Origin: Candidatus Thiodiazotropha sp. (ex Myrtea sp. 'scaly one' KF741663)
GTDB taxonomy: Bacteria; Pseudomonadota; Gammaproteobacteria; Chromatiales; Chromatiaceae
Assembly: GCA_025655555.1 (NCBI GenBank)
Contig: JAHXIQ010000002.1
Location: 1 to 64,000 of the forward strand
DNA length: 64,000 bases
Direction of reading: 5' to 3'
Shown: one piece after another, positions 1 through 64,000 of the stretch
Layout of the letters: every line of letters starts with the position of its first letter
Numbering within the stretch: the stretch's first letter is position 1
Translations under genes and position numbers: made by a program
The notes under the pieces: model-generated
What the model saw: the letters and a program-made list of their open reading frames with translations, nothing else
Database searches by the model: none
Told to the model about the DNA's origin: nothing

Positions 1-115
1 ATTCAATCATCGAAAGGCTGATATCTATAAACTTCTACTTAGCATGCTAAGAAAACACCCAATTTAGGTAAATCTGCTTCCTAAGACCCTAACAATATAG
101 AAAAAGTCGATGAAG

Positions 116-157
116 ACCTGGTATATATGTCCACGACAGTGGCCATATATACCAGGT
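116..157 (-). terminator. Long inverted repeat, probable terminator of the hemerythrin gene
   Basis: Two 19-base arms (116-134 and 139-157) pair with one mismatch around a GACA loop. The repeat lies 6 bases past the stop codon of the leftward hemerythrin gene. On the minus strand the hairpin is followed within ten bases by a run of five T. The stem is unusually long and AT-rich for a rho-independent terminator, so a role as an operator or mobile-repeat remnant is also possible. Confidence 0.55.
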
Positions 158-163
158 TCACCA

Positions 164-652
164 TTAATGGATCGAATGGTGAGATACCGGGGATGGCTGC
201 CGGGAAGCCGAAGTCAGCCTCGTTGCCAGTTCCTTTTCTGTGTGTCGCCGGCAATATTCCGCGAACTCCCTGTCACTGTTGAGTACATGATCGATCTGCC
301 AATGCTTGAGGGCGATCAGTGTCTGCATGGTGAATTCCCGTGTGCCCTCTTCGATATGGCGAATCAGGTCCTGCAATTCCGCCAGCAGTAGCGCATGTTC
401 ACGATGGTGGTCACCCAGGCCAGGGTAGCCCTGGTCACGCATGACATGCTCCTCATCACGGAAGTGTTCCCGCGTCATCTCCGCAAGATCCAAAAGACGC
501 CGATAGGCATCCGAACTGAATCCGGATTCAGTCCCTCCGGCACTCAAAGAATCATGGATACCATTCAGCAACTCTGCCAATGCCAGATGCTGCGCATCCA
601 ACTCATCCAGTCCAAGAAGCCAATCATCACGCCAACGTAGAAATGGTTTCAT
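164..652 (-). CDS. Bacteriohemerythrin
   Basis: A single-domain hemerythrin of 162 residues, a cytosolic diiron protein that binds O2 reversibly; in bacteria the family serves O2 delivery, storage or sensing. The four-helix ligand pattern is complete: His in DAQH near residue 22, REHFRDEEH, then HHREH, and IDHVLNSD in the last helix. The N-terminal W.D.W..G signature of the family is present. An in-frame extension to 766 exists, but the ATG at 652 has a Shine-Dalgarno (AGGGAG) nine bases upstream and begins where the domain begins, so I use it. The C-terminal tail is Ser/His-rich and of unknown role. It appears monocistronic, with a hairpin just past the stop. The presence of a hemerythrin fits a microoxic lifestyle, which is inference. 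Confidence 0.9.
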   Translation of the reverse strand: MKPFLRWRDDWLLGLDELDAQHLALAELLNGIHDSLSAGGTESGFSSDAYRRLLDLAEMTREHFRDEEHVMRDQGYPGLGDHHREHALLLAELQDLIRHIEEGTREFTMQTLIALKHWQIDHVLNSDREFAEYCRRHTEKELATRLTSASRQPSPVSHHSIH

Positions 653-1053
653 TTCGTCAATCTCCCTATGAGCAAACAGAACACCAGTGACGACACTTTG
701 TAGAAAACCGAAAGATGGAATCCACCATTTCCATTGCCTGTGAATTCCAATATCTACGGACTGCAAAACACATATGAGTCAGGGTTATCTAATCTGGCCG
801 CACTGGTTTTGTTGACCACCGGTCATGGCTCAGCCTATTGCAGGCTGGGAAATAAACTATAGTGCAGAATCCCCGATACTGAGGTGCCGTGACGCGCAAA
901 ATCAGCCGAAGATCACGACCAAGAGATGAAAGCGTGCCCTGGGTCACTTTTTCCCCCACACCAGCGTTTTACCTGAATGTCATGGTTTAGGGCCTGCTAA
1001 CGCCCATTTGATCACCTGCTATAGTTGTATCGAGCTAACTTTTTTGACACCGC
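653..1053. other. Intergenic region between hemerythrin and NlpC/P60 genes
   Basis: Divergent promoter region of about 400 bases. I see a TTGACCACCGGTCA segment at 812-825 with a perfect 5-3-5 inverted repeat, which could be a regulator site. A sequence at 987-1013 resembles the end of the MITE family described at 43.9 kb. No convincing open reading frame lies between the two genes. Confidence 0.4.
987..1013 (+). repeat. Degenerate end of MITE-like repeat (weak)
   Basis: The segment starts TTAGGGCCTG and continues with TAAC; 17 of its first 21 bases match the terminal inverted repeat of the complete element at 43912-44182. No matching opposite end was found within the intergenic region. It is either a solo relic or a chance resemblance. 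Confidence 0.35.
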
Positions 1054-1590
1054 ATGTACACACGGAAAATTCGACACAAACCGATCAAACAACCGGCAAC
1101 CTGGCTAATCCTGGGCATTCTTATACAAGGTGGTCTGGTGGGGTGTAGCAGTACACCCACCGTCAGCTCCCAAACTCAGCCCACAATTCAAAATGCACCT
1201 GGCGTACGACTCGCGAATCCATCACAAGCCGGGCATCCTGCTGTGGAGCTTGCCCTCGGCCAGCTGGATAAACCCTATCGGTATGGCGGATATACGCCCA
1301 AAGGATTCGACTGCAGCGGTTTGGTCTACTTCGCATTCTCACGTAGCGGTATCTCCATCCCCCGCACATCTCACGAACAGTACCGCCATTCACAACCCAT
1401 CGCCGCCGACCGGATTCAGCCAGGAGACCTTCTCTTTTTCCGTATAGAGAGAAAGCAACCTTCCCATGTGGGGCTCTATATCGGCAGCGGTCAATTCATT
1501 CATGCCTCGACCAGCGAGAAAGCTGTCACCCTATCTCAGCTGGAGAATCCCTACTGGAAAAAACGGCTGATCAGCGCAGGGCGCTACTAG
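1054..1590 (+). CDS. NlpC/P60 family lipoprotein, cell-wall endopeptidase
   Basis: Predicted outer-membrane-anchored peptidoglycan hydrolase of 178 residues, cutting stem peptides in the periplasm as Spr/NlpC-type enzymes do. The N-terminus has a hydrophobic stretch ending in the lipobox LVGC (Cys31). A short Ser/Thr/Pro/Gln linker leads to the NlpC/P60 domain from about residue 60. The catalytic set is visible: Cys87 in DCSGLV, His138 in SHVGLYIG and His150 in FIHA. Length and layout match small E. coli-type NlpC/Spr lipoproteins. The start ATG gives a 31-residue signal; the Shine-Dalgarno is weak. Both neighbours are unrelated, so it is probably a single-gene unit. Substrate specificity cannot be read from sequence. 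Confidence 0.9.
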   Translation: MYTRKIRHKPIKQPATWLILGILIQGGLVGCSSTPTVSSQTQPTIQNAPGVRLANPSQAGHPAVELALGQLDKPYRYGGYTPKGFDCSGLVYFAFSRSGISIPRTSHEQYRHSQPIAADRIQPGDLLFFRIERKQPSHVGLYIGSGQFIHASTSEKAVTLSQLENPYWKKRLISAGRY

Positions 1591-1771
1591 CGCCTTATCA
1601 CACATTGTCCTTATCTGGTCTGGCTATTCTTGATCAGTTAACATAGGGTGCTTGACACTGCATCGGTAGCACTCACACTTGCGATGCAACGTGTAGCCCT
1701 GAGCCTTGATATCACTGCACCCGATACCTTCGCCAGGCCCCCACATCATATATGCCACGAGGAACCCCAAC

Positions 1772-2743
1772 GTGTTTCGTAAAGAGCTCAAAGTCCTGGA
1801 CTGTACCATTCGTGATGGCGGACTGATCAACAACTACCACTTCACCGACGATTTCGTGAAGGCCGTCTATCGCGCAGGCTGCGACGCCAACGTAGATATC
1901 ATCGAACTGGGTAAAAAACTGGCAGTCAGCGAAGAGTATACCCGGGACAAATATGGCAAATGGAACTTCTGCGACGACGACGACTTGAAAATGGTCATCG
2001 ACTCCCACGAGAGTGAGAATCGGCCCCTGGTGGCGGTCATGTTCGACATCGGGCGGGTAGACGTCGACAATCTCAAACCACGGGATCAGAGCCCGTTCGA
2101 CATGGCCCGTGTCGCCTGTTATGTCTCCGATATCGATAAGGGCCTCGATCTGGTCAAGCGTTCCAAAGATCTGGGTTACGAAACAACCATCAATATCATG
2201 GCCTGTTCCGCCGCCATCCGGACCGATTTGATTGAAGCGCTGAATCAAGTGGAAGAAACAGCGGAGCTCGACTACCTATACCTGGTGGACAGTTACGGTG
2301 CGTTCTATTCCGAGCAGGTCACCGACTATCTGAATCTTTACAAAAAGTATGCTCCCAGCAAGGAGCTGGGCTTCCATGCCCACAACAATCAACAGCTTGC
2401 TTTTTCCAATACCCAGCAAGCCATTATTGACGGCGTCAATCTGCTGGACGCTACGGTCAACGGCATCGGCCGGGGCGCCGGCAACTGCAACCTGGAACTG
2501 TTGCTCAACTTTCTCAAGAATCCCAAGTTCGATGTGCGTCCGATCTACAAGGTCATCCAGGAGCAGTTCGTACCGCTACGCAAAGAGATTGAGTGGGGAT
2601 TCAATGATATCTACGGTATCGGCGGTCACTTCAACCAGCACCCGCGTGCCGCCATGAAGGTGCGTGGTGACGAGCAACTGCGTGATCTCTGTTACGACTT
2701 TCTGCTCGAGTCATCCCGGCTCGACGACGGTACTATATCCTGA
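1772..2743 (+). CDS. Aldolase of the DRE-TIM metallolyase (HMGL-like) family
   Basis: A 323-residue TIM-barrel lyase related to 4-hydroxy-2-oxovalerate aldolase and HMG-CoA lyase; these enzymes cleave or form C-C bonds next to a carboxylate using a divalent metal. The N-terminal metal motif reads DCTIRDGG, the second metal motif is HAHNN, and the glycine loop reads GIGRGAGN as in MhpE-type aldolases. The reading frame is open from a TTG at 1706, but the GTG at 1772 has GAGGA eight bases upstream and starts right at the domain, so I choose it. There is no partner dehydrogenase such as MhpF next to it; it stands alone between a lipoprotein gene and an oppositely oriented efflux operon. The substrate is unknown. 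Confidence 0.8.
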   Translation: MFRKELKVLDCTIRDGGLINNYHFTDDFVKAVYRAGCDANVDIIELGKKLAVSEEYTRDKYGKWNFCDDDDLKMVIDSHESENRPLVAVMFDIGRVDVDNLKPRDQSPFDMARVACYVSDIDKGLDLVKRSKDLGYETTINIMACSAAIRTDLIEALNQVEETAELDYLYLVDSYGAFYSEQVTDYLNLYKKYAPSKELGFHAHNNQQLAFSNTQQAIIDGVNLLDATVNGIGRGAGNCNLELLLNFLKNPKFDVRPIYKVIQEQFVPLRKEIEWGFNDIYGIGGHFNQHPRAAMKVRGDEQLRDLCYDFLLESSRLDDGTIS

Positions 2744-2795
2744 TCCTTTCCAATTGAGGGTCTGAGTTGATCAGGCCCTCAGTAAGTTCAAACGC

Positions 2796-5700
2796 TCACT
2801 CACGCGTAAAATTCTGTTGCTCGCTCAATTCATGCTCCAGTGTCCGGGTGAGCTGCTTGGGCGAACCGGTATATCTCGCCAACAGATGATAGGCCACAGG
2901 TACGATATAGAGTGTGAAAATAGTGGCCGCGATTACGCCGGATAGAATTACGGTACCGATCACCGCCCGGGTCTCGGCGCCTGCACCGGAAGAGAGCAAC
3001 AGTGGAGTCGACCCGGCAGCGGTGGTAATGCCGGTCATGAGAATGGGACGAAAGCGAACGTGTGCTGCCTCCAGAAGTGCTTCGCTGAATTCCTTGCCTG
3101 CGTCCCTGAGCTGGTTGGCAAACTCCACAATCAGGATGCCGTTCTTGGCCGCCAATCCCACCAGCATGATAAGACCTATCTGGCTGTAGATGTTCAGGGT
3201 CTGATCAGTCACATAGAGACCCAGCAATGCACCGGCCATGGCCAGCGGCACCGTCAGCATGATCACGAACGGATGTACCCAGCTTTCGAACTGGGCAGCC
3301 AGCACCAGATAGACCACCACCACACCCAACAGCAGGACGAACACAACGGAACCACCGGCTATTTTGTAATCACGCGACTGCCCCTTGTAATCGATGATCA
3401 CCCGCTCGGGCAGATGCTGGTCCACCAAATCTTCCAGGTAGTTGAGCGCGTCACCCAAGGCCAGTCCATCCTTCAAGTTTGCCTCAATCGTGATGGCGCG
3501 CACCCGGTTGTAACGGTTCAGGGTAATGGAATCGGCTGCCTCATGCAGATTGACCAGGTTAGAGAGCTGTATCAACTGCCCGCTGGTATCTGACCGTACA
3601 TAGAGATGACTCAGATCGGACGGCGTCTGTTGGTCAGAACGCTCACCTTCAAGAATGACGTCATACTCCTCGCCCGCCTCAATGTAGGTGGTGACCCTGC
3701 GTGACCCGAACATAGTCTCCAGGGTACGGCCGATGTTCTCCACGGTGACGCCCAATTCCGCTGCGCGGTCATAGTCGATATCCACTTTGAGTTGCGGTTT
3801 GGTCTCCTTGTAATCCCAATTGATGCCCTGCAGCCCCGGGTTGTTCTCATTGATCTTATCCAGCAGGATATCCCGCCACTCAGCCAACTCCTCATAGGTG
3901 CCGCCTCCAAGCACAAACTGGATTGGCTTCTGAATGCGCCTTCCAAAACCTTGGCGCATCACCGGAAACGCCTTGATGCCAGGCAGGTCAGATAACTTCT
4001 TCTTCAGCTCTTTCATGATCACCCAGGCGGAGCGCCGGGAGTCCCAATCGCTGAGTACATTGATCACAATACCGCCGTTGAAAATGGCGAAATTACCGAA
4101 GGTCCTCGGTGCACGCACCAGCAGCCGTGAGATCTCACCGGACTCCACATAGGGCATCATGCGCCGCTCGATCTCATCCATGTAGGTCTTCATGTAATCG
4201 TATGAAGCACCCTCTGGCCCACTCACAATCAGATAGAAGGCGCCCCGGTCCTCCTTGGGTGCATACTCGTCAGGAATCTGCTCAAACAACCACCAGGCTG
4301 CAACCAGGATGCCGAAAAAGACCAGTAACATCAGCCAGTAGTGGCGAATCGCGCCGTGCAGGGTCTTGATGTAGAAATCACGCACATGACCAAGTAACCA
4401 GTCCACACCGCGACTGAGACTGACTCTGCGTGTACTCTGATCCGGTAGAATCTGGGATGCCAGCATCGGAGAGAGAGAGAGCGCCACCAGACTGGAAAAT
4501 GTCACGGCGGCGGCCATGGTCAGAGAGAATTCCGCAAACAGCTTGCCGATATCTCCACCCAGGAAGGCAATGGGTGCAAATACAGAGACCAGCACCACAG
4601 TGGTGGAAATCACAGCAAAGGCCACCTGTCGCGCACCTCTAAACGAAGCCACCAGACGGGATTCACCGTAAACCTCCATACGACGGTGGATGTTCTCCAG
4701 CATGACAATAGCGTCATCGACCACCAGACCGATGGCCAGCACCAATGCCAGCAGCGTCAGAATGTTGATGGTAAAGCCGAGGACCAACAACACCAGGAAG
4801 GTGGCGATCAGCGAGACCGGCACCGCCACTGCAGGTACAAACATGGCTCGTACGCTGCCGAGAAAGAGAAAGATCACCGTCACCACCATGGCGATAGCGA
4901 TGAAGAGCGTTTTGTAGACCTCGTCGATAGCCCCATCGATAAAGACAGAACTGTCGAAGCTCTGCTTGATCTCCATACCCTCGGGCAAGCCGGCATTGAT
5001 GCGCACCATCTCCGCCTTGGCAGCCGCTGCCACTTCCAGCGTATTGGCGGTGGAAACCTTCACAACACCGATGCCAACCATCGGCACACCGTTGCCGCGG
5101 AAGAAGGTACGGGTCTCCTCCGCCCCCTTCTCCACCCGTGCCACCTCACCGAGCCGGACCAGATAGCCATCCTCGCCCCGTGCCAGCACCAGACGGGAAA
5201 AGTCCTCCGCCGAGTGGAAGCTGCGATCCACCCTGACGGTAAAGATCCGCTCATCGGAATCGATGCTGCCGGCTGGCAGTTCCAGATTACCGGCACGTAG
5301 CGCCTGCTCCACATCGGTAACTGTCAATCCCCTTGCTGCCAGGGCCTGGCGGTCGATCCAAACCCGCATGGCGAAAGTCTGCCCCCCACCCACGCGCACA
5401 CGGGCAACACCGTTGATCACTGAGAAGCGATCAACCAGATTTCGCCTGGCATAATCCGACAATTCCGGCACTGTCATGCGGTCACTTACCAGATTGAGCC
5501 ACATGATCACATCTTCGTTGTCGTCGACCTTCCTGATCTCCGGCGGCTCCGCTTCCACAGGCAGGTTGCCGAGGATGGCGGAGACCCGATCACGTACATC
5601 GTTGGCAGCACCGTCAATGTCACGCTCCACATTGAACTCGATAGTCACTACCGAGCGACCATCCTCACTCTTCGAAGAGATGAATCGGATACCTTCAACA

Positions 5701-5918
5701 CCAGAGATCCGGTCCTCAATGAGCTGGGTGATGCGTGTCTCCACCACATTGGCAGCCGCACCAGGGTAGATGGTCCTGACAGAAACTACCGGGGAATCGA
5801 TATTGGGATATTCACGCAGGGGTAGTTGATCAAACGCGACCAATCCAAAGGCGATCAGCAGCAGAGATATGACAGAGGCGAAGACCGGCCGCCTGACCGA
5901 AATATCTGAGAGAATCAT
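2796..5918 (-). CDS. RND efflux transporter permease, HAE1 family
   Basis: Inner-membrane proton-driven pump of 1040 residues, the AcrB/MexB-like component of a tripartite exporter. The length and plan (two halves, each one TM helix, a large periplasmic porter domain, then a bundle of TM helices) match the family. The N-terminus has the RRPVFASVISLLL first helix, and the proton-relay pair is present as Asp401/Asp402 in GLVVDDAIVMLEN. The second half contains VGLAAKNGILIVEFAN, also conserved. It overlaps the adaptor gene upstream by four bases (ATGA), so the two are translationally coupled. No TolC-like outer-membrane gene or regulator is adjacent; the pump must use a channel encoded elsewhere. 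The substrate is not predictable. Confidence 0.93.
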   Translation of the reverse strand: MILSDISVRRPVFASVISLLLIAFGLVAFDQLPLREYPNIDSPVVSVRTIYPGAAANVVETRITQLIEDRISGVEGIRFISSKSEDGRSVVTIEFNVERDIDGAANDVRDRVSAILGNLPVEAEPPEIRKVDDNEDVIMWLNLVSDRMTVPELSDYARRNLVDRFSVINGVARVRVGGGQTFAMRVWIDRQALAARGLTVTDVEQALRAGNLELPAGSIDSDERIFTVRVDRSFHSAEDFSRLVLARGEDGYLVRLGEVARVEKGAEETRTFFRGNGVPMVGIGVVKVSTANTLEVAAAAKAEMVRINAGLPEGMEIKQSFDSSVFIDGAIDEVYKTLFIAIAMVVTVIFLFLGSVRAMFVPAVAVPVSLIATFLVLLVLGFTINILTLLALVLAIGLVVDDAIVMLENIHRRMEVYGESRLVASFRGARQVAFAVISTTVVLVSVFAPIAFLGGDIGKLFAEFSLTMAAAVTFSSLVALSLSPMLASQILPDQSTRRVSLSRGVDWLLGHVRDFYIKTLHGAIRHYWLMLLVFFGILVAAWWLFEQIPDEYAPKEDRGAFYLIVSGPEGASYDYMKTYMDEIERRMMPYVESGEISRLLVRAPRTFGNFAIFNGGIVINVLSDWDSRRSAWVIMKELKKKLSDLPGIKAFPVMRQGFGRRIQKPIQFVLGGGTYEELAEWRDILLDKINENNPGLQGINWDYKETKPQLKVDIDYDRAAELGVTVENIGRTLETMFGSRRVTTYIEAGEEYDVILEGERSDQQTPSDLSHLYVRSDTSGQLIQLSNLVNLHEAADSITLNRYNRVRAITIEANLKDGLALGDALNYLEDLVDQHLPERVIIDYKGQSRDYKIAGGSVVFVLLLGVVVVYLVLAAQFESWVHPFVIMLTVPLAMAGALLGLYVTDQTLNIYSQIGLIMLVGLAAKNGILIVEFANQLRDAGKEFSEALLEAAHVRFRPILMTGITTAAGSTPLLLSSGAGAETRAVIGTVILSGVIAATIFTLYIVPVAYHLLARYTGSPKQLTRTLEHELSEQQNFTRE

Positions 5919-7015
5919 GTACCACCCTGCAGCGCTTTCTCGTCAGCCGGTTTAAGCAATTCTGAAATCGGTGCTCCGCTGTCCTCTATGCCTTTGATAC
6001 GAACCGGCTTACCCGCTCTCGCCTTCTCGGTGCCATGGGTGATGACCCACTCGCCAGCCTCTAGCCCCTGGGTCACTTCGACCTCACCAGGTCGACGGGA
6101 GCCAATAATCACTTGACGCTTGTCCACCAGATGCTGCTCCCCCGACACTCGCATGACGAACTGCTCGCTACCCTTGGGCATCAAGGCCGACTCGGGGATC
6201 AACAAAGCCTTGCGTGGGTCACGCAGCAACTCCACAGTCATCAACATACCCGGTTTAAGCATACGCTGTGGATTGGCAATCACCGCGCGCACGACTACCG
6301 ACCGGTTGATGGGATCAACACGGCTGTCCACCACTTTCACCTCGCCATCAAAGCGCTGTTCCCGATAAGCACGTGTGTGCGCCCGAATCGACAGGCCGGG
6401 ACGCAGACTGGTCAGATAGGTAGAGGGCACTGCGAACTCCAGCTTCATGACACTGTCATCGTCCAGCGTGGTGATGGTATCGCCCGTCTCTACCAGAGCG
6501 CCAACACTGGTATTGCGTAGTCCCAATACACCGGAAAAAGGCGCCTTGATCAAACGGTCGGCCAATCTCGATTCGATGGCAGACAACCTTGCGCGGGCGG
6601 TATCCACTTCACGACGACGCTGATCCAACAGCGATTGCGCCTCAATACCTTGAGACTCCAGCCGTTTGACCCGCTTGAACTGGCGCTTTGCTTCGTCGAG
6701 ATTGGCCCGCGCCTCCCTTAGTAAGGCATGCTCCTCGCGGTTGGTCATCTCAACCAGCGTCGCGCCCTTCTCGACCCGCTCGCCATCGTCGAAATGAATG
6801 GCTGTAACGGTTTCTGTCACATTCACCGTCAGCGCTACAGACTCATTCGCCTTGAGTGTACCCAGCGCCTCAATACGGTCAACGAAATCCGCCTCACGCA
6901 CTTCTGCAACAATGACCTGGGGGGCCGGCTTCTTCTCAGCCAAGGCATCAGAAGCCATCCACAACATCAACAGGAGTAGAGAAAAACTGAGACTGCTGCT
7001 TCTGTTCATGTCCAT
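5915..7015 (-). CDS. RND efflux periplasmic adaptor (membrane fusion protein)
   Basis: A 366-residue HlyD/AcrA-type adaptor that joins the RND pump encoded just downstream to an outer-membrane channel. It begins with a signal peptide ending near ASDALA, without a lipobox Cys, so it is probably periplasmic and not lipid-anchored. The barrel-sandwich (lipoyl-like) halves flank a short alpha-helical hairpin: GERVEKGATLVEM before it and APFSGVLGLRNTSVGALV after it. The beta-barrel and membrane-proximal domains follow. The stop overlaps the permease start by ATGA. Two starts are possible (7015 or 7009), differing by two residues; the purine-rich AAGAG lies just upstream of both. First gene of a two-gene operon. 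Confidence 0.9.
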   Translation of the reverse strand: MDMNRSSSLSFSLLLLMLWMASDALAEKKPAPQVIVAEVREADFVDRIEALGTLKANESVALTVNVTETVTAIHFDDGERVEKGATLVEMTNREEHALLREARANLDEAKRQFKRVKRLESQGIEAQSLLDQRRREVDTARARLSAIESRLADRLIKAPFSGVLGLRNTSVGALVETGDTITTLDDDSVMKLEFAVPSTYLTSLRPGLSIRAHTRAYREQRFDGEVKVVDSRVDPINRSVVVRAVIANPQRMLKPGMLMTVELLRDPRKALLIPESALMPKGSEQFVMRVSGEQHLVDKRQVIIGSRRPGEVEVTQGLEAGEWVITHGTEKARAGKPVRIKGIEDSGAPISELLKPADEKALQGGT

Positions 7016-7287
7016 GGGCTCTTAAATGTCACAAGAATTCAATCCAGACTGATGCTAATGCAAACAGATTGTTAAACCTACGTTTTTTTCACAATAAAAT
7101 CATCTGCCACATGAGGGTTAGAGCAGGTCATCGAATAACCGTTCCAGGATTTCATGCCACCCTGGCAGTTATTAATCCGGTGCCTTAACAGGTCATGTTC
7201 ACAACTTAGCTTCGTTCACTTTTTCCATCAGACAGGTATCCTATAGCAGCATCTGTAGGCAGACGATGATTGAATTGAGTTGTAATC
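7016..7287. other. Divergent promoter region, efflux operon versus HAD gene
   Basis: The gap separates the leftward efflux operon from the rightward HAD-phosphatase gene and should hold both promoters. AT-rich blocks occur around 7060-7100, but I could not assign a clear -35/-10 pair or an operator. No regulator gene of TetR or LysR type is next to it. Confidence 0.3.
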
Positions 7288-8088
7288 ATGACAAAAGGCT
7301 GGGCTGTATTCACCAATCTCGACGGCACACTGCTGGATGACAAAACTTACGACCACACACCCGCGCTGCCTGCACTGAAACGCCTGCGCGGCTTGGGGAT
7401 ACCCGTGATCCCGGTCTCAAGCAAAACCCTAGAGGAACTCAAGCACATCAGAGAACAGCTTAAGCTCAAGGGTCCGGCGGTTGCAGAGAATGGAGCAGTG
7501 ATTGCCTACCCTGGGGAAAAAACACAAATCGCACCGCCGGGATACTACCTGTTGCGGGACTTTCTCATCGACCATCGCGCCAATCCCGCTTTTGCCACCT
7601 TGGGCTTCGGTGATATGAGCCTGGAAGAGGTCATGGAGAATACCGGACTCAGCCGCGACGATGCCAAACGCGCCACTAAGCGTCTCGCTTCCGAACCTTT
7701 CCTCTGGCAGGGTGACTCGGCCGGGTTGAGAACCTTCCGACGAGAAGTGCAAGCGGCGAAGTTGCGGCTTCTACAGGGCGGCCGTTTCATGCACCTGCTG
7801 GCAGATACAGACAAAGGCGTTGCCGTCAGGCATGTAGTTAACCACCTGAGGAGTAAAGGTAAATCGGTCACCCGGACTATCGCACTCGGCGGCAGTGATA
7901 ACGACAGAGATATGCTGCTCACGGTGGACAACCCGGTTATCATCCGAAAACATGATGACTCACACCTATCGCTGGCGGAACGCCCCGATGCGATCATCAC
8001 CGATCAACCCGGCCCAGCAGGCTGGAACCAGGCAATCAATCAACTACTGGACCAATACGCTGATCAAGATTCCGTGACCCATCTTTAG
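7288..8088 (+). CDS. HAD-IIB protein of the mannosyl-3-phosphoglycerate phosphatase family, nucleophile Asp replaced by Asn
   Basis: A 266-residue HAD-superfamily protein most like mannosyl-3-phosphoglycerate phosphatase (YedP type), which removes phosphate in synthesis of the compatible solutes mannosyl- or glucosylglycerate. Motif I reads FTNLDGTLLD: residue 10, the position of the nucleophilic Asp, is Asn (codon AAT), while the acid/base Asp12 is kept. Motif II (PVSSKT), the C2-type cap and motif IV (GGSDNDRDML) look normal. A standard HAD phosphatase needs both Asp residues, so the enzyme may be inactive, or have another role. No glycosyl-3-phosphoglycerate synthase gene is nearby. A weak 8-bp hairpin overlaps the stop codon (8087-8112). 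Confidence 0.82.
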   Translation: MTKGWAVFTNLDGTLLDDKTYDHTPALPALKRLRGLGIPVIPVSSKTLEELKHIREQLKLKGPAVAENGAVIAYPGEKTQIAPPGYYLLRDFLIDHRANPAFATLGFGDMSLEEVMENTGLSRDDAKRATKRLASEPFLWQGDSAGLRTFRREVQAAKLRLLQGGRFMHLLADTDKGVAVRHVVNHLRSKGKSVTRTIALGGSDNDRDMLLTVDNPVIIRKHDDSHLSLAERPDAIITDQPGPAGWNQAINQLLDQYADQDSVTHL

Positions 8089-8378
8089 AAGGCATCGCCA
8101 TGACTGCCTTCTTTCAGGACAGCAACTCAACGGATCGTGCCTCTCCATAGAATAGCGGCAAGTGTCGTCGCAGCCTTTCTTGCTGATCAGCATCTGGTCA
8201 TCGCAGCACCTCGCAACACCCAACCTCTTGTTTTAACTCAATCAAAAGACCAAGATTCACAATCAGCAGCATCCTTTAACCATGTGGATTAAAGAAAATG
8301 ATGACGCAGAAAAAACAAACTTATATCTTTTAGCTCATAAGGCCTGACTATATTCAATACCTCTTAAGTATAGAAGTG

Positions 8379-8392
8379 TTGACGCAGATCAA
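8379..8392 (+). promoter_or_regulatory. FNR/ANR-like box upstream of the dsrC-like gene
   Basis: TTGAC-GCAG-ATCAA differs from the FNR consensus TTGAT-N4-ATCAA at one base. It lies 99 bases before the dsrC-like start codon. FNR-family proteins activate genes at low oxygen. A clear -10 at the expected class II distance was not found, so the exact promoter is unresolved. Confidence 0.55.
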
Positions 8393-8424
8393 CGCCTACC
8401 CAGAAAGCGTAAAAAAATCCCTGC

Positions 8425-8438
8425 TACTTTTAAAAGTA
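8425..8438. promoter_or_regulatory. 14-bp perfect palindrome TACTTTTAAAAGTA
   Basis: A perfect palindrome of 14 bases between the FNR-like box and the dsrC-like gene, within an AT-rich leader. It could be an operator half-site pair or overlap the -10 region. The regulator is unknown. Confidence 0.35.
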
Positions 8439-8490
8439 CAATAATTAAAAAACCTTAATAAAACCATTCTGACTACCAAAGGAGCGTTTA

Positions 8491-8880
8491 ATGAGACTTG
8501 AATACCAAGACACCCGAAATTCGCCCGGCGCATTGGAAGCTACCCGCACAATGGATGTGGCAGGGAAACTGATTGAACTCGACCCCAAAGGCTATCTTTT
8601 AAATCTATCCGACTGGAGTCCTGCTGTCGCTGAGCAGATGGCTGAAGAGGATAGCGTGGCACTGACCGATGATCACTGGCTACTGATCAGCTTTCTGCAT
8701 CGCTTTTACAAGGAGTACGAGATCGCACCTGAGATTCCGATCCTCTCCCGTAATCTCTGCAAAGATCAACATGACTGCCGTTGGACTAAGCGTTACATAG
8801 AGAAGATTTTCCCCAACGGTGCAAAATCGGCTTGCCGTTACGCCGGCCTGCCAGCCCCAGTTGGTAGAAGCTGCCTGTAG
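8491..8880 (+). CDS. DsrC/TusE-family sulfur-relay protein, variant
   Basis: A 129-residue member of the DsrC/TusE/DsvC family; members carry persulfide or trisulfide sulfur on C-terminal cysteines in sulfur oxidation, sulfite reduction or tRNA thiolation. The core matches well (GKLIELDPKGYLLNLSDW, then DDHWLLISFLHRFY). Differences from canonical DsrC are visible: about 20 extra N-terminal residues, an additional Cys pair (90 and 96), and a C-terminal arm in which Cys115 and penultimate Cys128 are separated by 12 instead of the usual 10 residues (CRYAGLPAPVGRSCL). The start ATG has a strong AGGAG seven bases upstream, so the extension is real. It stands alone, away from any dsr genes in this window, behind an FNR-like box and before a terminator. 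I do not give a gene symbol because family paralogues differ in role. Confidence 0.87.
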   Translation: MRLEYQDTRNSPGALEATRTMDVAGKLIELDPKGYLLNLSDWSPAVAEQMAEEDSVALTDDHWLLISFLHRFYKEYEIAPEIPILSRNLCKDQHDCRWTKRYIEKIFPNGAKSACRYAGLPAPVGRSCL

Positions 8881-8891
8881 AACTATTTCCA

Positions 8892-8929
8892 GGGTTAGCT
8901 CAGCGCAGCATCCGTTCTAACCCCTTTTT
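8892..8929 (+). terminator. Rho-independent terminator after the dsrC-like gene
   Basis: Stem GGGTTAG (8892-8898) pairs with CTAACCC (8917-8923) and is followed by a run of five T. It begins 12 bases after the stop codon, supporting a single-gene transcript. Confidence 0.6.
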
Positions 8930-9063
8930 CCCCAACCTTCATAATTTCTCTTGGCCCGCACTGGCCTGTAAAGCTTCCAGCGAGTTCACTTCGCTTGACG
9001 AAGCCAGTACAGTCAGATTTCGCGTATTATGCGCTTGTCGAAATTCAGAAACCTACCGTAGCC

Positions 9064-9567
9064 ATGATAAGAAGACTGCCAGTAATTTTGCTCCTTACCC
9101 TGTTCAGCCAGACCCTACCAGCAGACCGGCTGGGGGAAGTCAGCACCAAATTCCGCATGCTCGGACCTAATGACAAGGTCGTCATCGAAGCCTTCGACGA
9201 TCCGGCAGTACCCGGCGTCACCTGTTATCTTAGCCGGGCCAAGACAGGGGGTATGTCAGGTGCAGTGGGGCTTGCTGAGGATACCTCGGATGCCTCCATC
9301 GCTTGCCGGCAGACAGGGGCTGTCACGTTGAGCCCCGATATCAAAAACAATTCCCGCGACGGTGAAGAGGTCTTCAAACAGCGTACCTCCATACTCTTTA
9401 AGACCATGCAAGTGGTACGTTTCTATGACGCAGGGCGGAACACCCTCATCTATTTGACATATAGCGATAAACTGGTAGATGGCTCACCCAAAAACAGCAT
9501 CACAGCCGTCCCGCTATATCAACCGGCGCCGGTGGTGCCTGCTGCAAGCGTTCCAGCAACACAATGA
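9064..9567 (+). CDS. creA: CreA family periplasmic protein
   Basis: A 167-residue exported protein very close to E. coli CreA: the conserved runs [60 protein letters not shown] and [14 protein letters not shown] are all present. Two cysteines (in VTCYL and IACRQ) can form a disulfide in the periplasm. The molecular function of CreA is not established. The frame opens upstream from a TTG at 8995, but the ATG at 9064 starts a proper signal peptide ([20 protein letters not shown]) and is chosen. The stop overlaps the next gene by ATGA, so the two are coupled. The C-terminus carries an extra Pro/Ala/Val-rich tail. Confidence 0.92.
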
Positions 9568-10193
9568 GCCAGCGCCTGCATACCGGCCGATTGGTACTGA
9601 CGCCGAAAGATCCCAGCTACCTGCCCAACGATCTTGCCGCCATTCTTGAGAAGCTCCAATCCATCGGACTCATCAATGGCGAAGTCCCTGGAGAAGCATC
9701 TCGATATTTGCCGGGTGATCGGTTCATGCAGCTGGTGACCTTTATGGGATGCTCCCCTTCGATTCAACTCGAACCCAGTGAGGCAGATGAACCCTACTGT
9801 TATCTGACCATTGCTGGCCCTTATGAGAGCCCCCGCTTGATATATGGCAAAAACACCACACCACCCCGTTGTGAGTCCTGCCGCAAACGTATAACGGATT
9901 GGCGGACAGCCATCAAAACCTGGCGCAATTCAATGCCGAGCTGTCTTGCCACCTGTCCACATTGCGGACATCAACAGAACCCCACCAGTTACGATTGGCG
10001 TCAATCCGCAGGCAGCGGACGCCTGTTTCTCCTCATCGAACATATTTTCCCACAGGAGGCCATCCCTGCGCCGGCACTCATAGACCAGCTCTGCAAGGCA
10101 ACTGACGACCAACCCTGGCACTATTTTTATCAACAGGAGGATTGCCAAATGTTTCCCTCAAGTGAGACTGAGTCAGAAAATATGAATACCTGA
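9564..10193 (+). CDS. Unknown protein with a four-cysteine zinc ribbon
   Basis: A 209-residue soluble protein that I do not recognise. It has no signal peptide or TM segment. Two CxxC motifs in the middle (RCESCRK near residue 100 and TCPHCGH near 134) are spaced as in a zinc ribbon. The N-terminal part (residues 1-90) contains [16 protein letters not shown], followed by a [13 protein letters not shown] segment; the C-terminal part has [16 protein letters not shown] and an aromatic QPWHYFY stretch. Its start ATG overlaps the creA stop by four bases, which argues for co-translation with creA. It converges on the diguanylate cyclase gene. Confidence 0.75.
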
Positions 10194-10225
10194 CATGGCG
10201 GCTACCCCTGGCAGGGTAAGTCAGG
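10189..10225. terminator. Nested hairpin between converging genes
   Basis: CCTGAC (10189-10194) pairs with GTCAGG (10220-10225), and inside them TACCC (10203-10207) pairs with GGGTA (10214-10218). The structure lies between two genes ending toward each other and may stop both transcripts, but no T-run follows on either strand. Confidence 0.35.
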
Positions 10226-10227
10226 AC

Positions 10228-11787
10228 TTAGAGGGCAGCAGCCATCTCACTCAGATGGCTTCTGTTTTTACCCGCCTTCTTTGCTGCATAAAGCGCCTTG
10301 TCTGCACGCGAGAATACCTTATCCACAGTATCTTCCGATTGAAAGCAGGCGATACCACAGGAGATGGTCACACGTACCGGCTTGCCGGCAGAGTGAAACC
10401 CGTTGTCTTCCACGGACTTTCTCATCTCTTCTGCAACACTTAACGCCTTTTCTCCTTCAGCACCACAGAGCAGACAGACAAACTCTTCGCCTCCGAAGCG
10501 GGCAATAAAATCGGTTTCCCTTAGTCGGGCACTGAGACTCTGCGCAATCACCCGTAGCGCCTTGTCACCCGCCTGATGACCAAAACGGTCATTGATGGAC
10601 TTGAAATCGTCAACATCCCACACCAGCATCGAGAGCGGCTCTTTAAACCGTTTCCAGCGAGCGTACTCCTGTTCCATCCGCTCCTCATAGGCCAGGCGGT
10701 TAGGCAGTCCCGTCACAGTATCCTGCAGTGCCAGATGGTGTGCCTCCAGCATGCGCGAACGCAGATCGTAGGACTCTTTCTCAAGCTTCTCCAAGCGATC
10801 ACGCAAAGCAGCCTCGCTTTCATCCGCCTGTTTATGCCACTCGAGTTCCTCCTGCAGATATTCGTCAATGCTCCCTTTGATCAGGCTCAGACGTTCAGTG
10901 ATAGCACCTTTCAGTTGATGCAGATCGGTAGCCTGCTCAACCTTATCCCCAAGATCACCGACATGATCATTGACTTGCTCACTCAGATTTCGGCCATGCT
11001 CAACCAGCACGTCACGACCATCGTGAGCCGTCTGTAAATGGAAGCCCAAGTTCTGCAACTGCTGGGTAAGCTCGTCAAGAAAACTCTCAGCTTCTTTGAT
11101 CTCCGATTGGATCTCATCATAAGACTTCGCAGAGAGTTCCAGCAGCTCCCGTAAAACAGACGTCCAGGCATCTTTTGGCGCATCACCACTCAACTGCTGC
11201 TTAAAACCATTGACCCGCTCTTCCCAATGACCAGGCCATGTTGCCTGTTCCAGCAGATTCAAAAGAATGTCATTCGGCTTCAGGGCGCCATTGCCCTCAG
11301 CACGCCCTCCACCCAACAATCTATCGAACAAGCCGCTCTTCTTCTCTCTGGGCAGTCCATGGCCCAACAGGTCGAGGAGATGCGTGAACTTATCTGGACC
11401 GAAGGAGACCGGATCCTCACCCAGTGACTGCAACAGCCTCTCGGCCTCATTGAGCTCCTTCTTCGAAAGTTTGAGTGGCGATAAAAGATGAAGGTACTCA
11501 TCCCGCGCTGCTTTATCGGCGGCATCGGGCGTCGCATCGGCAAAATGTAGCAGGTCATCAGAGAGGGCATTGAGCCGATCTTTCAGACGATGGTCAACGC
11601 CATTTCGAATGGCATCGCGAACACCCTTGAGATGGGGATCGAGACGATTATCAAAACCACCGGCCGCAAGGGTCAAGCGAACGATGGTCCGACTGAGAAG
11701 TTCTTCCAGCTCCCTGCCGGCCGCCTCTTCACTCTCGTGCTTTTGCAGCAGGTCATCGTATAGGTGTTTCCAGTCTTTATCGTTCAT
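10228..11787 (-). CDS. Diguanylate cyclase with long coiled-coil N-terminal region
   Basis: A 519-residue cytosolic GGDEF protein that should make cyclic di-GMP from two GTP. The GGDEF domain occupies about residues 350-510, with GGEEF at 432-436 and an intact inhibitory I-site (RETD) five residues before it. KSINDRFGHQAGDKALR is the substrate-binding stretch. The N-terminal 340 residues carry no TM segment and are rich in charged, heptad-like sequence, ending in a coiled coil just before ARWKRFKEPLSMLVWDVDD; they probably control dimerisation or bind a partner. No sensory domain is recognisable. It seems to be monocistronic. Confidence 0.88.
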   Translation of the reverse strand: MNDKDWKHLYDDLLQKHESEEAAGRELEELLSRTIVRLTLAAGGFDNRLDPHLKGVRDAIRNGVDHRLKDRLNALSDDLLHFADATPDAADKAARDEYLHLLSPLKLSKKELNEAERLLQSLGEDPVSFGPDKFTHLLDLLGHGLPREKKSGLFDRLLGGGRAEGNGALKPNDILLNLLEQATWPGHWEERVNGFKQQLSGDAPKDAWTSVLRELLELSAKSYDEIQSEIKEAESFLDELTQQLQNLGFHLQTAHDGRDVLVEHGRNLSEQVNDHVGDLGDKVEQATDLHQLKGAITERLSLIKGSIDEYLQEELEWHKQADESEAALRDRLEKLEKESYDLRSRMLEAHHLALQDTVTGLPNRLAYEERMEQEYARWKRFKEPLSMLVWDVDDFKSINDRFGHQAGDKALRVIAQSLSARLRETDFIARFGGEEFVCLLCGAEGEKALSVAEEMRKSVEDNGFHSAGKPVRVTISCGIACFQSEDTVDKVFSRADKALYAAKKAGKNRSHLSEMAAAL

Positions 11788-11869
11788 TGTTTACTAGCGT
11801 TGATCTACCCATGATACAAACAGCCAAGCACAATTCCCTTCACCCCCCTCCTAGCAATAGCTTGATTTT

Positions 11870-12673
11870 TCAAGCAGCAGCTGGAAAAACCACATCTTTT
11901 GGTAGCTCAATCTCCAGGCTGATCGGTAAATGATCGGAGTGTGCGTAGTTCAGCACCTCTGACTTGGCCACCTTAAGACTCGGTGACGCCAGAATATGGT
12001 CAAGCTTGCGGCTCGGCCGCCAGCTGGGGAATGTCATCATGTCGCACTGGGCACCCTGTAAATTGGTGCGCTCGATCAGATAACGAAACTCATGCGAGCT
12101 GCAGCCGCAGTTGAAATCCCCCATCAACACCAGATGGGAGTAGTGGGATACCAGATCACTGACATAGGAGAGCTGCCTGAGACGCGCGCGACGGCCCAGG
12201 GCCAGATGCATCATACAGATGCCAAGAGGCTTCTCGCTGGTCTGAAACTCCATCAGTACGGCGCCCCGACCCGGCAGGCCAGGTAAACGGTGCTCTGTGA
12301 CCATACTCGGCTGTACCCGGCTCAACACGCCGTTGCTGTGTTGCGCCAGTTTACCCAGCTTACGATTGACCTGGCGGTACCAATAGGGGAACCCTGCACG
12401 CTTGGCAAGATAGGCTGTCTGATCGACGAAACCACTGCGAAAACTACCGGAATCCACTTCCTGAAGGCCGACCACATCATAGTCTTTGAGTAAATGTGCG
12501 ATATGGTCCAGCGTGTCGCGCTGCTCCCTGTGCGGCAGCATCTGTTTCCAGCTATGGGTGACATACTCGCGATAACGGCGGGTATCCGCACCGGCCTGAA
12601 TGTTATAGCTCAGGAGTCGCAGCCGATGTGTACCATCAAGGTAGGACTGATTTTGGCAGAATTGGGTCGTCAT
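11870..12673 (-). CDS. Endonuclease/exonuclease/phosphatase (EEP) family protein
   Basis: A 267-residue metal-dependent phosphodiesterase or phosphatase of the EEP fold, which covers AP endonucleases, DNase I and sphingomyelinases. The hallmark motifs appear in order: LLSYNIQ near residue 21, LQEVD for the metal Glu, MGDFN for the Asp/Asn pair, and SDHLPISLEI with the catalytic Asp-His at the C-terminus. No signal peptide is present, so it is probably cytosolic. Its substrate cannot be told from the sequence. It lies downstream of cytochrome c4 on the same strand, separated by a terminator, and is likely transcribed on its own. Confidence 0.85.
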   Translation of the reverse strand: MTTQFCQNQSYLDGTHRLRLLSYNIQAGADTRRYREYVTHSWKQMLPHREQRDTLDHIAHLLKDYDVVGLQEVDSGSFRSGFVDQTAYLAKRAGFPYWYRQVNRKLGKLAQHSNGVLSRVQPSMVTEHRLPGLPGRGAVLMEFQTSEKPLGICMMHLALGRRARLRQLSYVSDLVSHYSHLVLMGDFNCGCSSHEFRYLIERTNLQGAQCDMMTFPSWRPSRKLDHILASPSLKVAKSEVLNYAHSDHLPISLEIELPKDVVFPAAA

Positions 12674-12890
12674 TTTTTTATCGATCTATTCTCTGTTGCC
12701 TCTCAAGTTTACGGCAATGTGGCCAGAAAACTTGAGCGCGACAGCACAAGTTTTTAACTTAAAGCCTCAGATCAATGCCGGCATGCTGCCCCATTTAATC
12801 TTCAATACCCACATAAATCATAGTCCGTGGTTAGCCAACCATCTGACTGAATTTGCACTGTTTCAGCTTCGCATCCCCTCCCTGAGCACA

Positions 12891-12916
12891 AAAAAAGGCG
12901 GCATTTAGCCGCCTTT
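12891..12916 (-). terminator. Rho-independent terminator of the cytochrome c4 gene
   Basis: Nine-base arms AAAGGCGGC and GCCGCCTTT around a five-base loop. On the minus strand the stem is followed by a run of T. It starts 26 bases past the cytochrome c4 stop. Confidence 0.9.
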
Positions 12917-12941
12917 CTCCATCTGGCTTAAGGTGTGAGTA

Positions 12942-13577
12942 TTATTTACTGAGACCCTGAATATACTGGGCTACAGCCGCAACCTCTTCATCAGTCATCC
13001 GCTCGACCACACCCTGCATCATTTTGTTCATATCATTGGTACGGGCGCCCGAGCGGAAATCCTTCAGTGCTTTCTCTGTATAGGCAGCATTTTGCCCGGC
13101 AAGCGCAGGAAATCCAGCCTCCGGAATACCGAAACCTGCCGGTCCATGACAAGCCATGCAGGCCGCCACACCAGTCTCCGCGTTACCTGCACGGTAGAGG
13201 GCTTCTCCCGCTGCCACTACATCGGCTGAAGCGGTACCCGTGGTTCTTGTCTGGCTGGAGAAATAGGCCGCCAGGTCAGCCATATCCTGCTCGGAGAGCG
13301 GCATCGCCATGGGAGCCATCAGCGGATCGTTACGCTTACTGACCTTAGGATCGGTACTCGTACTGGCCTTAAATGCCTTGAGCTGTTTTTCAATGTACCC
13401 CGGATGCTGACCGGCAATCTTGGGCCAGAGCGGATTGAGACCGCTATTACCATCAGCGGCGTGACAGCCCGCGCAAACAGCGGATTTAGTCTTCCCCTCG
13501 TCTGCGTTACCCGCAGCCTGGGCGCCAGTGACGGCGAATGTGAGGGCGATAGATGCAATTACGAGCCATTTATTCAT
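12942..13577 (-). CDS. Cytochrome c4, diheme periplasmic electron carrier
   Basis: A 211-residue exported dihaem cytochrome that passes electrons in the periplasm, usually from the bc1 complex or other donors to terminal oxidases such as cbb3. The signal peptide ends near GAQA. Two similar halves each hold a haem motif, CAGCH near residue 39 and CMACH in the second half, and Met ligands follow in each half (LMAPMAMPLSEQD and MNKMMQGV). The open frame starts at a TTG at 13583, but the ATG at 13577 has AGGA seven bases upstream. A strong terminator follows. It is not next to oxidase genes. Confidence 0.92.
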   Translation of the reverse strand: MNKWLVIASIALTFAVTGAQAAGNADEGKTKSAVCAGCHAADGNSGLNPLWPKIAGQHPGYIEKQLKAFKASTSTDPKVSKRNDPLMAPMAMPLSEQDMADLAAYFSSQTRTTGTASADVVAAGEALYRAGNAETGVAACMACHGPAGFGIPEAGFPALAGQNAAYTEKALKDFRSGARTNDMNKMMQGVVERMTDEEVAAVAQYIQGLSK

Positions 13578-13795
13578 GATCAATCCTGCTCTATATTTTT
13601 GCTGGATACTTGAAAAACAGGCCTCACAAAGATGCTGCCGCAGTAGCGCCGGCGCAGCCTGAAGACCCTGAAAAAGCTGCAGAACTATACCAGAAGTCTC
13701 TAATAAAGGTCAAAATAGCAAGATCTGAAAATTCAACCACTGTGGGTCGTCGCGGATTCAGTTAACATACCAAGCCGACAACCAAACATACCGCG

Positions 13796-14032
13796 ATGCA
13801 AGACGACCCAGACAGCACCATAGTCAAGACCTGCTACGCAGTCATCTACACACCCAGCCGCCGTCGCAAACGCTTTCCGGAGAACTGTGTCACTCCGGTA
13901 GAAAGTGCCGAGCTGGCGATAGCGCAGGCTGCAGAGAAGAATGACTCCCATCCCGCTAAAGTGATGGGGCCTTCCCGCTCCTCAGAGGGTTTCCGGCTCT
14001 ACTACCTGCTTGAATGGCTTGATGGCAGCTGA
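13796..14032 (+). CDS. Small protein of unknown function
   Basis: A 78-residue protein with no recognised domain. It contains two cysteines (CYAVIY and ENCVTP), a basic patch SRRRKRF, and a C-terminal FRLYYLLEWLD. Composition and codon use look protein-like, and the frame on the opposite strand is less convincing. Its 3' end overlaps the 3' end of the converging HIT-like gene by 31 bases, which is unusual and leaves no room for a terminator between them. Confidence 0.55.
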   Translation: MQDDPDSTIVKTCYAVIYTPSRRRKRFPENCVTPVESAELAIAQAAEKNDSHPAKVMGPSRSSEGFRLYYLLEWLDGS

Positions 14033-15081
14033 CAAGTTCTGCCCGGATTCATCACAGCGAGTTTACTCAGCTCGGTTCCCACTGCCTCATCATCCAGACT
14101 ATCGAAGTCTTTGTGCCGGAATGCCGTAAAACAACCGGCCAGTTCATACCAGGCCAAGCCATTGCTCCAGGTGGCATGAGAGAAATTCCCCTGTGGTTTA
14201 CGTGGCAGGCAGTAGAGACGACCCGGCAGGTAGATTAGATTGTAAGGGATCTGCTGGGCATGCAGCATCTCAAGCCGCTCCCAGGCCGCCTCATGTCCCG
14301 TGAAGGTCTCGCAGGCCAGCGGGTAGGCCCGATTCCCACCATTGTGCTGCCAGTGGTCTTCAGCAACCGGTAACGGCTGCTGACGAATAAAGGATTGAAA
14401 ATGAAGATGATTGACCGATGCCGAAGCACCAAAGCTATTGTAGCCGACCCCCCAGCCGGGCAACTGTTCAGTCAGGCGCTCACTCAATGACCAGATAAAC
14501 TCATGGTAGCGCCGACTCAGCAGCTGTGGATGCCTGGCTTCGCGATCGGGCACCAATAAACCATGCAGCGGCACGAAGGGGAATTTGTTATAGAGCAACT
14601 CCACCGAAACCCCCAATATCTCACCAGCCCAGAAGACCTCCTTGCGCAGGAAGGGCTTGTTAAAGTGAAATTCCTGCTCATTGAACGGCAGACTGATACC
14701 GGTCACTTCCTGCTCACTCATGCGAGCGGGACGAAAAGAGCGAATATGGTTGAACTGAAGCTCCCAATCCTGCAGACGGCGGAACTCCGTGGTATGCAAC
14801 CCCTCGAATCCGATAGCCATGAGTTTGAGAAAGACCATCTGGTCGTCGGTGGAGCCACCCATACCGAAACCATGGAGCAGCGCATCACGGCAGCGATCAG
14901 CCAGTAGATTAAAACTCTCCCGGAGCACCGGACGCAATGACGCATAAATCTGCTCATCAAAGATGGCATTGGCATGCGTCAGGATATGGCTTCCCAGGTC
15001 GGGATCCCGCAGAAGACCGGACAATCCGTTGAGAAAGGCGGCCCGAAACTGGTCCGGTGAATGAAACGGGCGATCGAACAT
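14002..15081 (-). CDS. HIT/GalT-superfamily nucleotidyltransferase-like protein
   Basis: A 359-residue cytosolic protein with a HLHFQ motif near residue 217, the H-x-H-x-Q signature shared by galactose-1-phosphate uridylyltransferase, GDP-L-galactose phosphorylase and Ap4A phosphorylases. Before it lies an N/K-rich strand with FPFVPLHGLLVPD, matching the usual strand order of that fold. The first 110 residues, rich in helices and including MGGSTDDQMVFLKL, are not recognisable. The enzyme would transfer a nucleotidyl group through a His intermediate; substrate and pathway are unknown. It stands alone, and its 3' end overlaps the small gene on the other strand. Confidence 0.65.
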   Translation of the reverse strand: MFDRPFHSPDQFRAAFLNGLSGLLRDPDLGSHILTHANAIFDEQIYASLRPVLRESFNLLADRCRDALLHGFGMGGSTDDQMVFLKLMAIGFEGLHTTEFRRLQDWELQFNHIRSFRPARMSEQEVTGISLPFNEQEFHFNKPFLRKEVFWAGEILGVSVELLYNKFPFVPLHGLLVPDREARHPQLLSRRYHEFIWSLSERLTEQLPGWGVGYNSFGASASVNHLHFQSFIRQQPLPVAEDHWQHNGGNRAYPLACETFTGHEAAWERLEMLHAQQIPYNLIYLPGRLYCLPRKPQGNFSHATWSNGLAWYELAGCFTAFRHKDFDSLDDEAVGTELSKLAVMNPGRTCQLPSSHSSR

Positions 15082-15216
15082 GAGATAGGGTGACCTGTCT
15101 GACCTTACGGGCAGATGAGTCTACCTCAGTTTTGTCTCTGTTTTGAGAGTGGCGTTTGCCTGACCGTGACAGCTCGACACATCTGCCAGGCTGTCACAGT
15201 CCTAGCATAAATGGGA

Positions 15217-15708
15217 TCAGTGACCCATATGGTTATGATCCATCTTCATTTTTTTCATCTTCATCTGCAGCTTGCGTATGGGCGCATCGACAGTGACTTC
15301 TGAGCCATCTTCGAACTGCAGTGTCAGTGAAACATCCTCTCCCGGCATCAGCTTCTGCTTCAGACCGATCAGCATGACATGCAGGCCACCCGGCTTAAGA
15401 CTCACGCTTTCGCCCGCAGGGAGATCGATTTTCTCAACCTGGCGCATCCGCATCATTCCGTCCTCCATGGTGTGAGTATGCAACTCAACCACTTCTGCAG
15501 CAGGACTGCTGCCACCAACCAATGCATGATCAGCACTACCTGTATTCTTTACCGTCATGAAAGAGGCGGAATTGGGTTGTCCCGGCGGAACAGCCCTGAC
15601 ATAGGCGTCAGCGACAGAGACCCCATCGGCTGCTGACTGCGCCAAAGCCACGCCACTCAGGCTCATCAAACAGAACGCCATCAGGCAGTAAATGTAGTGC
15701 GTTTTCAT
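15217..15708 (-). CDS. Copper chaperone PCu(A)C family protein
   Basis: A 163-residue periplasmic protein that binds Cu(I) and delivers it to cytochrome oxidase assembly. After a signal peptide ending in ALAQS, the PCu(A)C domain (DUF461) carries its Met/His copper site: HTHTMEDGMMRM, then about 20 residues later HVMLIG. The C-terminal tail is Met/Lys/His-rich (MKMDHNHMGH) and gives a second copper-binding segment, as in several proteobacterial homologues. The frame begins upstream with TTG at 15723, which overlaps the Shine-Dalgarno GAGGAAG; the ATG at 15708 is properly spaced. No oxidase or SCO gene is adjacent. Confidence 0.9.
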   Translation of the reverse strand: MKTHYIYCLMAFCLMSLSGVALAQSAADGVSVADAYVRAVPPGQPNSASFMTVKNTGSADHALVGGSSPAAEVVELHTHTMEDGMMRMRQVEKIDLPAGESVSLKPGGLHVMLIGLKQKLMPGEDVSLTLQFEDGSEVTVDAPIRKLQMKMKKMKMDHNHMGH

Positions 15709-15818
15709 ACAGATCTTCCTCAATTGACTTCAAGTTTATGCAACCCTCCTGCTAACCAGGAAACTTGCTGTTAAATAATGACCGCATTCAGCGGAAAAAA
15801 ATTCATGCCTAGTCCGCT

Positions 15819-15888
15819 CTAGTGGGCCATGCTGCTGAGGCTTGTGGGTCCAGCTGATCGTTACCTTATTTACCGCATGGCCCACTAG
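15819..15888. repeat. 14-bp inverted repeat with 42-base spacer
   Basis: CTAGTGGGCCATGC at 15819-15832 is exactly reverse-complementary to 15875-15888. The arms contain TGGGCCA/TGGCCCA, similar to the GTGGGCC core of the REP-like unit in the acnD-prpF gap. No duplicated target was recognised. Confidence 0.55.
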
Positions 15889-16095
15889 GACCGTTCAGAC
15901 GCTGAAGAATGGCACCAACAGTGCATGATTGGCAATCAATAATCGGGACTTATCTTTATTTTTCCTATCGTTATCGCCAAATCACACAGTCAGTCATGGC
16001 ATTTGGCCCAGTCCAGTGTCATAACATCATCAAATCAAGACGCTAAAAATATCCATATCAATCCCATAGTCAATAACTACAGGGTGACACAAACA

Positions 16096-16123
16096 AAAAC
16101 GCCTGCCGGATGGCAGGCGTTTT
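16096..16123 (-). terminator. Rho-independent terminator of the small cytochrome c gene
   Basis: Twelve-base arms AAAACGCCTGCC and GGCAGGCGTTTT around a GGAT loop, with a T-rich stretch beyond on the minus strand. It starts 22 bases past the stop codon. Confidence 0.92.
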
Positions 16124-16144
16124 CAAGACCTTTCAGGGATTCGA

Positions 16145-16465
16145 TCAGAGGGTCAGAATCCAAGCAACGATAGCCTTGATGTCTTCATCGCTGACATGTG
16201 CGTTAGGCGGCATGGGAACCGGACCCCAAGTGTCCTTGCCACCAGCTTTCACTTTAGCGGACAACATATCAACGGCGCCATCCTGACCCTTATATTTTGC
16301 GGCAACCTCTTTATAAGCCGGGCCGACTACCTTGGTATCAAGCTGATGGCAGGCCATGCAACCACGCTGGGTCGCCAGCGCCTGGTCAGCAGACGCACTA
16401 GTCACAGCGCCAAGGGACAGGATTGCTGTGCTGGCAGCCAGCACGAATACTTTCATCTTTTTCAT
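16145..16465 (-). CDS. Small class I cytochrome c (c5/c551-like)
   Basis: A 106-residue exported monohaem cytochrome, a soluble periplasmic electron carrier. The signal peptide runs to about SASA. The haem motif is CMACH near residue 36, followed by VVGPAYKEVAAKY; the axial Met is in PMPPN, as in cytochromes c551 and c5. The start ATG has GAGGAA ten bases upstream, and a strong terminator follows. Its donor and acceptor cannot be read here; such carriers often serve cbb3 oxidase, nitrite reductase or sulfur oxidation, which fits the rest of the window. Confidence 0.92.
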   Translation of the reverse strand: MKKMKVFVLAASTAILSLGAVTSASADQALATQRGCMACHQLDTKVVGPAYKEVAAKYKGQDGAVDMLSAKVKAGGKDTWGPVPMPPNAHVSDEDIKAIVAWILTL

Positions 16466-16595
16466 CAGGAACTTTCCTCTAAATTTATCAGCTGAATAAA
16501 CTGTTGTACCTGCAGGGATGAGTTAGGCCCGTCCCATGTTAGGCGGCGATTGTAAAGTAATTGGCATCGATTTGCCTATCAAAGACATTTATCAA

Positions 16596-17060
16596 TCACA
16601 CAAATTTACAATATACCGCCGCCTGGCCACCCAAATCAGCATACTGCAGTGCTTGAAAATAATCACAGTCAGGTTTGACCGCAGAAAAAAACAGATGACT
16701 CCCGCAATCACAATCTGATGCACCAAACCTGTGCACAGGTGAGCTCAGCCCCATGCCCGACGCCAAACAACCGGCCCAATGGTGCTCGCGGTGGACCAGG
16801 TCGTGGGTAAACCAGATCTCACGCAACGCCAAGGCAGCACGCAAATAGTCGATATGCCAATGTGGGCGCACACTGATCCGGCAGTGATGGTTACAACGAG
16901 CAGCTACCCCACCCGGACCGAAGGCGCTTCCCACATAGAGGTACCACCCAGGTAAAAACGGAAATTCCCCTAATTTTCCTATGCGTATACGCTGCTGCTG
17001 TTTGCAACGTAAAAGCAGGATATAGGTACCCGGCGAATTGCCAGGCTCGATCTTTGGCAA
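16596..17060 (-). CDS. DUF123 / GIY-YIG-like domain protein
   Basis: A 154-residue protein of the DUF123 family, distantly related to GIY-YIG nucleases and sometimes fused to endonuclease III. Family marks are GTYILLLRC at the N-terminus, WYLYVGSAFGPGGVAARCNHH, HWHIDYLRA, and FGASDCDCGSHLFF near the end. Activity is unproven for the family. The only upstream start is TTG, five bases past the stop of the YqhA-type gene, which suggests translational coupling. The C-terminus (residues 130-154) is less conserved and extends past the usual end. Confidence 0.78.
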   Translation of the reverse strand: MPKIEPGNSPGTYILLLRCKQQQRIRIGKLGEFPFLPGWYLYVGSAFGPGGVAARCNHHCRISVRPHWHIDYLRAALALREIWFTHDLVHREHHWAGCLASGMGLSSPVHRFGASDCDCGSHLFFSAVKPDCDYFQALQYADLGGQAAVYCKFV

Positions 17061-17065
17061 TTGCG

Positions 17066-17593
17066 TCAGTGGCCTGGGCTCTTATCCGCCAGATGCGCCA
17101 GATAGAGCGCCAGTCCCAGCAGGGCAATGCCACCGGCAAACTGCAGTAGATCCAGTGGCGTTTTGAAATGCATACTGAGTGCGTATTCAAAATAACGCAC
17201 CACCAGAATCATCATCACCACCTTCGCCAGACGACTCTTGAGATCGTCCAGACTGGTGATCGTAAGTACATTCGAGGCGCTCTCTGAGCCCTCTGCCTGA
17301 TCGATTTTGCTGATGAACAGCTCGTAGAGACCGAGAGAAAAAATCAACAACACGGTCGCCAGCAGGTAGCCATCCACAATCTCGACCACATGTGTCACCG
17401 TGGTAGCACGCAGATCAACCCGCTCCACTGCCGACAGGGCCGGAGAGGCATAGTGAGCCAGATGTGAGATCATGTAGACCGCATCCACAGAAGCCATGTA
17501 AAACATCGCAATGGCCGCCAGAAGACTGGCTACCACTGCCGCCAACACCACAAGACGGCTATTCCAGAGTATTTTTTCGAAAGTCTTTTCCAC
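17066..17593 (-). CDS. YqhA/UPF0114 family inner-membrane protein
   Basis: A 175-residue integral membrane protein of the UPF0114 (YqhA) family, whose function is not known. Family features are the N-terminal EKILWNSRLVVLAAVVASL, the central GYLLATVLLIFSLGLYELFISKID and a C-terminal helix before ALYLAHLADK. Four TM segments can be drawn at about residues 12-32, 70-92, 118-136 and 145-166. It is the first gene of a pair with the DUF123 protein. Confidence 0.87.
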   Translation of the reverse strand: MEKTFEKILWNSRLVVLAAVVASLLAAIAMFYMASVDAVYMISHLAHYASPALSAVERVDLRATTVTHVVEIVDGYLLATVLLIFSLGLYELFISKIDQAEGSESASNVLTITSLDDLKSRLAKVVMMILVVRYFEYALSMHFKTPLDLLQFAGGIALLGLALYLAHLADKSPGH

Positions 17594-17748
17594 AGATGAT
17601 CTCTCCCCTTCTAGAGACGCTTATTATTCCCAGCCGGCCGTGAGACACAACCCATAATTATCTTTTTATCCCAGCACCGTAGGGCAATCAATCTGGATCG
17701 CCACCGCACAACCGACTATCATCGGCATCTTTTTTCCGGAAGCCGCCG

Positions 17749-20628
17749 ATGCCACCCTTCACTCCTGGTCAACGCTGGATTAGTGATACCGAGTCAGAAC
17801 TGGGCCTCGGTAGGATAGTGTCCTGCGAGGGACGCAGAGTCACGCTGCATTATCCCGCCGTAGATGAGCAACGGGTCTACGCCCTGCAGGGTGCGCCGTT
17901 GACCCGCGTTGTTTTTGCCATCGGTGACCGGATTAAAAGCCGGGAGGGCTGGCACCTTCAAGTTGAAAAGGTAGAGGAGACCGACGGCCTGATCACCTAT
18001 GAAGGTCAGAGAGAGGACGGTTCCAAAGATCACTTACCTGAGGAAGCGCTGAGCGACGCCATGCGCATCAGCCAACCCAAGGAGAGATTGCTCGCGGGCC
18101 AGATCGACCCGCCACACTGGTTCAACCTGCGCTACCGGACACTCAATGCCCTGGCGCAGCAACAGCAATCATCCGTACTGGGTCTGGGCGGCCCACGCAT
18201 CGACTTAATCCCCCATCAACTCTATATCGCTCACGAAGTGGCAAACCGACCGGCGCCACGTGTCCTGTTGGCAGATGAGGTGGGGCTGGGCAAGACCATC
18301 GAGGCCTGCCTGATCCTGCACCACCAGTTAATTACCGGTCGCGTCTCCAGGGCACTGATTCTGGTCCCCGACCCCCTGGTACACCAGTGGTTGGTCGAGC
18401 TGTTACGGCGTTTCAATCTCAGGTTTCGCATCCTGGATGAAGAGACCTGTGAGGCCATCCAGGCTTCGGGCCAGGGCGACAACCCATTTCATTCAGAACA
18501 ACTGGTCTTGTGCAGCCTCGATCTGTTCCATCACAACCCGGCCCGACTGAGTCAGGCCCTTGATGGTGCCTGGGATCTATTGATCGTTGATGAGGCGCAC
18601 CATCTGACCTGGTCCGCGGACGACCCAAGTGCTGAATATTTGTTGGTGGAATCACTGGCACTGACCACACCCGGCGTCCTGCTGCTGACAGCAACCCCGG
18701 AACAGCTTGGTCAGGCCGGGCATTTTGCCCGCCTGCGCCTGCTCGACCCCGACCGCTACTATGACCTCGAGACATTTCTGCGGGAGGAGCAGCACTATCA
18801 ACCCATCGCAGAGGCGGCTGAATACTTGCTGAAGCATGAGCCCCTCCCCGAAGCAGCGACCCGCCAGTTGCTGAGCACACTGGATGAGGGAGAGAGCGCA
18901 AACTTGATCGCCAAGGTCGATGACCCCAGTGCGGAAACAGCAGAAAAAGAGGCCGCTAGAGAGGGCCTGATCCGACTACTGCTCGACCGTCACGGTACAG
19001 GTCGCGTTATGTTTCGCAACACCCGGGCACGTATCAGTGGTTTTCCGCAGCGTGTGCTTCATACCTATCCCCTACCTCGGCCGGAGGCCTATGAAACCTT
19101 CCAACCCGAGGCTAACCAGTTTGATGCGGCACTCTGTCTCACGCCAGAACGGCGCTATTCCGCACACCACCATCCAGACTGGTGGCAGATCGACCCGCGC
19201 TTACCCTGGCTGGTCGACTTTCTGCGACAACAAGCTGACACTAAATTATTACTCATCTGTGCTCATGCAGAGACCGCTATCGAACTCCAAGAGGCACTCC
19301 GGGTGCAAACCGGCATCCCTGCTGGTCTGTTTCATGAAGGTATGAGTATCATCGAACGGGATCGCGCTGCCGCCTGGTTCGCCGACCCAGAGGGTGCACG
19401 GCTGTTGATCTGCTCCGAGATTGGCAGTGAAGGTCGCAATTTTCAGTTCGCCCACCATCTGGTGCTATTCGACCTTCCGGCCGATCCCGACCTGCTCGAG
19501 CAGCGCATCGGAAGACTCGACCGAATCGGACAACGGGAACAGGTACAGCTCCATGTCCCCTACCTGGAACCCGGACCTCAATCTGTCATGTTGCGCTGGT
19601 ACCGGGACGGACTTAATGCCTTCAGTCGACAGGTTCAGGGCGCTCAAGAGATCTGTGAATCCCTCTCCGACAAACTTTGGGAAACACTGGAGGATAACGC
19701 GAGCAGCACCGATATCGATGACCTGGTTTTACAGACACAACACCTGAGACAAGAGACGGAACACCGTTTACAGCAGGGGCGCGATCACCTGCTCGAATTA
19801 GGTGCCTGCCGTCAACCTGACGCAGACAACCTGGTTGAATATCTGAGGAAACAGGACCGCGACGCTGAATTACACAGCTATCTGTACGCCCTCTTCGATA
19901 GCTACAACATAGAGACGGAAACTATCGGTGAGGCAGGACTGATTCTACGCCCCGGTGAGCAGGTGATTGCCGGTCAACTGCCGGGACTGCCAGCAGAGGG
20001 GCTCACAACGACGTTGGACCGCAGTGATGCGTTGAGCCATGAGGACCGACACTTCCTCACTTGGGAACATCCACTGGTGACTGGCGCCATGGAACAGGTC
20101 ATCAACCAACAGACCGGTAACAGTACCGCCATCGGAGTACGCCATCCCCAGTTAAAGGCTGGGCAACTGATGTTCGAAACGCTATTCGTTGTGGAGTGCT
20201 TGGCGCCAGCTCATCTTCACGTAGGTCGCTTCCTGCCACCGACGCTGATCCGCATCCTGATAACCCTCAAGGGTACTCGATTGGATTCTGTCCTAGATTG
20301 CAGCGCACTATTGGACACCGCCCAGCCGCTGGAGCCGCAACAGGTGGTGTCTGTCATAAACAGTTACCGAAAGCCGATCCTGCAAATGTTGGAAATATCT
20401 GAAAACCACGCGCAAGGAGACCTGCCCGGCATTACCAAACGCGCCGTGGGGAATATGATGTCCACCTATACCGAAGAGATTGAGCGCATGACCGCCCTGA
20501 AACGACACAATCCCAGTGTCAGGGGGGAGGAGATACGTCTGCTGCAACAACAGGGAACCGATCTACATCAGCATCTGCAGGCTGCCCGATTACGCCTGGA
20601 TGCTGTGCGACTGATCGTTACGCTGTAG
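17749..20628 (+). CDS. rapA: RNA polymerase-associated ATP-dependent helicase RapA
   Basis: A 959-residue Swi2/Snf2-type translocase that binds RNA polymerase and helps it recycle after transcription (HepA). The length is near the 968 of E. coli RapA. Two N-terminal Tudor-like/NTD repeats (PGQRWISDTESELGLGRI) precede the ATPase: Walker A DEVGLGKTIEA near residue 180 and DEAH near 281. The second RecA lobe contains EIGSEGRNFQFAHHLVLFDLP and QRIGRLDRIGQ. The C-terminal RapA-specific region follows. Start ATG fits the conserved N-terminus. It stands alone between the YqhA gene and the c-di-GMP protein. Confidence 0.95.
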   Translation: MPPFTPGQRWISDTESELGLGRIVSCEGRRVTLHYPAVDEQRVYALQGAPLTRVVFAIGDRIKSREGWHLQVEKVEETDGLITYEGQREDGSKDHLPEEALSDAMRISQPKERLLAGQIDPPHWFNLRYRTLNALAQQQQSSVLGLGGPRIDLIPHQLYIAHEVANRPAPRVLLADEVGLGKTIEACLILHHQLITGRVSRALILVPDPLVHQWLVELLRRFNLRFRILDEETCEAIQASGQGDNPFHSEQLVLCSLDLFHHNPARLSQALDGAWDLLIVDEAHHLTWSADDPSAEYLLVESLALTTPGVLLLTATPEQLGQAGHFARLRLLDPDRYYDLETFLREEQHYQPIAEAAEYLLKHEPLPEAATRQLLSTLDEGESANLIAKVDDPSAETAEKEAAREGLIRLLLDRHGTGRVMFRNTRARISGFPQRVLHTYPLPRPEAYETFQPEANQFDAALCLTPERRYSAHHHPDWWQIDPRLPWLVDFLRQQADTKLLLICAHAETAIELQEALRVQTGIPAGLFHEGMSIIERDRAAAWFADPEGARLLICSEIGSEGRNFQFAHHLVLFDLPADPDLLEQRIGRLDRIGQREQVQLHVPYLEPGPQSVMLRWYRDGLNAFSRQVQGAQEICESLSDKLWETLEDNASSTDIDDLVLQTQHLRQETEHRLQQGRDHLLELGACRQPDADNLVEYLRKQDRDAELHSYLYALFDSYNIETETIGEAGLILRPGEQVIAGQLPGLPAEGLTTTLDRSDALSHEDRHFLTWEHPLVTGAMEQVINQQTGNSTAIGVRHPQLKAGQLMFETLFVVECLAPAHLHVGRFLPPTLIRILITLKGTRLDSVLDCSALLDTAQPLEPQQVVSVINSYRKPILQMLEISENHAQGDLPGITKRAVGNMMSTYTEEIERMTALKRHNPSVRGEEIRLLQQQGTDLHQHLQAARLRLDAVRLIVTL

Positions 20629-20674
20629 GCTATATTTTTACAGCCCAGCACAGCGTCAGCGCGTAAGAATTCTT

Positions 20675-22801
20675 TCAGGCACTTTCCTTGAGCATGTCGT
20701 CTAGTGGAAATGGGTGGCGGATACCATAACCCTGCGCGTAATCGACCCCCATGCCGACCAATCGACCCAGTATCTCTTCATTCTCCACACATTCAGCGAT
20801 GGTCTCGAGCCCCATGATGTGGCCAATACGATTGATGGCATCCACCATTGACTCGTCGATCCTGTCATCGATCATATCTTTAACAAAGCTACCGTCGATC
20901 TTCAGATACTCCACCGGCATGTGTTTTAAATAACCGAAGGAGGAGAGGCCACTGCCAAAATCGTCCAGTGCGAACTCGCAGCCGAACCGCTTAAGGGTTT
21001 GCATGAAATGCTTGGCTGAGGAGAGATTGGATATCGCTGCGGTTTCAGTCACCTCGAAACAGAGCAGGCCATCCGGCAGATCGTATTGACGGATTTTGTC
21101 GAGAATCGTCTGTAACGTCTGCTCATCGCACAGCGATTGTCCCGACAGGTTCACGAACATACGTCGCTGATCTCCAGCACAACAGCCATTTTCGATGATT
21201 CGGTCGATAAGATGACCGACCACCCAGCGATCGATCGCAGGCATCAAATCATAGCGCTCCGCCGCAGGAATGAAAGCGCCAGGCGGGATCAATCCCCCCG
21301 ACTCATCGATCATTCTAATCAGCACTTCATAGTGCTGCAGGCCCTTACGCTTTCCGTTCAACCCACGAATCGGCTGAACATAGAGGATAAACCGGTCCTC
21401 TTCCAGTGCGCTGCGGATACGAGTCACCCATTGCGCTTCACCATGACGAACCGCAGCCACACTCTTGTCTGGGTGATAGACGTGAATCTGGTCCCGACCT
21501 GCCTCCTTAGCCGCATAGCAAGCCGTATCGGCGAAGCTCAGCACCTGTTGCAGCCCTTCACTTGCATTGTCGATGGACACCAGTCCGATACTCACGCTCT
21601 GAGAGAACGTCTTGTCCTGCCAGGCGAAACGGTAACGTTGGAACTCCAACCTGATGGCATCGGCTATCCGCTGCGCCACATCCAGCGCGCAGTTACTTAG
21701 AAGGATCGCAAACTCATCTCCACCCACACGCGCCAACAGATCACTGCTGCGAATGGCCTGTTTGATCACCGAACCGACCTGACGCAACAACTCATCCCCT
21801 GCCACATGACCACAGGTATCGTTTACCACTTTAAAGCGGTCGATATCGAGATAGAGCAAACAGTGCTTGGTACCCTCGACCTCCGCCTCTTCCAACAGTT
21901 GGGATAGCCTGCGGTCAAACTCGGTGCGATTGTAGAGCCGGGTAATAGGATCGTGGCTTGACTGCCAATTCAACTGTGCCGCCAGTTTTCTTGACTGGCT
22001 GACATCCTTGAAAACCAACACCACACCCTCATCCACGCCCTGCTCATTTTTCAGGTGAGAAATCGACTGCTCTATCGGAAAGGTGAGTCCTTCCCGGTGC
22101 ATCATCAACAAGATTCGATTGTCGACACAGACAATCTCTTCATAGGATAACCGGGCACGTGCGTTACCGGATTCATCAAACACCTGATAAATATCAGACA
22201 GAGGCTTGCCGGCAATCTCCCGGTTTTGATACCCGGTCATACCCTCTGCCGCCAGGTTGACGAATTCAATGCATCCCTCTGCGTCGAGGAGAATTACCGC
22301 ATCTTCCACAGAAGAGAGCATGGCAAGAGACCTTTGTTCCGCAATACTGGAGCTTCTGGCTTGCTCCTGTATCGCTGTCTCTGCGTCCACATCGGAGATT
22401 TGAATCAGACAACAGCCAGGATGCATGACCAGCGGCCTGACACTGACTCGCTTGAACTGATCATCATCCTTGAAGAACTGGCGTGTTCTATTGGGACCCG
22501 GGGTAACGGATATCAAGCTGTCAGCATCGTCAACCGGCTGAGCCACTTCACGAATAAGGGTGACAAACTGAGGAGAACCCAACTGCGGTAAAACGCAATC
22601 TATCGGCTGCCCCATCACCTCTCCGCTCGCCTTGCCGGTGAGTTCGGAAAGACAGCGATTCCAGGCCAGGATCCGCATTTCCTGATCGAGCATGCAAAGC
22701 CCCACATCACAGGCCTCGATGACCTCCAACAGCTGCGCATAATCCGATTTGGAAAACTGGTCAGGATGAAAGGTATCCGCTGGAGTCATCCCCTGCGTCA
22801 T
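20675..22801 (-). CDS. PAS-PAS-GGDEF-EAL cyclic di-GMP signalling protein
   Basis: A 708-residue cytosolic protein with two PAS domains (about 20-125 and 150-270), a GGDEF domain (about 290-440) and an EAL domain (about 460-700). GGDEF is intact (RVGGDEFAILL). The EAL domain has EVL in place of EAL but keeps the catalytic acidic residues: the metal Glu in FEVTE, DDFGSGLSSFGYL, LKIDGSFVKD, and AECVEN. Both cyclase and phosphodiesterase activity are therefore possible. The ATG at 22801 has AGGGGAG upstream, preferred over a GTG at 22822. Ligand of the PAS domains is not predictable. Confidence 0.9.
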   Translation of the reverse strand: MTQGMTPADTFHPDQFSKSDYAQLLEVIEACDVGLCMLDQEMRILAWNRCLSELTGKASGEVMGQPIDCVLPQLGSPQFVTLIREVAQPVDDADSLISVTPGPNRTRQFFKDDDQFKRVSVRPLVMHPGCCLIQISDVDAETAIQEQARSSSIAEQRSLAMLSSVEDAVILLDAEGCIEFVNLAAEGMTGYQNREIAGKPLSDIYQVFDESGNARARLSYEEIVCVDNRILLMMHREGLTFPIEQSISHLKNEQGVDEGVVLVFKDVSQSRKLAAQLNWQSSHDPITRLYNRTEFDRRLSQLLEEAEVEGTKHCLLYLDIDRFKVVNDTCGHVAGDELLRQVGSVIKQAIRSSDLLARVGGDEFAILLSNCALDVAQRIADAIRLEFQRYRFAWQDKTFSQSVSIGLVSIDNASEGLQQVLSFADTACYAAKEAGRDQIHVYHPDKSVAAVRHGEAQWVTRIRSALEEDRFILYVQPIRGLNGKRKGLQHYEVLIRMIDESGGLIPPGAFIPAAERYDLMPAIDRWVVGHLIDRIIENGCCAGDQRRMFVNLSGQSLCDEQTLQTILDKIRQYDLPDGLLCFEVTETAAISNLSSAKHFMQTLKRFGCEFALDDFGSGLSSFGYLKHMPVEYLKIDGSFVKDMIDDRIDESMVDAINRIGHIMGLETIAECVENEEILGRLVGMGVDYAQGYGIRHPFPLDDMLKESA

Positions 22802-23060
22802 TGAGCTCCCCTTGCGCCCCACCAGAACCGGCGGGGGAAAAATCTAAAATACTGCTTGTTTGAGCATTACCGGTATCTCCTGGAACGACATCCATTGTGA
22901 TCTCTTGAATAGATCGATCTCATGACCGACATTGGATCATCCGGTTTTTACAGCGCATTCTACTACCAGCTAACGCCATCGCAGTATGCATTAAGCTTGT
23001 CATCGGCTGATAGATGACAGAACTTTAATCTTAGTTTTTTCACACAAGGGCATGAGTAGA
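22802..23060. other. Intergenic region upstream of the GGDEF-EAL gene
   Basis: About 260 bases between two leftward genes. It must hold the promoter of the GGDEF-EAL gene; I could not define one, and no hairpin with a T-run was seen after rsuA apart from short T stretches near 23035. Confidence 0.3.
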
Positions 23061-23753
23061 TTAGAAAAATGCAACTTCGTCTGCCGACAGGGAGCGGTAC
23101 TCACCGGCAGCCAGATCAGGATCGAGCGAGAGCGCACCGATTGACTCACGATGCAGCCGGATCACTCTATTGCCCAAGGCAGCAAACATCCGCTTAACCT
23201 GGTGATAACGACCTTCGGAGATCGTCAAGCGAAACTCTCTGGATGATAGACGCTCAATCTCTGCTGGCCGGGTTGGCTGTTTCTCTCCCTGAAGGGTTAT
23301 CCCCTTGGCAAGCCGCCCAGCTTCTTGTTCATCTAATGGGTCTGCCAGCCAGACGCGATAGGTCTTGGCACAACGGCTGACTGGAGAAACGATACGGTGG
23401 GACCAGTGTCCATCGTCAGTGATCAGCACCAAACCCGTCGCATCGATATCCAGCCGACCAGCAAAATGCAGGCCCGCCGGGTTCGGCAGATCAAGCAGAT
23501 CGATTGCTGTCCGATGGGTAGGATCCTCCGCAGCACAGACTACACCGACCGGCTTATGCAGCATCAGATAACGGGGTAGCGGTGCAGCTACCGGGACTTC
23601 ATCGAGAAAGACCTGAGCAGAAAGCTCAATGCTGATAGAGGCCTGCTTGACCACAACACTGTCTACAATCACTCTTCCGGCGCGAACAGCCCGCTGTGCT
23701 TGCGAGCGGCTCAACGCTGTGGCGTTACTGAGAAAACGGTCGAGCCTGATCAT
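23061..23753 (-). CDS. rsuA: 16S rRNA pseudouridine(516) synthase RsuA
   Basis: A 230-residue pseudouridine synthase with an N-terminal S4-like RNA-binding domain (residues 1-60, LDRFLSNATALSRSQAQRAVRAGRV) and the catalytic domain with GRLDIDATGLVLITDDG, whose first Asp after RL is the nucleophile. SEGRYHQVKRMFAALGNRV is the standard C-terminal RsuA/RluB motif. Length matches E. coli RsuA (231), and the absence of a long C-terminal tail favours RsuA over RluB/RluE. The site (position 516 in E. coli numbering) follows from family knowledge. Confidence 0.87.
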   Translation of the reverse strand: MIRLDRFLSNATALSRSQAQRAVRAGRVIVDSVVVKQASISIELSAQVFLDEVPVAAPLPRYLMLHKPVGVVCAAEDPTHRTAIDLLDLPNPAGLHFAGRLDIDATGLVLITDDGHWSHRIVSPVSRCAKTYRVWLADPLDEQEAGRLAKGITLQGEKQPTRPAEIERLSSREFRLTISEGRYHQVKRMFAALGNRVIRLHRESIGALSLDPDLAAGEYRSLSADEVAFF

Positions 23754-23760
23754 GTTCCTT

Positions 23761-23866
23761 AATTTTGAATGTTAAATGTTGAATTGCGAATTGATGAGCT
23801 CGCATTTGCCTCTATATAGGACGTGCGCCAGCACGCACCATTAATTGAAAATTCAACATTCAAAAT

Positions 23867-23867
<1 letters not shown>
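23761..23867. repeat. Imperfect inverted repeat of TTTTGAATGTTGAAT type
   Basis: The 25-base left arm (23761-23785) pairs with the right arm (23843-23867) at 22 of 25 positions; the arms are built of TTTTGAATGTTGAA-like units. A GC-rich short hairpin lies between them (around 23822-23837). The right arm reaches the last base of the thiC stop codon. A second copy of the pattern is in the regulator-prpB gap. Confidence 0.6.
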
Positions 23868-25896
<2,029 letters not shown>

Positions 25897-26076
25897 CCGA
25901 CAGTATAAATCAGGATCTAGCCATTGCAATTGCTCTCGTGTGATTGAAACTCATACGGCGACAGGGGTAATGCATTTATCGACCGTCTGCACCCCGAAAT
26001 CTTGCCCACAGAGGATAAAAACCGTAGTCTAGTCGTCTGCCACCTTAAAACCATAAGATTAACCAGGATATTCCTC

Positions 26077-26745
26077 ATGATGGCACAGAGTGTTGAACAG
26101 GCCCGCTTCAATATGGTGAACCAGCAGATTCGCCCCTGGGAAGTGATTGATTCTCGCGTTCTCTCCCTGATGGAGACCCTGCCGCGGGATGCCTTCGTGC
26201 CGGAAACCTATCAGGACCTGGCCTATGCAGATATCGAGATCCCTCTGGGTGATAACTGCCAGATGATGTTTCCCCGCATCGAGGCGAGATTGATGCAGGC
26301 CTTGGATCTGCAACCCAGCGATCAGGTTCTGGAAGTGGGCACCGGCTGCGGCTACCTGACCGCCTGTCTGGCACAGCTCTCCCAACGGGTTGTCAGCATT
26401 GAAATCAACCCAGACTTCTCTGAGAGTGCGGCACAAAGACTTGATCAGCAAAGTATCAGTAACGTCCTGCTCAAACAGGGGGATGCACTTGCCTCACCCC
26501 TGGATGAGGGTCCGTTTGACGCCATCGCCGTCACCGGTTCGGTAGCAACTTCCGAGCAGGCTGAGATCTTCCGCCAGCAACTCAAGATTGGTGGGAGACT
26601 ATTCATCGTCATCGGCACTCCGCCAGTCATGCAGGCCATGCTTATCACCAGACACCAGGAACGTATTTTCAGTGAAGAGGCATTATTCGAAACCGATCTC
26701 GCGGCGCTCACCAATGCCGACGCCCCCAGGAGATTTGAATTCTGA
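26077..26745 (+). CDS. Protein-L-isoaspartate O-methyltransferase family protein
   Basis: A 222-residue SAM-dependent methyltransferase of the Pcm family, which repairs isoaspartyl residues in damaged proteins. The SAM motif VLEVGTGCGYLTACLA, the N-terminal MVNQQIRPWEVID and PRDAFVP segments and the late GGRLFIVIG strand all match. The frame opens at 26002, but ATG at 26077 (or 26080) has AGGA nine bases upstream. It is a divergent subgroup often found next to tolC-like genes; none is present here. It precedes the isochorismatase-fold gene with a 65-base gap. Confidence 0.87.
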   Translation: MMAQSVEQARFNMVNQQIRPWEVIDSRVLSLMETLPRDAFVPETYQDLAYADIEIPLGDNCQMMFPRIEARLMQALDLQPSDQVLEVGTGCGYLTACLAQLSQRVVSIEINPDFSESAAQRLDQQSISNVLLKQGDALASPLDEGPFDAIAVTGSVATSEQAEIFRQQLKIGGRLFIVIGTPPVMQAMLITRHQERIFSEEALFETDLAALTNADAPRRFEF

Positions 26746-26810
26746 TCGCTGAGGCTGCCACCTGATCGACCGTACAGCACAGCGAAAGATAACCGCCACG
26801 GAGGAAGATC

Positions 26811-27389
26811 ATGAGCAACAGCAAAAACAGCCTGCCGCTGAGTCATGCAAAAGGCAGCCAGTTACTGATTATCAATATCCAGGAGAAACTGGCGCGAGCT
26901 ATGCCCAAGCCGGATCGGGACTTGATGGTCTCCAACATCACCCGTTTGAGTCAGGCAGCAAGTCTGCTGGATATCCCCATCGTCCTCTCTGAGCACTACG
27001 GTAAAGGGCTGGGCAAGACACTGCCCGAAATCGCCCAACACCTGCCGAAGCACACCAAGGCCAAAGACAAACTCACCTTCTCCTGCTGCACAGCTCCCGG
27101 CTTCGAGGAAGAGCTGGGGCAACATGAACAACGCAAGCAGATCATCATCGTCGGACTGGAAGCCCATATCTGTGTCCTGCAGACTGCTGCCGGGCTGCAA
27201 CAGTGGGGCTATCAGGTCTTCGTGGTCGAGGATGCCATCGCCTCACGCCACGCCTTACATTGCAAGAATGCACTTCATCGTATGCGTCAGGGAGGGGTGC
27301 AGATCACTAACAGCGAATCGGTTGTCTTTGAATGGATGGGAGATGCCGGTCAGCCCAATTTCAAGCAGGTTTCACAACTGTTTCGATAA
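26811..27389 (+). CDS. Isochorismatase-fold cysteine hydrolase, catalytic Asp replaced by Asn
   Basis: A 192-residue member of the isochorismatase-like hydrolases (YcaC/ISOC type). The family uses an Asp-Lys-Cys triad. Cys is present in GLEAHICVLQTA and Lys in KDKLTFSCC, but the Asp of the first strand (normally xxDxQ) is Asn22 in LLIINIQEKL (codon AAT). The protein may have lost or changed activity. The start ATG has GGAGG upstream and it probably follows the Pcm-like gene in one transcript. Substrate is unknown. Confidence 0.83.
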   Translation: MSNSKNSLPLSHAKGSQLLIINIQEKLARAMPKPDRDLMVSNITRLSQAASLLDIPIVLSEHYGKGLGKTLPEIAQHLPKHTKAKDKLTFSCCTAPGFEEELGQHEQRKQIIIVGLEAHICVLQTAAGLQQWGYQVFVVEDAIASRHALHCKNALHRMRQGGVQITNSESVVFEWMGDAGQPNFKQVSQLFR

Positions 27390-27397
27390 CTATTTTT

Positions 27398-27434
27398 TTA
27401 GGGCCTTTTAACACTAATTCACTAGGTCCTGCTG
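27398..27434 (+). repeat. Diverged end of the MITE-like family
   Basis: 37 bases starting TTAGGGCC match the terminal repeat of the element at 43912-44182 at 31 positions, including TTAACACTAAT. They start nine bases past the isochorismatase-fold stop codon. No matching right end was found downstream, so this is a truncated or solo copy. Confidence 0.65.
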
Positions 27435-27451
27435 AGGCGAATGGATTAGCT

Positions 27452-27486
27452 CGCAGGTTGGGCCGACAAAAGAGGCCCAACCTGCG
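27452..27486 (+). terminator. 13-bp perfect hairpin after the isochorismatase-fold gene
   Basis: Arms CGCAGGTTGGGCC and GGCCCAACCTGCG around nine bases. No strong T-run follows. It lies within or just next to the MITE-like remnant, so it may be part of that element and also stop transcription. Confidence 0.55.
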
Positions 27487-27765
27487 GCTTGTTCAATACT
27501 TCCCTAATCTGATTCCTACTGCCAACAATAGTTACCTGACGTCAGTTAGCCAGAATCAGGACTTGGGCTATGGGCTGAAAAGAAGCAATCTCATCTGCAA
27601 TTAACAACCTCCACCTCCGCCAGAAAAAAATCACTCGCAAACAAATAGTTGCAGGCTGCAATCGCAATCAGCAGGCAAATCTATTTGGTATTCCGGGCTT
27701 TCCAACGACTACACTCCTTAATACTCAAAAACGCTTCGCAAGAATAAAATTAGAAAAATATTTCC
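27487..27765. other. Non-coding stretch upstream of prpE
   Basis: About 280 bases of AT-rich sequence between the hairpin and the prpE promoter. It contains TGACGTCA at 27539-27546 (a perfect 8-bp palindrome). I see no supported gene. Confidence 0.35.
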
Positions 27766-27766
27766 C

Positions 27767-27843
27767 AAAGTGTCGACACATTGAGAGTATTGGTCTATAA
27801 ATAATCCATCTTCTGCAGTATTACACAAATATTGTCGACACTT
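27767..27843 (+). promoter_or_regulatory. prpE promoter with two TGTCGACA operators
   Basis: Operator 1 is GTGTCGACAC (27770-27779) and covers the -35 TCGACA (27773-27778). The -10 TATAAA is at 27796-27801, a 17-base spacing. Operator 2, TGTCGACA (27833-27840), lies 43 bases before the prpE start; operator centres are 62 bases apart. The same layout recurs before the GntR regulator gene. The palindrome resembles the ATTGTCGACAAT type reported for GntR-family propionate regulators. Confidence 0.82.
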
Positions 27844-27882
27844 CGGCAGCCAACAAGCAGACTCGACCAAAGGAGCTCAACC

Positions 27883-29781
27883 ATGCCAAGCTATGCGGAG
27901 ATCTATCAACACTCCCTTGATAACCCTGAAGATTTCTGGGGAGGTGTCGCCCAAGGACTACACTGGGACAAACCTTGGGACAAGGTGCTGGACAACGACG
28001 CCAAACCCTCCCCCCGCTGGTTTGCCGGTGGGCAACTCAATACTTGTTTCAATGCACTGGATAGGCATATTGAGGCCGGGCACGGCGATCGTCTTGCACT
28101 GATCTACGACAGTCCGGTGACGGATCAAAAACAGCGCTACACCTATCTGGAATTACGTGACACCGTAGCCAAGCTGGCTGGTGTCATCGCTGCAAATGGC
28201 GTCGGTAAAGGGGACCGGGTCATCGTCTATATGCCGATGATTCCGGAAGCGGCAATTGCGATGCTTGCCTGTGCCCGCCTCGGCGCGATTCACTCTGTGG
28301 TGTTCGGCGGATTCGCAGCCAAAGAACTGGCCACGCGCATCGACGACTGCCAACCGAAGATGGTGCTCTCCGCCTCCTGCGGTATCGAACCCAACCGGCT
28401 GGTGGCATACAAACCATTACTGGATGAAGCCATTGAGCTCTCCCAACACAAACCCACCTGCTGCGTCATAAAGCAGCGTCCCCAACTGGCCGCTGATCTA
28501 CAGGCTGGACGTGATCTGAACTGGGACGACGCCGTAGCGCAAGCAGAGCCGGCCGATTGTGTACCCGTTGAGGCCACCGATCCCCTCTATATCCTCTATA
28601 CCTCCGGCACCACGGGCCAACCCAAGGGGGTCGTACGTGATAATGGCGGACACGCCGCTGCCCTGCTCTGGTCCATGAAGAACATCTACAACGTTGAACC
28701 CGGTGATGTCTATTGGGCAGCCTCCGATGTGGGCTGGGTGGTAGGTCATAGCTATATCGTTTACGGTCCACTGCTGGCTGGCTGTACGACCATGATTTAT
28801 GAAGGTAAACCCGTCGGCACGCCGGATCCTGGCGCCTTTTGGCGGGTGATCAGCGAATACAACGTAAAGGTCTTGTTTACCGCACCCACTGCGTTTCGCG
28901 CCATCAAGAAAGAGGACCCACAGGGTGCCTACATGTCGAAATATGACCTCAGCTGCATGGATACCCTGTATCTGGCGGGTGAACGATGTGATCCGGACAC
29001 CCTGCATTGGGCTGAAACCATGTTGGAAAAACCGGTTATCGACCACTGGTGGCAGACGGAAACCGGCTGGGCTATTGCCGCCAATCCCATGGGGATAGAG
29101 CAACTGCCGGTGAAGGCTGGATCGCCAACAGTCTCTATGGTCGGTTTTGATGTCCAGGTTCTGGATGACCAGGGAAATGAAAAAGAGGCTGGAGAGATGG
29201 GTGACATTGTCATCAAGCAACCACTGCCACCTGCCTGCCTGCCTACACTGTGGAATAACGAACAGCGTTTTGTCGACGCCTATCTGCGTGCCTATCCCGG
29301 TTACTATTTAACGGGCGATGCGGGCTACAAGGACGAGGATGGTTATCTCTGGATCATGAGCCGCACCGATGATGTCATCAATGTTGCCGGACATCGCCTA
29401 TCAACCGGACAGATGGAAGAGGTACTGGCCAGCCATTCGGATGTGGCCGAGTGTGCTGTTATTGGTGTCGCAGACGCCCTCAAAGGTCAGTTGCCTCTCG
29501 GCTTGGTAGTGCTCAAGACCGGTGTCGACCGCCCCATCGATGAACTCTGTTCCGAACTGGTGAAACTGGTGCGTAATCAGATCGGTCCGGTGGCAGCCTT
29601 CAAGCACATCGCCATTGTCAAACGTCTGCCGAAGACCCGCTCCGGCAAAATCCTTCGCGGCACCATGGTGAAAATCGCAGACGGTGATGAGTGGAATATG
29701 CCGGCCACCATTGATGACCCGGCTATTCTGGATGAAATCTCATCCTCCTTGCATCAGATGGGTTATGCCCCAAATAGCTGA
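27883..29781 (+). CDS. prpE: Propionyl-CoA synthetase PrpE
   Basis: A 632-residue AMP-forming acyl-CoA synthetase that activates propionate for the methylcitrate cycle. The ATP-binding motif YTSGTTGQPKGVVRDNGGH (about residues 244-262) carries the RDNGGH form typical of PrpE, in contrast to acetyl-CoA synthetase. WWQTETGW is present, and the C-terminal lysine motif is RLPKTRSGKILR. The ATG at 27883 has AGGAG eight bases upstream; an upstream TTG start in the operator is rejected. Its own promoter carries the same operators as the prp operon that starts 80 bases past its end, after a hairpin. Confidence 0.95.
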   Translation: MPSYAEIYQHSLDNPEDFWGGVAQGLHWDKPWDKVLDNDAKPSPRWFAGGQLNTCFNALDRHIEAGHGDRLALIYDSPVTDQKQRYTYLELRDTVAKLAGVIAANGVGKGDRVIVYMPMIPEAAIAMLACARLGAIHSVVFGGFAAKELATRIDDCQPKMVLSASCGIEPNRLVAYKPLLDEAIELSQHKPTCCVIKQRPQLAADLQAGRDLNWDDAVAQAEPADCVPVEATDPLYILYTSGTTGQPKGVVRDNGGHAAALLWSMKNIYNVEPGDVYWAASDVGWVVGHSYIVYGPLLAGCTTMIYEGKPVGTPDPGAFWRVISEYNVKVLFTAPTAFRAIKKEDPQGAYMSKYDLSCMDTLYLAGERCDPDTLHWAETMLEKPVIDHWWQTETGWAIAANPMGIEQLPVKAGSPTVSMVGFDVQVLDDQGNEKEAGEMGDIVIKQPLPPACLPTLWNNEQRFVDAYLRAYPGYYLTGDAGYKDEDGYLWIMSRTDDVINVAGHRLSTGQMEEVLASHSDVAECAVIGVADALKGQLPLGLVVLKTGVDRPIDELCSELVKLVRNQIGPVAAFKHIAIVKRLPKTRSGKILRGTMVKIADGDEWNMPATIDDPAILDEISSSLHQMGYAPNS

Positions 29782-29788
29782 GCAGTGA

Positions 29789-29820
29789 AGCGAGAATGGC
29801 GATTCGAAGCCATTCTCGCT
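29789..29820 (+). terminator. 12-bp hairpin after prpE
   Basis: Arms AGCGAGAATGGC (29789-29800) and GCCATTCTCGCT (29809-29820) around eight bases, eight bases past the prpE stop. Only a short T stretch follows, so it is a weak terminator or a transcript-stabilising stem. Confidence 0.6.
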
Positions 29821-29857
29821 CATTTGCTCGACATACCGGTCCTCAAAAAACCTGACA

Positions 29858-29935
29858 AAAGTGTCGACACTTTGAGGATTATAGTCTATAAATTACCCAT
29901 ATTTTGCTTTTTACAGGCAAATATTGTCGACACTT
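29858..29935 (+). promoter_or_regulatory. Promoter of the prp regulator operon with two TGTCGACA operators
   Basis: Operator 1 is a perfect 16-bp palindrome AAAGTGTCGACACTTT (29858-29873) covering the -35 TCGACA (29864-29869). The -10 TATAAA is at 29887-29892, again after 17 bases. Operator 2, TGTCGACA (29925-29932), ends just before the regulator's start codon. Centres are 63 bases apart. Over about 75 bases the sequence between the operators is closely similar to the prpE promoter, as if one was copied from the other. Confidence 0.85.
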
Positions 29936-29936
29936 A

Positions 29937-30632
29937 ATGGATATTATGCGAAATCTACCGGCAACAAATTCAACCAAATCGGTCAGCATTACCCTGACGG
30001 ATCGCCTCTTTGACACCCTGCAAAAGGCCATCGTCGAAGGGGAGATACCCTCAGGCAGCAAGATCAGCGAACCGGAACTCGCTCGCCAGCACAGTGTCAG
30101 CCGCGGCTCTCTGCGGGAAGCCATTGGCCGGCTCGAAGCGAGAAAACTGGTGGAACGCAAACCCAACCTGGGCGCTCGCGTGGTCACCCTCTCCTACGAA
30201 CAACTGATTGAGATATATCAGGTACGGGAGGCGCTTGAAGGTATGGCCGCAAGACTGGCGGCGCAGAATATGAGTGAGACAGAAATAGAAGAGCTTCAGG
30301 CCCTGCTGGAGAAGCACGGACATGAGATCGAAGAACAGCATGGCCAAGCCTATTTCCAAAAACAGGGGGATCTGGATTTTCATTACCGCATCGTGCAGGG
30401 CAGTAAAAACCAGCAACTGATCGGTCTTCTGTGTAACGACCTTTACCACCTGCTACGCATGTATCGCTTTCAGTTTGGTATGCGCAGCAAACGTTCACAA
30501 CAAGCTTATGACGAACACCATTATCTACTCAATGCCATCGTCTCCCGAGACCCCGAGATGGCTGAGCTTTTGATGCGCCAGCATATCCGCTCCTCACGTC
30601 GCAACGTAGAGCGAATGCTGCTGGAAAACTAA
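29937..30632 (+). CDS. GntR/FCD-family transcriptional regulator, probable propionate regulator
   Basis: A 231-residue regulator with an N-terminal winged helix (LFDTLQKAIVEGEIPSGSKISEPELARQHSVSRGSLREAIGRLEARKLV) shared by FadR-type GntR proteins and a C-terminal FCD ligand domain, where LDFHYRIVQGSKNQQL and DEHHYLLNAIVSRD carry its metal/ligand residues. The ligand is likely a methylcitrate-cycle intermediate (inference). Its operators probably are the TGTCGACA sites in its own and the prpE promoter. The start is uncertain: ATG at 29937 or 29946, neither with a strong Shine-Dalgarno; the frame is open from a TTG at 29904. It leads the operon prpB-prpC-acnD-prpF. Confidence 0.9.
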   Translation: MDIMRNLPATNSTKSVSITLTDRLFDTLQKAIVEGEIPSGSKISEPELARQHSVSRGSLREAIGRLEARKLVERKPNLGARVVTLSYEQLIEIYQVREALEGMAARLAAQNMSETEIEELQALLEKHGHEIEEQHGQAYFQKQGDLDFHYRIVQGSKNQQLIGLLCNDLYHLLRMYRFQFGMRSKRSQQAYDEHHYLLNAIVSRDPEMAELLMRQHIRSSRRNVERMLLEN

Positions 30633-30706
30633 TTTTGAACAGCGAATGTTGAATAAAGCCGTGAGCAGGATCAGCAGATCGATTCAAAACTCAACATTCA
30701 AAATTT
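30631..30706. repeat. Imperfect inverted repeat of TTTTGAATGTTGAAT type, regulator-prpB gap
   Basis: The arms 30631-30654 and 30682-30706 are built from AATTTTGAA and AATGTTGAA units and pair imperfectly. The pattern matches that at 23761-23867. The left arm starts at the regulator's stop codon; the right arm ends 20 bases before the prpB start. Confidence 0.5.
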
Positions 30707-30726
30707 CTTAACCTCGAGGTGAAAGA

Positions 30727-31620
30727 ATGACGACCAAGACAAACCCCGGCGCACGCTTCCGTGAGGCGATCGTGACCGAAAAGCCCCTGCAGTGTGTAGG
30801 TGCCATCAACGCCTATCATGCCAGACTGGCCGAAGCATCCGGTTACCGTTCACTCTATATCTCCGGCGGAGGCGTTGCCGCCGGTTCCTGCGGCATCCCA
30901 GACCTGGGCATCACCACCATGGAAGACGTGCTGACCGACCTACGGCGCATTACCGACGTAACCGACCTCCCCGTACTTGTGGACGTGGACACCGGTTGGG
31001 GCGGCGCCTTCAACATCTCCCGCACCATCCGCAATATGAACAAGTTCGGCGCCGCTGCCGTGCATATCGAAGACCAGGTACAGCAGAAACGCTGTGGACA
31101 TCGTCCCAACAAGGCCATCGTGCCCCAGGCTGAAATGGTCGACCGCATCAAAGCCGCGGTAGATGCCAAACTGGACGATGATTTCGTTGTCATGGCCCGT
31201 ACCGACGCCCTTGCAGTGGAAGGTATGCAATCTGCCATAGACCGGGCTTGCGCTTGCGTGGAGGCAGGGGCTGACATGATCTTCCCTGAAGCCATGACCG
31301 AACTCGACCAGTATCGGGAGTTTGTCGCAGCGGTGAAGGTGCCGGTCCTGGCCAATATCACCGAGTTCGGCTCCACCCCGCTCTACACCACCGAGCAGCT
31401 GGCCTCCGCCGGCGTCAGTATCGCTCTTTATCCATTGAGCGCCTTCCGCGCCGCCAACGCCGCCGCGCTCAACGTCTACCAAAGATTACGTGCCGATGGT
31501 ACCCAGCAAGGCGTCGTCGACACCATGCAGAGCCGGGCTGATCTCTATGATTATCTCGGCTATCACGACTATGAACAAAAACTGGATCAACTTTTCGTAT
31601 CTGAGGAGGTTTCCCAATGA
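30727..31620 (+). CDS. prpB: 2-methylisocitrate lyase PrpB
   Basis: A 297-residue isocitrate-lyase-family enzyme that splits 2-methylisocitrate into succinate and pyruvate, the last step of the methylcitrate cycle. The active-site loop KRCGHRPNK starts near residue 121; metal ligands lie in DVDTGWGG and [21 protein letters not shown] at the N-terminus is typical of PrpB. GAGGTG sits six bases before the ATG, and the stop overlaps the prpC start (ATGA). Confidence 0.96.
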
Positions 31621-32768
31621 GCGAGTCCAATCAAGTCCTGCCCAAGGCGAAGAAATCAGTCGCCCTCTCCGGCACCGCAGCCGGTAACACTGCGATCTGC
31701 ACCGTCGGTCGCACCGGTAACGATCTGCACTACCGGGGTTACGATATCCTCGATTTCTCTGAAATCGCCGAGTTCGAGGAGATCGCCTACCTGCTGATTC
31801 ACGGTCATTTGCCCACACCGGCCGAGCTGACCGCCTACAAGGCCAAACTGAAATCTATGCGTGGCCTGCCGCTGGCGGTCAAACAAGCCCTGGAGGCGAT
31901 CCCGGCCTCGGCACACCCGATGGACGTGATGCGTACCGCCTGCTCCGTGATGGGAAGCTGTGTCCCCGAGAAGGAAGACCATCCAGCATCGGAAGCGCGG
32001 GATATCATTGACCGGCTGATGGCCAACTTCGGTTCCGCCCTGCTCTACTGGTACCACTACGCCATGAACGGTAAACGCATCGAAGTGGAGACCGATGATG
32101 ACTCCATCGGCGGTCACTTCCTGCACCTGCTACATGGGGAGAAGCCAAAGGCGTCCTGGGTACGCGCCATGCATACTTCCCTGGTACTCTATGCCGAGCA
32201 CGAGTTCAACGCCTCCACCTTTACTGCCCGCGTGGTGGCCGGCACCAATTCCGATATGTACTCAGCCATCACAGCCGCCATCGGCGCTCTGCGCGGTCCC
32301 AAGCATGGCGGTGCCAATGAAGAGGCCTTCCGCATTCAGAGCCGCTACCACTCCGCCGACGAGGCCGAGGCCGATATCCGCGAGCGTGTAGGTCGTAAAG
32401 AGATCGTTATCGGTTTCGGTCATCCGGTCTATACCGTAGGCGATCCGCGTAACGAGGTGATCAAACGGGTGGCCAAGGGACTCTCCGAAGAGGCCGGCAA
32501 TATGACCATGTTCAGCGTAGCTGACCGGCTGGAATCGGTCATGTGGGAGGCCAAGAAGATGTTCCCCAACCTCGACTGGTTCTCCGCCGTCTCCTACAAC
32601 CAACTCGGCGTGCCGACCGATATGTTCACCCCGCTCTTCGTCATCTCCCGTGTCTCGGGCTGGGGCGCCCACGTGATTGAGCAGCGCGAAGACGGCAAGA
32701 TCATTCGTCCTTCGGCGAACTATACCGGCCCCGAAAACCGGGAATACGTTCCGATCGACAAGCGTTGA
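31617..32768 (+). CDS. prpC: 2-methylcitrate synthase PrpC
   Basis: A 383-residue citrate-synthase-family enzyme that condenses propionyl-CoA with oxaloacetate to 2-methylcitrate. Active-site motifs are GPKHGGANE and GFGHPVY, plus the conserved [14 protein letters not shown] at the N-terminus. Length and the position between prpB and acnD identify PrpC over GltA. A strong GAGGAGG lies before the ATG, inside the end of prpB. A 72-base gap follows. Confidence 0.95.
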
Positions 32769-32775
32769 TTTGTAA

Positions 32776-32825
32776 GCGGCCAGCGGTCAGCCACCCGCCG
32801 ATGCTGGAGGCTGGCAACTGGCCGC
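32776..32825. repeat. GCGGCCAG inverted repeat, prpC-acnD gap
   Basis: GCGGCCAG (32776-32783) is repeated inverted as CTGGCCGC (32818-32825), with further GCC/GGC-rich pairs between. It fills most of the gap between prpC and acnD. Confidence 0.5.
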
Positions 32826-32840
32826 CAAGAGAAAACATTG

Positions 32841-35426
32841 ATGAACACTAACTACCGCAAACCTTTACCGGGCAGCGACCTGGACTACTTCGACACCCGC
32901 GAAGCGGTCGAGGCGATCCAGCCCGGTGCCTATGACAGACTGCCCTACACTTCGCGCGTGCTGGCGGAACAGTTGGTACGCCGCTGCGACCCAGCAATGC
33001 TGGAAGATTCCCTAAAGCAGATCATCGGGCGCAAGCGCGACCTGGACTTTCCCTGGTATCCGGCGCGGGTGGTCTGCCACGACATCCTCGGTCAGACCGC
33101 ACTGGTCGACCTGGCCGGCCTGCGCGACGCTATCGCCGATAAAGGCGGCGATCCCGCCAAGGTCAACCCGGTAGTACCGACCCAACTCATCGTCGACCAC
33201 TCGCTTGCGGTGGAACACGCCGGATTCGATCCGGAGGCATTCGAGAAGAACCGCGCCATCGAGGACCGTCGTAACGAAGACCGTTTCCACTTCATCGAGT
33301 GGTGCAAGACCGCCTTTGACAATGTGGACGTGATCCCTGCCGGTAACGGCATCATGCACCAGATCAATCTGGAGAAGATGTCGCCGGTGATCCAGGCGCG
33401 GGACAGCGTCGCATTCCCGGACACCTGCGTGGGCACAGACAGCCACACCCCGCATATCGATGCACTGGGCGTCATCGCCATCGGTGTGGGTGGTCTTGAG
33501 GCTGAGACCGTGATGCTGGGCCGCCCCTCCATGATGCGACTGCCGGATATCATCGGTGTGAAGCTGACCGGCAAGCGCCAGCCCGGCATCACCGCCACCG
33601 ATATCGTGCTGGCCATCACCGAGTTCCTGCGCAAGGAGCGCGTTGTCTCCTCTTACCTCGAGTTCTTTGGTGAGGGTGCGATTAATCTGACTATCGGTGA
33701 CCGCGCCACCATCTCCAACATGACGCCGGAATTCGGCGCCTCGGCCGGACTGTTCTATATCGATGGGCAGACCCTCGATTACCTGAAGCTGACCGGACGC
33801 GATGCCGAACAGGTGGCATTGGTCGAGAACTACGCCAAGACAAGCGGCCTGTGGGCGGACAGCCTCGCAGAGGCCGAGTACGAGCGCGTGCTGGAGTTTG
33901 ACCTGTCGACCGTGTGCCGCAACATGGCCGGTCCATCCAACCCGCATCGTCGCTTGCCGACTTCCGACCTCGCTGAACGTGGCATCGCAGGCAAGTGGGA
34001 AGAGAAGGCCGGTGAAATGCCCGACGGCGCTGTCATCATTGCGGCCATCACCAGCTGCACCAACACCTCCAACCCGCGTAACGTGGTGGCCGCCGGGCTG
34101 GTCGCCCGCAAGGCCAATGAGCTGGGTCTGCTGCGCAAGCCTTGGGTCAAGTCTTCGTTCGCACCGGGTTCCAAGGTAGCCAGGCTGTACCTGGAAGAGG
34201 CTGGCCTGCTGCCTGAACTGGAGAAGCTCGGATTCGGTATCGTAGCCTATGCCTGTACCACCTGTAACGGAATGAGCGGCGCACTGGATCCGAAGATCCA
34301 GCAGGAGATCATCGACCGTGATCTCTATGCCACCGCGGTACTCTCCGGCAACCGTAACTTTGACGGCCGTATCCATCCCTATGCCAAACAGGCCTTCCTC
34401 GCCTCGCCGCCGCTGGTGGTGGCCTACGCCATCGCCGGTACCGTGCGTTTTGATATCGAGAAGGATACGCTGGGTCAGGATAATGACGGCAACCCGATCA
34501 CCCTGAAGGATATCTGGCCGAGTGATGAAGAGATAGATGCCATCGTTGCCGAGCACGTGAAGCCGGAGCAGTTCAACCAGATCTACAATCCGATGTTCGA
34601 TCTGGGCACAGTCGAAGCGGCAAAGAGCCCGCTCTACGACTGGCGTCAGCAGAGCACCTATATCCGTCGCCCGCCCTATTGGGAGGGCGCACTGGCCGGT
34701 GAGCGCACACTGAAAGGCATGCGTCCGCTGGCTGTATTGGGCGACAACATCACCACCGATCACCTCTCCCCCTCAAATGCGATCATGCTGAACAGTGCCG
34801 CCGGCGCCTATCTGGACAAGATGGGCCTGCCGGAAGAGGACTTCAACTCCTACGCCACCCATCGCGGCGACCACCTGACGGCTCAGCGCGCCACCTTCGC
34901 CAACCCGAAGCTGCTCAACGAGATGTGCCGGGACGAGAACGGTGAGGTGATCCAGGGATCCTTGGCCCGCATCGAGCCGGAAGGCGAGCAGAGCCGCATG
35001 TGGGAAGCCATCGAAACCTACATGGGGCGTAAACAGCCGCTGATCATCGTGGCTGGCGCCGATTATGGACAGGGCTCTTCCCGCGACTGGGCGGCCAAGG
35101 GTGTCCGTCTGGCGGGTGTGGAAGCCATCGTGGCAGAAGGCTTTGAACGTATCCACCGTACCAACCTGGTCGGAATGGGTGTGCTGCCCCTGGAGTTCAA
35201 GGCGGGTGAGACGCGTGGGACTTACGCCATCGACGGCACTGAGACTTTCGATGTGATCGGTGAACCTACCCCGCGTGCCGATCTGACGGTGATCATGCAT
35301 CGTAAGAGTGGTGAGCGTGTGGAGATCCCGGTCACCTGCCGTCTGGATACCGCAGAAGAAGTCTCCGTCTACGGGGCAGGCGGTGTGCTACAGCGCTTCG
35401 CCCAGGACTTCCTCGCCAGCGCTTGA
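32841..35426 (+). CDS. acnD: Fe/S-dependent 2-methylisocitrate dehydratase AcnD
   Basis: An 861-residue aconitase-family dehydratase that turns 2-methylcitrate into 2-methyl-cis-aconitate, replacing PrpD. The 4Fe-4S cysteines lie in TSCTNTSNPRN near residue 405 and in CTTCNGM near 472. PDTCVGTDSHTPHIDALGV and the swivel-domain GADYGQGSSRDWAAKG are present. In bacteria AcnD works with PrpF, whose gene follows. ATG at 32841 is preferred over the adjoining TTG at 32838. A long minus-strand frame (33012-34763) inside it is a shadow. Confidence 0.95.
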   Translation: MNTNYRKPLPGSDLDYFDTREAVEAIQPGAYDRLPYTSRVLAEQLVRRCDPAMLEDSLKQIIGRKRDLDFPWYPARVVCHDILGQTALVDLAGLRDAIADKGGDPAKVNPVVPTQLIVDHSLAVEHAGFDPEAFEKNRAIEDRRNEDRFHFIEWCKTAFDNVDVIPAGNGIMHQINLEKMSPVIQARDSVAFPDTCVGTDSHTPHIDALGVIAIGVGGLEAETVMLGRPSMMRLPDIIGVKLTGKRQPGITATDIVLAITEFLRKERVVSSYLEFFGEGAINLTIGDRATISNMTPEFGASAGLFYIDGQTLDYLKLTGRDAEQVALVENYAKTSGLWADSLAEAEYERVLEFDLSTVCRNMAGPSNPHRRLPTSDLAERGIAGKWEEKAGEMPDGAVIIAAITSCTNTSNPRNVVAAGLVARKANELGLLRKPWVKSSFAPGSKVARLYLEEAGLLPELEKLGFGIVAYACTTCNGMSGALDPKIQQEIIDRDLYATAVLSGNRNFDGRIHPYAKQAFLASPPLVVAYAIAGTVRFDIEKDTLGQDNDGNPITLKDIWPSDEEIDAIVAEHVKPEQFNQIYNPMFDLGTVEAAKSPLYDWRQQSTYIRRPPYWEGALAGERTLKGMRPLAVLGDNITTDHLSPSNAIMLNSAAGAYLDKMGLPEEDFNSYATHRGDHLTAQRATFANPKLLNEMCRDENGEVIQGSLARIEPEGEQSRMWEAIETYMGRKQPLIIVAGADYGQGSSRDWAAKGVRLAGVEAIVAEGFERIHRTNLVGMGVLPLEFKAGETRGTYAIDGTETFDVIGEPTPRADLTVIMHRKSGERVEIPVTCRLDTAEEVSVYGAGGVLQRFAQDFLASA

Positions 35427-35433
35427 GTAGATT

Positions 35434-35507
35434 GTCGGGTGGGCCAAGCTGAAGGCAAGGCTCACCCGACTGTTTGAAATGGTGGGCCGCGCTCCGCTTG
35501 GCCCACC
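35434..35507. repeat. Double REP-like palindrome with GTGGGCC core, acnD-prpF gap
   Basis: Two consecutive hairpins. The first pairs 35434-35445 (GTCGGGTGGGCC) with 35459-35470 at 11 of 12 positions; the second pairs GGTGGGCC (35481-35488) with GGCCCACC (35500-35507). The unit fills the gap between acnD and prpF. REP-like units of this kind may change mRNA decay or polarity in an operon. Confidence 0.7.
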
Positions 35508-35534
35508 CTACCTAATTTATCAGGACATAGCGTT

Positions 35535-36713
35535 ATGCCCCACGTACCGCAAATTAAAATCCCCGCCACCTACATGCGTGGTGGTACCAGCAAAGGCGTC
35601 TTCTTTAAGCTCACCGACCTGCCCGAGGCGGCACAGGTGCCAGGCGAGGCGCGTGACAAACTTCTTCTCCGTATGATCGGCAGCCCCGACCCCTACGGAA
35701 AACAGACCGACGGTATGGGGGGCGCCACCTCCAGCACCAGCAAGACGGTGATCCTGGCCAAGAGTGATAAGCCGGATCACGACGTGGACTACCTCTTCGG
35801 CCAGGTCTCCATCGACAAGCCCTTCGTCGACTGGAGCGGCAACTGCGGTAACCTCACCGCCGCAGTCGGTTCCTTTGCTATCAGTAGTGGCCTGGTTGAT
35901 GCTGAACGCACCCCCGATAACGGGACCGCTGTAGTGCGAATCTGGCAGAAGAATATCGAGAAGACCATCGTCGCCCATGTGCCTATCACCAATGGCGAGG
36001 TGCAAGAGACCGGCGACTTCGAACTCGACGGCGTCACCTTCCCGGCGGCGGAAGTGGAGATCGAGTTCATGAGCCCGGTGGATCCCTCCGAAGCCATGTT
36101 CCCCACGGGCAACCTGGTGGACGATCTGGAGGTTCCCGGTGTCGGTACCCTGAAGGCCACCATGATCAATGCGGGCATCCCCACCATCTTTCTCAATGCC
36201 GAGGAGATCGGCTACACCGGCACTGAACTGCAGGAGGCAATCAACGGCGACGACAAGGCCCTGGCCATGTTCGAAACCATCCGTGCCCATGGCGCGGTGC
36301 GCATGGGCCTGATTGAAACGATTGAAGAGGCCACCGGACGCCAACACACACCCAAGGTCGCCTTCGTTGCCAAACCCCAGGACTATGTCGCCTCCAGTGG
36401 CAAGCCGATCCAGGCGGCGGATATCGATCTCAATGTCCGCGCCCTGTCGATGGGCAAGCTGCACCACGCCATGATGGGCACGGCTGCCGTTGCCATCGGT
36501 ACCGCCGCGGCAATCCCCGGCACACTGGTCAACCTGGCCGCCGGTGGCGGCGACCGCGAAGCCGTCACCTTCGGTCACCCCTCGGGTACCCTGAGGGTGG
36601 GCGCTGCCGCCAGTAAACAGGAAGGCAACTGGATCGTCGAAAAAGTGGTGATGAGCCGTAGCGCCCGCATATTGATGGAAGGCCGGGTGCGTGTACCAGG
36701 GGATGTATTTTAA
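35535..36713 (+). CDS. prpF: 2-methylaconitate isomerase PrpF
   Basis: A 392-residue enzyme of the diaminopimelate-epimerase fold that isomerises 2-methyl-cis-aconitate and so makes AcnD useful in the cycle. Family marks are MRGGTSKGVFF at the N-terminus, DWSGNCGNLTAAVG, and FGHPSGTLRVGA. The catalytic Cys of diaminopimelate epimerase is represented in SGNCGN. AGGA is ten bases before the ATG. It is the last gene of the operon; a small hairpin occurs about 150 bases later. Confidence 0.95.
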   Translation: MPHVPQIKIPATYMRGGTSKGVFFKLTDLPEAAQVPGEARDKLLLRMIGSPDPYGKQTDGMGGATSSTSKTVILAKSDKPDHDVDYLFGQVSIDKPFVDWSGNCGNLTAAVGSFAISSGLVDAERTPDNGTAVVRIWQKNIEKTIVAHVPITNGEVQETGDFELDGVTFPAAEVEIEFMSPVDPSEAMFPTGNLVDDLEVPGVGTLKATMINAGIPTIFLNAEEIGYTGTELQEAINGDDKALAMFETIRAHGAVRMGLIETIEEATGRQHTPKVAFVAKPQDYVASSGKPIQAADIDLNVRALSMGKLHHAMMGTAAVAIGTAAAIPGTLVNLAAGGGDREAVTFGHPSGTLRVGAAASKQEGNWIVEKVVMSRSARILMEGRVRVPGDVF

Positions 36714-37080
36714 TCGATACAACTGATCGACAAGGTCAATTCTTGCACGACAGAACTCCACAGAATTCAGATCTGTGCAACACTCCATTGACCCTACAAA
36801 TCCAACTAAATATCAATTTTCAATTCGACCACCAGGAAAATTGACTACCAACCATAAATAGCAGGCCCTCCTGCGAGGGCACCCATTATTCTGGGTATAT
36901 TCGTGTCACAGTGATTTGAAACGCACAGGCCTCAGGGTACAGCTGCTGAATTTCGTAGCATCTTCGGCAGCAAGTAACCGGGCTGTATCGTTTCAGTCAT
37001 GAAAAAAGTTAGAATGGCCACGAACATCTGGTCCGCTAACCTTGTCGCTGACCAACCAATGGAAAAATTACAAAAAGAAA
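36714..37080. other. Intergenic region after the prp operon
   Basis: About 370 bases. A hairpin GCCCTC-CTGC-GAGGGC lies at 36865-36880, too far downstream and lacking a clean T-run to be a confident terminator. No coding sequence is supported. The promoter of the outer-membrane protein gene should lie in its right part. Confidence 0.35.
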
Positions 37081-37773
37081 ATGGACCGAGTTACAACCAT
37101 ATTCCCCATCTTCTGTTGTGCGGGATTCGCCCTCATATTTCCCGTAACTTCCTTAGCTTTTGAAGGCCATGTTGAATTGGGTTTTGGACATACTTGCAGT
37201 AAACCCGACATCGAAAACGCATCTTATGGAATCATCGATGACTCGTCTCTAGATAAAACGGGAGATGCCGTCCATATATTATTCGGAACACCAATAACAA
37301 AGGACCTGATGGTGGAGATTGCTTATCGGGACTTTGGTACAACGCTAAGCGATGTAGACAATTTTTGGCTAAAACAAGAAACGCAGACTTACGACCTCCA
37401 ATTGAAGTACCGCTTTTTCAATAAGGGAAAAATATCTCTGCATGTAGCGGCGGGCATCACCAACTGGCACTCCAAGCTGGAACAGCAGTTTTGGTTCACT
37501 AGCACATTAGACCCTCTCTGGCGCTGGGGCGCCAAGACAGTGGAGAAAACGTCAGGCTACACACCGAAAATAGGGCTGGGTCTGAGATATATGATTACCG
37601 ATAGAGTAAGCATCGGTGTGCAGTACGATTACTATCGGCGCCTTGGAGACGGCGAAAAAGTCATTAACCGAGAGAAAATTCCATATGGCGATTTGGTTGG
37701 AGCTCTGACCGGGCATCAGCCCCTGAAATTCAGTTTGGAGACCTACAATTTGACGTTTGGTTATCGGTTCTGA
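37081..37773 (+). CDS. Outer-membrane beta-barrel protein
   Basis: A 230-residue exported protein with the plan of a small eight-stranded outer-membrane barrel (OmpA/OmpW-like). The signal peptide runs from the ATG at 37081 to ATSLAF; an upstream TTG at 37042 would add 13 residues before it. Alternating hydrophobic strands follow (DLMVEIAYRDFG, YDLQLKYRFFN, KIGLGLRYMITD, VSIGVQYDYYRRLG), and the protein ends in a Phe strand (YNLTFGYRF), the usual signal for the Bam machinery. A single Cys sits early in the mature part. Ligand or function is not clear. The next gene, same strand, encodes a secreted repeat protein. Confidence 0.75.
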   Translation: MDRVTTIFPIFCCAGFALIFPVTSLAFEGHVELGFGHTCSKPDIENASYGIIDDSSLDKTGDAVHILFGTPITKDLMVEIAYRDFGTTLSDVDNFWLKQETQTYDLQLKYRFFNKGKISLHVAAGITNWHSKLEQQFWFTSTLDPLWRWGAKTVEKTSGYTPKIGLGLRYMITDRVSIGVQYDYYRRLGDGEKVINREKIPYGDLVGALTGHQPLKFSLETYNLTFGYRF

Positions 37774-37964
37774 GTCATGCATATCCTAAACAGCCACATT
37801 AAATCATTCATCAAAAAGCGAGTCATCTAACCGACCCTATATCACTGCCGGGCGCTCAGCTATCCGCAAGTAAGCATACGACGCATACTTACGTATTCCA
37901 GAATCATCCAACGACCTCTTTGCTATGCTTGTTTTCAAGCTTCCCATTTCTGATGGTATCCCCC

Positions 37965-39533
37965 ATGGAATCGAAAGCACACCACAATTCCATCAAGCAG
38001 GTCATTCAGCACCTGCCGATAATCGCTGTCATTTGCTTGTTTGGGCTCTTTAGCAAGGACGCGAAAGCACCCCCCTTCTGGGATCCACCGGTGATGCTGA
38101 CCCCTGCCAACTCTTGGACCGCCAATTTAACCCGCCAACCCACACTGATATATGCCGACCCACAGGGACAGGCCTCGACCCTGACTTGGTCCGCTCACGG
38201 AAACACTTGGCGCTGGGACGGTACCCAATGGCACTACCAAGGACTTTCCGGTTCCCTGAACATCAATAGCTTTACCATCATTGGTATGGTTCCCACATCC
38301 TCCATCATGTACTACGACGCGATCCTGGTACCTGTTACAGCCTGTGTAGCGACAACCTGTCTGTCACAAGGGCGGAATTGCGGTTCCATTCCCGACGGTT
38401 GTGGCGGCACCCTTTTCTGCGGAACCTGCGGTGCCGGTTTGAGCTGCGGCGGCGGCGGATTGCCAGGCGTATGCGGTAGTCCGGCATCAGCCTGCACACC
38501 AGGCAGCTGGACGCTTTCCACTGTGGATTCCGCTGGTGACGTAGGTCAGCGTTCCACCATTGTGGTGGAGTCCGGGGGGAGGATTCATATGGTCTATTAC
38601 GATGTGGATAACCATCGGCTGAAACATGCTGCGAAAGATCCCGCCGGTAACTGGACCATTGAGATCGTGGAAGTTGCAGCCAATTTTGAAGACTACGCAG
38701 AAACCGCCTTGGCAATAGATAATGCCGGAGGATTGCACTTGAGTTACCAGCGACGATTCATCACCGGTGGTGAGGAGCTGCGCTATGCCTATCGTTCACC
38801 GGCGACGGGATGGGGAACACCCGTAACGGTGGAGGCCGGTGGACGAACTGGATTCGGTACCGACTTACTGATCGACAACGGCGGCGGCCTGCATCTGAGC
38901 TACCATCGCATGAACCCGGACGAGATCCGTTATCGCTACCGACCCCCGGGTGGCGGTTGGCAAACTCCGGAGATTGTTGGCTGGGGTTACGGTGACACTG
39001 CCCTGGATCGGGATCCCGGTGGCGGCTTGCACTTCAGTTATAGCAACAGCAGCGGACTCTACTACCGTTTTCGTGAGCCTGGCGGCAACTGGCGCAGCGA
39101 GGAACTGGTAAGCAATGCGGGTCAGCCGATCAACAGGGATCTGACGTTGGACAGTCAGGATGGCGTGCATTTGGCGTATCAGGGTTTCAGCGGCCAGACC
39201 CTGGACCATGCCTATCGCACACCGGGCACGCCCCCCACTGGCGGCCTGTGGAGCCGTCGTAACCTGGATAACAGTGGTAGTTTGGGCTCCTACATTTCCA
39301 TGGATCTGGACAGTGCCGATCGGGTGCATATCGCCTATCGGGATCACGTCAATGATGATCTCAAATATATCGGATCCACATTGCAAGGGACTTGGAACGC
39401 ACCCGTAGTGGTGGATGCTCAAGGGCAGGTGGCTAATTACGGCATTGGCCTGGATTATTCAGCGGGGCAGGTTTATGTCAGCTATTTCGATTGGACCCAT
39501 GGAGACCTGAAAATCGCCATCGGTTGCCCATGA
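37965..39533 (+). CDS. Secreted Cys-rich protein with seven propeller-like repeats
   Basis: A protein of about 522 residues with an N-terminal signal-like segment (IIAVICLFGLFSKDAKA). Next is a domain of about 100 residues, then a Cys-rich linker with NCGSIPDGCGGTLFCGTC, a motif known from secreted proteins of several proteobacteria. The rest is seven repeats of about 45 residues with the pattern LDxxGGLHLSY...LxYxYR.P.G.W (near nt 38550-39520), suggesting a seven-bladed beta-propeller like sialidase/PQQ-type exported lectins. No catalytic motif is evident. Start is uncertain (37953 or 37965; frame open from TTG at 37920) because no Shine-Dalgarno is clear. It ends in a lone Cys-Pro. Function unknown; surface or matrix binding is a guess. 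Confidence 0.7.
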   Translation: MESKAHHNSIKQVIQHLPIIAVICLFGLFSKDAKAPPFWDPPVMLTPANSWTANLTRQPTLIYADPQGQASTLTWSAHGNTWRWDGTQWHYQGLSGSLNINSFTIIGMVPTSSIMYYDAILVPVTACVATTCLSQGRNCGSIPDGCGGTLFCGTCGAGLSCGGGGLPGVCGSPASACTPGSWTLSTVDSAGDVGQRSTIVVESGGRIHMVYYDVDNHRLKHAAKDPAGNWTIEIVEVAANFEDYAETALAIDNAGGLHLSYQRRFITGGEELRYAYRSPATGWGTPVTVEAGGRTGFGTDLLIDNGGGLHLSYHRMNPDEIRYRYRPPGGGWQTPEIVGWGYGDTALDRDPGGGLHFSYSNSSGLYYRFREPGGNWRSEELVSNAGQPINRDLTLDSQDGVHLAYQGFSGQTLDHAYRTPGTPPTGGLWSRRNLDNSGSLGSYISMDLDSADRVHIAYRDHVNDDLKYIGSTLQGTWNAPVVVDAQGQVANYGIGLDYSAGQVYVSYFDWTHGDLKIAIGCP

Positions 39534-39684
39534 ACTGAAGAAGCAAGTATCGCGAGCCATCTCTCACTCTATTGTTGTGATCAACTTTCCTGAGACGCTC
39601 TTGGTACTTATCGAATAGAAACCCATTTCCACTGAGTCTCATTCACCAATCTGTGCTGACCAGACAAAGCCAGACGATAAACGC

Positions 39685-41211
39685 TTAACCCGCCGCCTGC
39701 ACTTTCGGTGGTTCGACAGGTGGAAACCGTTCATTCAATGCAACTGAAGGTCCATCCGCAGTGACGATTCTGGCATGGTGGCGTCTGAGTTCCCGTGGGG
39801 ACTTCACGCCGCATGAGTGGGCGATGACCCCCACTTCATGGACCAGATGACCGACATAGTTGGCCACTCTTACCGCCTTCACCTCAGGCACCAACCCTTT
39901 CTGCAATTTGGGGTCGTGGGTGGTGATGCCTGTAGGGCAACTATTCTTATTACACTGCAGGGCCTGAATACAACCCAAAGCAAACATGAACCCCCGGGCG
40001 GAGGTGACAAAATCGGCGCCCACACAGAGCGCCCAGGCCACATCGGCCGGGGTAATTAATTTTCCCGAGGCGATGACCTTAACCCGATCACGCAAGCCGT
40101 GCGCGTTGAGCCGGTCAACCAGAATATATAGGCTCTCACGCAGAGAGAGTCCTACGGCATCGATCAATGGCATGGGAGCCGCACCGGTCCCACCATCACT
40201 GCCATCAAGGGTGATAAAGTCCGGCGCGGAGGAAATACCGCGCCGCTTGATCTCGGTAAAGAGGCTGTCGAGCCATTGCGGCCCGCCGATCACGGTCTTA
40301 AAACCAACGGGTTTGCCTGTGATACTGCGCACCCGCTGAATCATATCCAACAGGTCTTCATTGCATCGAATATCAGGATGGCGATTTGGGCTGATGGCAT
40401 CCTTACCAACTTCAATGCCTCGTATATCGGCAATTTCGTCGGTAACTTTTTTAGCGGGAAGAATGCCGCCTTTACCTGGCTTGGCGCCCTGACTCATTTT
40501 GATTTCGAACATCTTCACCTGCGGGAGAGTGGCGACCGCCTTCAATTTATCATCACTGAGGTTGCCAGCCAGGTCACGAACTCCGTTCTTTGCCGTGCCG
40601 ATCTGAAAAACGATATCCGCCCCCCCTTCAAGATGATAGGGCGAGACCCCACCCTCTCCGGTATTAATCCAGCATCCTGACTCTTTGGCGCCCATGGAGA
40701 GTGCCTGTACGGCCGGCTTGGATAACGCCCCAAAACTCATGCCGGAGATATTGAACAATGAATCGGTGGTATAGGGAGACCTGCAGTTCTCTCCAATCGT
40801 AATCGGCCCGGGTGGTACGGCATCCTCACCCAGTGTTGGGAAAGGGCAATTGACGAAGAGGATCGACCCGGGACGACGAATATCCCTGGTTGAGCCAAAG
40901 GCGACTGTGTTCGGTAGATCTTTCCCCGCACGATAGACCCAAGCCCGCTGGGCACGATTAAATGGTAGCTCCTCCCGGTCCATAGCAAAGAAATACTGAC
41001 GAAAGAACTCACCCAGGTGCTCTAAAAAATAGCGAAAATGACCAATTACCGGATAGTTTCGGCGGATGGCCGTCTTGGTCTGTGTGATGTCGAAGATGTA
41101 GGTAACAATGACTGCAACAACCAGCGCACCGAGGACAAAAACCAGGAAAATGGAGAAAACCTCCAAGGCACCCAGGAGAAATGTCTGCATGCTGAAGCCT
41201 GAATCACTCAT
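39685..41211 (-). CDS. Membrane-anchored FMN-binding glutamate-synthase-like protein
   Basis: A 508-residue protein with one N-terminal TM helix (about residues 16-40) and the FMN/Fe-S synthase domain of glutamate synthase (GltB), but without the N-terminal amidotransferase domain. The 3Fe-4S cysteines fit C-x5-C-x4-C (CIQALQCNKNSC). NTGEGGVSPYH, SQGAKPGKGG and DGSDGGTGAAPMP are the FMN and substrate motifs. No GltD subunit gene is near. Function of these stand-alone proteins is not established; they may use ammonia or do another redox reaction. It has a close paralogue at 61544-63100. Confidence 0.85.
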   Translation of the reverse strand: MSDSGFSMQTFLLGALEVFSIFLVFVLGALVVAVIVTYIFDITQTKTAIRRNYPVIGHFRYFLEHLGEFFRQYFFAMDREELPFNRAQRAWVYRAGKDLPNTVAFGSTRDIRRPGSILFVNCPFPTLGEDAVPPGPITIGENCRSPYTTDSLFNISGMSFGALSKPAVQALSMGAKESGCWINTGEGGVSPYHLEGGADIVFQIGTAKNGVRDLAGNLSDDKLKAVATLPQVKMFEIKMSQGAKPGKGGILPAKKVTDEIADIRGIEVGKDAISPNRHPDIRCNEDLLDMIQRVRSITGKPVGFKTVIGGPQWLDSLFTEIKRRGISSAPDFITLDGSDGGTGAAPMPLIDAVGLSLRESLYILVDRLNAHGLRDRVKVIASGKLITPADVAWALCVGADFVTSARGFMFALGCIQALQCNKNSCPTGITTHDPKLQKGLVPEVKAVRVANYVGHLVHEVGVIAHSCGVKSPRELRRHHARIVTADGPSVALNERFPPVEPPKVQAAG

Positions 41212-41506
41212 TTCAACCTCCCCAGATTAACAACCATCACCGCGACACTCGCGGTCATGTGTTGAACGGTATCGGATGAAACTACAGCCTACGGGGGCCT
41301 AATCAGACAATCTCAGGAAACTGCATTCACCCATGGGCAAACGGGGCTCGACCTGGATCCGGTGAGAAATCCCTCTCAGACCGGCCCGAAGTTTCTCTCA
41401 GTATATCGGCTGTGCCTGATGGAACTTGATCCAGGGACTGTTATCCAGCGTAAGTCAGCGGGGAATCACTTTGTCAAAGTAGGAAACTGGCAGTTGAATC
41501 AGATAT
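41212..41506. other. Intergenic region without recognised features
   Basis: About 295 bases between two leftward genes. I saw no stable hairpin, repeat or convincing coding frame. The promoter of the FMN protein should be within its first 100 bases. Confidence 0.3.
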
Positions 41507-42781
41507 TCATACCAGCTTCGAATCGAGCAACCGTTCCGCCAGCCGGGTCAACCGTTCCAACGCACCACGGTTCTTATCCACAAGTTCCCTGCCCACTTCT
41601 CCAATGCGGCTGCGTTCACTGGCATCACTAAGCCACTGGCTAACCTGTGCAGAGAGCGTTGATGTTGAATCAACCTGCACCGCTGCCTGCTGTCGAAGAA
41701 AAAGCTCACTAATATCAGCGAAGTTGAACATATGAGGGCCAAACACAACCGCAACTCCCTGGGCTGCCGCCTCGAGAATATTATGGCCGCCGTGAGGGAC
41801 AAGACTGCCACCGATAAACGCCACATCAGACGCCCCCATGAAAAGCGTCAACTCGCCCATGGAGTCTCCAAGAAAGACGGCTGTTTCAATATCACAGGCA
41901 TGCTGCTCGCTCCGTCTCACCATTGAGAATCCTGCCTCCTCGACCTGCTGCGCCACACGATCAAATCTCTCCGGGTGGCGAGGTACCAGTACCAGCAAGG
42001 TATCCGGAAGTTGCCGGCGTATCTCTGTATGCGCTTGCAGAACTATCTCATCCTCTCCCTCATGAGTACTGGCAGCCAACCACACCGGTCGCTGCCCTCC
42101 CCAATCCCGACGCATGACATCGGCACGCTCACGCAGACTACCGGGAAGATGGATATCGTATTTGATGCTACCGGTCACCTCGATCTGGTTGGGGCGGGCA
42201 CCCAGGGTGAGAAAACGTTCGGCATCCGTCTCAGCCTGCGGCGCGATGATAGTGATGTTACGTAACGCTTCCTGGGTCAGGCTGGCGACACGACGATAAC
42301 GCTGGGCGGACCGCCCGGAGAGACGGGCATTGGCCAATAGGGTCGGCACACCCGCCTGCTTTGCGTAGCAGATAAGATTGGGCCAGATCTCAGTCTCTAC
42401 CAGCACTAGCAGACAGGGACGAAAAGTCCGTAAAAACCGCCTGACCACCCAAGGCAGATCGATGGGTGCATAACGATGCTCAACTTCATCCCCGAACAAC
42501 GCTTGAACCCGCTCTGCACCTGTGGGCGTTGCGGTGGTAATCAGAATCGGCAGATCGGGAAACCGCTCCATCAATTGTCTCACCAACTGAGCAATTGCCA
42601 GCACCTCCCCTACCGACACGGCATGTACCCATATCCCACGCTGGCTCGACTGCCCCTCAAAAAAACCAAAGCGTTCCTTCCATCTCCCTCGATAGGCCGG
42701 CGCCTTGAATCCACGCCAGTAGAGCCTCAGCAGGTAGGCGGGAATCAAAAGGGTAAACAGTGCCGTGTAGAGGTAACGCAT
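41507..42781 (-). CDS. waaA: 3-deoxy-D-manno-octulosonic acid (Kdo) transferase WaaA
   Basis: A 424-residue GT30 glycosyltransferase that adds Kdo from CMP-Kdo to lipid IVA on the cytosolic face of the inner membrane. An N-terminal anchor (YLYTALFTLLIPAYLLRLY) precedes YRGRWKERFGFF; the catalytic Glu lies in HAVSVGEVLA. LVETEIWPNLI, LVPRHPERF and GGSLVPHGGHNILEAAAQG are standard for WaaA. The ATG at 42781 matches family N-termini; the TTG at 42799 is unlikely. Divergent from the lpxL-like acyltransferase gene, consistent with one step being lipid A acylation after Kdo addition. Confidence 0.94.
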   Translation of the reverse strand: MRYLYTALFTLLIPAYLLRLYWRGFKAPAYRGRWKERFGFFEGQSSQRGIWVHAVSVGEVLAIAQLVRQLMERFPDLPILITTATPTGAERVQALFGDEVEHRYAPIDLPWVVRRFLRTFRPCLLVLVETEIWPNLICYAKQAGVPTLLANARLSGRSAQRYRRVASLTQEALRNITIIAPQAETDAERFLTLGARPNQIEVTGSIKYDIHLPGSLRERADVMRRDWGGQRPVWLAASTHEGEDEIVLQAHTEIRRQLPDTLLVLVPRHPERFDRVAQQVEEAGFSMVRRSEQHACDIETAVFLGDSMGELTLFMGASDVAFIGGSLVPHGGHNILEAAAQGVAVVFGPHMFNFADISELFLRQQAAVQVDSTSTLSAQVSQWLSDASERSRIGEVGRELVDKNRGALERLTRLAERLLDSKLV

Positions 42782-42985
42782 TGACTGGATACAGTCCAAG
42801 TGTGGTTGAGTAGATCCCTAGTGTACCTCGACATCGGCTCTGTAACATTTCTGCTCAACGGCGAGGGTCTTTCCTCTGCAATTAACCGTTGTCAAAAGCA
42901 AACCGGGTCGCCTTGTCAGGTATATCGGCTTATACTTCATGGCCAGTCGATTGTATGTTCTAAACCAAATCAAGCTTTTCTCTCA

Positions 42986-43897
42986 GTGTCATCCAAGCCC
43001 ACAAGCTCACACTATGCACCTCGTTACTGGCCAACCCATATAGGTCTGGCGATGCTTTGGCTGATCTGCCGCTGGTTCCCCTATTCAGCCATTGTCTGGT
43101 TGGGCCGTCGATTGGGACGACTTGTACTGCGATTGGGAGAACGACGCCGGCATATTGCCGAAGTCAATTTGGCCCTTTGCTTTCCAGAACATGGAGAGCG
43201 GGAGCGCGCAACCCTCCTGAAAGACCATTTTGAGGCACTCGGTATAGGCCTGCTGACCACGGGCATGGCCTGGTGGAGCAGCGACAGCAGACTCCGCCCG
43301 CTGGTGGAGATCGAGGGGCTGGAGTATCTGCAAGCGGCTATCAAGGATGGCAAGGGAGCGATTCTCCTGAGTGCCCACTTCGCCGACCTGGAGATGAGTG
43401 GCCGTCTGCTAAGTCTGTTTCACCCTTTCGCAGTCATGTACCGCCCCCATGAAAACCCAGTCATAGAGGCCGCTTTCCGGCGTAACCGGGAACTGCGTTT
43501 TGACGCCGCGATATCCCGAGGTGATGTGAGACAGATGATCAAGACCCTGAAACAGAACCAGGCTGTCTGGTACGCGCCGGATCAGAGTTATAGCGATCCT
43601 AACAGTACGTTGGTTCCCTTTTTCGGCGTGCCTGCATCGACCAACCTCGGCACTTCCCGGCTGGCTAAAGTCAGTGGTGCTCCAGTACTGCCCTTTTTTG
43701 GTTACCGATTGCCGGGGAAACAGGGTTATCGGCTGGTCATCCACCCACCGGTTGGATCATTTCCGACAGATGATACTGATAGCGACACGGCTTGTATCAA
43801 TCAAATCATCGAAGCTGCAGTCAGAGAAGCGCCTGAGCAGTATTTTTGGGTCCATCGACGCTTCAAGAATCGTCCCGGGCTGCCCGATCCCTATTGA
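42986..43897 (+). CDS. Lipid A lauroyl/palmitoleoyl acyltransferase, LpxL/HtrB family
   Basis: A 303-residue inner-membrane acyltransferase that adds a secondary fatty acid to Kdo2-lipid IVA. The conserved PRYWPTHIGLAMLWLICRWFPY segment is at the N-terminus, and the H-x4-acidic catalytic motif is AHFADLE. MYRPHENPVIE and WVHRRFKNRP are also typical. The frame is open from 42800, but the GTG at 42986 gives the usual length and N-terminus; no Shine-Dalgarno is clear. Which of LpxL, LpxM or LpxP it matches cannot be settled. A MITE-like element starts 15 bases after the stop. Confidence 0.87.
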   Translation: MSSKPTSSHYAPRYWPTHIGLAMLWLICRWFPYSAIVWLGRRLGRLVLRLGERRRHIAEVNLALCFPEHGERERATLLKDHFEALGIGLLTTGMAWWSSDSRLRPLVEIEGLEYLQAAIKDGKGAILLSAHFADLEMSGRLLSLFHPFAVMYRPHENPVIEAAFRRNRELRFDAAISRGDVRQMIKTLKQNQAVWYAPDQSYSDPNSTLVPFFGVPASTNLGTSRLAKVSGAPVLPFFGYRLPGKQGYRLVIHPPVGSFPTDDTDSDTACINQIIEAAVREAPEQYFWVHRRFKNRPGLPDPY

Positions 43898-43911
43898 GTT
43901 AACTGGATATA

Positions 43912-44182
43912 TTAGGGCCCGTTAACACTAATCCAATGCGCCCTGTTGAGCCTGAAAAAGCGCCAACCAAGGCGTGAGGAGAGAAGTTTGGTTGTTCCAA
44001 ATGAGCGACGAGCAACGCCGAGTGGCGCTTTTTCAGGCGCAACCCGAAGGGCTGGGGCTGTTTTTGCACCCAGCGGCGTTATCATTCGCTCATGTAGCCG
44101 GGCTACACCATGCTCATTCTGTCTTGCTGGGTACAAAAACAGCTCCAGCAGGGCGCATTGGATTAGTGTTAACAGGCCCTAA
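43912..44182. mobile_element. MITE-like element with 34-bp terminal inverted repeats
   Basis: A 271-base non-coding element. The terminal repeats (43912-43945 and 44149-44182) match at 33 of 34 positions, starting TTAGGGCC. Inside, arms 43945-43965 and 44023-44043 form one long hairpin (one mismatch) and arms 44051-44074 and 44126-44149 form another. A near-palindrome (TGTAGCC-GGGCTACA) caps the second. TA occurs at both borders (43913-43914 and 44180-44181), compatible with TA target duplication as in IS630/Tc1-type elements; this is inference. It carries no transposase. It lies between the lpxL-like and aldo/keto reductase genes and provides the stop codon of the latter. Confidence 0.88.
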
Positions 44183-44951
44183 GCACCGCATCCATCAGCT
44201 TCACATTCGAGGCCAGATGATCCGGGTTGATTGTACCCACGATCATGCTGCTGACGCCAGGTTGAGAAAAGATGAATTCCATTGAACGCCGCACGCCCTC
44301 TTCTCCCCGAACATGACCACTCATCAATCCTTTTTTCACGAGAACGCCTTTCCCCTCTCTCTCTGCTGCCTGCAGTACCGGCAGTTCATCATTGTAATCG
44401 AGATTACAGGTGGCCATGACCAGATCGCACGTCTCAGCAACCCGTAAGCCGCCATCAACCGTCTTGCTGGACATGCCGATGGCGCGCACCAGTCCCTTGC
44501 GTTGTAAATCACGCAGGGTCTCCAGCACAGGCTCATGTTCAAGGATCTGCATATCATCACCATGAGAATGAATCAGCACAACATCAAGATAGTCCGTCCG
44601 CAGACGCCGCAGGCTTTGCTCCACCGACAGACGGGTATGCGGGTCTGAAAAATCGAAGCGTGACTGGCCCTGTTCGAAAATTTCTCCCACCTTAGTGACG
44701 ATGACCCAATCCTGGCGATTGCCGGGCAGTAACCGACCGAGCCGCTCCTCACTGGTACCGTAAGCTGGCGCAGTATCGATCAGGTTGATGCCGAGATCCC
44801 TTGCCATGGACAACAGCCGACCCACGGCAGCATCGTCAGGGATCTCGAAACCGGCAGGATATTTTACCTGCTCATTGCGGCCGAACTTGACTGATCCCAG
44901 CCCCAAGGGACTGACTTCGATACCTGTCTTGCCAAGGAGTCTCAGATCCAT
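44169..44951 (-). CDS. Aldo/keto reductase family protein
   Basis: A 260-residue NADPH-dependent (beta/alpha)8 oxidoreductase. The catalytic tetrad can be seen: Asp in INLIDTAP, Tyr in PAYGTSEERLG, Lys in VIVTKVGE and His in LIHSHGDD. The physiological substrate is unknown. The ATG at 44951 has AAGGA nine bases upstream; a start at 44969 is less likely. It overlaps the end of the FAD oxidoreductase gene by ten bases, so hldE-FAD-AKR form one leftward transcript. The last three residues (Arg-Ala-Cys) and stop codon are read from the MITE-like element. Confidence 0.87.
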   Translation of the reverse strand: MDLRLLGKTGIEVSPLGLGSVKFGRNEQVKYPAGFEIPDDAAVGRLLSMARDLGINLIDTAPAYGTSEERLGRLLPGNRQDWVIVTKVGEIFEQGQSRFDFSDPHTRLSVEQSLRRLRTDYLDVVLIHSHGDDMQILEHEPVLETLRDLQRKGLVRAIGMSSKTVDGGLRVAETCDLVMATCNLDYNDELPVLQAAEREGKGVLVKKGLMSGHVRGEEGVRRSMEFIFSQPGVSSMIVGTINPDHLASNVKLMDAVLRAC

Positions 44952-46153
44952 AGATGTTCCTTTTCCCAAGGTGGTATTGCGGCTTGCGCAAGGGCGATGC
45001 TCAATGAAACATTTGTCGACTCTGAGGTTGGAGGTATGCCTGCCTCCGACAGCCCTGCGATGACCTGCTCGGCAAGCCGTGGTGCAAAAGCAAGCTTGGT
45101 TGGCCAGGCCACGATCAGGCCATCATGTGCCTGTAAAAAACTACTCTCAGGTCGCTGGCCATCTGACTGGCGGGGCTCCGCCCGGTCGACATTCAGCGTA
45201 CCCCATGCCACTTTCTGTAAATCCACCCAGGGCAGCAGCTGATTGAGTTCCCGCTTTGCGGCTGCTATCTGTTCCTCTTGGTTACGCCCTACACCCTGCT
45301 CGGCCACATCTCCGCCCAAATACCAGAGGGTCTTGTCGCCGGCGAGGGGATAACTGGTCACCGTCAGTCGCGGATTGGCGCTGGCACCCAGACAATGCGC
45401 ATAGAGTGGCGGCAAGTCTCCTTTGAGCATCACCATCTGAAGCGGGCGCTTTTGCATGGTTGGCTTATCCCGACCCAGACATTTGAGTAGCGCCTCATTA
45501 CCTGCGCCTGCCGTGAAGACGGTCTGCTTTGTCTCCAGCGTCTGCCAGGCACCATCTGGACCAAGCAGACTGAAGCGGCGGGCATGGTCAAAGCGCAGGC
45601 CATCCGGCCAATTCAGTTTGTAGGCGCTATCACCAAACTGGCGGGACAACTCACTGACCAGGGAAGCCACATCGAGAACCGGCTCATCCAGCCGGTAGAC
45701 CGTCCCTTTGAAGCCAGGATTGCGGAAGGCCGCGGGACGGTCATTCTCCTTCACTTCACGCACCCGGCTCTCCATTACCTTGCCGGCAAAGAATCCGGCC
45801 ATGCGTGAAATCAATCCCGATGTGGACCAGAGAAACTGATGATCAGAGAGCGTGCGTACCCGGCTCAGATCCAGTTCACCCTCTCCTGCCAGGCAGTCTC
45901 GCCAGATTCCCGGCATAGCCTTGATGGCCTGAGACGAGCCGGTCAGCTTACCGGTCAGCGCATACTTCGTACCACCATGAATGATGCCCTGAGAGGCGAG
46001 CGTCTGTACCCCTCCGAGCCCGTTGGGCTCCAGCAGGATAGCGCTGTATCCGGCTTGACGCAGACGAGCCAGCAGCCACAATCCAGCGATGCCGCCACCG
46101 AAGATAGCCACATCCACTTGAGTTGATACCGGGGAGGCTGAAACGGAACCCAC
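44942..46153 (-). CDS. FAD-dependent oxidoreductase (DAO/GlpD-like)
   Basis: A 403-residue flavoprotein. The N-terminal dinucleotide-binding motif is DVAIFGGGIAGLWLLARLRQ, followed by an acidic residue in LLEPN, and a second FAD segment near TVFTAGAGNEALL. The arrangement is like D-amino-acid oxidase and glycerol-3-phosphate dehydrogenase, but specificity cannot be assigned. The GTG at 46153 has AGGGATC upstream in the end of hldE, which stops five bases before, so it is coupled to hldE. The C-terminal part has a tryptophan-poor, Ser/Pro-rich end. Its role beside heptose synthesis is unknown. Confidence 0.8.
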   Translation of the reverse strand: MGSVSASPVSTQVDVAIFGGGIAGLWLLARLRQAGYSAILLEPNGLGGVQTLASQGIIHGGTKYALTGKLTGSSQAIKAMPGIWRDCLAGEGELDLSRVRTLSDHQFLWSTSGLISRMAGFFAGKVMESRVREVKENDRPAAFRNPGFKGTVYRLDEPVLDVASLVSELSRQFGDSAYKLNWPDGLRFDHARRFSLLGPDGAWQTLETKQTVFTAGAGNEALLKCLGRDKPTMQKRPLQMVMLKGDLPPLYAHCLGASANPRLTVTSYPLAGDKTLWYLGGDVAEQGVGRNQEEQIAAAKRELNQLLPWVDLQKVAWGTLNVDRAEPRQSDGQRPESSFLQAHDGLIVAWPTKLAFAPRLAEQVIAGLSEAGIPPTSESTNVSLSIALAQAAIPPWEKEHLWI

Positions 46154-46158
46154 GATGA

Positions 46159-47601
46159 TTATTGATCCCTGGCGCGAATTTCCCTGATCAGGCCGGTGGT
46201 GGAGACATCATCGACATACTCCATCACCATCACCTTGCCGCCGCTCTCGCGCACACATTTTGCACCGGGAATCTTGTCAGGATCATTGTCTCCGCCCTTG
46301 ATGAGAAAATCGGGCTTGAGCCGGCAGATCAGACGCTCAGGGGTCTCCTCGCTGAACGGCACCACCCAGTCGACACAGGCCAATGCGGCAAGTACCGCCA
46401 TACGTCTTTGCAAAACATTGACTGGCCGGTCATCGCCTTTCAACTGGCGCACCGTCTCATCCACATTCACTGCCACCACCAGGCGGTCACCGACACGGCT
46501 GGCCTGCTCCAGATAGGTCACATGACCGGCGTGTAGAATATCAAAACAACCGTTGGTAAAGACCAGGCTCTCACCCTGCAGACGGGCAATCTGAGCAAGA
46601 CGCACCAGTTCGTCTTCCCCGACCACGCCACGGTGAGTCACATGCTGTTCCATCAGTGCCGCCTTGAGCTCATCCATACTGACAGAAGCTGTGCCCAATT
46701 TACCCACTACGACACCGGCTGCCACATTAGCCAGATGGGTAGCGGCATCCATTGGCAGACCGACAGCCATCGCTGCAGCAAGTACAGAAATCACGGTATC
46801 GCCGGCACCGGTCACATCGTAGACTTCCCTTGCATGGGTCGGCATGTGGCGGGGCGCCTGATCTCGCTGTATCAAGGTCATACCCTGCTCGCCCCGGGTG
46901 ACCAGCAATGCCTCAATCTCATACTTGGCCATAACCTCCTCACCCCGCTGAACAAGCTCGTCCTGATCGCGACATTCGCCAGCCATCGATTCGAACTCCG
47001 CCAGATTGGGCGTGATCAGGGTTGCACCGCGATAGCGCTCAAAGTCCCTGACCTTGGGATCGACCAGCACCGGCTTGCCCTGCTGGCGTGCAATCTCGAT
47101 GAATGCCTGGGTACTGTGAAGCGTTCCCTTGTTGTAGTCTGACAGCACAACCAGATCACAATCGTTCAATAACACCTTATAGCGTTCCGTCAGAGATTCA
47201 CTACTGACATTCGGAAATCCATCTTCAAAATCGAGTCTGATCAGCTGCTGATTCCTACTGATGACCCGAAGTTTTGTAATAGTAGGAAAACCTTCCAGCC
47301 TATCGAAGGCACAAGTCACGCCGGCTGCGTCAAGAATGCGCTCGAGGGTTTCGCCGGAATCATCATCACCCACGATACCGGCAAGCATGGCACCACCACC
47401 AAGCGCGGCAATATTCAGCGCGACGTTACCCGCACCACCCGGACGTTGCTCATCATCGCTCACTCGCACCACGGGTACCGGTGCCTCGGGCGAGATTCTG
47501 CCAGTATCGCCGTGCCAGTAGCGGTCGAGCATGATATCGCCGACAACGAGGATTCGCGCCTGCTCGAAGGAAGGTAAATCGATGGACATGGTGAAGGACA
47601 T
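46159..47601 (-). CDS. hldE: Bifunctional heptose-7-phosphate kinase / heptose-1-phosphate adenylyltransferase HldE
   Basis: A 480-residue enzyme that makes ADP-D-glycero-beta-D-manno-heptose precursor for the inner core. The N-terminal PfkB-type kinase (1-320) has RPGGAGNVALNIAALGG and GAGDTVISVLAAAM; the C-terminal cytidylyltransferase-fold domain has TNGCFDILHAGHVTYLEQA with HxGH near residue 357. Length matches E. coli HldE (477). Start could be 47601 or 47589. It precedes the FAD oxidoreductase and aldo/keto reductase, and diverges from msbA. Confidence 0.96.
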   Translation of the reverse strand: MSFTMSIDLPSFEQARILVVGDIMLDRYWHGDTGRISPEAPVPVVRVSDDEQRPGGAGNVALNIAALGGGAMLAGIVGDDDSGETLERILDAAGVTCAFDRLEGFPTITKLRVISRNQQLIRLDFEDGFPNVSSESLTERYKVLLNDCDLVVLSDYNKGTLHSTQAFIEIARQQGKPVLVDPKVRDFERYRGATLITPNLAEFESMAGECRDQDELVQRGEEVMAKYEIEALLVTRGEQGMTLIQRDQAPRHMPTHAREVYDVTGAGDTVISVLAAAMAVGLPMDAATHLANVAAGVVVGKLGTASVSMDELKAALMEQHVTHRGVVGEDELVRLAQIARLQGESLVFTNGCFDILHAGHVTYLEQASRVGDRLVVAVNVDETVRQLKGDDRPVNVLQRRMAVLAALACVDWVVPFSEETPERLICRLKPDFLIKGGDNDPDKIPGAKCVRESGGKVMVMEYVDDVSTTGLIREIRARDQ

Positions 47602-47730
47602 CCGGCTTGTAAAAAGAGTTGTATATTAACACTTCCCGTCACATTCTGGCGATTGGGCGCGGTCATGCGTAAAATCACCAAAGCCCGATTCACCAGCAAT
47701 CACGTATCGCAAGCAGGCCAATTAACACTC

Positions 47731-49455
47731 ATGACCAGTAAACAGCTCTATCTCCGCCTGCTCGGTTACGTTCGCCCCTATCGAAAGACATTTACACTCT
47801 CGATCCTCTTTACCGTACTTCTGGCTTTGACTGAGTGGGTGCTACCGGCACTCTTCAAACCTCTGCTTGACGGCAGCTTTGTCGAGAAAGACATGCAGAC
47901 CATCCGCCTGATGCCCCTTGCCCTGATCGGCATCTTCATTCTTCGTGGCATCGCTTCCTATACCAGCACCATGGCCATCCAATGGGTGGCCAACAAGGTT
48001 GTCATGGATCTGCGCAACGAGATGTTCCAGCGCCTGATGACGTTGCCCAATCGCTACTACGACGACAATCCCACCGGCACCGTTCTCTCCAAGATCACCT
48101 TCAACGTGCAGCAGGTGGCATCTGCTTCTACCGAGGTGCTCATCGTGCTGGTACGCGATTCGGTCGCCGTTCTCGGACTTTTGGGCTGGATGCTCTACCT
48201 GGACTGGCGCCTGACCCTATCCATTTTAATCATTGGCCCACTCATTGGCCTGCTGGTCAACTCCATCAGCAGACGACTGCGCCAATTGAGCGAATCAATC
48301 CAGAGTTCCATGGGCGATATGACCCACGTGCTGGAAGAGGGCATCCAGGGCAACAAGGTAGTCAAACTTTTTGGTGGCCAGGAGTACGAAACAAAACGCT
48401 TTGCTCATGTGACCAACTGGGTGCGCCGCTACCACATGAAGCGTGTCGCGGCAGCTGCACTCGCCTCACCGGCAGGTCAGCTGATCATGGTGCTGGGCCT
48501 GGCAGGTGTAGTCTATTATGCCTCACTACAATCATTGGAAAACAAATTTACTGTGGGCGCCTTCGTCTCTTTTATCGGCGCGCTGGCGATGATGATGTCA
48601 CCGATAAAGAAGCTGATCCGTATTAACGAACAGCTTCAACCCGGGTTGGCGGCCGCACAAAGTGTGTTTGAACTTGTCGACCAACTGCCGGAGAAAGACG
48701 AGGGTGATCATCAAGTTGAGCGCCTGCAAGGGCAGATCAAGTTTGACCAGGTCTGCTTCAGTTATCCGGGTTCCGCAAAGCCGGCGGTAGATTCGCTATC
48801 CCTAACGATTAAACCCGGTGAACGCATTGCCTTGGTAGGTCCATCAGGGGGAGGCAAAACCACAATCGCCAACCTGATTCCTCGCTTCTACAATCTAGAC
48901 CAAGGCAGCATTCTAATTGACGGCATCGACATCCAATCGATGCCCCTCTCAAGCTTGCGTAAGAACATTGCACTGGTCAGCCAAGAAGTCATCCTTTTCA
49001 ATGACAGCGTGGAGGCCAACATCGCCTATGGAGAGATGCGGGACACCCCAAGATCACAGGTAATCGATGCTGCAAATGCAGCCTATGCCATGGATTTCAT
49101 CGAGAAGATGCCCGAGGGGCTTGATACGCTGATTGGAGAAAAAGGCGTCAGACTCTCCGGTGGACAGAGACAACGACTGGCGATTGCGAGAGCCCTACTA
49201 AAAGACGCGCCCATCCTAATTCTGGATGAAGCCACCTCAGCCCTCGACAATGAATCTGAGCGCTACATCCAGCAGGCGCTGGAAGCTCTCACAAAAGACC
49301 GCACGACGATAATCATCGCGCATCGACTCACAACCATCGAAAATGCCGATCGCATTGTCGTTATTGCTAATGGACACATTGAGGAAATCGGCACGCACCA
49401 AGAATTGATGACAAAAAAGGGATTTTACAGCACCCTATATGAGAATCTGAATTGA
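47731..49455 (+). CDS. msbA: Lipid A export ATP-binding/permease MsbA
   Basis: A 574-residue ABC half-transporter that flips lipid A-core across the inner membrane. Six TM helices lie in residues 15-300, with NRYYDDNPTGTVLSKIT typical of MsbA. The nucleotide-binding domain has Walker A GPSGGGKTT near 370, the LSGGQRQRLAIARAL signature near 474 and Walker B ILILDEATSALD near 492. The frame opens at 47653, but the ATG at 47731 gives the usual N-terminus. Followed by the fkbM-type gene on the same strand. Confidence 0.93.
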   Translation: MTSKQLYLRLLGYVRPYRKTFTLSILFTVLLALTEWVLPALFKPLLDGSFVEKDMQTIRLMPLALIGIFILRGIASYTSTMAIQWVANKVVMDLRNEMFQRLMTLPNRYYDDNPTGTVLSKITFNVQQVASASTEVLIVLVRDSVAVLGLLGWMLYLDWRLTLSILIIGPLIGLLVNSISRRLRQLSESIQSSMGDMTHVLEEGIQGNKVVKLFGGQEYETKRFAHVTNWVRRYHMKRVAAAALASPAGQLIMVLGLAGVVYYASLQSLENKFTVGAFVSFIGALAMMMSPIKKLIRINEQLQPGLAAAQSVFELVDQLPEKDEGDHQVERLQGQIKFDQVCFSYPGSAKPAVDSLSLTIKPGERIALVGPSGGGKTTIANLIPRFYNLDQGSILIDGIDIQSMPLSSLRKNIALVSQEVILFNDSVEANIAYGEMRDTPRSQVIDAANAAYAMDFIEKMPEGLDTLIGEKGVRLSGGQRQRLAIARALLKDAPILILDEATSALDNESERYIQQALEALTKDRTTIIIAHRLTTIENADRIVVIANGHIEEIGTHQELMTKKGFYSTLYENLN

Positions 49456-49529
49456 TTCTCACTAATAATGCTTGTTCTTAGATTTATGCAACTTGAATCA
49501 AAATCGGTAGATCACGCCCGAGGCATGTA

Positions 49530-50285
49530 ATGTTCCGTCAAATCAAAACTTATCTTCCCACTGTAGGCTTGCGTGGCTCGCTCTATGCTTTATGGGGCAG
49601 CATAAAAAATAAGACATTTGATCTTAAGATCGAAGAGCCCGGCATTCGTCACCCGTTCTACTTAAGGCTACCCTCATCAGATGCGCCAACATACAAACAA
49701 GTATTCATGAAACATGAATATGATTTCGAGGTTGATGCAGATCCGAAAATCATTGTCGATGCAGGTGCCAATATAGGGCTCGCCTCGATCTATTTCGCTA
49801 ACAGATATCCGCGAGCCACCATTTATGCTGTCGAACCTGAGCAGAGCAATTTCAACGCCCTACAGAAAAATACTGCCGGTTATGAAAACATCGTAGCGAT
49901 TCACGCCGCACTATGGCATGAAAAGCGCAAAATAAACCTGGTCGATCCCGGCCTGGGTAATTGGGGATTCATGACACAGGAAACCGAAACAAGCGAACAG
50001 ATCGGAGAAGAACGACATCTGGTTCAGGCAATTACCGTTGACAACATTCTCAGTGACTATGACATTAATCGTATTGATATCCTGAAAATCGACATCGAGG
50101 GTGCCGAGCGGGAGGTTTTCTCAAACACCTCCTCCTGGCTGGATAAAGTCGACATGATCATTATTGAACTACACGAAAGGATGAAACAGGGCTGCAACCG
50201 AAGCTTCTACAATGGATCAAACGGCTTTGCTTACGAATGGTCACAGGGTGAAAATGTCTACCTTTCTAGGCAGCAGAAAAAATAG
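49530..50285 (+). CDS. FkbM-family methyltransferase
   Basis: A 251-residue SAM-dependent O-methyltransferase of the FkbM type, likely acting on a sugar of the LPS. The SAM motif is VDAGANIGLASIYFANRYP, with AVEPEQSNF as motif II and LKIDIEGAE as the family motif. Its surroundings (msbA before, waaL beyond) support a role in LPS decoration, by inference. Its base composition is visibly more AT-rich than that of msbA, as are the genes opposite, suggesting acquired LPS genes. Converges on waaL. Confidence 0.85.
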   Translation: MFRQIKTYLPTVGLRGSLYALWGSIKNKTFDLKIEEPGIRHPFYLRLPSSDAPTYKQVFMKHEYDFEVDADPKIIVDAGANIGLASIYFANRYPRATIYAVEPEQSNFNALQKNTAGYENIVAIHAALWHEKRKINLVDPGLGNWGFMTQETETSEQIGEERHLVQAITVDNILSDYDINRIDILKIDIEGAEREVFSNTSSWLDKVDMIIIELHERMKQGCNRSFYNGSNGFAYEWSQGENVYLSRQQKK

Positions 50286-50321
50286 AGATCAGACAGCCCC
50301 ATATATATTCACACCACTGAT

Positions 50322-51566
50322 TCAGGGTTTACCCGCTTTATCTGGCGAACCATCAACCTTAGACGCCATTTGAAGTGACATCGCCCCCATCATTCCCATC
50401 CAGAGCAAAATAAATCGTCCCTCACTGAAAGTAGAGAAGTGCGAGCTAAATAGGCTTGTGGCACACCATGCAAGCAGCACACCCCCTCCTATCATTTTCC
50501 ACGGCCCATCGACTTTCTGCATAAAAAATGATGCGATGAAACCAATAAACACAATAAGTCCGACAACCCCATGCTCAACAATAATTTTTAAAAACTGATT
50601 ATGCGGGTCTCCGGTTGAGAATTTTCGCCAACCCGTTTCATCATCTATCTGCTTGCTGTATGCGCGTTCGAAACCACCCGTACCAAAACCGAAGATCGGC
50701 CTTTCAAGTACCATGTGTTTCGTATTCTCCAACATCACCATTCGCGCACCAAGGGAATTATAGACTTCGGATGACTTATAACTTAAAGCCTCATCAATTG
50801 CTTGATTAATTCTTTGATTGGCAACAGGCGAAACCATCAAAAGCGATATCGCCAAAGCAGGTACTGCAACTATGAGCAGCCATTTTTTCCAACCTTTGAA
50901 GAGATGGAACACGGCAACCGCAAGCAGCACGAGAAATGCCAGATATCCGCTTCTGCCTGGCGTAATAACAATTACGTTGGTAACCAGTATCAAACTACTG
51001 ACTAGCAAGGTGTATCGACGTATCGATGACTCATAGACATTAAACATAAGCAGCATCACAGCAACGAAAGCTGCAACTGAAAAAAACATCCCTTGGGTTG
51101 CATGGTTTCGAAGAATAATACCAGGTGGATACTTGTAAACACCCACATCCGTGAAAAATGTAGCGTAGGAGGCAATCCCACAGATCGCCACGACCAAAAC
51201 CAACAACCAAGCCGATCTTTGCTTCCACACCAACTCATCGAATACCGCCAAGGCCATCATCACCATTAGCAGCTTTCTCCAACCCCACAAAAACCTCCCG
51301 CTAACCGAGAAGGTTTCAATTGAATAAAAGACTCCAGCGACTAATACCAAGCCAAAGCCGATTGACATTATCATCAATGGCTGGCTGAGGGTCAGCCTCA
51401 GTCGCGCTCTTAACTCACTTGAGGACACAAAAGCGACATATAGCAGCAGTTCCGCCAACACAGCAAGAGGCGGCGAGAACATGATCGCCACCAACTCAAA
51501 CAGAAGCAAATATCTGGCGAAAGACAATGCAGAAAAGCGTTGTGTATATTCCTGTAGAACTGACAC
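50322..51566 (-). CDS. O-antigen ligase family protein (WaaL-like)
   Basis: A 414-residue polytopic inner-membrane protein with ten or more TM helices and one larger periplasmic loop (about 245-325). That loop contains GFGTGGFERAY and DPHNQFLKIIVEHGVVGL, in which the His-Asn matches the conserved residues of WaaL/O-antigen ligases that join polymer to lipid A-core. Last gene of the long leftward LPS string, 15 bases past the GT25 stop. Members of the Wzy_C family also include polymerases, so the exact reaction is less certain. Confidence 0.85.
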   Translation of the reverse strand: MSVLQEYTQRFSALSFARYLLLFELVAIMFSPPLAVLAELLLYVAFVSSSELRARLRLTLSQPLMIMSIGFGLVLVAGVFYSIETFSVSGRFLWGWRKLLMVMMALAVFDELVWKQRSAWLLVLVVAICGIASYATFFTDVGVYKYPPGIILRNHATQGMFFSVAAFVAVMLLMFNVYESSIRRYTLLVSSLILVTNVIVITPGRSGYLAFLVLLAVAVFHLFKGWKKWLLIVAVPALAISLLMVSPVANQRINQAIDEALSYKSSEVYNSLGARMVMLENTKHMVLERPIFGFGTGGFERAYSKQIDDETGWRKFSTGDPHNQFLKIIVEHGVVGLIVFIGFIASFFMQKVDGPWKMIGGGVLLAWCATSLFSSHFSTFSEGRFILLWMGMMGAMSLQMASKVDGSPDKAGKP

Positions 51567-51581
51567 GACCTATACTTCCCC

Positions 51582-52355
51582 TTAGGCTATTTTCATCCCA
51601 AGAAATACTTTTAGTTTAACCAACCACCGCCTCAGTTTTCTACGCTGGAACCTATTCCATCGATAACGTAAAACATTGTATAGGCGGCCATGCTTGCTTC
51701 GGCTCGAATCAAGTTCAGTATCAAAGTAACCAAACACACTTCCCTGCTCGACCAGCGGCTCTCTAAACCAATACTGTCGAATATCGATCAGGCCATCAAT
51801 GCTTCTGACCAGGTGATCCGCAGGCAATGTGACTTTATTCTTATCAAGCCAATCAAGACGTTTATTAATCGCTGCCAGATCAGTAATGTATCCTTCCGTT
51901 GTCGCAATTGGCTGAGGCACAAGCATCTCATCACTCAAAAAGAATGAGTCCGTTACCTTAGTATCAGATCCACCAAGGTACACAAGATACCCCTCATCCA
52001 GCTTATCAATAAGCGGTGCACCAGCACATAGCTTTTGCGTAAAATCTCGACACAAAAATACGTCATCCTCAAATATAAGAATTCGTTTGTATGACTGCTC
52101 CCTAGCCACTTGCCAAGCCTTGATATGCTTTAGCACGAGAGATTGATGCGGCAGTCTCATTGGACTTTCCGCAAATACAGTATCCAGTAATTGCTGATCG
52201 ATCTCAGGGGGGTCGTAATCAAAAATAAAGTTGAAAGCTATACCATGATCCTGGAACTGCTTTTTGACATGCTCAATGCGCTGAGTAAAAGATGCAACGC
52301 TTAAAACAAAAACGGCATCCACGCAGTCACTGACCTTATTCAATACTTCACTCAT
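51582..52355 (-). CDS. Glycosyltransferase family 25 protein
   Basis: A 257-residue cytosolic GT25 sugar transferase, a family of LPS galactosyl and glucosyl transferases (LpsA/Lex1 type). The N-terminus reads VFVLSVASFTQRIEHVKKQF, and IFEDDVFL is the metal/nucleotide-sugar DxD-like motif. YVYLGG-like and a basic C-terminus (RRKLRRWLVKLK) may help it reach the membrane. Ten bases separate it from the upstream glycosyltransferase gene. Donor and acceptor unknown. Confidence 0.87.
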   Translation of the reverse strand: MSEVLNKVSDCVDAVFVLSVASFTQRIEHVKKQFQDHGIAFNFIFDYDPPEIDQQLLDTVFAESPMRLPHQSLVLKHIKAWQVAREQSYKRILIFEDDVFLCRDFTQKLCAGAPLIDKLDEGYLVYLGGSDTKVTDSFFLSDEMLVPQPIATTEGYITDLAAINKRLDWLDKNKVTLPADHLVRSIDGLIDIRQYWFREPLVEQGSVFGYFDTELDSSRSKHGRLYNVLRYRWNRFQRRKLRRWLVKLKVFLGMKIA

Positions 52356-52364
52356 CAGAACACC

Positions 52365-53540
52365 TCAAAGCAAATCCTCGCTACTCGCCGGCCTCTCTTG
52401 CAGAGATCTCTTAATTTCCTCAATCACAACACTGACACCAAGACCATCAAGACATTTACTGCGACTCTGCCTGTGTCTCTCGCAGCCCTCCTCTCGGCAT
52501 GGCACACAATTATCAGGCAAGTAAGCCCCCTGTACCAGACAAACATTACCCACCCTTTGCGGCGTCGAGGAGTACATTTGAAAAGGCGACACAGTGTCAT
52601 TGAAGCCTTTTGGCCAAGGCCCCCACTTTACGGGATTACTGGGACCGTAAATAGCGACAACAGGCACCCCTGTCGATGCGGCAAGGTGAGTAACTGAGGT
52701 ATCCGGCCCGATAAAGACAGCAGATGAAGACACGACATTCGTAATCTCACCGAAACTTAACTTACCCGCCAAGTTATTAACATCGGCCTCGAAACCAGCG
52801 GTCAATTCCTCGCAGAAAGCCTGCTCTACTTTGTCTGGTCCACCGGTTAAAATGACAGCCATTCCTCGCCCGACTATCCAGGCGATCAACTCCCTCCAAG
52901 CTTTCGTTGTCCACTGTTTGTAGGGCCATTTCGGAAAGGGGTGTATTACAGCATAGGGCTTCTCACTTCGATCGTGACCTAGAATCCTGTTTTTTTCTTT
53001 GCCGGACATATTAGCGTATGGAGGCACCACATCGCGCACAGGCTCAATATTTAACACCCTTGCGAGAGCAAGATTCTGCTCTACGGTATGGGTATTGATA
53101 TCATCCAGCATTGCCCATCCCTGATTCATCCTTCGCTTTAATGCGTAGTTACTGTCTTGATCTGAAATCAGACTAATTCTCTTCGCAGATGCCAAAAATG
53201 CATAAATGTTTGGCCGATCACCGGCCAGTGATGAGACTGCCAGATTATAGCGACGATAGATTTGACGTAGCAGCTTTACGTTATGCTTAAACCCTGACTT
53301 CGTCTCAACTTCTATTAGTTTCGCTATATCCTGATTGCCTTCCAGGATCGCTCCAGTATTCCGAAATACCAGAACATCGATTATTGATTCTGGCCACGCC
53401 TGCTTCAGACTATGTATCAGTGGCGTTACCAACAGTACGTCACCAATCCTTCTTGTCGCAATCACCAGCACCCGCTCAGGACCGTTCGCGACAGGATACC
53501 CAAAGGACTTGATGGCAACCGGCTCAGTCATTGAAGCCAT
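52365..53540 (-). CDS. Glycosyltransferase family 9, third heptosyltransferase-like protein
   Basis: A 391-residue GT9 protein related to WaaQ/WaaC/WaaF, adding a heptose or related sugar in the LPS core. VIATRRIGDVLLVTPLIHSLK is the GT9 start, HPFPKWPYKQW the middle and FIGPDTSVTHLAASTGVPVVAIYGPSNP the donor-binding region. The family's C-terminal cysteine cluster is extended (CVPCREEGCERHRQ). Several ATG starts overlap the end of the preceding gene; 53540 has GGAG near it. Third GT9 gene of the operon. Confidence 0.88.
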   Translation of the reverse strand: MASMTEPVAIKSFGYPVANGPERVLVIATRRIGDVLLVTPLIHSLKQAWPESIIDVLVFRNTGAILEGNQDIAKLIEVETKSGFKHNVKLLRQIYRRYNLAVSSLAGDRPNIYAFLASAKRISLISDQDSNYALKRRMNQGWAMLDDINTHTVEQNLALARVLNIEPVRDVVPPYANMSGKEKNRILGHDRSEKPYAVIHPFPKWPYKQWTTKAWRELIAWIVGRGMAVILTGGPDKVEQAFCEELTAGFEADVNNLAGKLSFGEITNVVSSSAVFIGPDTSVTHLAASTGVPVVAIYGPSNPVKWGPWPKGFNDTVSPFQMYSSTPQRVGNVCLVQGAYLPDNCVPCREEGCERHRQSRSKCLDGLGVSVVIEEIKRSLQERPASSEDLL

Positions 53541-54369
53541 TTTCTCCAACATGATTTGAGACACCACTATGTGCTACAAGATCCCGCTTTCCCTCCAGTG
53601 CATCATTGAGTCGTTTTAGATTATCCGGTTCGAGATTGCGATTGTTTTCTCTATGCCACAAATGCAAAACAGGCACTGAAAAATGGCCATCTTTCCGGGT
53701 AACACCATTTCCCATGAGGCGAACTACCAGGTCGGCATCCTCATGTCCCCAGCCGGAAAATTCTTCATCAAAACCGTTAACAGCAAAAAAATCCCGCCTC
53801 CAGATTCCCAGGTTACAGCTCTGGGCACCGGACCACTTATATGCCCTTTTCTTTCGCCAGGCGCCATCTCCCAGACGAATCAGTGGAAGCAACCGATTGA
53901 CCTCACCCATCAATCTGCCTCTAATCCATCGAGGCAAACTCCAACAAAAGGGTTTCTCTCTTCCTTCCAGTACCAATCGACTCAATGCCTCACTCATCAG
54001 TATTCGGTTTCCCACCACTTGGCAGTTGTTCTCTGCCAATGCCAGATGGCGCTTAATGAAATCGGGAAATACCAGGCAGTCCCCATCAAGAAACACCAGG
54101 TAGTCACCTTGTGACGCAGCCACACCACGATTTCTCGCTTGGCCGGCACGAAACCCCTTATCTTCTTGCCAGAGAAATTTAAGATTACAGGCAATTTTTC
54201 CCTGCCAGGCATCAACAACCGAACGAGTTTCCGGAGCAGAACCATCATCGGTCACAATAATTTCCAACGGCATAACCGTTTGTAATGACATTGCCTCAAG
54301 CACACGATCCAGCGCCCTTGGCCACTCGTAGGTAACAATGATGACACTGACTCTCATCGCACCACTCAT
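53524..54369 (-). CDS. Glycosyltransferase family 2 protein
   Basis: A 281-residue GT-A-fold transferase. RVSVIIVTYEWPRALDRVLEAM begins the domain, IVTDDGS and YLVFLDGDCL hold the nucleotide-sugar and metal residues, and GWGHEDADLVVRLM is the C-terminal galactosyltransferase-type acceptor motif (Glyco_transf_7C-like). ATG at 54369 begins one base after the preceding gene's stop. It overlaps the following gene. Product likely one outer-core sugar; specificity unknown. Confidence 0.87.
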   Translation of the reverse strand: MSGAMRVSVIIVTYEWPRALDRVLEAMSLQTVMPLEIIVTDDGSAPETRSVVDAWQGKIACNLKFLWQEDKGFRAGQARNRGVAASQGDYLVFLDGDCLVFPDFIKRHLALAENNCQVVGNRILMSEALSRLVLEGREKPFCWSLPRWIRGRLMGEVNRLLPLIRLGDGAWRKKRAYKWSGAQSCNLGIWRRDFFAVNGFDEEFSGWGHEDADLVVRLMGNGVTRKDGHFSVPVLHLWHRENNRNLEPDNLKRLNDALEGKRDLVAHSGVSNHVGENGFND

Positions 54370-54370
54370 G

Positions 54371-55123
54371 TCATCTCTTTTCATCAAGATAGAGTAGCTT
54401 GAGGTACTTATAGTAGACGCCTTCGGCATTCGATACCGCCAACAAAAAACCCTCACGCCCATCGAGAAATCCCGCCTTCAAAACATAGGTTCTGAAGAAA
54501 GCCCAGAGGCCACGAAACACTGCCGTGGGTAAACTGCTTTTTTTCTGCTGGCTGAATAACTTTTCGGCACTCGCACTGGAGTAGCGATTCACCTTATCCA
54601 ATACCTGCTCCAAAGAATCGAAGCTTCGATGCAGGATGGAGTGATGCAACTGCCCAGGCTTACTTTCAAAAACAAGTCTTTCGTGAACCACATCGTCACT
54701 GAAAGCGGCACTGCTACGGCGAAACAGCCTTGCCACATAATCGGGTCGCCAGCCACTATGCAGAATTTCTCTACCGCAATAGGATGAAAGCCTGGGAATC
54801 TCATAGACATCTGCAGACTTGGCATCTGTGATAACCGCCTCAATCTCTGCTCGAAGATCCGGCGGTATGCGTTCATCGGCATCGAGTGAGAGCACCCACT
54901 CTCCACTGGCATGAGACAGTGCTCGATTCTTTTGCACACCGAATCCCTGCCAGTCCCGATCCACAAAAACATGGCTGGTATATTCTCGACAAATACTCAG
55001 CGTGTCGTCTTCGCTGCCCGAATCAAGCACAATGATCTCATCCGTCCAGGCGACACTACTCAGACAGTCCCTGATTCTTGATGCCTCATTCTGCGTAATA
55101 ATACAGACGCTTAGACGGGCCAT
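54371..55123 (-). CDS. Glycosyltransferase family 2, WaaE/KdtX-like core glucosyltransferase
   Basis: A 250-residue GT2 transferase resembling WaaE/KdtX, which adds glucose to heptose I of the inner core in many gammaproteobacteria. ARLSVCIITQNEASRIRDCL, DEIIVLDSGSEDDT, WVLSLDADERI and the GREILHSGWRPDYVARLFRR stretch are typical. Its position directly after waaC supports the assignment. Next gene starts one base past the stop. Confidence 0.88.
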   Translation of the reverse strand: MARLSVCIITQNEASRIRDCLSSVAWTDEIIVLDSGSEDDTLSICREYTSHVFVDRDWQGFGVQKNRALSHASGEWVLSLDADERIPPDLRAEIEAVITDAKSADVYEIPRLSSYCGREILHSGWRPDYVARLFRRSSAAFSDDVVHERLVFESKPGQLHHSILHRSFDSLEQVLDKVNRYSSASAEKLFSQQKKSSLPTAVFRGLWAFFRTYVLKAGFLDGREGFLLAVSNAEGVYYKYLKLLYLDEKR

Positions 55124-55180
55124 ATCGATACTGTTTTATTCATAATTAGGTTCGCAGAAGGTTATGCAGCGACACTTTTC

Positions 55181-56206
55181 TCAAAGCTCTTTCATACAAA
55201 CACGAAGCGTATCAAAGATCAGCCTGGGGAGCAGAGTTTCGAAACAGACCGGGTCGCCATTACTTGCAAGCCTGTGATCACAGACTCTTTTCAAACAAGG
55301 CATACACTTATACTCGGTTGATATATTTCTCTGGCCTTTACCAACAACACCTGTCAGTACAGGATCGGTAGGGCCAACCAGTACGACTACCGGCACCGTC
55401 AATGCGCTGGCCAGATGCGCCAGACCGGTATCCACCGCCACCACACCGTCAGCCCCGGCAATGATTCCTGCCAATTGACTGATCCCCATTCTCGGTAACA
55501 ATGCTATTGCAGACGCATCTTGGCTAATACGCTCCCCCCGCAACCGCTCCTCATCATTTCCCCAAGGAAGCAACACCCGATATCCCTCTGACACAGCAAC
55601 ATGAGCCAGCTCCCGCCAATGTTTTTCCGGGTAGTGCTTGCTCTGCCAGGTCGTACCATGCAAAAAAACCAAATACGGCGTCTCTGGCCGTTCAGGGTTC
55701 AGTCGCTTCAGATCGATACCATAATCCACTGTCGAAAGCGTTACATCGTAACCCAATACCTGGGCAAAAAGCTGACGCACCCGATCGATAGCGTGTCCAC
55801 CTTTAGCAACTTTCATTGGATGACGATAGGCCAGCGATGCCAGCGATTCACGGGCCGATTGCCGGTCAAGCCCAAAACTTGGTCCGTGGCTCATGGTCGT
55901 TATCAGCGCACTTTTCAGCAAACCCTGAGCATCGATAACCACATCGTAGACAGATTGTTTCAATGCCTGACGGAATGTCTTCCATTCGCTACTGCGCCAA
56001 GCTTCCCATGGAGATTTTCGCCAACGACGCAGGGCGACAGGAATCACTCGATCAACGGCAGGATGCCAGGCAGGAATTTCGGCAAAGGCTTCTTCGACCA
56101 CCCAATCGAAACGTATACCGGGAATTGCCGCCATAGCATCGGTCAATGCAGGCAGTGTGTGAATCACATCTCCCAACGAAGAGGTCTTGATGACCAATAC
56201 TCTCAT
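55181..56206 (-). CDS. waaC: ADP-heptose:LPS heptosyltransferase I WaaC
   Basis: A 341-residue GT9 enzyme that adds the first heptose to Kdo2-lipid A. VIKTSSLGDVIHTLPALTDA is the WaaC N-terminal signature; FDWVVEEAFAEIPAWHP and YDVVIDAQGLLKSA also fit WaaC over WaaF. AVDTGLAHLASALTVPVVVLVGPTDP is the donor site. Overlaps waaF by ATGA. The C-terminal cysteine motif (KCMPCLKRVCDH) is a longer form than in E. coli. Confidence 0.94.
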   Translation of the reverse strand: MRVLVIKTSSLGDVIHTLPALTDAMAAIPGIRFDWVVEEAFAEIPAWHPAVDRVIPVALRRWRKSPWEAWRSSEWKTFRQALKQSVYDVVIDAQGLLKSALITTMSHGPSFGLDRQSARESLASLAYRHPMKVAKGGHAIDRVRQLFAQVLGYDVTLSTVDYGIDLKRLNPERPETPYLVFLHGTTWQSKHYPEKHWRELAHVAVSEGYRVLLPWGNDEERLRGERISQDASAIALLPRMGISQLAGIIAGADGVVAVDTGLAHLASALTVPVVVLVGPTDPVLTGVVGKGQRNISTEYKCMPCLKRVCDHRLASNGDPVCFETLLPRLIFDTLRVCMKEL

Positions 56207-57213
56207 GCCAGTAGCCTATCCAGGTTTTCGATTACCTGCGCCGCAGATAGCTGTTTTAGGCAGTTGAGATGCTCCAGTGGGCACTCTCGCTTGAAACAGG
56301 GGCTGCATTCGAGTCCAAGCCGGACAATGCTCGCATTACTGTTAAGCGGTGGCGTGAAGCCTGGATCGGTGGAACCATATACCGCTATCAGGGGACGCTG
56401 CAAAGCGGCTGCCACATGCATAAGCCCTGAGTCATTGCTCACCACCGCATCCGCTAAAGAGAGTAAGGCAACAGCTTGCTCCAGTGAGGTCTGCCCACTC
56501 AAGTCGACACACTTTGATTCGGACTGAGTATTGATTTCAGCACAGACCTCGGCATCCTTATCCGAACCGAACAGCCACACTTGCCAGCCTTGATCAAGAT
56601 AGTACCGTGCCACTTCAGCATAGGCTGATTCGGGCCAGCGCTTTGCCGGACCAAACTCGGCGCCAGGACAAAGTGCCAATATCGGGCTATCATTTTTCGT
56701 CAGCCCCAATGCCGAAACCGCCTCGTCCGCCTCTCCTAATTCAACTATCAGGCTGGGAGGTTCGATCTCCGGTAGTGCTTTCTCATCTGACGGCAACGCC
56801 AGCGCAACGAAACGTTGAACCATCATGGGCAATCGATGCTTGTCGAGCCGACGGATATCATTCAGCAACCCATAGCGCATCTCACCAACCCAACCGGTAC
56901 GCTTTGGAATGCCGGCAAAGACAGGGATCAGTGCAGACTTAAGGGAATTTGGCAGAAGAATGGCCTGATCATAGCCTCCTGCACGCAACGTTCGACCTAC
57001 CCGCCAACGCTGAGACAATCCCAACCTGCCATGCCCCAGCGGCATATCGATCACACCCCGGACCTCCGGCATATGCTTCAGCAGGGGACGGCTCCAGGCC
57101 GGTGCCAACACATCGATCTCGGCATCCGGCTGACGGCTCTTGATTGCTTTAAATAGTGTCTGGGCCATCACCATATCGCCAGCCCAGGAGGGGCCGACGA
57201 TCAGGATGCGCAT
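56203..57213 (-). CDS. waaF: ADP-heptose:LPS heptosyltransferase II WaaF
   Basis: A 336-residue GT9 enzyme that adds the second heptose to the inner core. RILIVGPSWAGDMVMAQTLFKAIK is diagnostic of WaaF, with ILLPNSLKSALIPVFAGIPKRTGW and SNDSGLMHVAAALQRPLIAVYGSTDP; CSPCFKRECPLEHLNCLKQL closes it. Start ATG at 57213, preferred to GTG at 57225. Upstream is the zf-CHCC gene, downstream waaC. Confidence 0.95.
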   Translation of the reverse strand: MRILIVGPSWAGDMVMAQTLFKAIKSRQPDAEIDVLAPAWSRPLLKHMPEVRGVIDMPLGHGRLGLSQRWRVGRTLRAGGYDQAILLPNSLKSALIPVFAGIPKRTGWVGEMRYGLLNDIRRLDKHRLPMMVQRFVALALPSDEKALPEIEPPSLIVELGEADEAVSALGLTKNDSPILALCPGAEFGPAKRWPESAYAEVARYYLDQGWQVWLFGSDKDAEVCAEINTQSESKCVDLSGQTSLEQAVALLSLADAVVSNDSGLMHVAAALQRPLIAVYGSTDPGFTPPLNSNASIVRLGLECSPCFKRECPLEHLNCLKQLSAAQVIENLDRLLA

Positions 57214-57237
57214 TGCACTGCTCACTCAGTCGCGTGA

Positions 57238-57426
57238 TCAGTCAGTGAGCTGGTAACGGGCACCGCAATAGGGACAGGTTGCCGTGCCGCTCTTCTCGAT
57301 AGGCAGGTAGACACGAGGATGCAGATCAGCCACGGCGTCACCGGGACGCGGGCAACTCAATGGGAGATCGTTGCGCGTCACCTTGAGAATCTCCTGTTGT
57401 GGAGTTTGGGTCTCTGCCTGTGCCAT
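57238..57426 (-). CDS. Zinc-finger (zf-CHCC) domain protein
   Basis: A 62-residue protein with the C-x...-H...C-x2-C pattern of the zf-CHCC family (LSCPRPGDAVADLHPRVYL, then TCPYCGARYQL), related to a subunit of mitochondrial complex I. Function in bacteria is unknown. The ATG at 57426 has AGGAGAAG ahead, inside the last codons of ilvE. The placement ilvE-zfCHCC-waaF recurs in related gammaproteobacteria, from general knowledge. Confidence 0.88.
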   Translation of the reverse strand: MAQAETQTPQQEILKVTRNDLPLSCPRPGDAVADLHPRVYLPIEKSGTATCPYCGARYQLTD

Positions 57427-57443
57427 TTTTGCTTCTCCTGAAT

Positions 57444-58370
57444 TCAGACCAGCGCCAGCCATTCCTGGTGGGCATCGAGGCGCCCATGAACCAGATCAAA
57501 ATAGGTCTTCTGCAACCGTTCTGTGATCGGGCCGCGGCTACCGCTGCCGATGGCCCTGTTATCTACCTCGCGGATCGGCGTCACTTCCGCTGCCGTACCC
57601 GTAAAAAAGGCTTCATCGGCAATATAGACCTCATCACGGGTGATGCGTTTCTCGATAACCTGGTAACCCATCTCCTCAGCAAGTGCGATGACAGTCTTGC
57701 GGGTAATACCATCCAGTGCGGAGGTTAAATCGGGTGTATAGATGATACCGTCGCGAATGATGAAGACATTCTCGCCAGAGCCTTCCATGACGTAACCCTC
57801 GGCATCCAGTAACAGCGCCTCGTCATAGCCGTCGTGCAGCGCCTCCTGCAAGGCCATCATCGAGTTCATGTAGTTGCCGTTGGCCTTGGCCCGGCACATG
57901 GTGATGTTGACATGGTGGCGGGTGAAAGAAGAGACGCGGATACGAATCCCCCTCTCCATATTCTCGGCACCCAGATAGGCGCCCCACTCCCAGGCTGCCA
58001 CCATGCAGTGGACCCTGAGATTATCGGCTCTGATACCCATACCCTCGGAACCGTAGAAACACATGGGCCGGATATAGGCAGAGTCGAGATTGTTCTCCCG
58101 TACAGCCGCCTTCTGTGCCGCAACCAGGGTATCGGAATCATAGGGCATCGGCATATTGAGGATATGCGCGGAGCGGAACAACCGGTCCGTATGTTCCTGC
58201 AGGCGAAAAATGGCTGTGCCTTGCTCGGCATGGTAGGCCCGCACGCCTTCGAATACACCCATGCCATAGTGCAAGGTATGGGTCAGCACGTGGGTCTTCG
58301 CCTCGCGCCAGGGGACCATTTCGCCATCCAGCCAGATGACTCCGTCGCGGTCAGCCATTGTCGACATCAT
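57444..58370 (-). CDS. ilvE: Branched-chain amino acid aminotransferase IlvE
   Basis: A 308-residue PLP fold-type IV enzyme that makes valine, leucine and isoleucine from their keto acids with glutamate. The PLP lysine is in CRAKANGNYMNSMMALQEA, followed by VMEGSGENVFIIRDG and LDGITRKTVI. WLDGEMVPWREAKTHVLTHTLHYG is the N-terminal signature. The ATG at 58370 overlaps the glnE stop (ATGA), with GAGAG upstream in glnE; further in-frame ATGs at 58367 and 58358 are possible. Confidence 0.95.
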   Translation of the reverse strand: MMSTMADRDGVIWLDGEMVPWREAKTHVLTHTLHYGMGVFEGVRAYHAEQGTAIFRLQEHTDRLFRSAHILNMPMPYDSDTLVAAQKAAVRENNLDSAYIRPMCFYGSEGMGIRADNLRVHCMVAAWEWGAYLGAENMERGIRIRVSSFTRHHVNITMCRAKANGNYMNSMMALQEALHDGYDEALLLDAEGYVMEGSGENVFIIRDGIIYTPDLTSALDGITRKTVIALAEEMGYQVIEKRITRDEVYIADEAFFTGTAAEVTPIREVDNRAIGSGSRGPITERLQKTYFDLVHGRLDAHQEWLALV

Positions 58371-61246
58371 GGGAACATCTCTCGTTCAATTTTCTTGTTT
58401 TGCATTAACCAGGACCAAATATCCTGCACCAGCGCCGCCTCTTCAGCGAGTTTCTGACTATCCACCAGCGCCTCTTGATCCTGTAGCGCAGTGCGATGAT
58501 AGGCCGCACGCAGCACCTTGTAGACCCCCATCAGCCTGTCCGCGGCGTGATCACTCAGCAGCCCGAGCCTGGAGAGGGTCTCCAGCAAGCGGATATTGTC
58601 GCTCCAGACCAAAAGGTCTGGATAATCATGCGCCCACCGAAGGACCGTGTATTGAACCATAAATTCTATATCGACGATACCGCCTACACCCTGCTTGAGA
58701 TCAAACCTTTCCGACGTACTCTTGTCCAGACTGGCGCGCATTTTTTCGCGCATCTCAACCACTTCTTTTTGTAGCTTATCCGCATCCCTGGATTGGCCGA
58801 GGATCTCATGCCGGATTGAGTCGAAACGCTCTTTGATGCTTTTGTCTCCTGCCACCACCCGCGTACGGATCAGGGCTTGGTGCTCCCAAGTCCATGCGCT
58901 GTTCAGCTGGTAGGTTTCAAACATATCGAGAGAGCTGACCATCATGCCGGAATTCCCGTTGGGACGCAGTCGCATATCGACTTCATAGAGGATGCCCGAG
59001 GGTGTCCGGGTGGTCATAAGATGAATAATACGCTGAGCCATGCGGGCGTAGAAGACGTCCACAGATACAGGCTTCGCACCGTCTGTCATGGCATTTCTAT
59101 TTGGACAACCATGCAGGAAGACCATATCCAGATCGGAGCTATAACCCAGCTCTATACCCCCCAGCTTGCCATACCCTACGACGGCAAAACCTGTCTCATC
59201 CGGTGCCAAACCCGGAGGGTGGCCATGCCGCCTGGCCATCTCACGATAGGCCAGCCGGATCACCTGCTCCACCACGCTCTCCGCAATCCAGGTGAGGTAA
59301 TCGCTCACCACCATCAGGGGTATCTGCCCGGTAATATCCGCCGCTGCCACCCGCAACATATTGCTCTGGGAAAATTGACGCAAACGCTCCATCTGGTTCT
59401 CCAGATCATCCTCGTCGATGCGAGAAAGCTGATCGGCCAGATCAGAGACCAGTCCATCCCGTTTGAGTGGCGAGTAGAGCCGACGCGGATCGAGTAGTTC
59501 ATCAAGCAATATGGGATGGCGTGACAGCAGATTGGCAATCCAGGGACTGACGCCCATCAGCTTCACCAACTGGGAGAGCACCATCGGGTTCTCCACCAGT
59601 AGCGCAATGTAGGCAGTACGCTGGACGACCGCCTCCAGCAGATCCAGCACACGCTGCAGCGTAATGTCCGATCTTTCCGATCGACCTACCGCATCCAGCA
59701 ATAACGGCATCAATTGGCCAAGCCGCTCATGCCCTTTTGTACTGAGGCGGCGACAGGCATGGCAACGCCGAAATATCTCCAGGCGCCGCAAGACAGCATC
59801 GGGGTCATGAAAACCCGCTGCCTGTAACTCTGCTGTGGCATGCCCCGCATCCGAGATGCCTTGCCATACACCAGTAAGCGGTTGGGTCTCCTCCTCTGCC
59901 TCAGCCTGAGGCGCGGCAAAGACCATATCGAAATGACCCTGTACCCGCTTGCGATGCGCCTCAAGTATGGGCACAAAGGTATCCCATGAGCCGAAACCCA
60001 TGGCCCTGGCCAGGCGCAATTTATTCGGTTCGTCGGCTGGCAACAGGTGTGTCTGCCTGTCCTGCCAGGCCTGTACACGATTTTCCACCAGACGCAGAAA
60101 AGAGTAGGCCTCAGTCAACTCACGCACGACATATTCCGGCATCAACTCCCGGGTTTTCAGGACCTGCAATACCGAGAGAATAGGCCGTATCTGTAAATCC
60201 TTGTCCCGGCCACCCCGGATCAGCTGAAACGCCTGACCGATAAACTCGATCTCACGAATACCGCCGGGGCCGAGCTTGATGTTTGCTTCCATGCCTTTTT
60301 TATGAAGCTCGCTGCTGATCATCTGCTTCATATCGCGTAGCGACTCGATGGCGCTGAAATCGAGATAGCGGCGATAGACAAATGGGCGAAGCATGGCCAT
60401 CAGCACTTTGCCTGACTCCGGGTCTCCCGCCACCACCCGCGCCTTGATCATGGCGTAACGCTCCCATTCCCGCGCCTGGGAACCGTAGTAGCTCTCCATG
60501 GCAGCGAAACTCATCGCCAGGGGCCCCACGCTACCGAACGGGCGCAACCGGGTATCGACGCGAAACACGAACCCTTCCGCCGTATGGTTGTCCAGCGCTG
60601 GTACCAACCGCTGACAAAGACGGATAAAAAATTGCTCGTTTGTGAGCCGGCGGGGACCGTCTGTCTGACCCGATTCAGGATAGGCGAAGATGAGATCGAT
60701 ATCAGATGAGAGGTTGAGTTCCCGCGCCCCCAGTTTCCCCATGCCAAGCACTACCAGAGGCTGCGCCTCCCCTTCCGCATTGCGGGGCGTTCCCATATCC
60801 CGACAGGTCCACTCGTAGAGCAGCGCAAGCGGCTGGTCGATACAGGTGTCAGCCAGCGCGGAAAGGTCCTCCAGTGTCTCATCGAGGGGCGCCAATCCGC
60901 CGATATCCCGCCAGATGATGCGCACCATCTGCTCGCGCCTGAACTGTCGCAAGCAGACAGACAGCGCCGCTTCATCGGCAACGCTCTCCAGTTGCAACGC
61001 AAGCTTTGTACTGAGTTCATTCTCTGCATATTTTCTGTCGAGTTCACCCGCCTGGTAGAGGGTGAGCAGTAGCGAGGGGTACCTTAAGCAGGCCTGTGCC
61101 ACATAGTCACTCGCCTCCCATACCCGCATCAGTGCCTGCTGAAAGACCTCACTCTCAGGCAAATCAAGCCCGGCGTCAGTCAGCTTTTCACCCCACTGCT
61201 GCCACTGTTTTTCTGTTTCGTTTTGCAGATCCAATGCTCTTCTCAT
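58367..61246 (-). CDS. glnE: Bifunctional glutamine synthetase adenylyltransferase/deadenylase GlnE
   Basis: A 959-residue enzyme that adds or removes AMP on glutamine synthetase under PII control. Two nucleotidyltransferase cores are complete: GMGKLGARELNLSSDIDLIF in the N-terminal half (deadenylylation) and GYGKLGGIELGYSSDLDMVF in the C-terminal half (adenylylation). Length matches E. coli GlnE (946). It heads the leftward string glnE-ilvE-zfCHCC-waa, with ATGA overlap into ilvE. Confidence 0.96.
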   Translation of the reverse strand: MRRALDLQNETEKQWQQWGEKLTDAGLDLPESEVFQQALMRVWEASDYVAQACLRYPSLLLTLYQAGELDRKYAENELSTKLALQLESVADEAALSVCLRQFRREQMVRIIWRDIGGLAPLDETLEDLSALADTCIDQPLALLYEWTCRDMGTPRNAEGEAQPLVVLGMGKLGARELNLSSDIDLIFAYPESGQTDGPRRLTNEQFFIRLCQRLVPALDNHTAEGFVFRVDTRLRPFGSVGPLAMSFAAMESYYGSQAREWERYAMIKARVVAGDPESGKVLMAMLRPFVYRRYLDFSAIESLRDMKQMISSELHKKGMEANIKLGPGGIREIEFIGQAFQLIRGGRDKDLQIRPILSVLQVLKTRELMPEYVVRELTEAYSFLRLVENRVQAWQDRQTHLLPADEPNKLRLARAMGFGSWDTFVPILEAHRKRVQGHFDMVFAAPQAEAEEETQPLTGVWQGISDAGHATAELQAAGFHDPDAVLRRLEIFRRCHACRRLSTKGHERLGQLMPLLLDAVGRSERSDITLQRVLDLLEAVVQRTAYIALLVENPMVLSQLVKLMGVSPWIANLLSRHPILLDELLDPRRLYSPLKRDGLVSDLADQLSRIDEDDLENQMERLRQFSQSNMLRVAAADITGQIPLMVVSDYLTWIAESVVEQVIRLAYREMARRHGHPPGLAPDETGFAVVGYGKLGGIELGYSSDLDMVFLHGCPNRNAMTDGAKPVSVDVFYARMAQRIIHLMTTRTPSGILYEVDMRLRPNGNSGMMVSSLDMFETYQLNSAWTWEHQALIRTRVVAGDKSIKERFDSIRHEILGQSRDADKLQKEVVEMREKMRASLDKSTSERFDLKQGVGGIVDIEFMVQYTVLRWAHDYPDLLVWSDNIRLLETLSRLGLLSDHAADRLMGVYKVLRAAYHRTALQDQEALVDSQKLAEEAALVQDIWSWLMQNKKIEREMFP

Positions 61247-61543
61247 TATCCGGTTTCACACACTGACATCGCGCCCTACAACAGAGAGGCAGGTGCTGTG
61301 TCTACTACACTTCTCGCATAGGGCGTTTGGTTATTCAGTGCCAGGTCGTTTCTAAATACACCAGTCTATCAGCAATTAACTCATCTAAAGCAACCGGTAG
61401 CGTCAGGGGCATCACCATATTGGACGGATTACCTCGAAGCAGGCATTTTCTCTGCACGTGTTGCAGTTCGCTGAGAATCTAACTGCCACAATGACTCGTA
61501 TCAACTTAAGACAGCAGTGACTTAATATAATGGGTATACAAGA
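61247..61543. other. Divergent intergenic region, glnE versus FMN protein
   Basis: About 300 bases between the leftward glnE and the rightward glutamate-synthase-like gene. It must hold both promoters; none could be assigned with confidence and no repeat was recognised. Two nitrogen-related genes diverging here makes a shared regulator site plausible but unseen. Confidence 0.3.
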
Positions 61544-63100
61544 ATGGATTGGCTGAGTTTTTTTTCGATGCAGGGTGCGGCACTTTTCTCTGCACTGTTT
61601 ATCCTTTTGATTGGTATCGGTGTACTGCTCGTCATCTCACTCTTCATCATCGATCTTTCACAGACTAAGGATGCCATTCGCCATAACTTTCCGGTTATCG
61701 GACGATTTCGCACACTGTTCAGCCGTCTCGGCGAGTTTTTCCGCCAATACTTTTTTGCCATGGACCGGGAGGAGATGCCCTTCAACCGTGCAGAACGGGA
61801 GTGGGTCTATCACTCCGCTGCCGGGGTCGACAATACCATCGCCTTCGGCTCTACCAAGCCACTCAGCGCACCCGGCACCGTGCTCTTCATCAATACACCG
61901 TTCCCCACACTGGATGAAGACGCTTTCCATACCCCGCCGATATTGATCGGGCCAGGTTGCCGAGAACCCTATGAGGCCACTTCACTGATTCATATCTCCG
62001 GCATGAGTTATGGCGCGATTTCTATTCCGGCTGTGCGCGCCCTCTCCCGGGGCGCCAAGCTCTCGGGGTGCTGGCTGAATACTGGCGAAGGGGGACTATC
62101 GCCCTACCATCTGGAGGGGGGATGTGATCTGGTGTTCCAAATCGGTACCGCCAAGTATGGCGTCAGAAATCCTGACGGTAGCCTCAGTGATGAGCGGCTC
62201 AGAGAGATTGCCGCCGTACCCCAAATAAAGATGTTCGAGATCAAGTTGAGTCAGGGTGCGAAGCCGGGTAAAGGCGGCATACTACCCGGCAAAAAAGTCA
62301 CCGAAGAGATCGCCGAAATCAGAGGCATACCGAAGGGTGAAGACTCTATCTCTCCCAATCGTCATCCCGAGATATCCAACTTCTCTGAGCTGCTGTCGTT
62401 TATCAATCGCATACGCGATATCACCGGCAAGCCTGTCGGCTTCAAGATTGCGGTTGGCGCGCATGGCTGGCTGGAGGAGATGTGCGACATGATCCACCAA
62501 TGCGGCACCGCCTGTGCACCTGACTTCATCACCATTGATGGGGGTGACGGCGGCACTGGCGCTGCACCCATGCCATTAATGGACAGCGTGGGTCTACCAA
62601 TTAAAGCCGCCCTGCCGAAAGTGGTGGACATCCTGCAGCAACACGGCCTGAGAAACCGCATCAAGGTGATCGCCTCAGGCAAACTGATCAATCCCTCCGA
62701 GACTGCCTGGGCATTCTGCGCCGGGGCTGATTTTGTCACCTCCGCACGTGGCTTTATGCTCGCCATGGGCTGTATCCAGGCTTTGAAATGCAACAAAAAC
62801 ACCTGCCCAACCGGAATCACCACACACAACAAGCGATTGCAGCAGGGCCTCAACCCCATAGAAAAGGCTGAACGGATCAAAAACTTTGTGCATAAAATCC
62901 ACTATGGCAGCGGTCTGATTGCACATGCCTGCGGCGTACCCCATCCACGCGCGCTACGCCGTAGTCACTGTCAGATCGTACAGGCCAATACGCAGCCTGT
63001 TCCGCTCGATGAACTCTACCCTTACCAGGAAACGCTAGCGGAATATCGGCCATCAGCATCACAAAAAACGCCTCAACAAGAAACAGAGTTGGATCTGTAA
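61544..63100 (+). CDS. Second membrane-anchored FMN-binding glutamate-synthase-like protein
   Basis: A 518-residue paralogue of the protein at 39685-41211, with the same plan: one N-terminal TM helix, then IDLSQTKDAIRHNFPVIGRFR, and the GltB-type synthase domain. The 3Fe-4S cysteines are kept (CIQALKCNKNTC), as are NTGEGGLSPYH, SQGAKPGKGG and DGGDGGTGAAPMP. The C-terminus differs and ends in a Gln/Glu-rich tail. It diverges from glnE, so a link to nitrogen metabolism is tempting though not shown. Confidence 0.85.
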   Translation: MDWLSFFSMQGAALFSALFILLIGIGVLLVISLFIIDLSQTKDAIRHNFPVIGRFRTLFSRLGEFFRQYFFAMDREEMPFNRAEREWVYHSAAGVDNTIAFGSTKPLSAPGTVLFINTPFPTLDEDAFHTPPILIGPGCREPYEATSLIHISGMSYGAISIPAVRALSRGAKLSGCWLNTGEGGLSPYHLEGGCDLVFQIGTAKYGVRNPDGSLSDERLREIAAVPQIKMFEIKLSQGAKPGKGGILPGKKVTEEIAEIRGIPKGEDSISPNRHPEISNFSELLSFINRIRDITGKPVGFKIAVGAHGWLEEMCDMIHQCGTACAPDFITIDGGDGGTGAAPMPLMDSVGLPIKAALPKVVDILQQHGLRNRIKVIASGKLINPSETAWAFCAGADFVTSARGFMLAMGCIQALKCNKNTCPTGITTHNKRLQQGLNPIEKAERIKNFVHKIHYGSGLIAHACGVPHPRALRRSHCQIVQANTQPVPLDELYPYQETLAEYRPSASQKTPQQETELDL

Positions 63101-63141
63101 TACACACACAGAAAATGACGGCAGATACTGACGCAATGAAA

Positions 63142-63161
63142 ACGGCGCCCGAAGGCGCCGT
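63142..63161. terminator. Hairpin between converging genes
   Basis: ACGGCGCC and GGCGCCGT pair around CGAA. On the minus strand it is followed by TTTTC and thus may end the chemoreceptor transcript; on the plus strand TCTCGT follows, which is poorer. Confidence 0.7.
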
Positions 63162-63192
63162 CTCGTATCATCCCTAGCTATCAAAAATAAGA

Positions 63193-64000
63193 TCAGGTGC
63201 TTATCTTGGCTTGAATCGCCTGAATCAAGCGAACAATCTCTTCTGACAGAGGACCAACACGCTGATACTCTTTTTCAGCCGCTACCATATCACCCTGCTT
63301 TTTCAGTTCAGCAATCCGTTTAATCAGCTCGTGAAGTTCCCGGTGTGGCTTCTCGATCTGCTTTATCTCACTGAGGTGTGAGAACTCTTTTTGACCGACA
63401 CTCTCATACCACTTACCGAACCCACACGCATGGTGGTTGAAGGCAACCTGCTCATCCAAAGAACCTTTGCCGTCAAGGAAGCCGCGGATCTTGGTCTTCC
63501 AACTCAAATGCGCCGTCATCGCATGCTGCAATTGCTGGCAATTGGCATCTCCGGTATTGAATTGGCCCAGCAGCTTGCCCAACTCATCGATCTCCCGGGA
63601 CATCTGCTCACTGTTCTCATAACTGCGGGATGAGTCGCGGGCAGTCTCTTCCGCGACATGGGTGATCTCCACGATATTGCGATTGATATCCTCAGCGACT
63701 GCACTCTGCTCCTCAGCAGCCGTTGCGATCTGTGCGCTCATTTGAGAGATACTGTCGACCACCTGAGTGATCTCTTCTAAAGACTGATGCGCCCGGCCGG
63801 CCTGCTCAACACTTTCCGCTGCCTGTTCCTGACTGGTCTCCATCACGGTGACTGTCTGCCGCACACCGGCCTGCAGACTCTCGATCATCTCCTGAATCTC
63901 CTCGGTGGAGTCCTGCGTACGTTTGGCCAGGGTCCGCACCTCATCCGCCACAACCGCAAAACCACGCCCCTGTTCACCGGCTCGTGCTGCCTCTATCGCT
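63193..64000 (-). CDS. Methyl-accepting chemotaxis protein with C-terminal CZB domain (5' end outside window)
   Basis: Only the C-terminal 268 codons are visible; the frame continues past 64000. The chemoreceptor hairpin tip is read at the edge as [25 protein letters not shown]. The signalling helices are followed by a chemoreceptor zinc-binding (CZB) domain with the [14 protein letters not shown] motif (His/Cys zinc ligands) and a helix containing [15 protein letters not shown] domains bind zinc and report oxidants such as hypochlorite or zinc itself in some receptors. The N-terminal sensor is unknown. The first visible in-frame ATG/GTG at 63951 is not the true start. Confidence 0.93.

What the first reader, a model, noticed from the sequence alone, without database searches (positions are those of the whole stretch)
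43912..44182. Complete, highly structured MITE-like element with TA ends
Terminal inverted repeats of 34 bp (33 matches) enclose two further long hairpins whose arms together span most of the 271 bases. It has TA at both borders and no coding capacity, so it should be moved in trans, if it moves. The nested hairpin layout would fold into a three-arm RNA or DNA structure, which is more than transposition needs and may act as a transcript processing or termination signal between the converging lpxL-like and AKR genes.
Basis: partly seen in the sequence, partly recalled or inferred. Interest (0 to 1): 0.72.

Follow-up and report, generated by a model that had tools for sequence, protein, structure and literature searches.

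The report
Widespread double-hairpin mini-transposon family
A 265-base piece of non-coding mobile DNA, in a genome closely related to clam symbionts, belongs to a widespread and apparently unnamed family that has nearly the same ends as certain bacterial jumping genes but keeps its own conserved pair of hairpins, whose job is still unknown.

Summary
The element is real: 265 bp (43915-44179), TA on both sides, two hairpins inside long terminal inverted repeats. It is mobile DNA: two close Candidatus Thiodiazotropha relatives have the empty site (a third, more diverged, also lacks it), and the insertion rewrote the last codons of the aldo-keto reductase gene. The own genome has at least 31 paired copies; 22 of 22 genus genomes match, as do 84 of 274 sampled genomes of the class. 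Likely driver: an IS5-family transposase. Insertion sequences of 807-835 bp with nearly the same ends, also beside TA, occur in one of three other genomes searched for them, in a genus genome, and on four plasmids read; none was found in the own genome. The unusual part is the core: arms differ between genera but stay complementary (covariation 0.529, shuffled 0.154), while loop A is as conserved as the outer ends (0.79). Mispairs in arms show no G-U excess across genera and neighbours no convergent bias, so an RNA-processing role is unsupported. A new variant of a MITE; no prior description was found in the searches run.

The parts
43913..43914 (.). left TA of the target duplication
   Evidence: empty site in L061/L062; TA on both sides in 51 of 57 distinct copies, YTA..TAR in 50 of 57
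43915..43944 (+). left terminal inverted repeat, 30 bp; outer 14-18 bp resemble IS5-family insertion-sequence ends
43949..43965 (+). hairpin A, 5' arm
   Evidence: I3; pairs counted
43966..44022 (+). loop A, with an inner stem at 43986-43991 / 43997-44002; the most conserved inner part
   Evidence: mean pairwise identity 0.79 among 22 rows
44023..44039 (+). hairpin A, 3' arm
44040..44052 (+). junction CAACCCGAAGGGC-like motif between the two hairpins
   Evidence: identity 0.74
44053..44072 (+). hairpin B, 5' arm
   Evidence: (I2)
44073..44127 (+). loop B, a reverse-complement counterpart of loop A
44128..44147 (+). hairpin B, 3' arm
44150..44179 (-). right terminal inverted repeat
44180..44181 (.). 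right TA of the target duplication
44169..44969 (-). host aldo-keto reductase ORF whose last codons and stop now come from the element
27401..27489 (+). probable decayed partial copy of the same family
   Evidence: (18.7 bits, E 0.005)

Best explanation
It is a non-autonomous mobile element (a MITE) whose ends are recognised in trans by IS5-family transposases of the NF033580 type, which fit the IS427-like layout of two ORFs in about 810-835 bp. The transposase acts at the GGGCC ends and inserts the element at YTAR sites, duplicating TA. Shown: copies, empty site, target duplication, matching ends on insertion sequences. Inferred: that this transposase moves it, since no transposition was observed. 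Between the ends lies a conserved core of two hairpins in inverted orientation. The data favour constraint on the DNA inverted repeats over an RNA fold. I infer that the conserved loops are a binding or folding site used by the transposase or a host protein when the hairpins extrude.
For: Own genome: 96 blastn matches, self-matching repeat arms included; 31 distinct paired copies, 16 of them 264-266 bp. 22 of 22 genus genomes match. Empty site in L061 and L062; L063 also lacks the element. TA both sides in 51 of 57 distinct copies. Of three genomes searched for the end pattern, G143 carries five 807-808 bp insertion sequences with ends TA|GGGCGTGTTAACACTAAT beside 265-bp elements with ends TA|GGGCCTGTTAACACTA; their ORFs match PF13340 and PF01609 over the cut-off and NF033580 slightly below it. 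Genus genome G018 has two 834-835 bp elements with one end GGGCCTGTTAACAATAAAG; both ORFs of the one scanned pass the NF033580 cut-off. Four plasmid IS5-family elements read (of 12 records found) have ends such as CTA|GGGCCTGTTAACACTA. Core: 90.0% of 2140 cells paired against 68.8 shuffled, 70 of 86 pairs with double changes, 0 of 500 shuffles as high, slid controls at most 42.8%. DNA level: G-T 57 and A-C 56 mispairs over TIR and the two arms in 25 rows.
Against: No ORF2 match in 20 of 22 genus genomes, the own one included, so current mobility there is doubtful; two of the three genomes searched for the end pattern (G263, G055) showed no insertion-sequence-sized pair. The G143 insertion sequence and the element share only 16-19 bp at the ends, so descent by internal deletion is not shown. 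For an RNA role: the 23 genus rows show more G-T than A-C (42 against 20 over TIR, arm A and arm B), though these rows are related; and the inner stem of loop A keeps one G-T pair in 21 of 25 rows with no A-C cell in that stem.
Confidence: 0.85

Rival explanations
1. The hairpin arms stay complementary through a mutational process (template switching in quasi-palindromes copies one arm onto the other), not through selection; only the ends and perhaps the loops matter.
For: Arms and inner TIR diverge freely (pairwise identity 0.39-0.58) while staying paired, with few G-T or A-C intermediates.
Against: Loop A (0.79) and the junction (0.74) are conserved though they are not arms; 24 of the 27 full elements listed are 263-266 bp long, though that list was chosen for two complete halves.
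Confidence: 0.35
2. The element works as RNA: a transcript processing site, terminator or small RNA.
For: Very stable fold; in the window copy hairpin A has an A-run and a T-run in its arms; a conserved G-T pair in the inner stem of loop A and a G-T excess in the related genus rows; MITE transcripts elsewhere are cut by RNase III or RNase E or yield small RNAs (review PMC10969869, passages).
Against: No G-U excess in TIR and arms across genera, no convergent-gene bias, no Rfam match, and the two hairpins are inverted relative to each other, so one loop is antisense in any transcript. The terminator scan was blind to such long loops.
Confidence: 0.12
3. An IS630-family (Tc1/mariner-like) transposase moves it, since the target duplication is TA.
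For: TA duplication; an IS630-family transposase gene lies beside a copy in Azotobacter.
Against: No DDE_3 (PF13358) match in the own genome; the ends that I read beside that IS630 gene (TGTTATGACAC / GTGTTGAGACA) differ from the element ends.
Confidence: 0.02

Closest known systems
MITEAba12 of Acinetobacter (PMC6382973, passages read)
   Same: Non-coding MITE found across the Moraxellaceae; identity with candidate parent insertion sequences is restricted to the terminal repeats.
   Different: 113 bp, 16-bp repeats, 9-bp duplications, weak predicted structure (about -24 to -27 kcal/mol); no conserved double-hairpin core in the passages read.
Correia and ERIC elements (review PMC10969869, passages; their sizes and ends recalled)
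   Same: Small inverted-repeat intergenic elements in many copies.
   Different: RNase processing of their transcripts is reported in that review and was not measured here; I recall other ends and a simpler palindrome.
IS5-family insertion sequences, NF033580 type, IS427-like
   Same: Nearly the same outer 14-18 bp of the ends and the same TA target.
   Different: They carry the transposase; the G143 one lacks the hairpin core.
Structured RNA families of Rfam
   Same: Conserved structure with covariation.
   Different: No Rfam 15 match on the elements; complementarity of the arms looks DNA-like.

Membership tests
MITE (non-autonomous inverted-repeat element) | short, without a transposase gene | tested here: met
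   265 bp; only a 103-aa mechanical ORF runs through it
MITE (non-autonomous inverted-repeat element) | terminal inverted repeats | tested here: met
   (TIR stem 92.9% of cells paired)
MITE (non-autonomous inverted-repeat element) | target duplication and empty site | tested here: met
MITE (non-autonomous inverted-repeat element) | many dispersed copies | tested here: met
MITE (non-autonomous inverted-repeat element) | ends match a transposase-bearing element | tested here: met
   in G143, G012, G018 and four named plasmids; not found in the own genome
Internal-deletion derivative of an IS5-family insertion sequence | inner sequence shared with the parent | tested here: not met
   only 16-19 bp at the ends shared with the G143 insertion sequence, the one compared
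Moved by an IS5-family transposase | transposition observed | not testable with these tools
Structured RNA gene or element | match to a known family | tested here: not met
Structured RNA gene or element | G-U tolerated over A-C in stems | tested here: inconclusive
   not met across genera in TIR and arms (57 against 56); 42 against 20 in related genus rows; one conserved G-T pair in the inner stem of loop A

The most novel reading that the evidence does not exclude
The conserved unit is the core, not the ends: a non-coding double-hairpin parasite, found in about a third of the sampled genera of the class (71 of 222), that has been joined to several kinds of transposase ends (GGGCCTGTTAACAC beside TA; GTTCACAC and GTTGACGT variants; GAGCCTRTCYRTGAATAA with TNA-like flanks in G042/G190; GGGGTATTCTCAATGAATAA in one G278 copy). 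Its loops bind a transposase or host factor on extruded or single-stranded DNA and so drive or time transposition.
Probability: 0.35. Interest if true: 0.78.

Novelty: new variant of a known kind. Interest (0 to 1): 0.56.

Why it matters
Bacterial MITEs are mostly described genome by genome and defined by their ends (my impression, recalled). Here an internal, non-coding double hairpin of nearly fixed length is conserved across many genera while its arms and inner repeat change together, and an insertion-sequence group with matching ends is identified. That makes a direct test possible of whether hairpins inside a MITE help transposition, and it gives a model (R1) for annotating a large, apparently unnamed repeat family.

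Tried and rejected
IS630 partner: rejected. Autonomous copy at G278:C180 (two ends 2 kb apart): two separate elements around a transporter gene. Candidate at own C1:147405-149046: ordinary genes between unpaired ends. Plasmid end-only match H14: no transposase annotated within 3 kb. Partner for the GAGCC-type ends: none among plasmids with one 31-base query. E. coli genomes and phage records: no match. PF13586 in the own genome: none. Two PF01609 matches in the own genome: near them only weak end-like matches with 2-3 mismatches, of the kind seen in every locus of that call, so no convincing partner. Full-length covariance model: too slow. Literature searches listed nothing that names the family in its title or in the passages I read; subscription papers are mostly not held, and of the 114 papers only the 20 listed titles and abstract starts were seen.

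Full report
Observation. The three inverted repeats are present as described, and the strand folds far better than its shuffles (-159.7 against -90 kcal/mol, 0 of 200 as good). The element proper is 43915-44179, 265 bp, between two TA dinucleotides.

Empty site. A search with the neighbouring aldo-keto reductase found 14 loci in named genomes; the three closest (96, 96 and 87% identity) are Candidatus Thiodiazotropha MAGs (that their hosts are lucinid clams is recalled). That the window's own genome is of this genus is inferred from this. In L061 the gene ends GTGCTTAATATATCC; the window reads GTGCTTA, then the element, then TAATATATCC. Removing the element and one TA gives the relative's sequence at the junction; a few bases further out differ. 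L062 is also empty (one base differs close by) and L063, more diverged, lacks the element as well. The insertion changed the protein end from VLNISG to VLRAC. The other 11 of 14 loci are more distant and were not used for this point.

Copies. In the own genome blastn gives 96 matching stretches, repeat arms matching each other included. From 60 loci of the own genome and its genus, 57 distinct paired copies were collected: 31 from the own genome; 38 of 57 are 264-266 bp; 51 have TA on both sides and 50 fit YTA..TAR. 22 of 22 genus genomes match. In the own genome the 18-bp end pattern has 123 hits at up to 3 mismatches against 2 for the reversed pattern. Pairing 100 listed hits gave 33 pairs and 34 unpaired ends; 34 is an upper bound, since some (for instance C5:413803) have a partner with more mismatches. 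Seven unpaired sites were sent to six relatives and six of the seven gave aligned relatives: some carry the same short end, others lack it, and at one site relatives hold other remnants (CTAGGGCCTAAG; a roughly 30-base stub), so these unpaired ends look like decayed copies.

Wider family. Plasmids of Halomonas, Azotobacter, Pseudomonas aeruginosa, Methylophaga and Magnetococcus hold full or partial relatives. Oriented by the junction motif, 27 full elements align in 267 columns; RNAalifold predicts 95 pairs, 51 with double changes. Left and right halves align with each other in register (24 halves), so the element is an inverted dimer of a half of about 130 bases. Twelve candidates per genome at most were scored, so copy numbers there are lower bounds. 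A 265-bp copy also lies on an IMG/VR contig, the one exact match of a loop-A pattern.

Structure test. A4 holds 25 full elements: 4 from the genus, 3 from plasmids and 18 of the 29 class loci L190-L218; the other 11 were left out because one half was missing, weak, carried inserts or aligned poorly. With the window's structure, 90.0% of 2140 cells pair (shuffled 68.8), 70 of 86 pairs show double changes (44.6), covariation score 0.529 (0.154), and 0 of 500 shuffles reach any of the measures; slid versions give 37.9-42.8% and 0.095-0.123. The terminal-repeat stem was not among the pairs of model R1, so its 92.9% is not a product of the search; the hairpin stems were partly modelled, which favours them, and a structure taken from one row favours the unslid version somewhat. 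Mispairs over 25 rows: G-T 21, 19, 17 and A-C 25, 15, 16 in TIR, arm A and arm B. RNA selection should favour G-U over A-C; it does not there. Against this reading: in 23 genus rows of A2 the counts are 42 against 20, in related sequences; and the inner stem of loop A has 22 G-T cells and no A-C cell in 25 rows, nearly all from one pair kept as G-T in 21 rows. Mean identity among 22 rows: outer TIR 0.79 and 0.78, inner TIR 0.40 and 0.39, arms 0.44-0.58, loop A 0.79, loop B 0.60, junction 0.74.

Driver. Three genomes with elements and few contigs were searched for the end pattern. In G143, a complete genome of another family, it also marks five elements of 807-808 bp; G263 and G055 showed no such pair. 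The two ORFs of one copy (135 and 132 aa) match PF13340 and PF01609 over the cut-off and, each slightly below its cut-off, NF033580 'IS5 family transposase'. Ends are TA|GGGCGTGTTAACACTAAT, one base from the usual Thiodiazotropha end. In the genus, ORF2 finds relatives in 2 of 22 genomes: G018 has two 834-835 bp elements (the one scanned passes the NF033580 cut-off with both ORFs), and G012 has one that matches in two pieces and looks broken, with ends GGGCCTGTTGACACTAA / GGCCTGTTGACACTAAT. The other 20, the own genome included, gave no match. Of 12 plasmid records with a similar insertion sequence four were read: Enterobacter cloacae, P. aeruginosa, Cupriavidus and Polaromonas, all annotated IS5 family transposase, with ends such as GGGCCTGTTAACACTA, GGGCCTGTTAACACAA or GGGCGTGTTCACACTA beside CTA. 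Layout and size fit the IS427 group as tabulated in PMC3196728 (passages). The G143 insertion sequence shares only 16-19 bp with the element, as was reported for MITEAba12 and its candidate parents (PMC6382973, passages).

Ends vary, core stays. In G042/G190 the same core has ends GAGCCTRTCYRTGAATAA; in 14 copies the flanks read TNA on both sides in 12, but are exact duplicates in only 5 (my count; pattern search). One G278 copy starts GGGGTATTCTCAATGAATAA. No partner for the GAGCC ends was found. This suggests, but does not prove, that the core is reused with different ends.

Function. Of 54 copies (3 of the 57 lay too near the end of their locus), 12 lie between convergent, 23 between tandem and 15 between divergent ORFs and 4 have an ORF on one side only, by simple ORF calls, close to 1:2:1. 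Ten of 48 neighbouring ORF 3' ends reach one base into the element, so that TA plus one element base completes the stop codon. No promoter- or terminator-like site was found, but that scan takes only loops of 3-8 bases. I therefore prefer a DNA-level role of the core, most likely in transposition or maintenance; this step is inference.

Novelty. Rfam has no match on the elements (at E <= 1 for the window copy; at gathering scores for 20 loci, where the only matches are two tRNAs in a flank). Papers: passages of PMC10969869, PMC6382973, PMC2516522, PMC3606827 and PMC3196728 were read; other hits were seen in listings only. No description of this family was found, which cover open-licence papers only; ISfinder was not available.

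Noticed in passing
own genome, 24 places (L165-L188), e.g. L172; also L116-L118, L126, L147, L219: A 22-base hairpin (ACCCCAAGGGCACTTCCTTCGG) flanked by repeats of GGCGC or close variants sits at several different positions inside copies, giving 292 and 319 bp forms; 17 of 24 matches to the 23-base pattern are exact. Recombination between two inserts may explain the 226, 176 and 111 bp forms.
   Followed up: partly
own genome, e.g. L043, L055, L077, L080: Up to 34 of 100 listed 18-base ends have no partner; comparison with relatives suggests decayed copies, many ending near the CTAA inside the repeat.
   Followed up: partly
27401-27489: Probable decayed partial copy in the same window.
   Followed up: no
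L129, L134 (Azotobacter plasmids): IS630-type element ends seem to lie exactly at the element edge, where CTA plus G makes CTAG, recalled as a preferred IS630 target.
   Followed up: no
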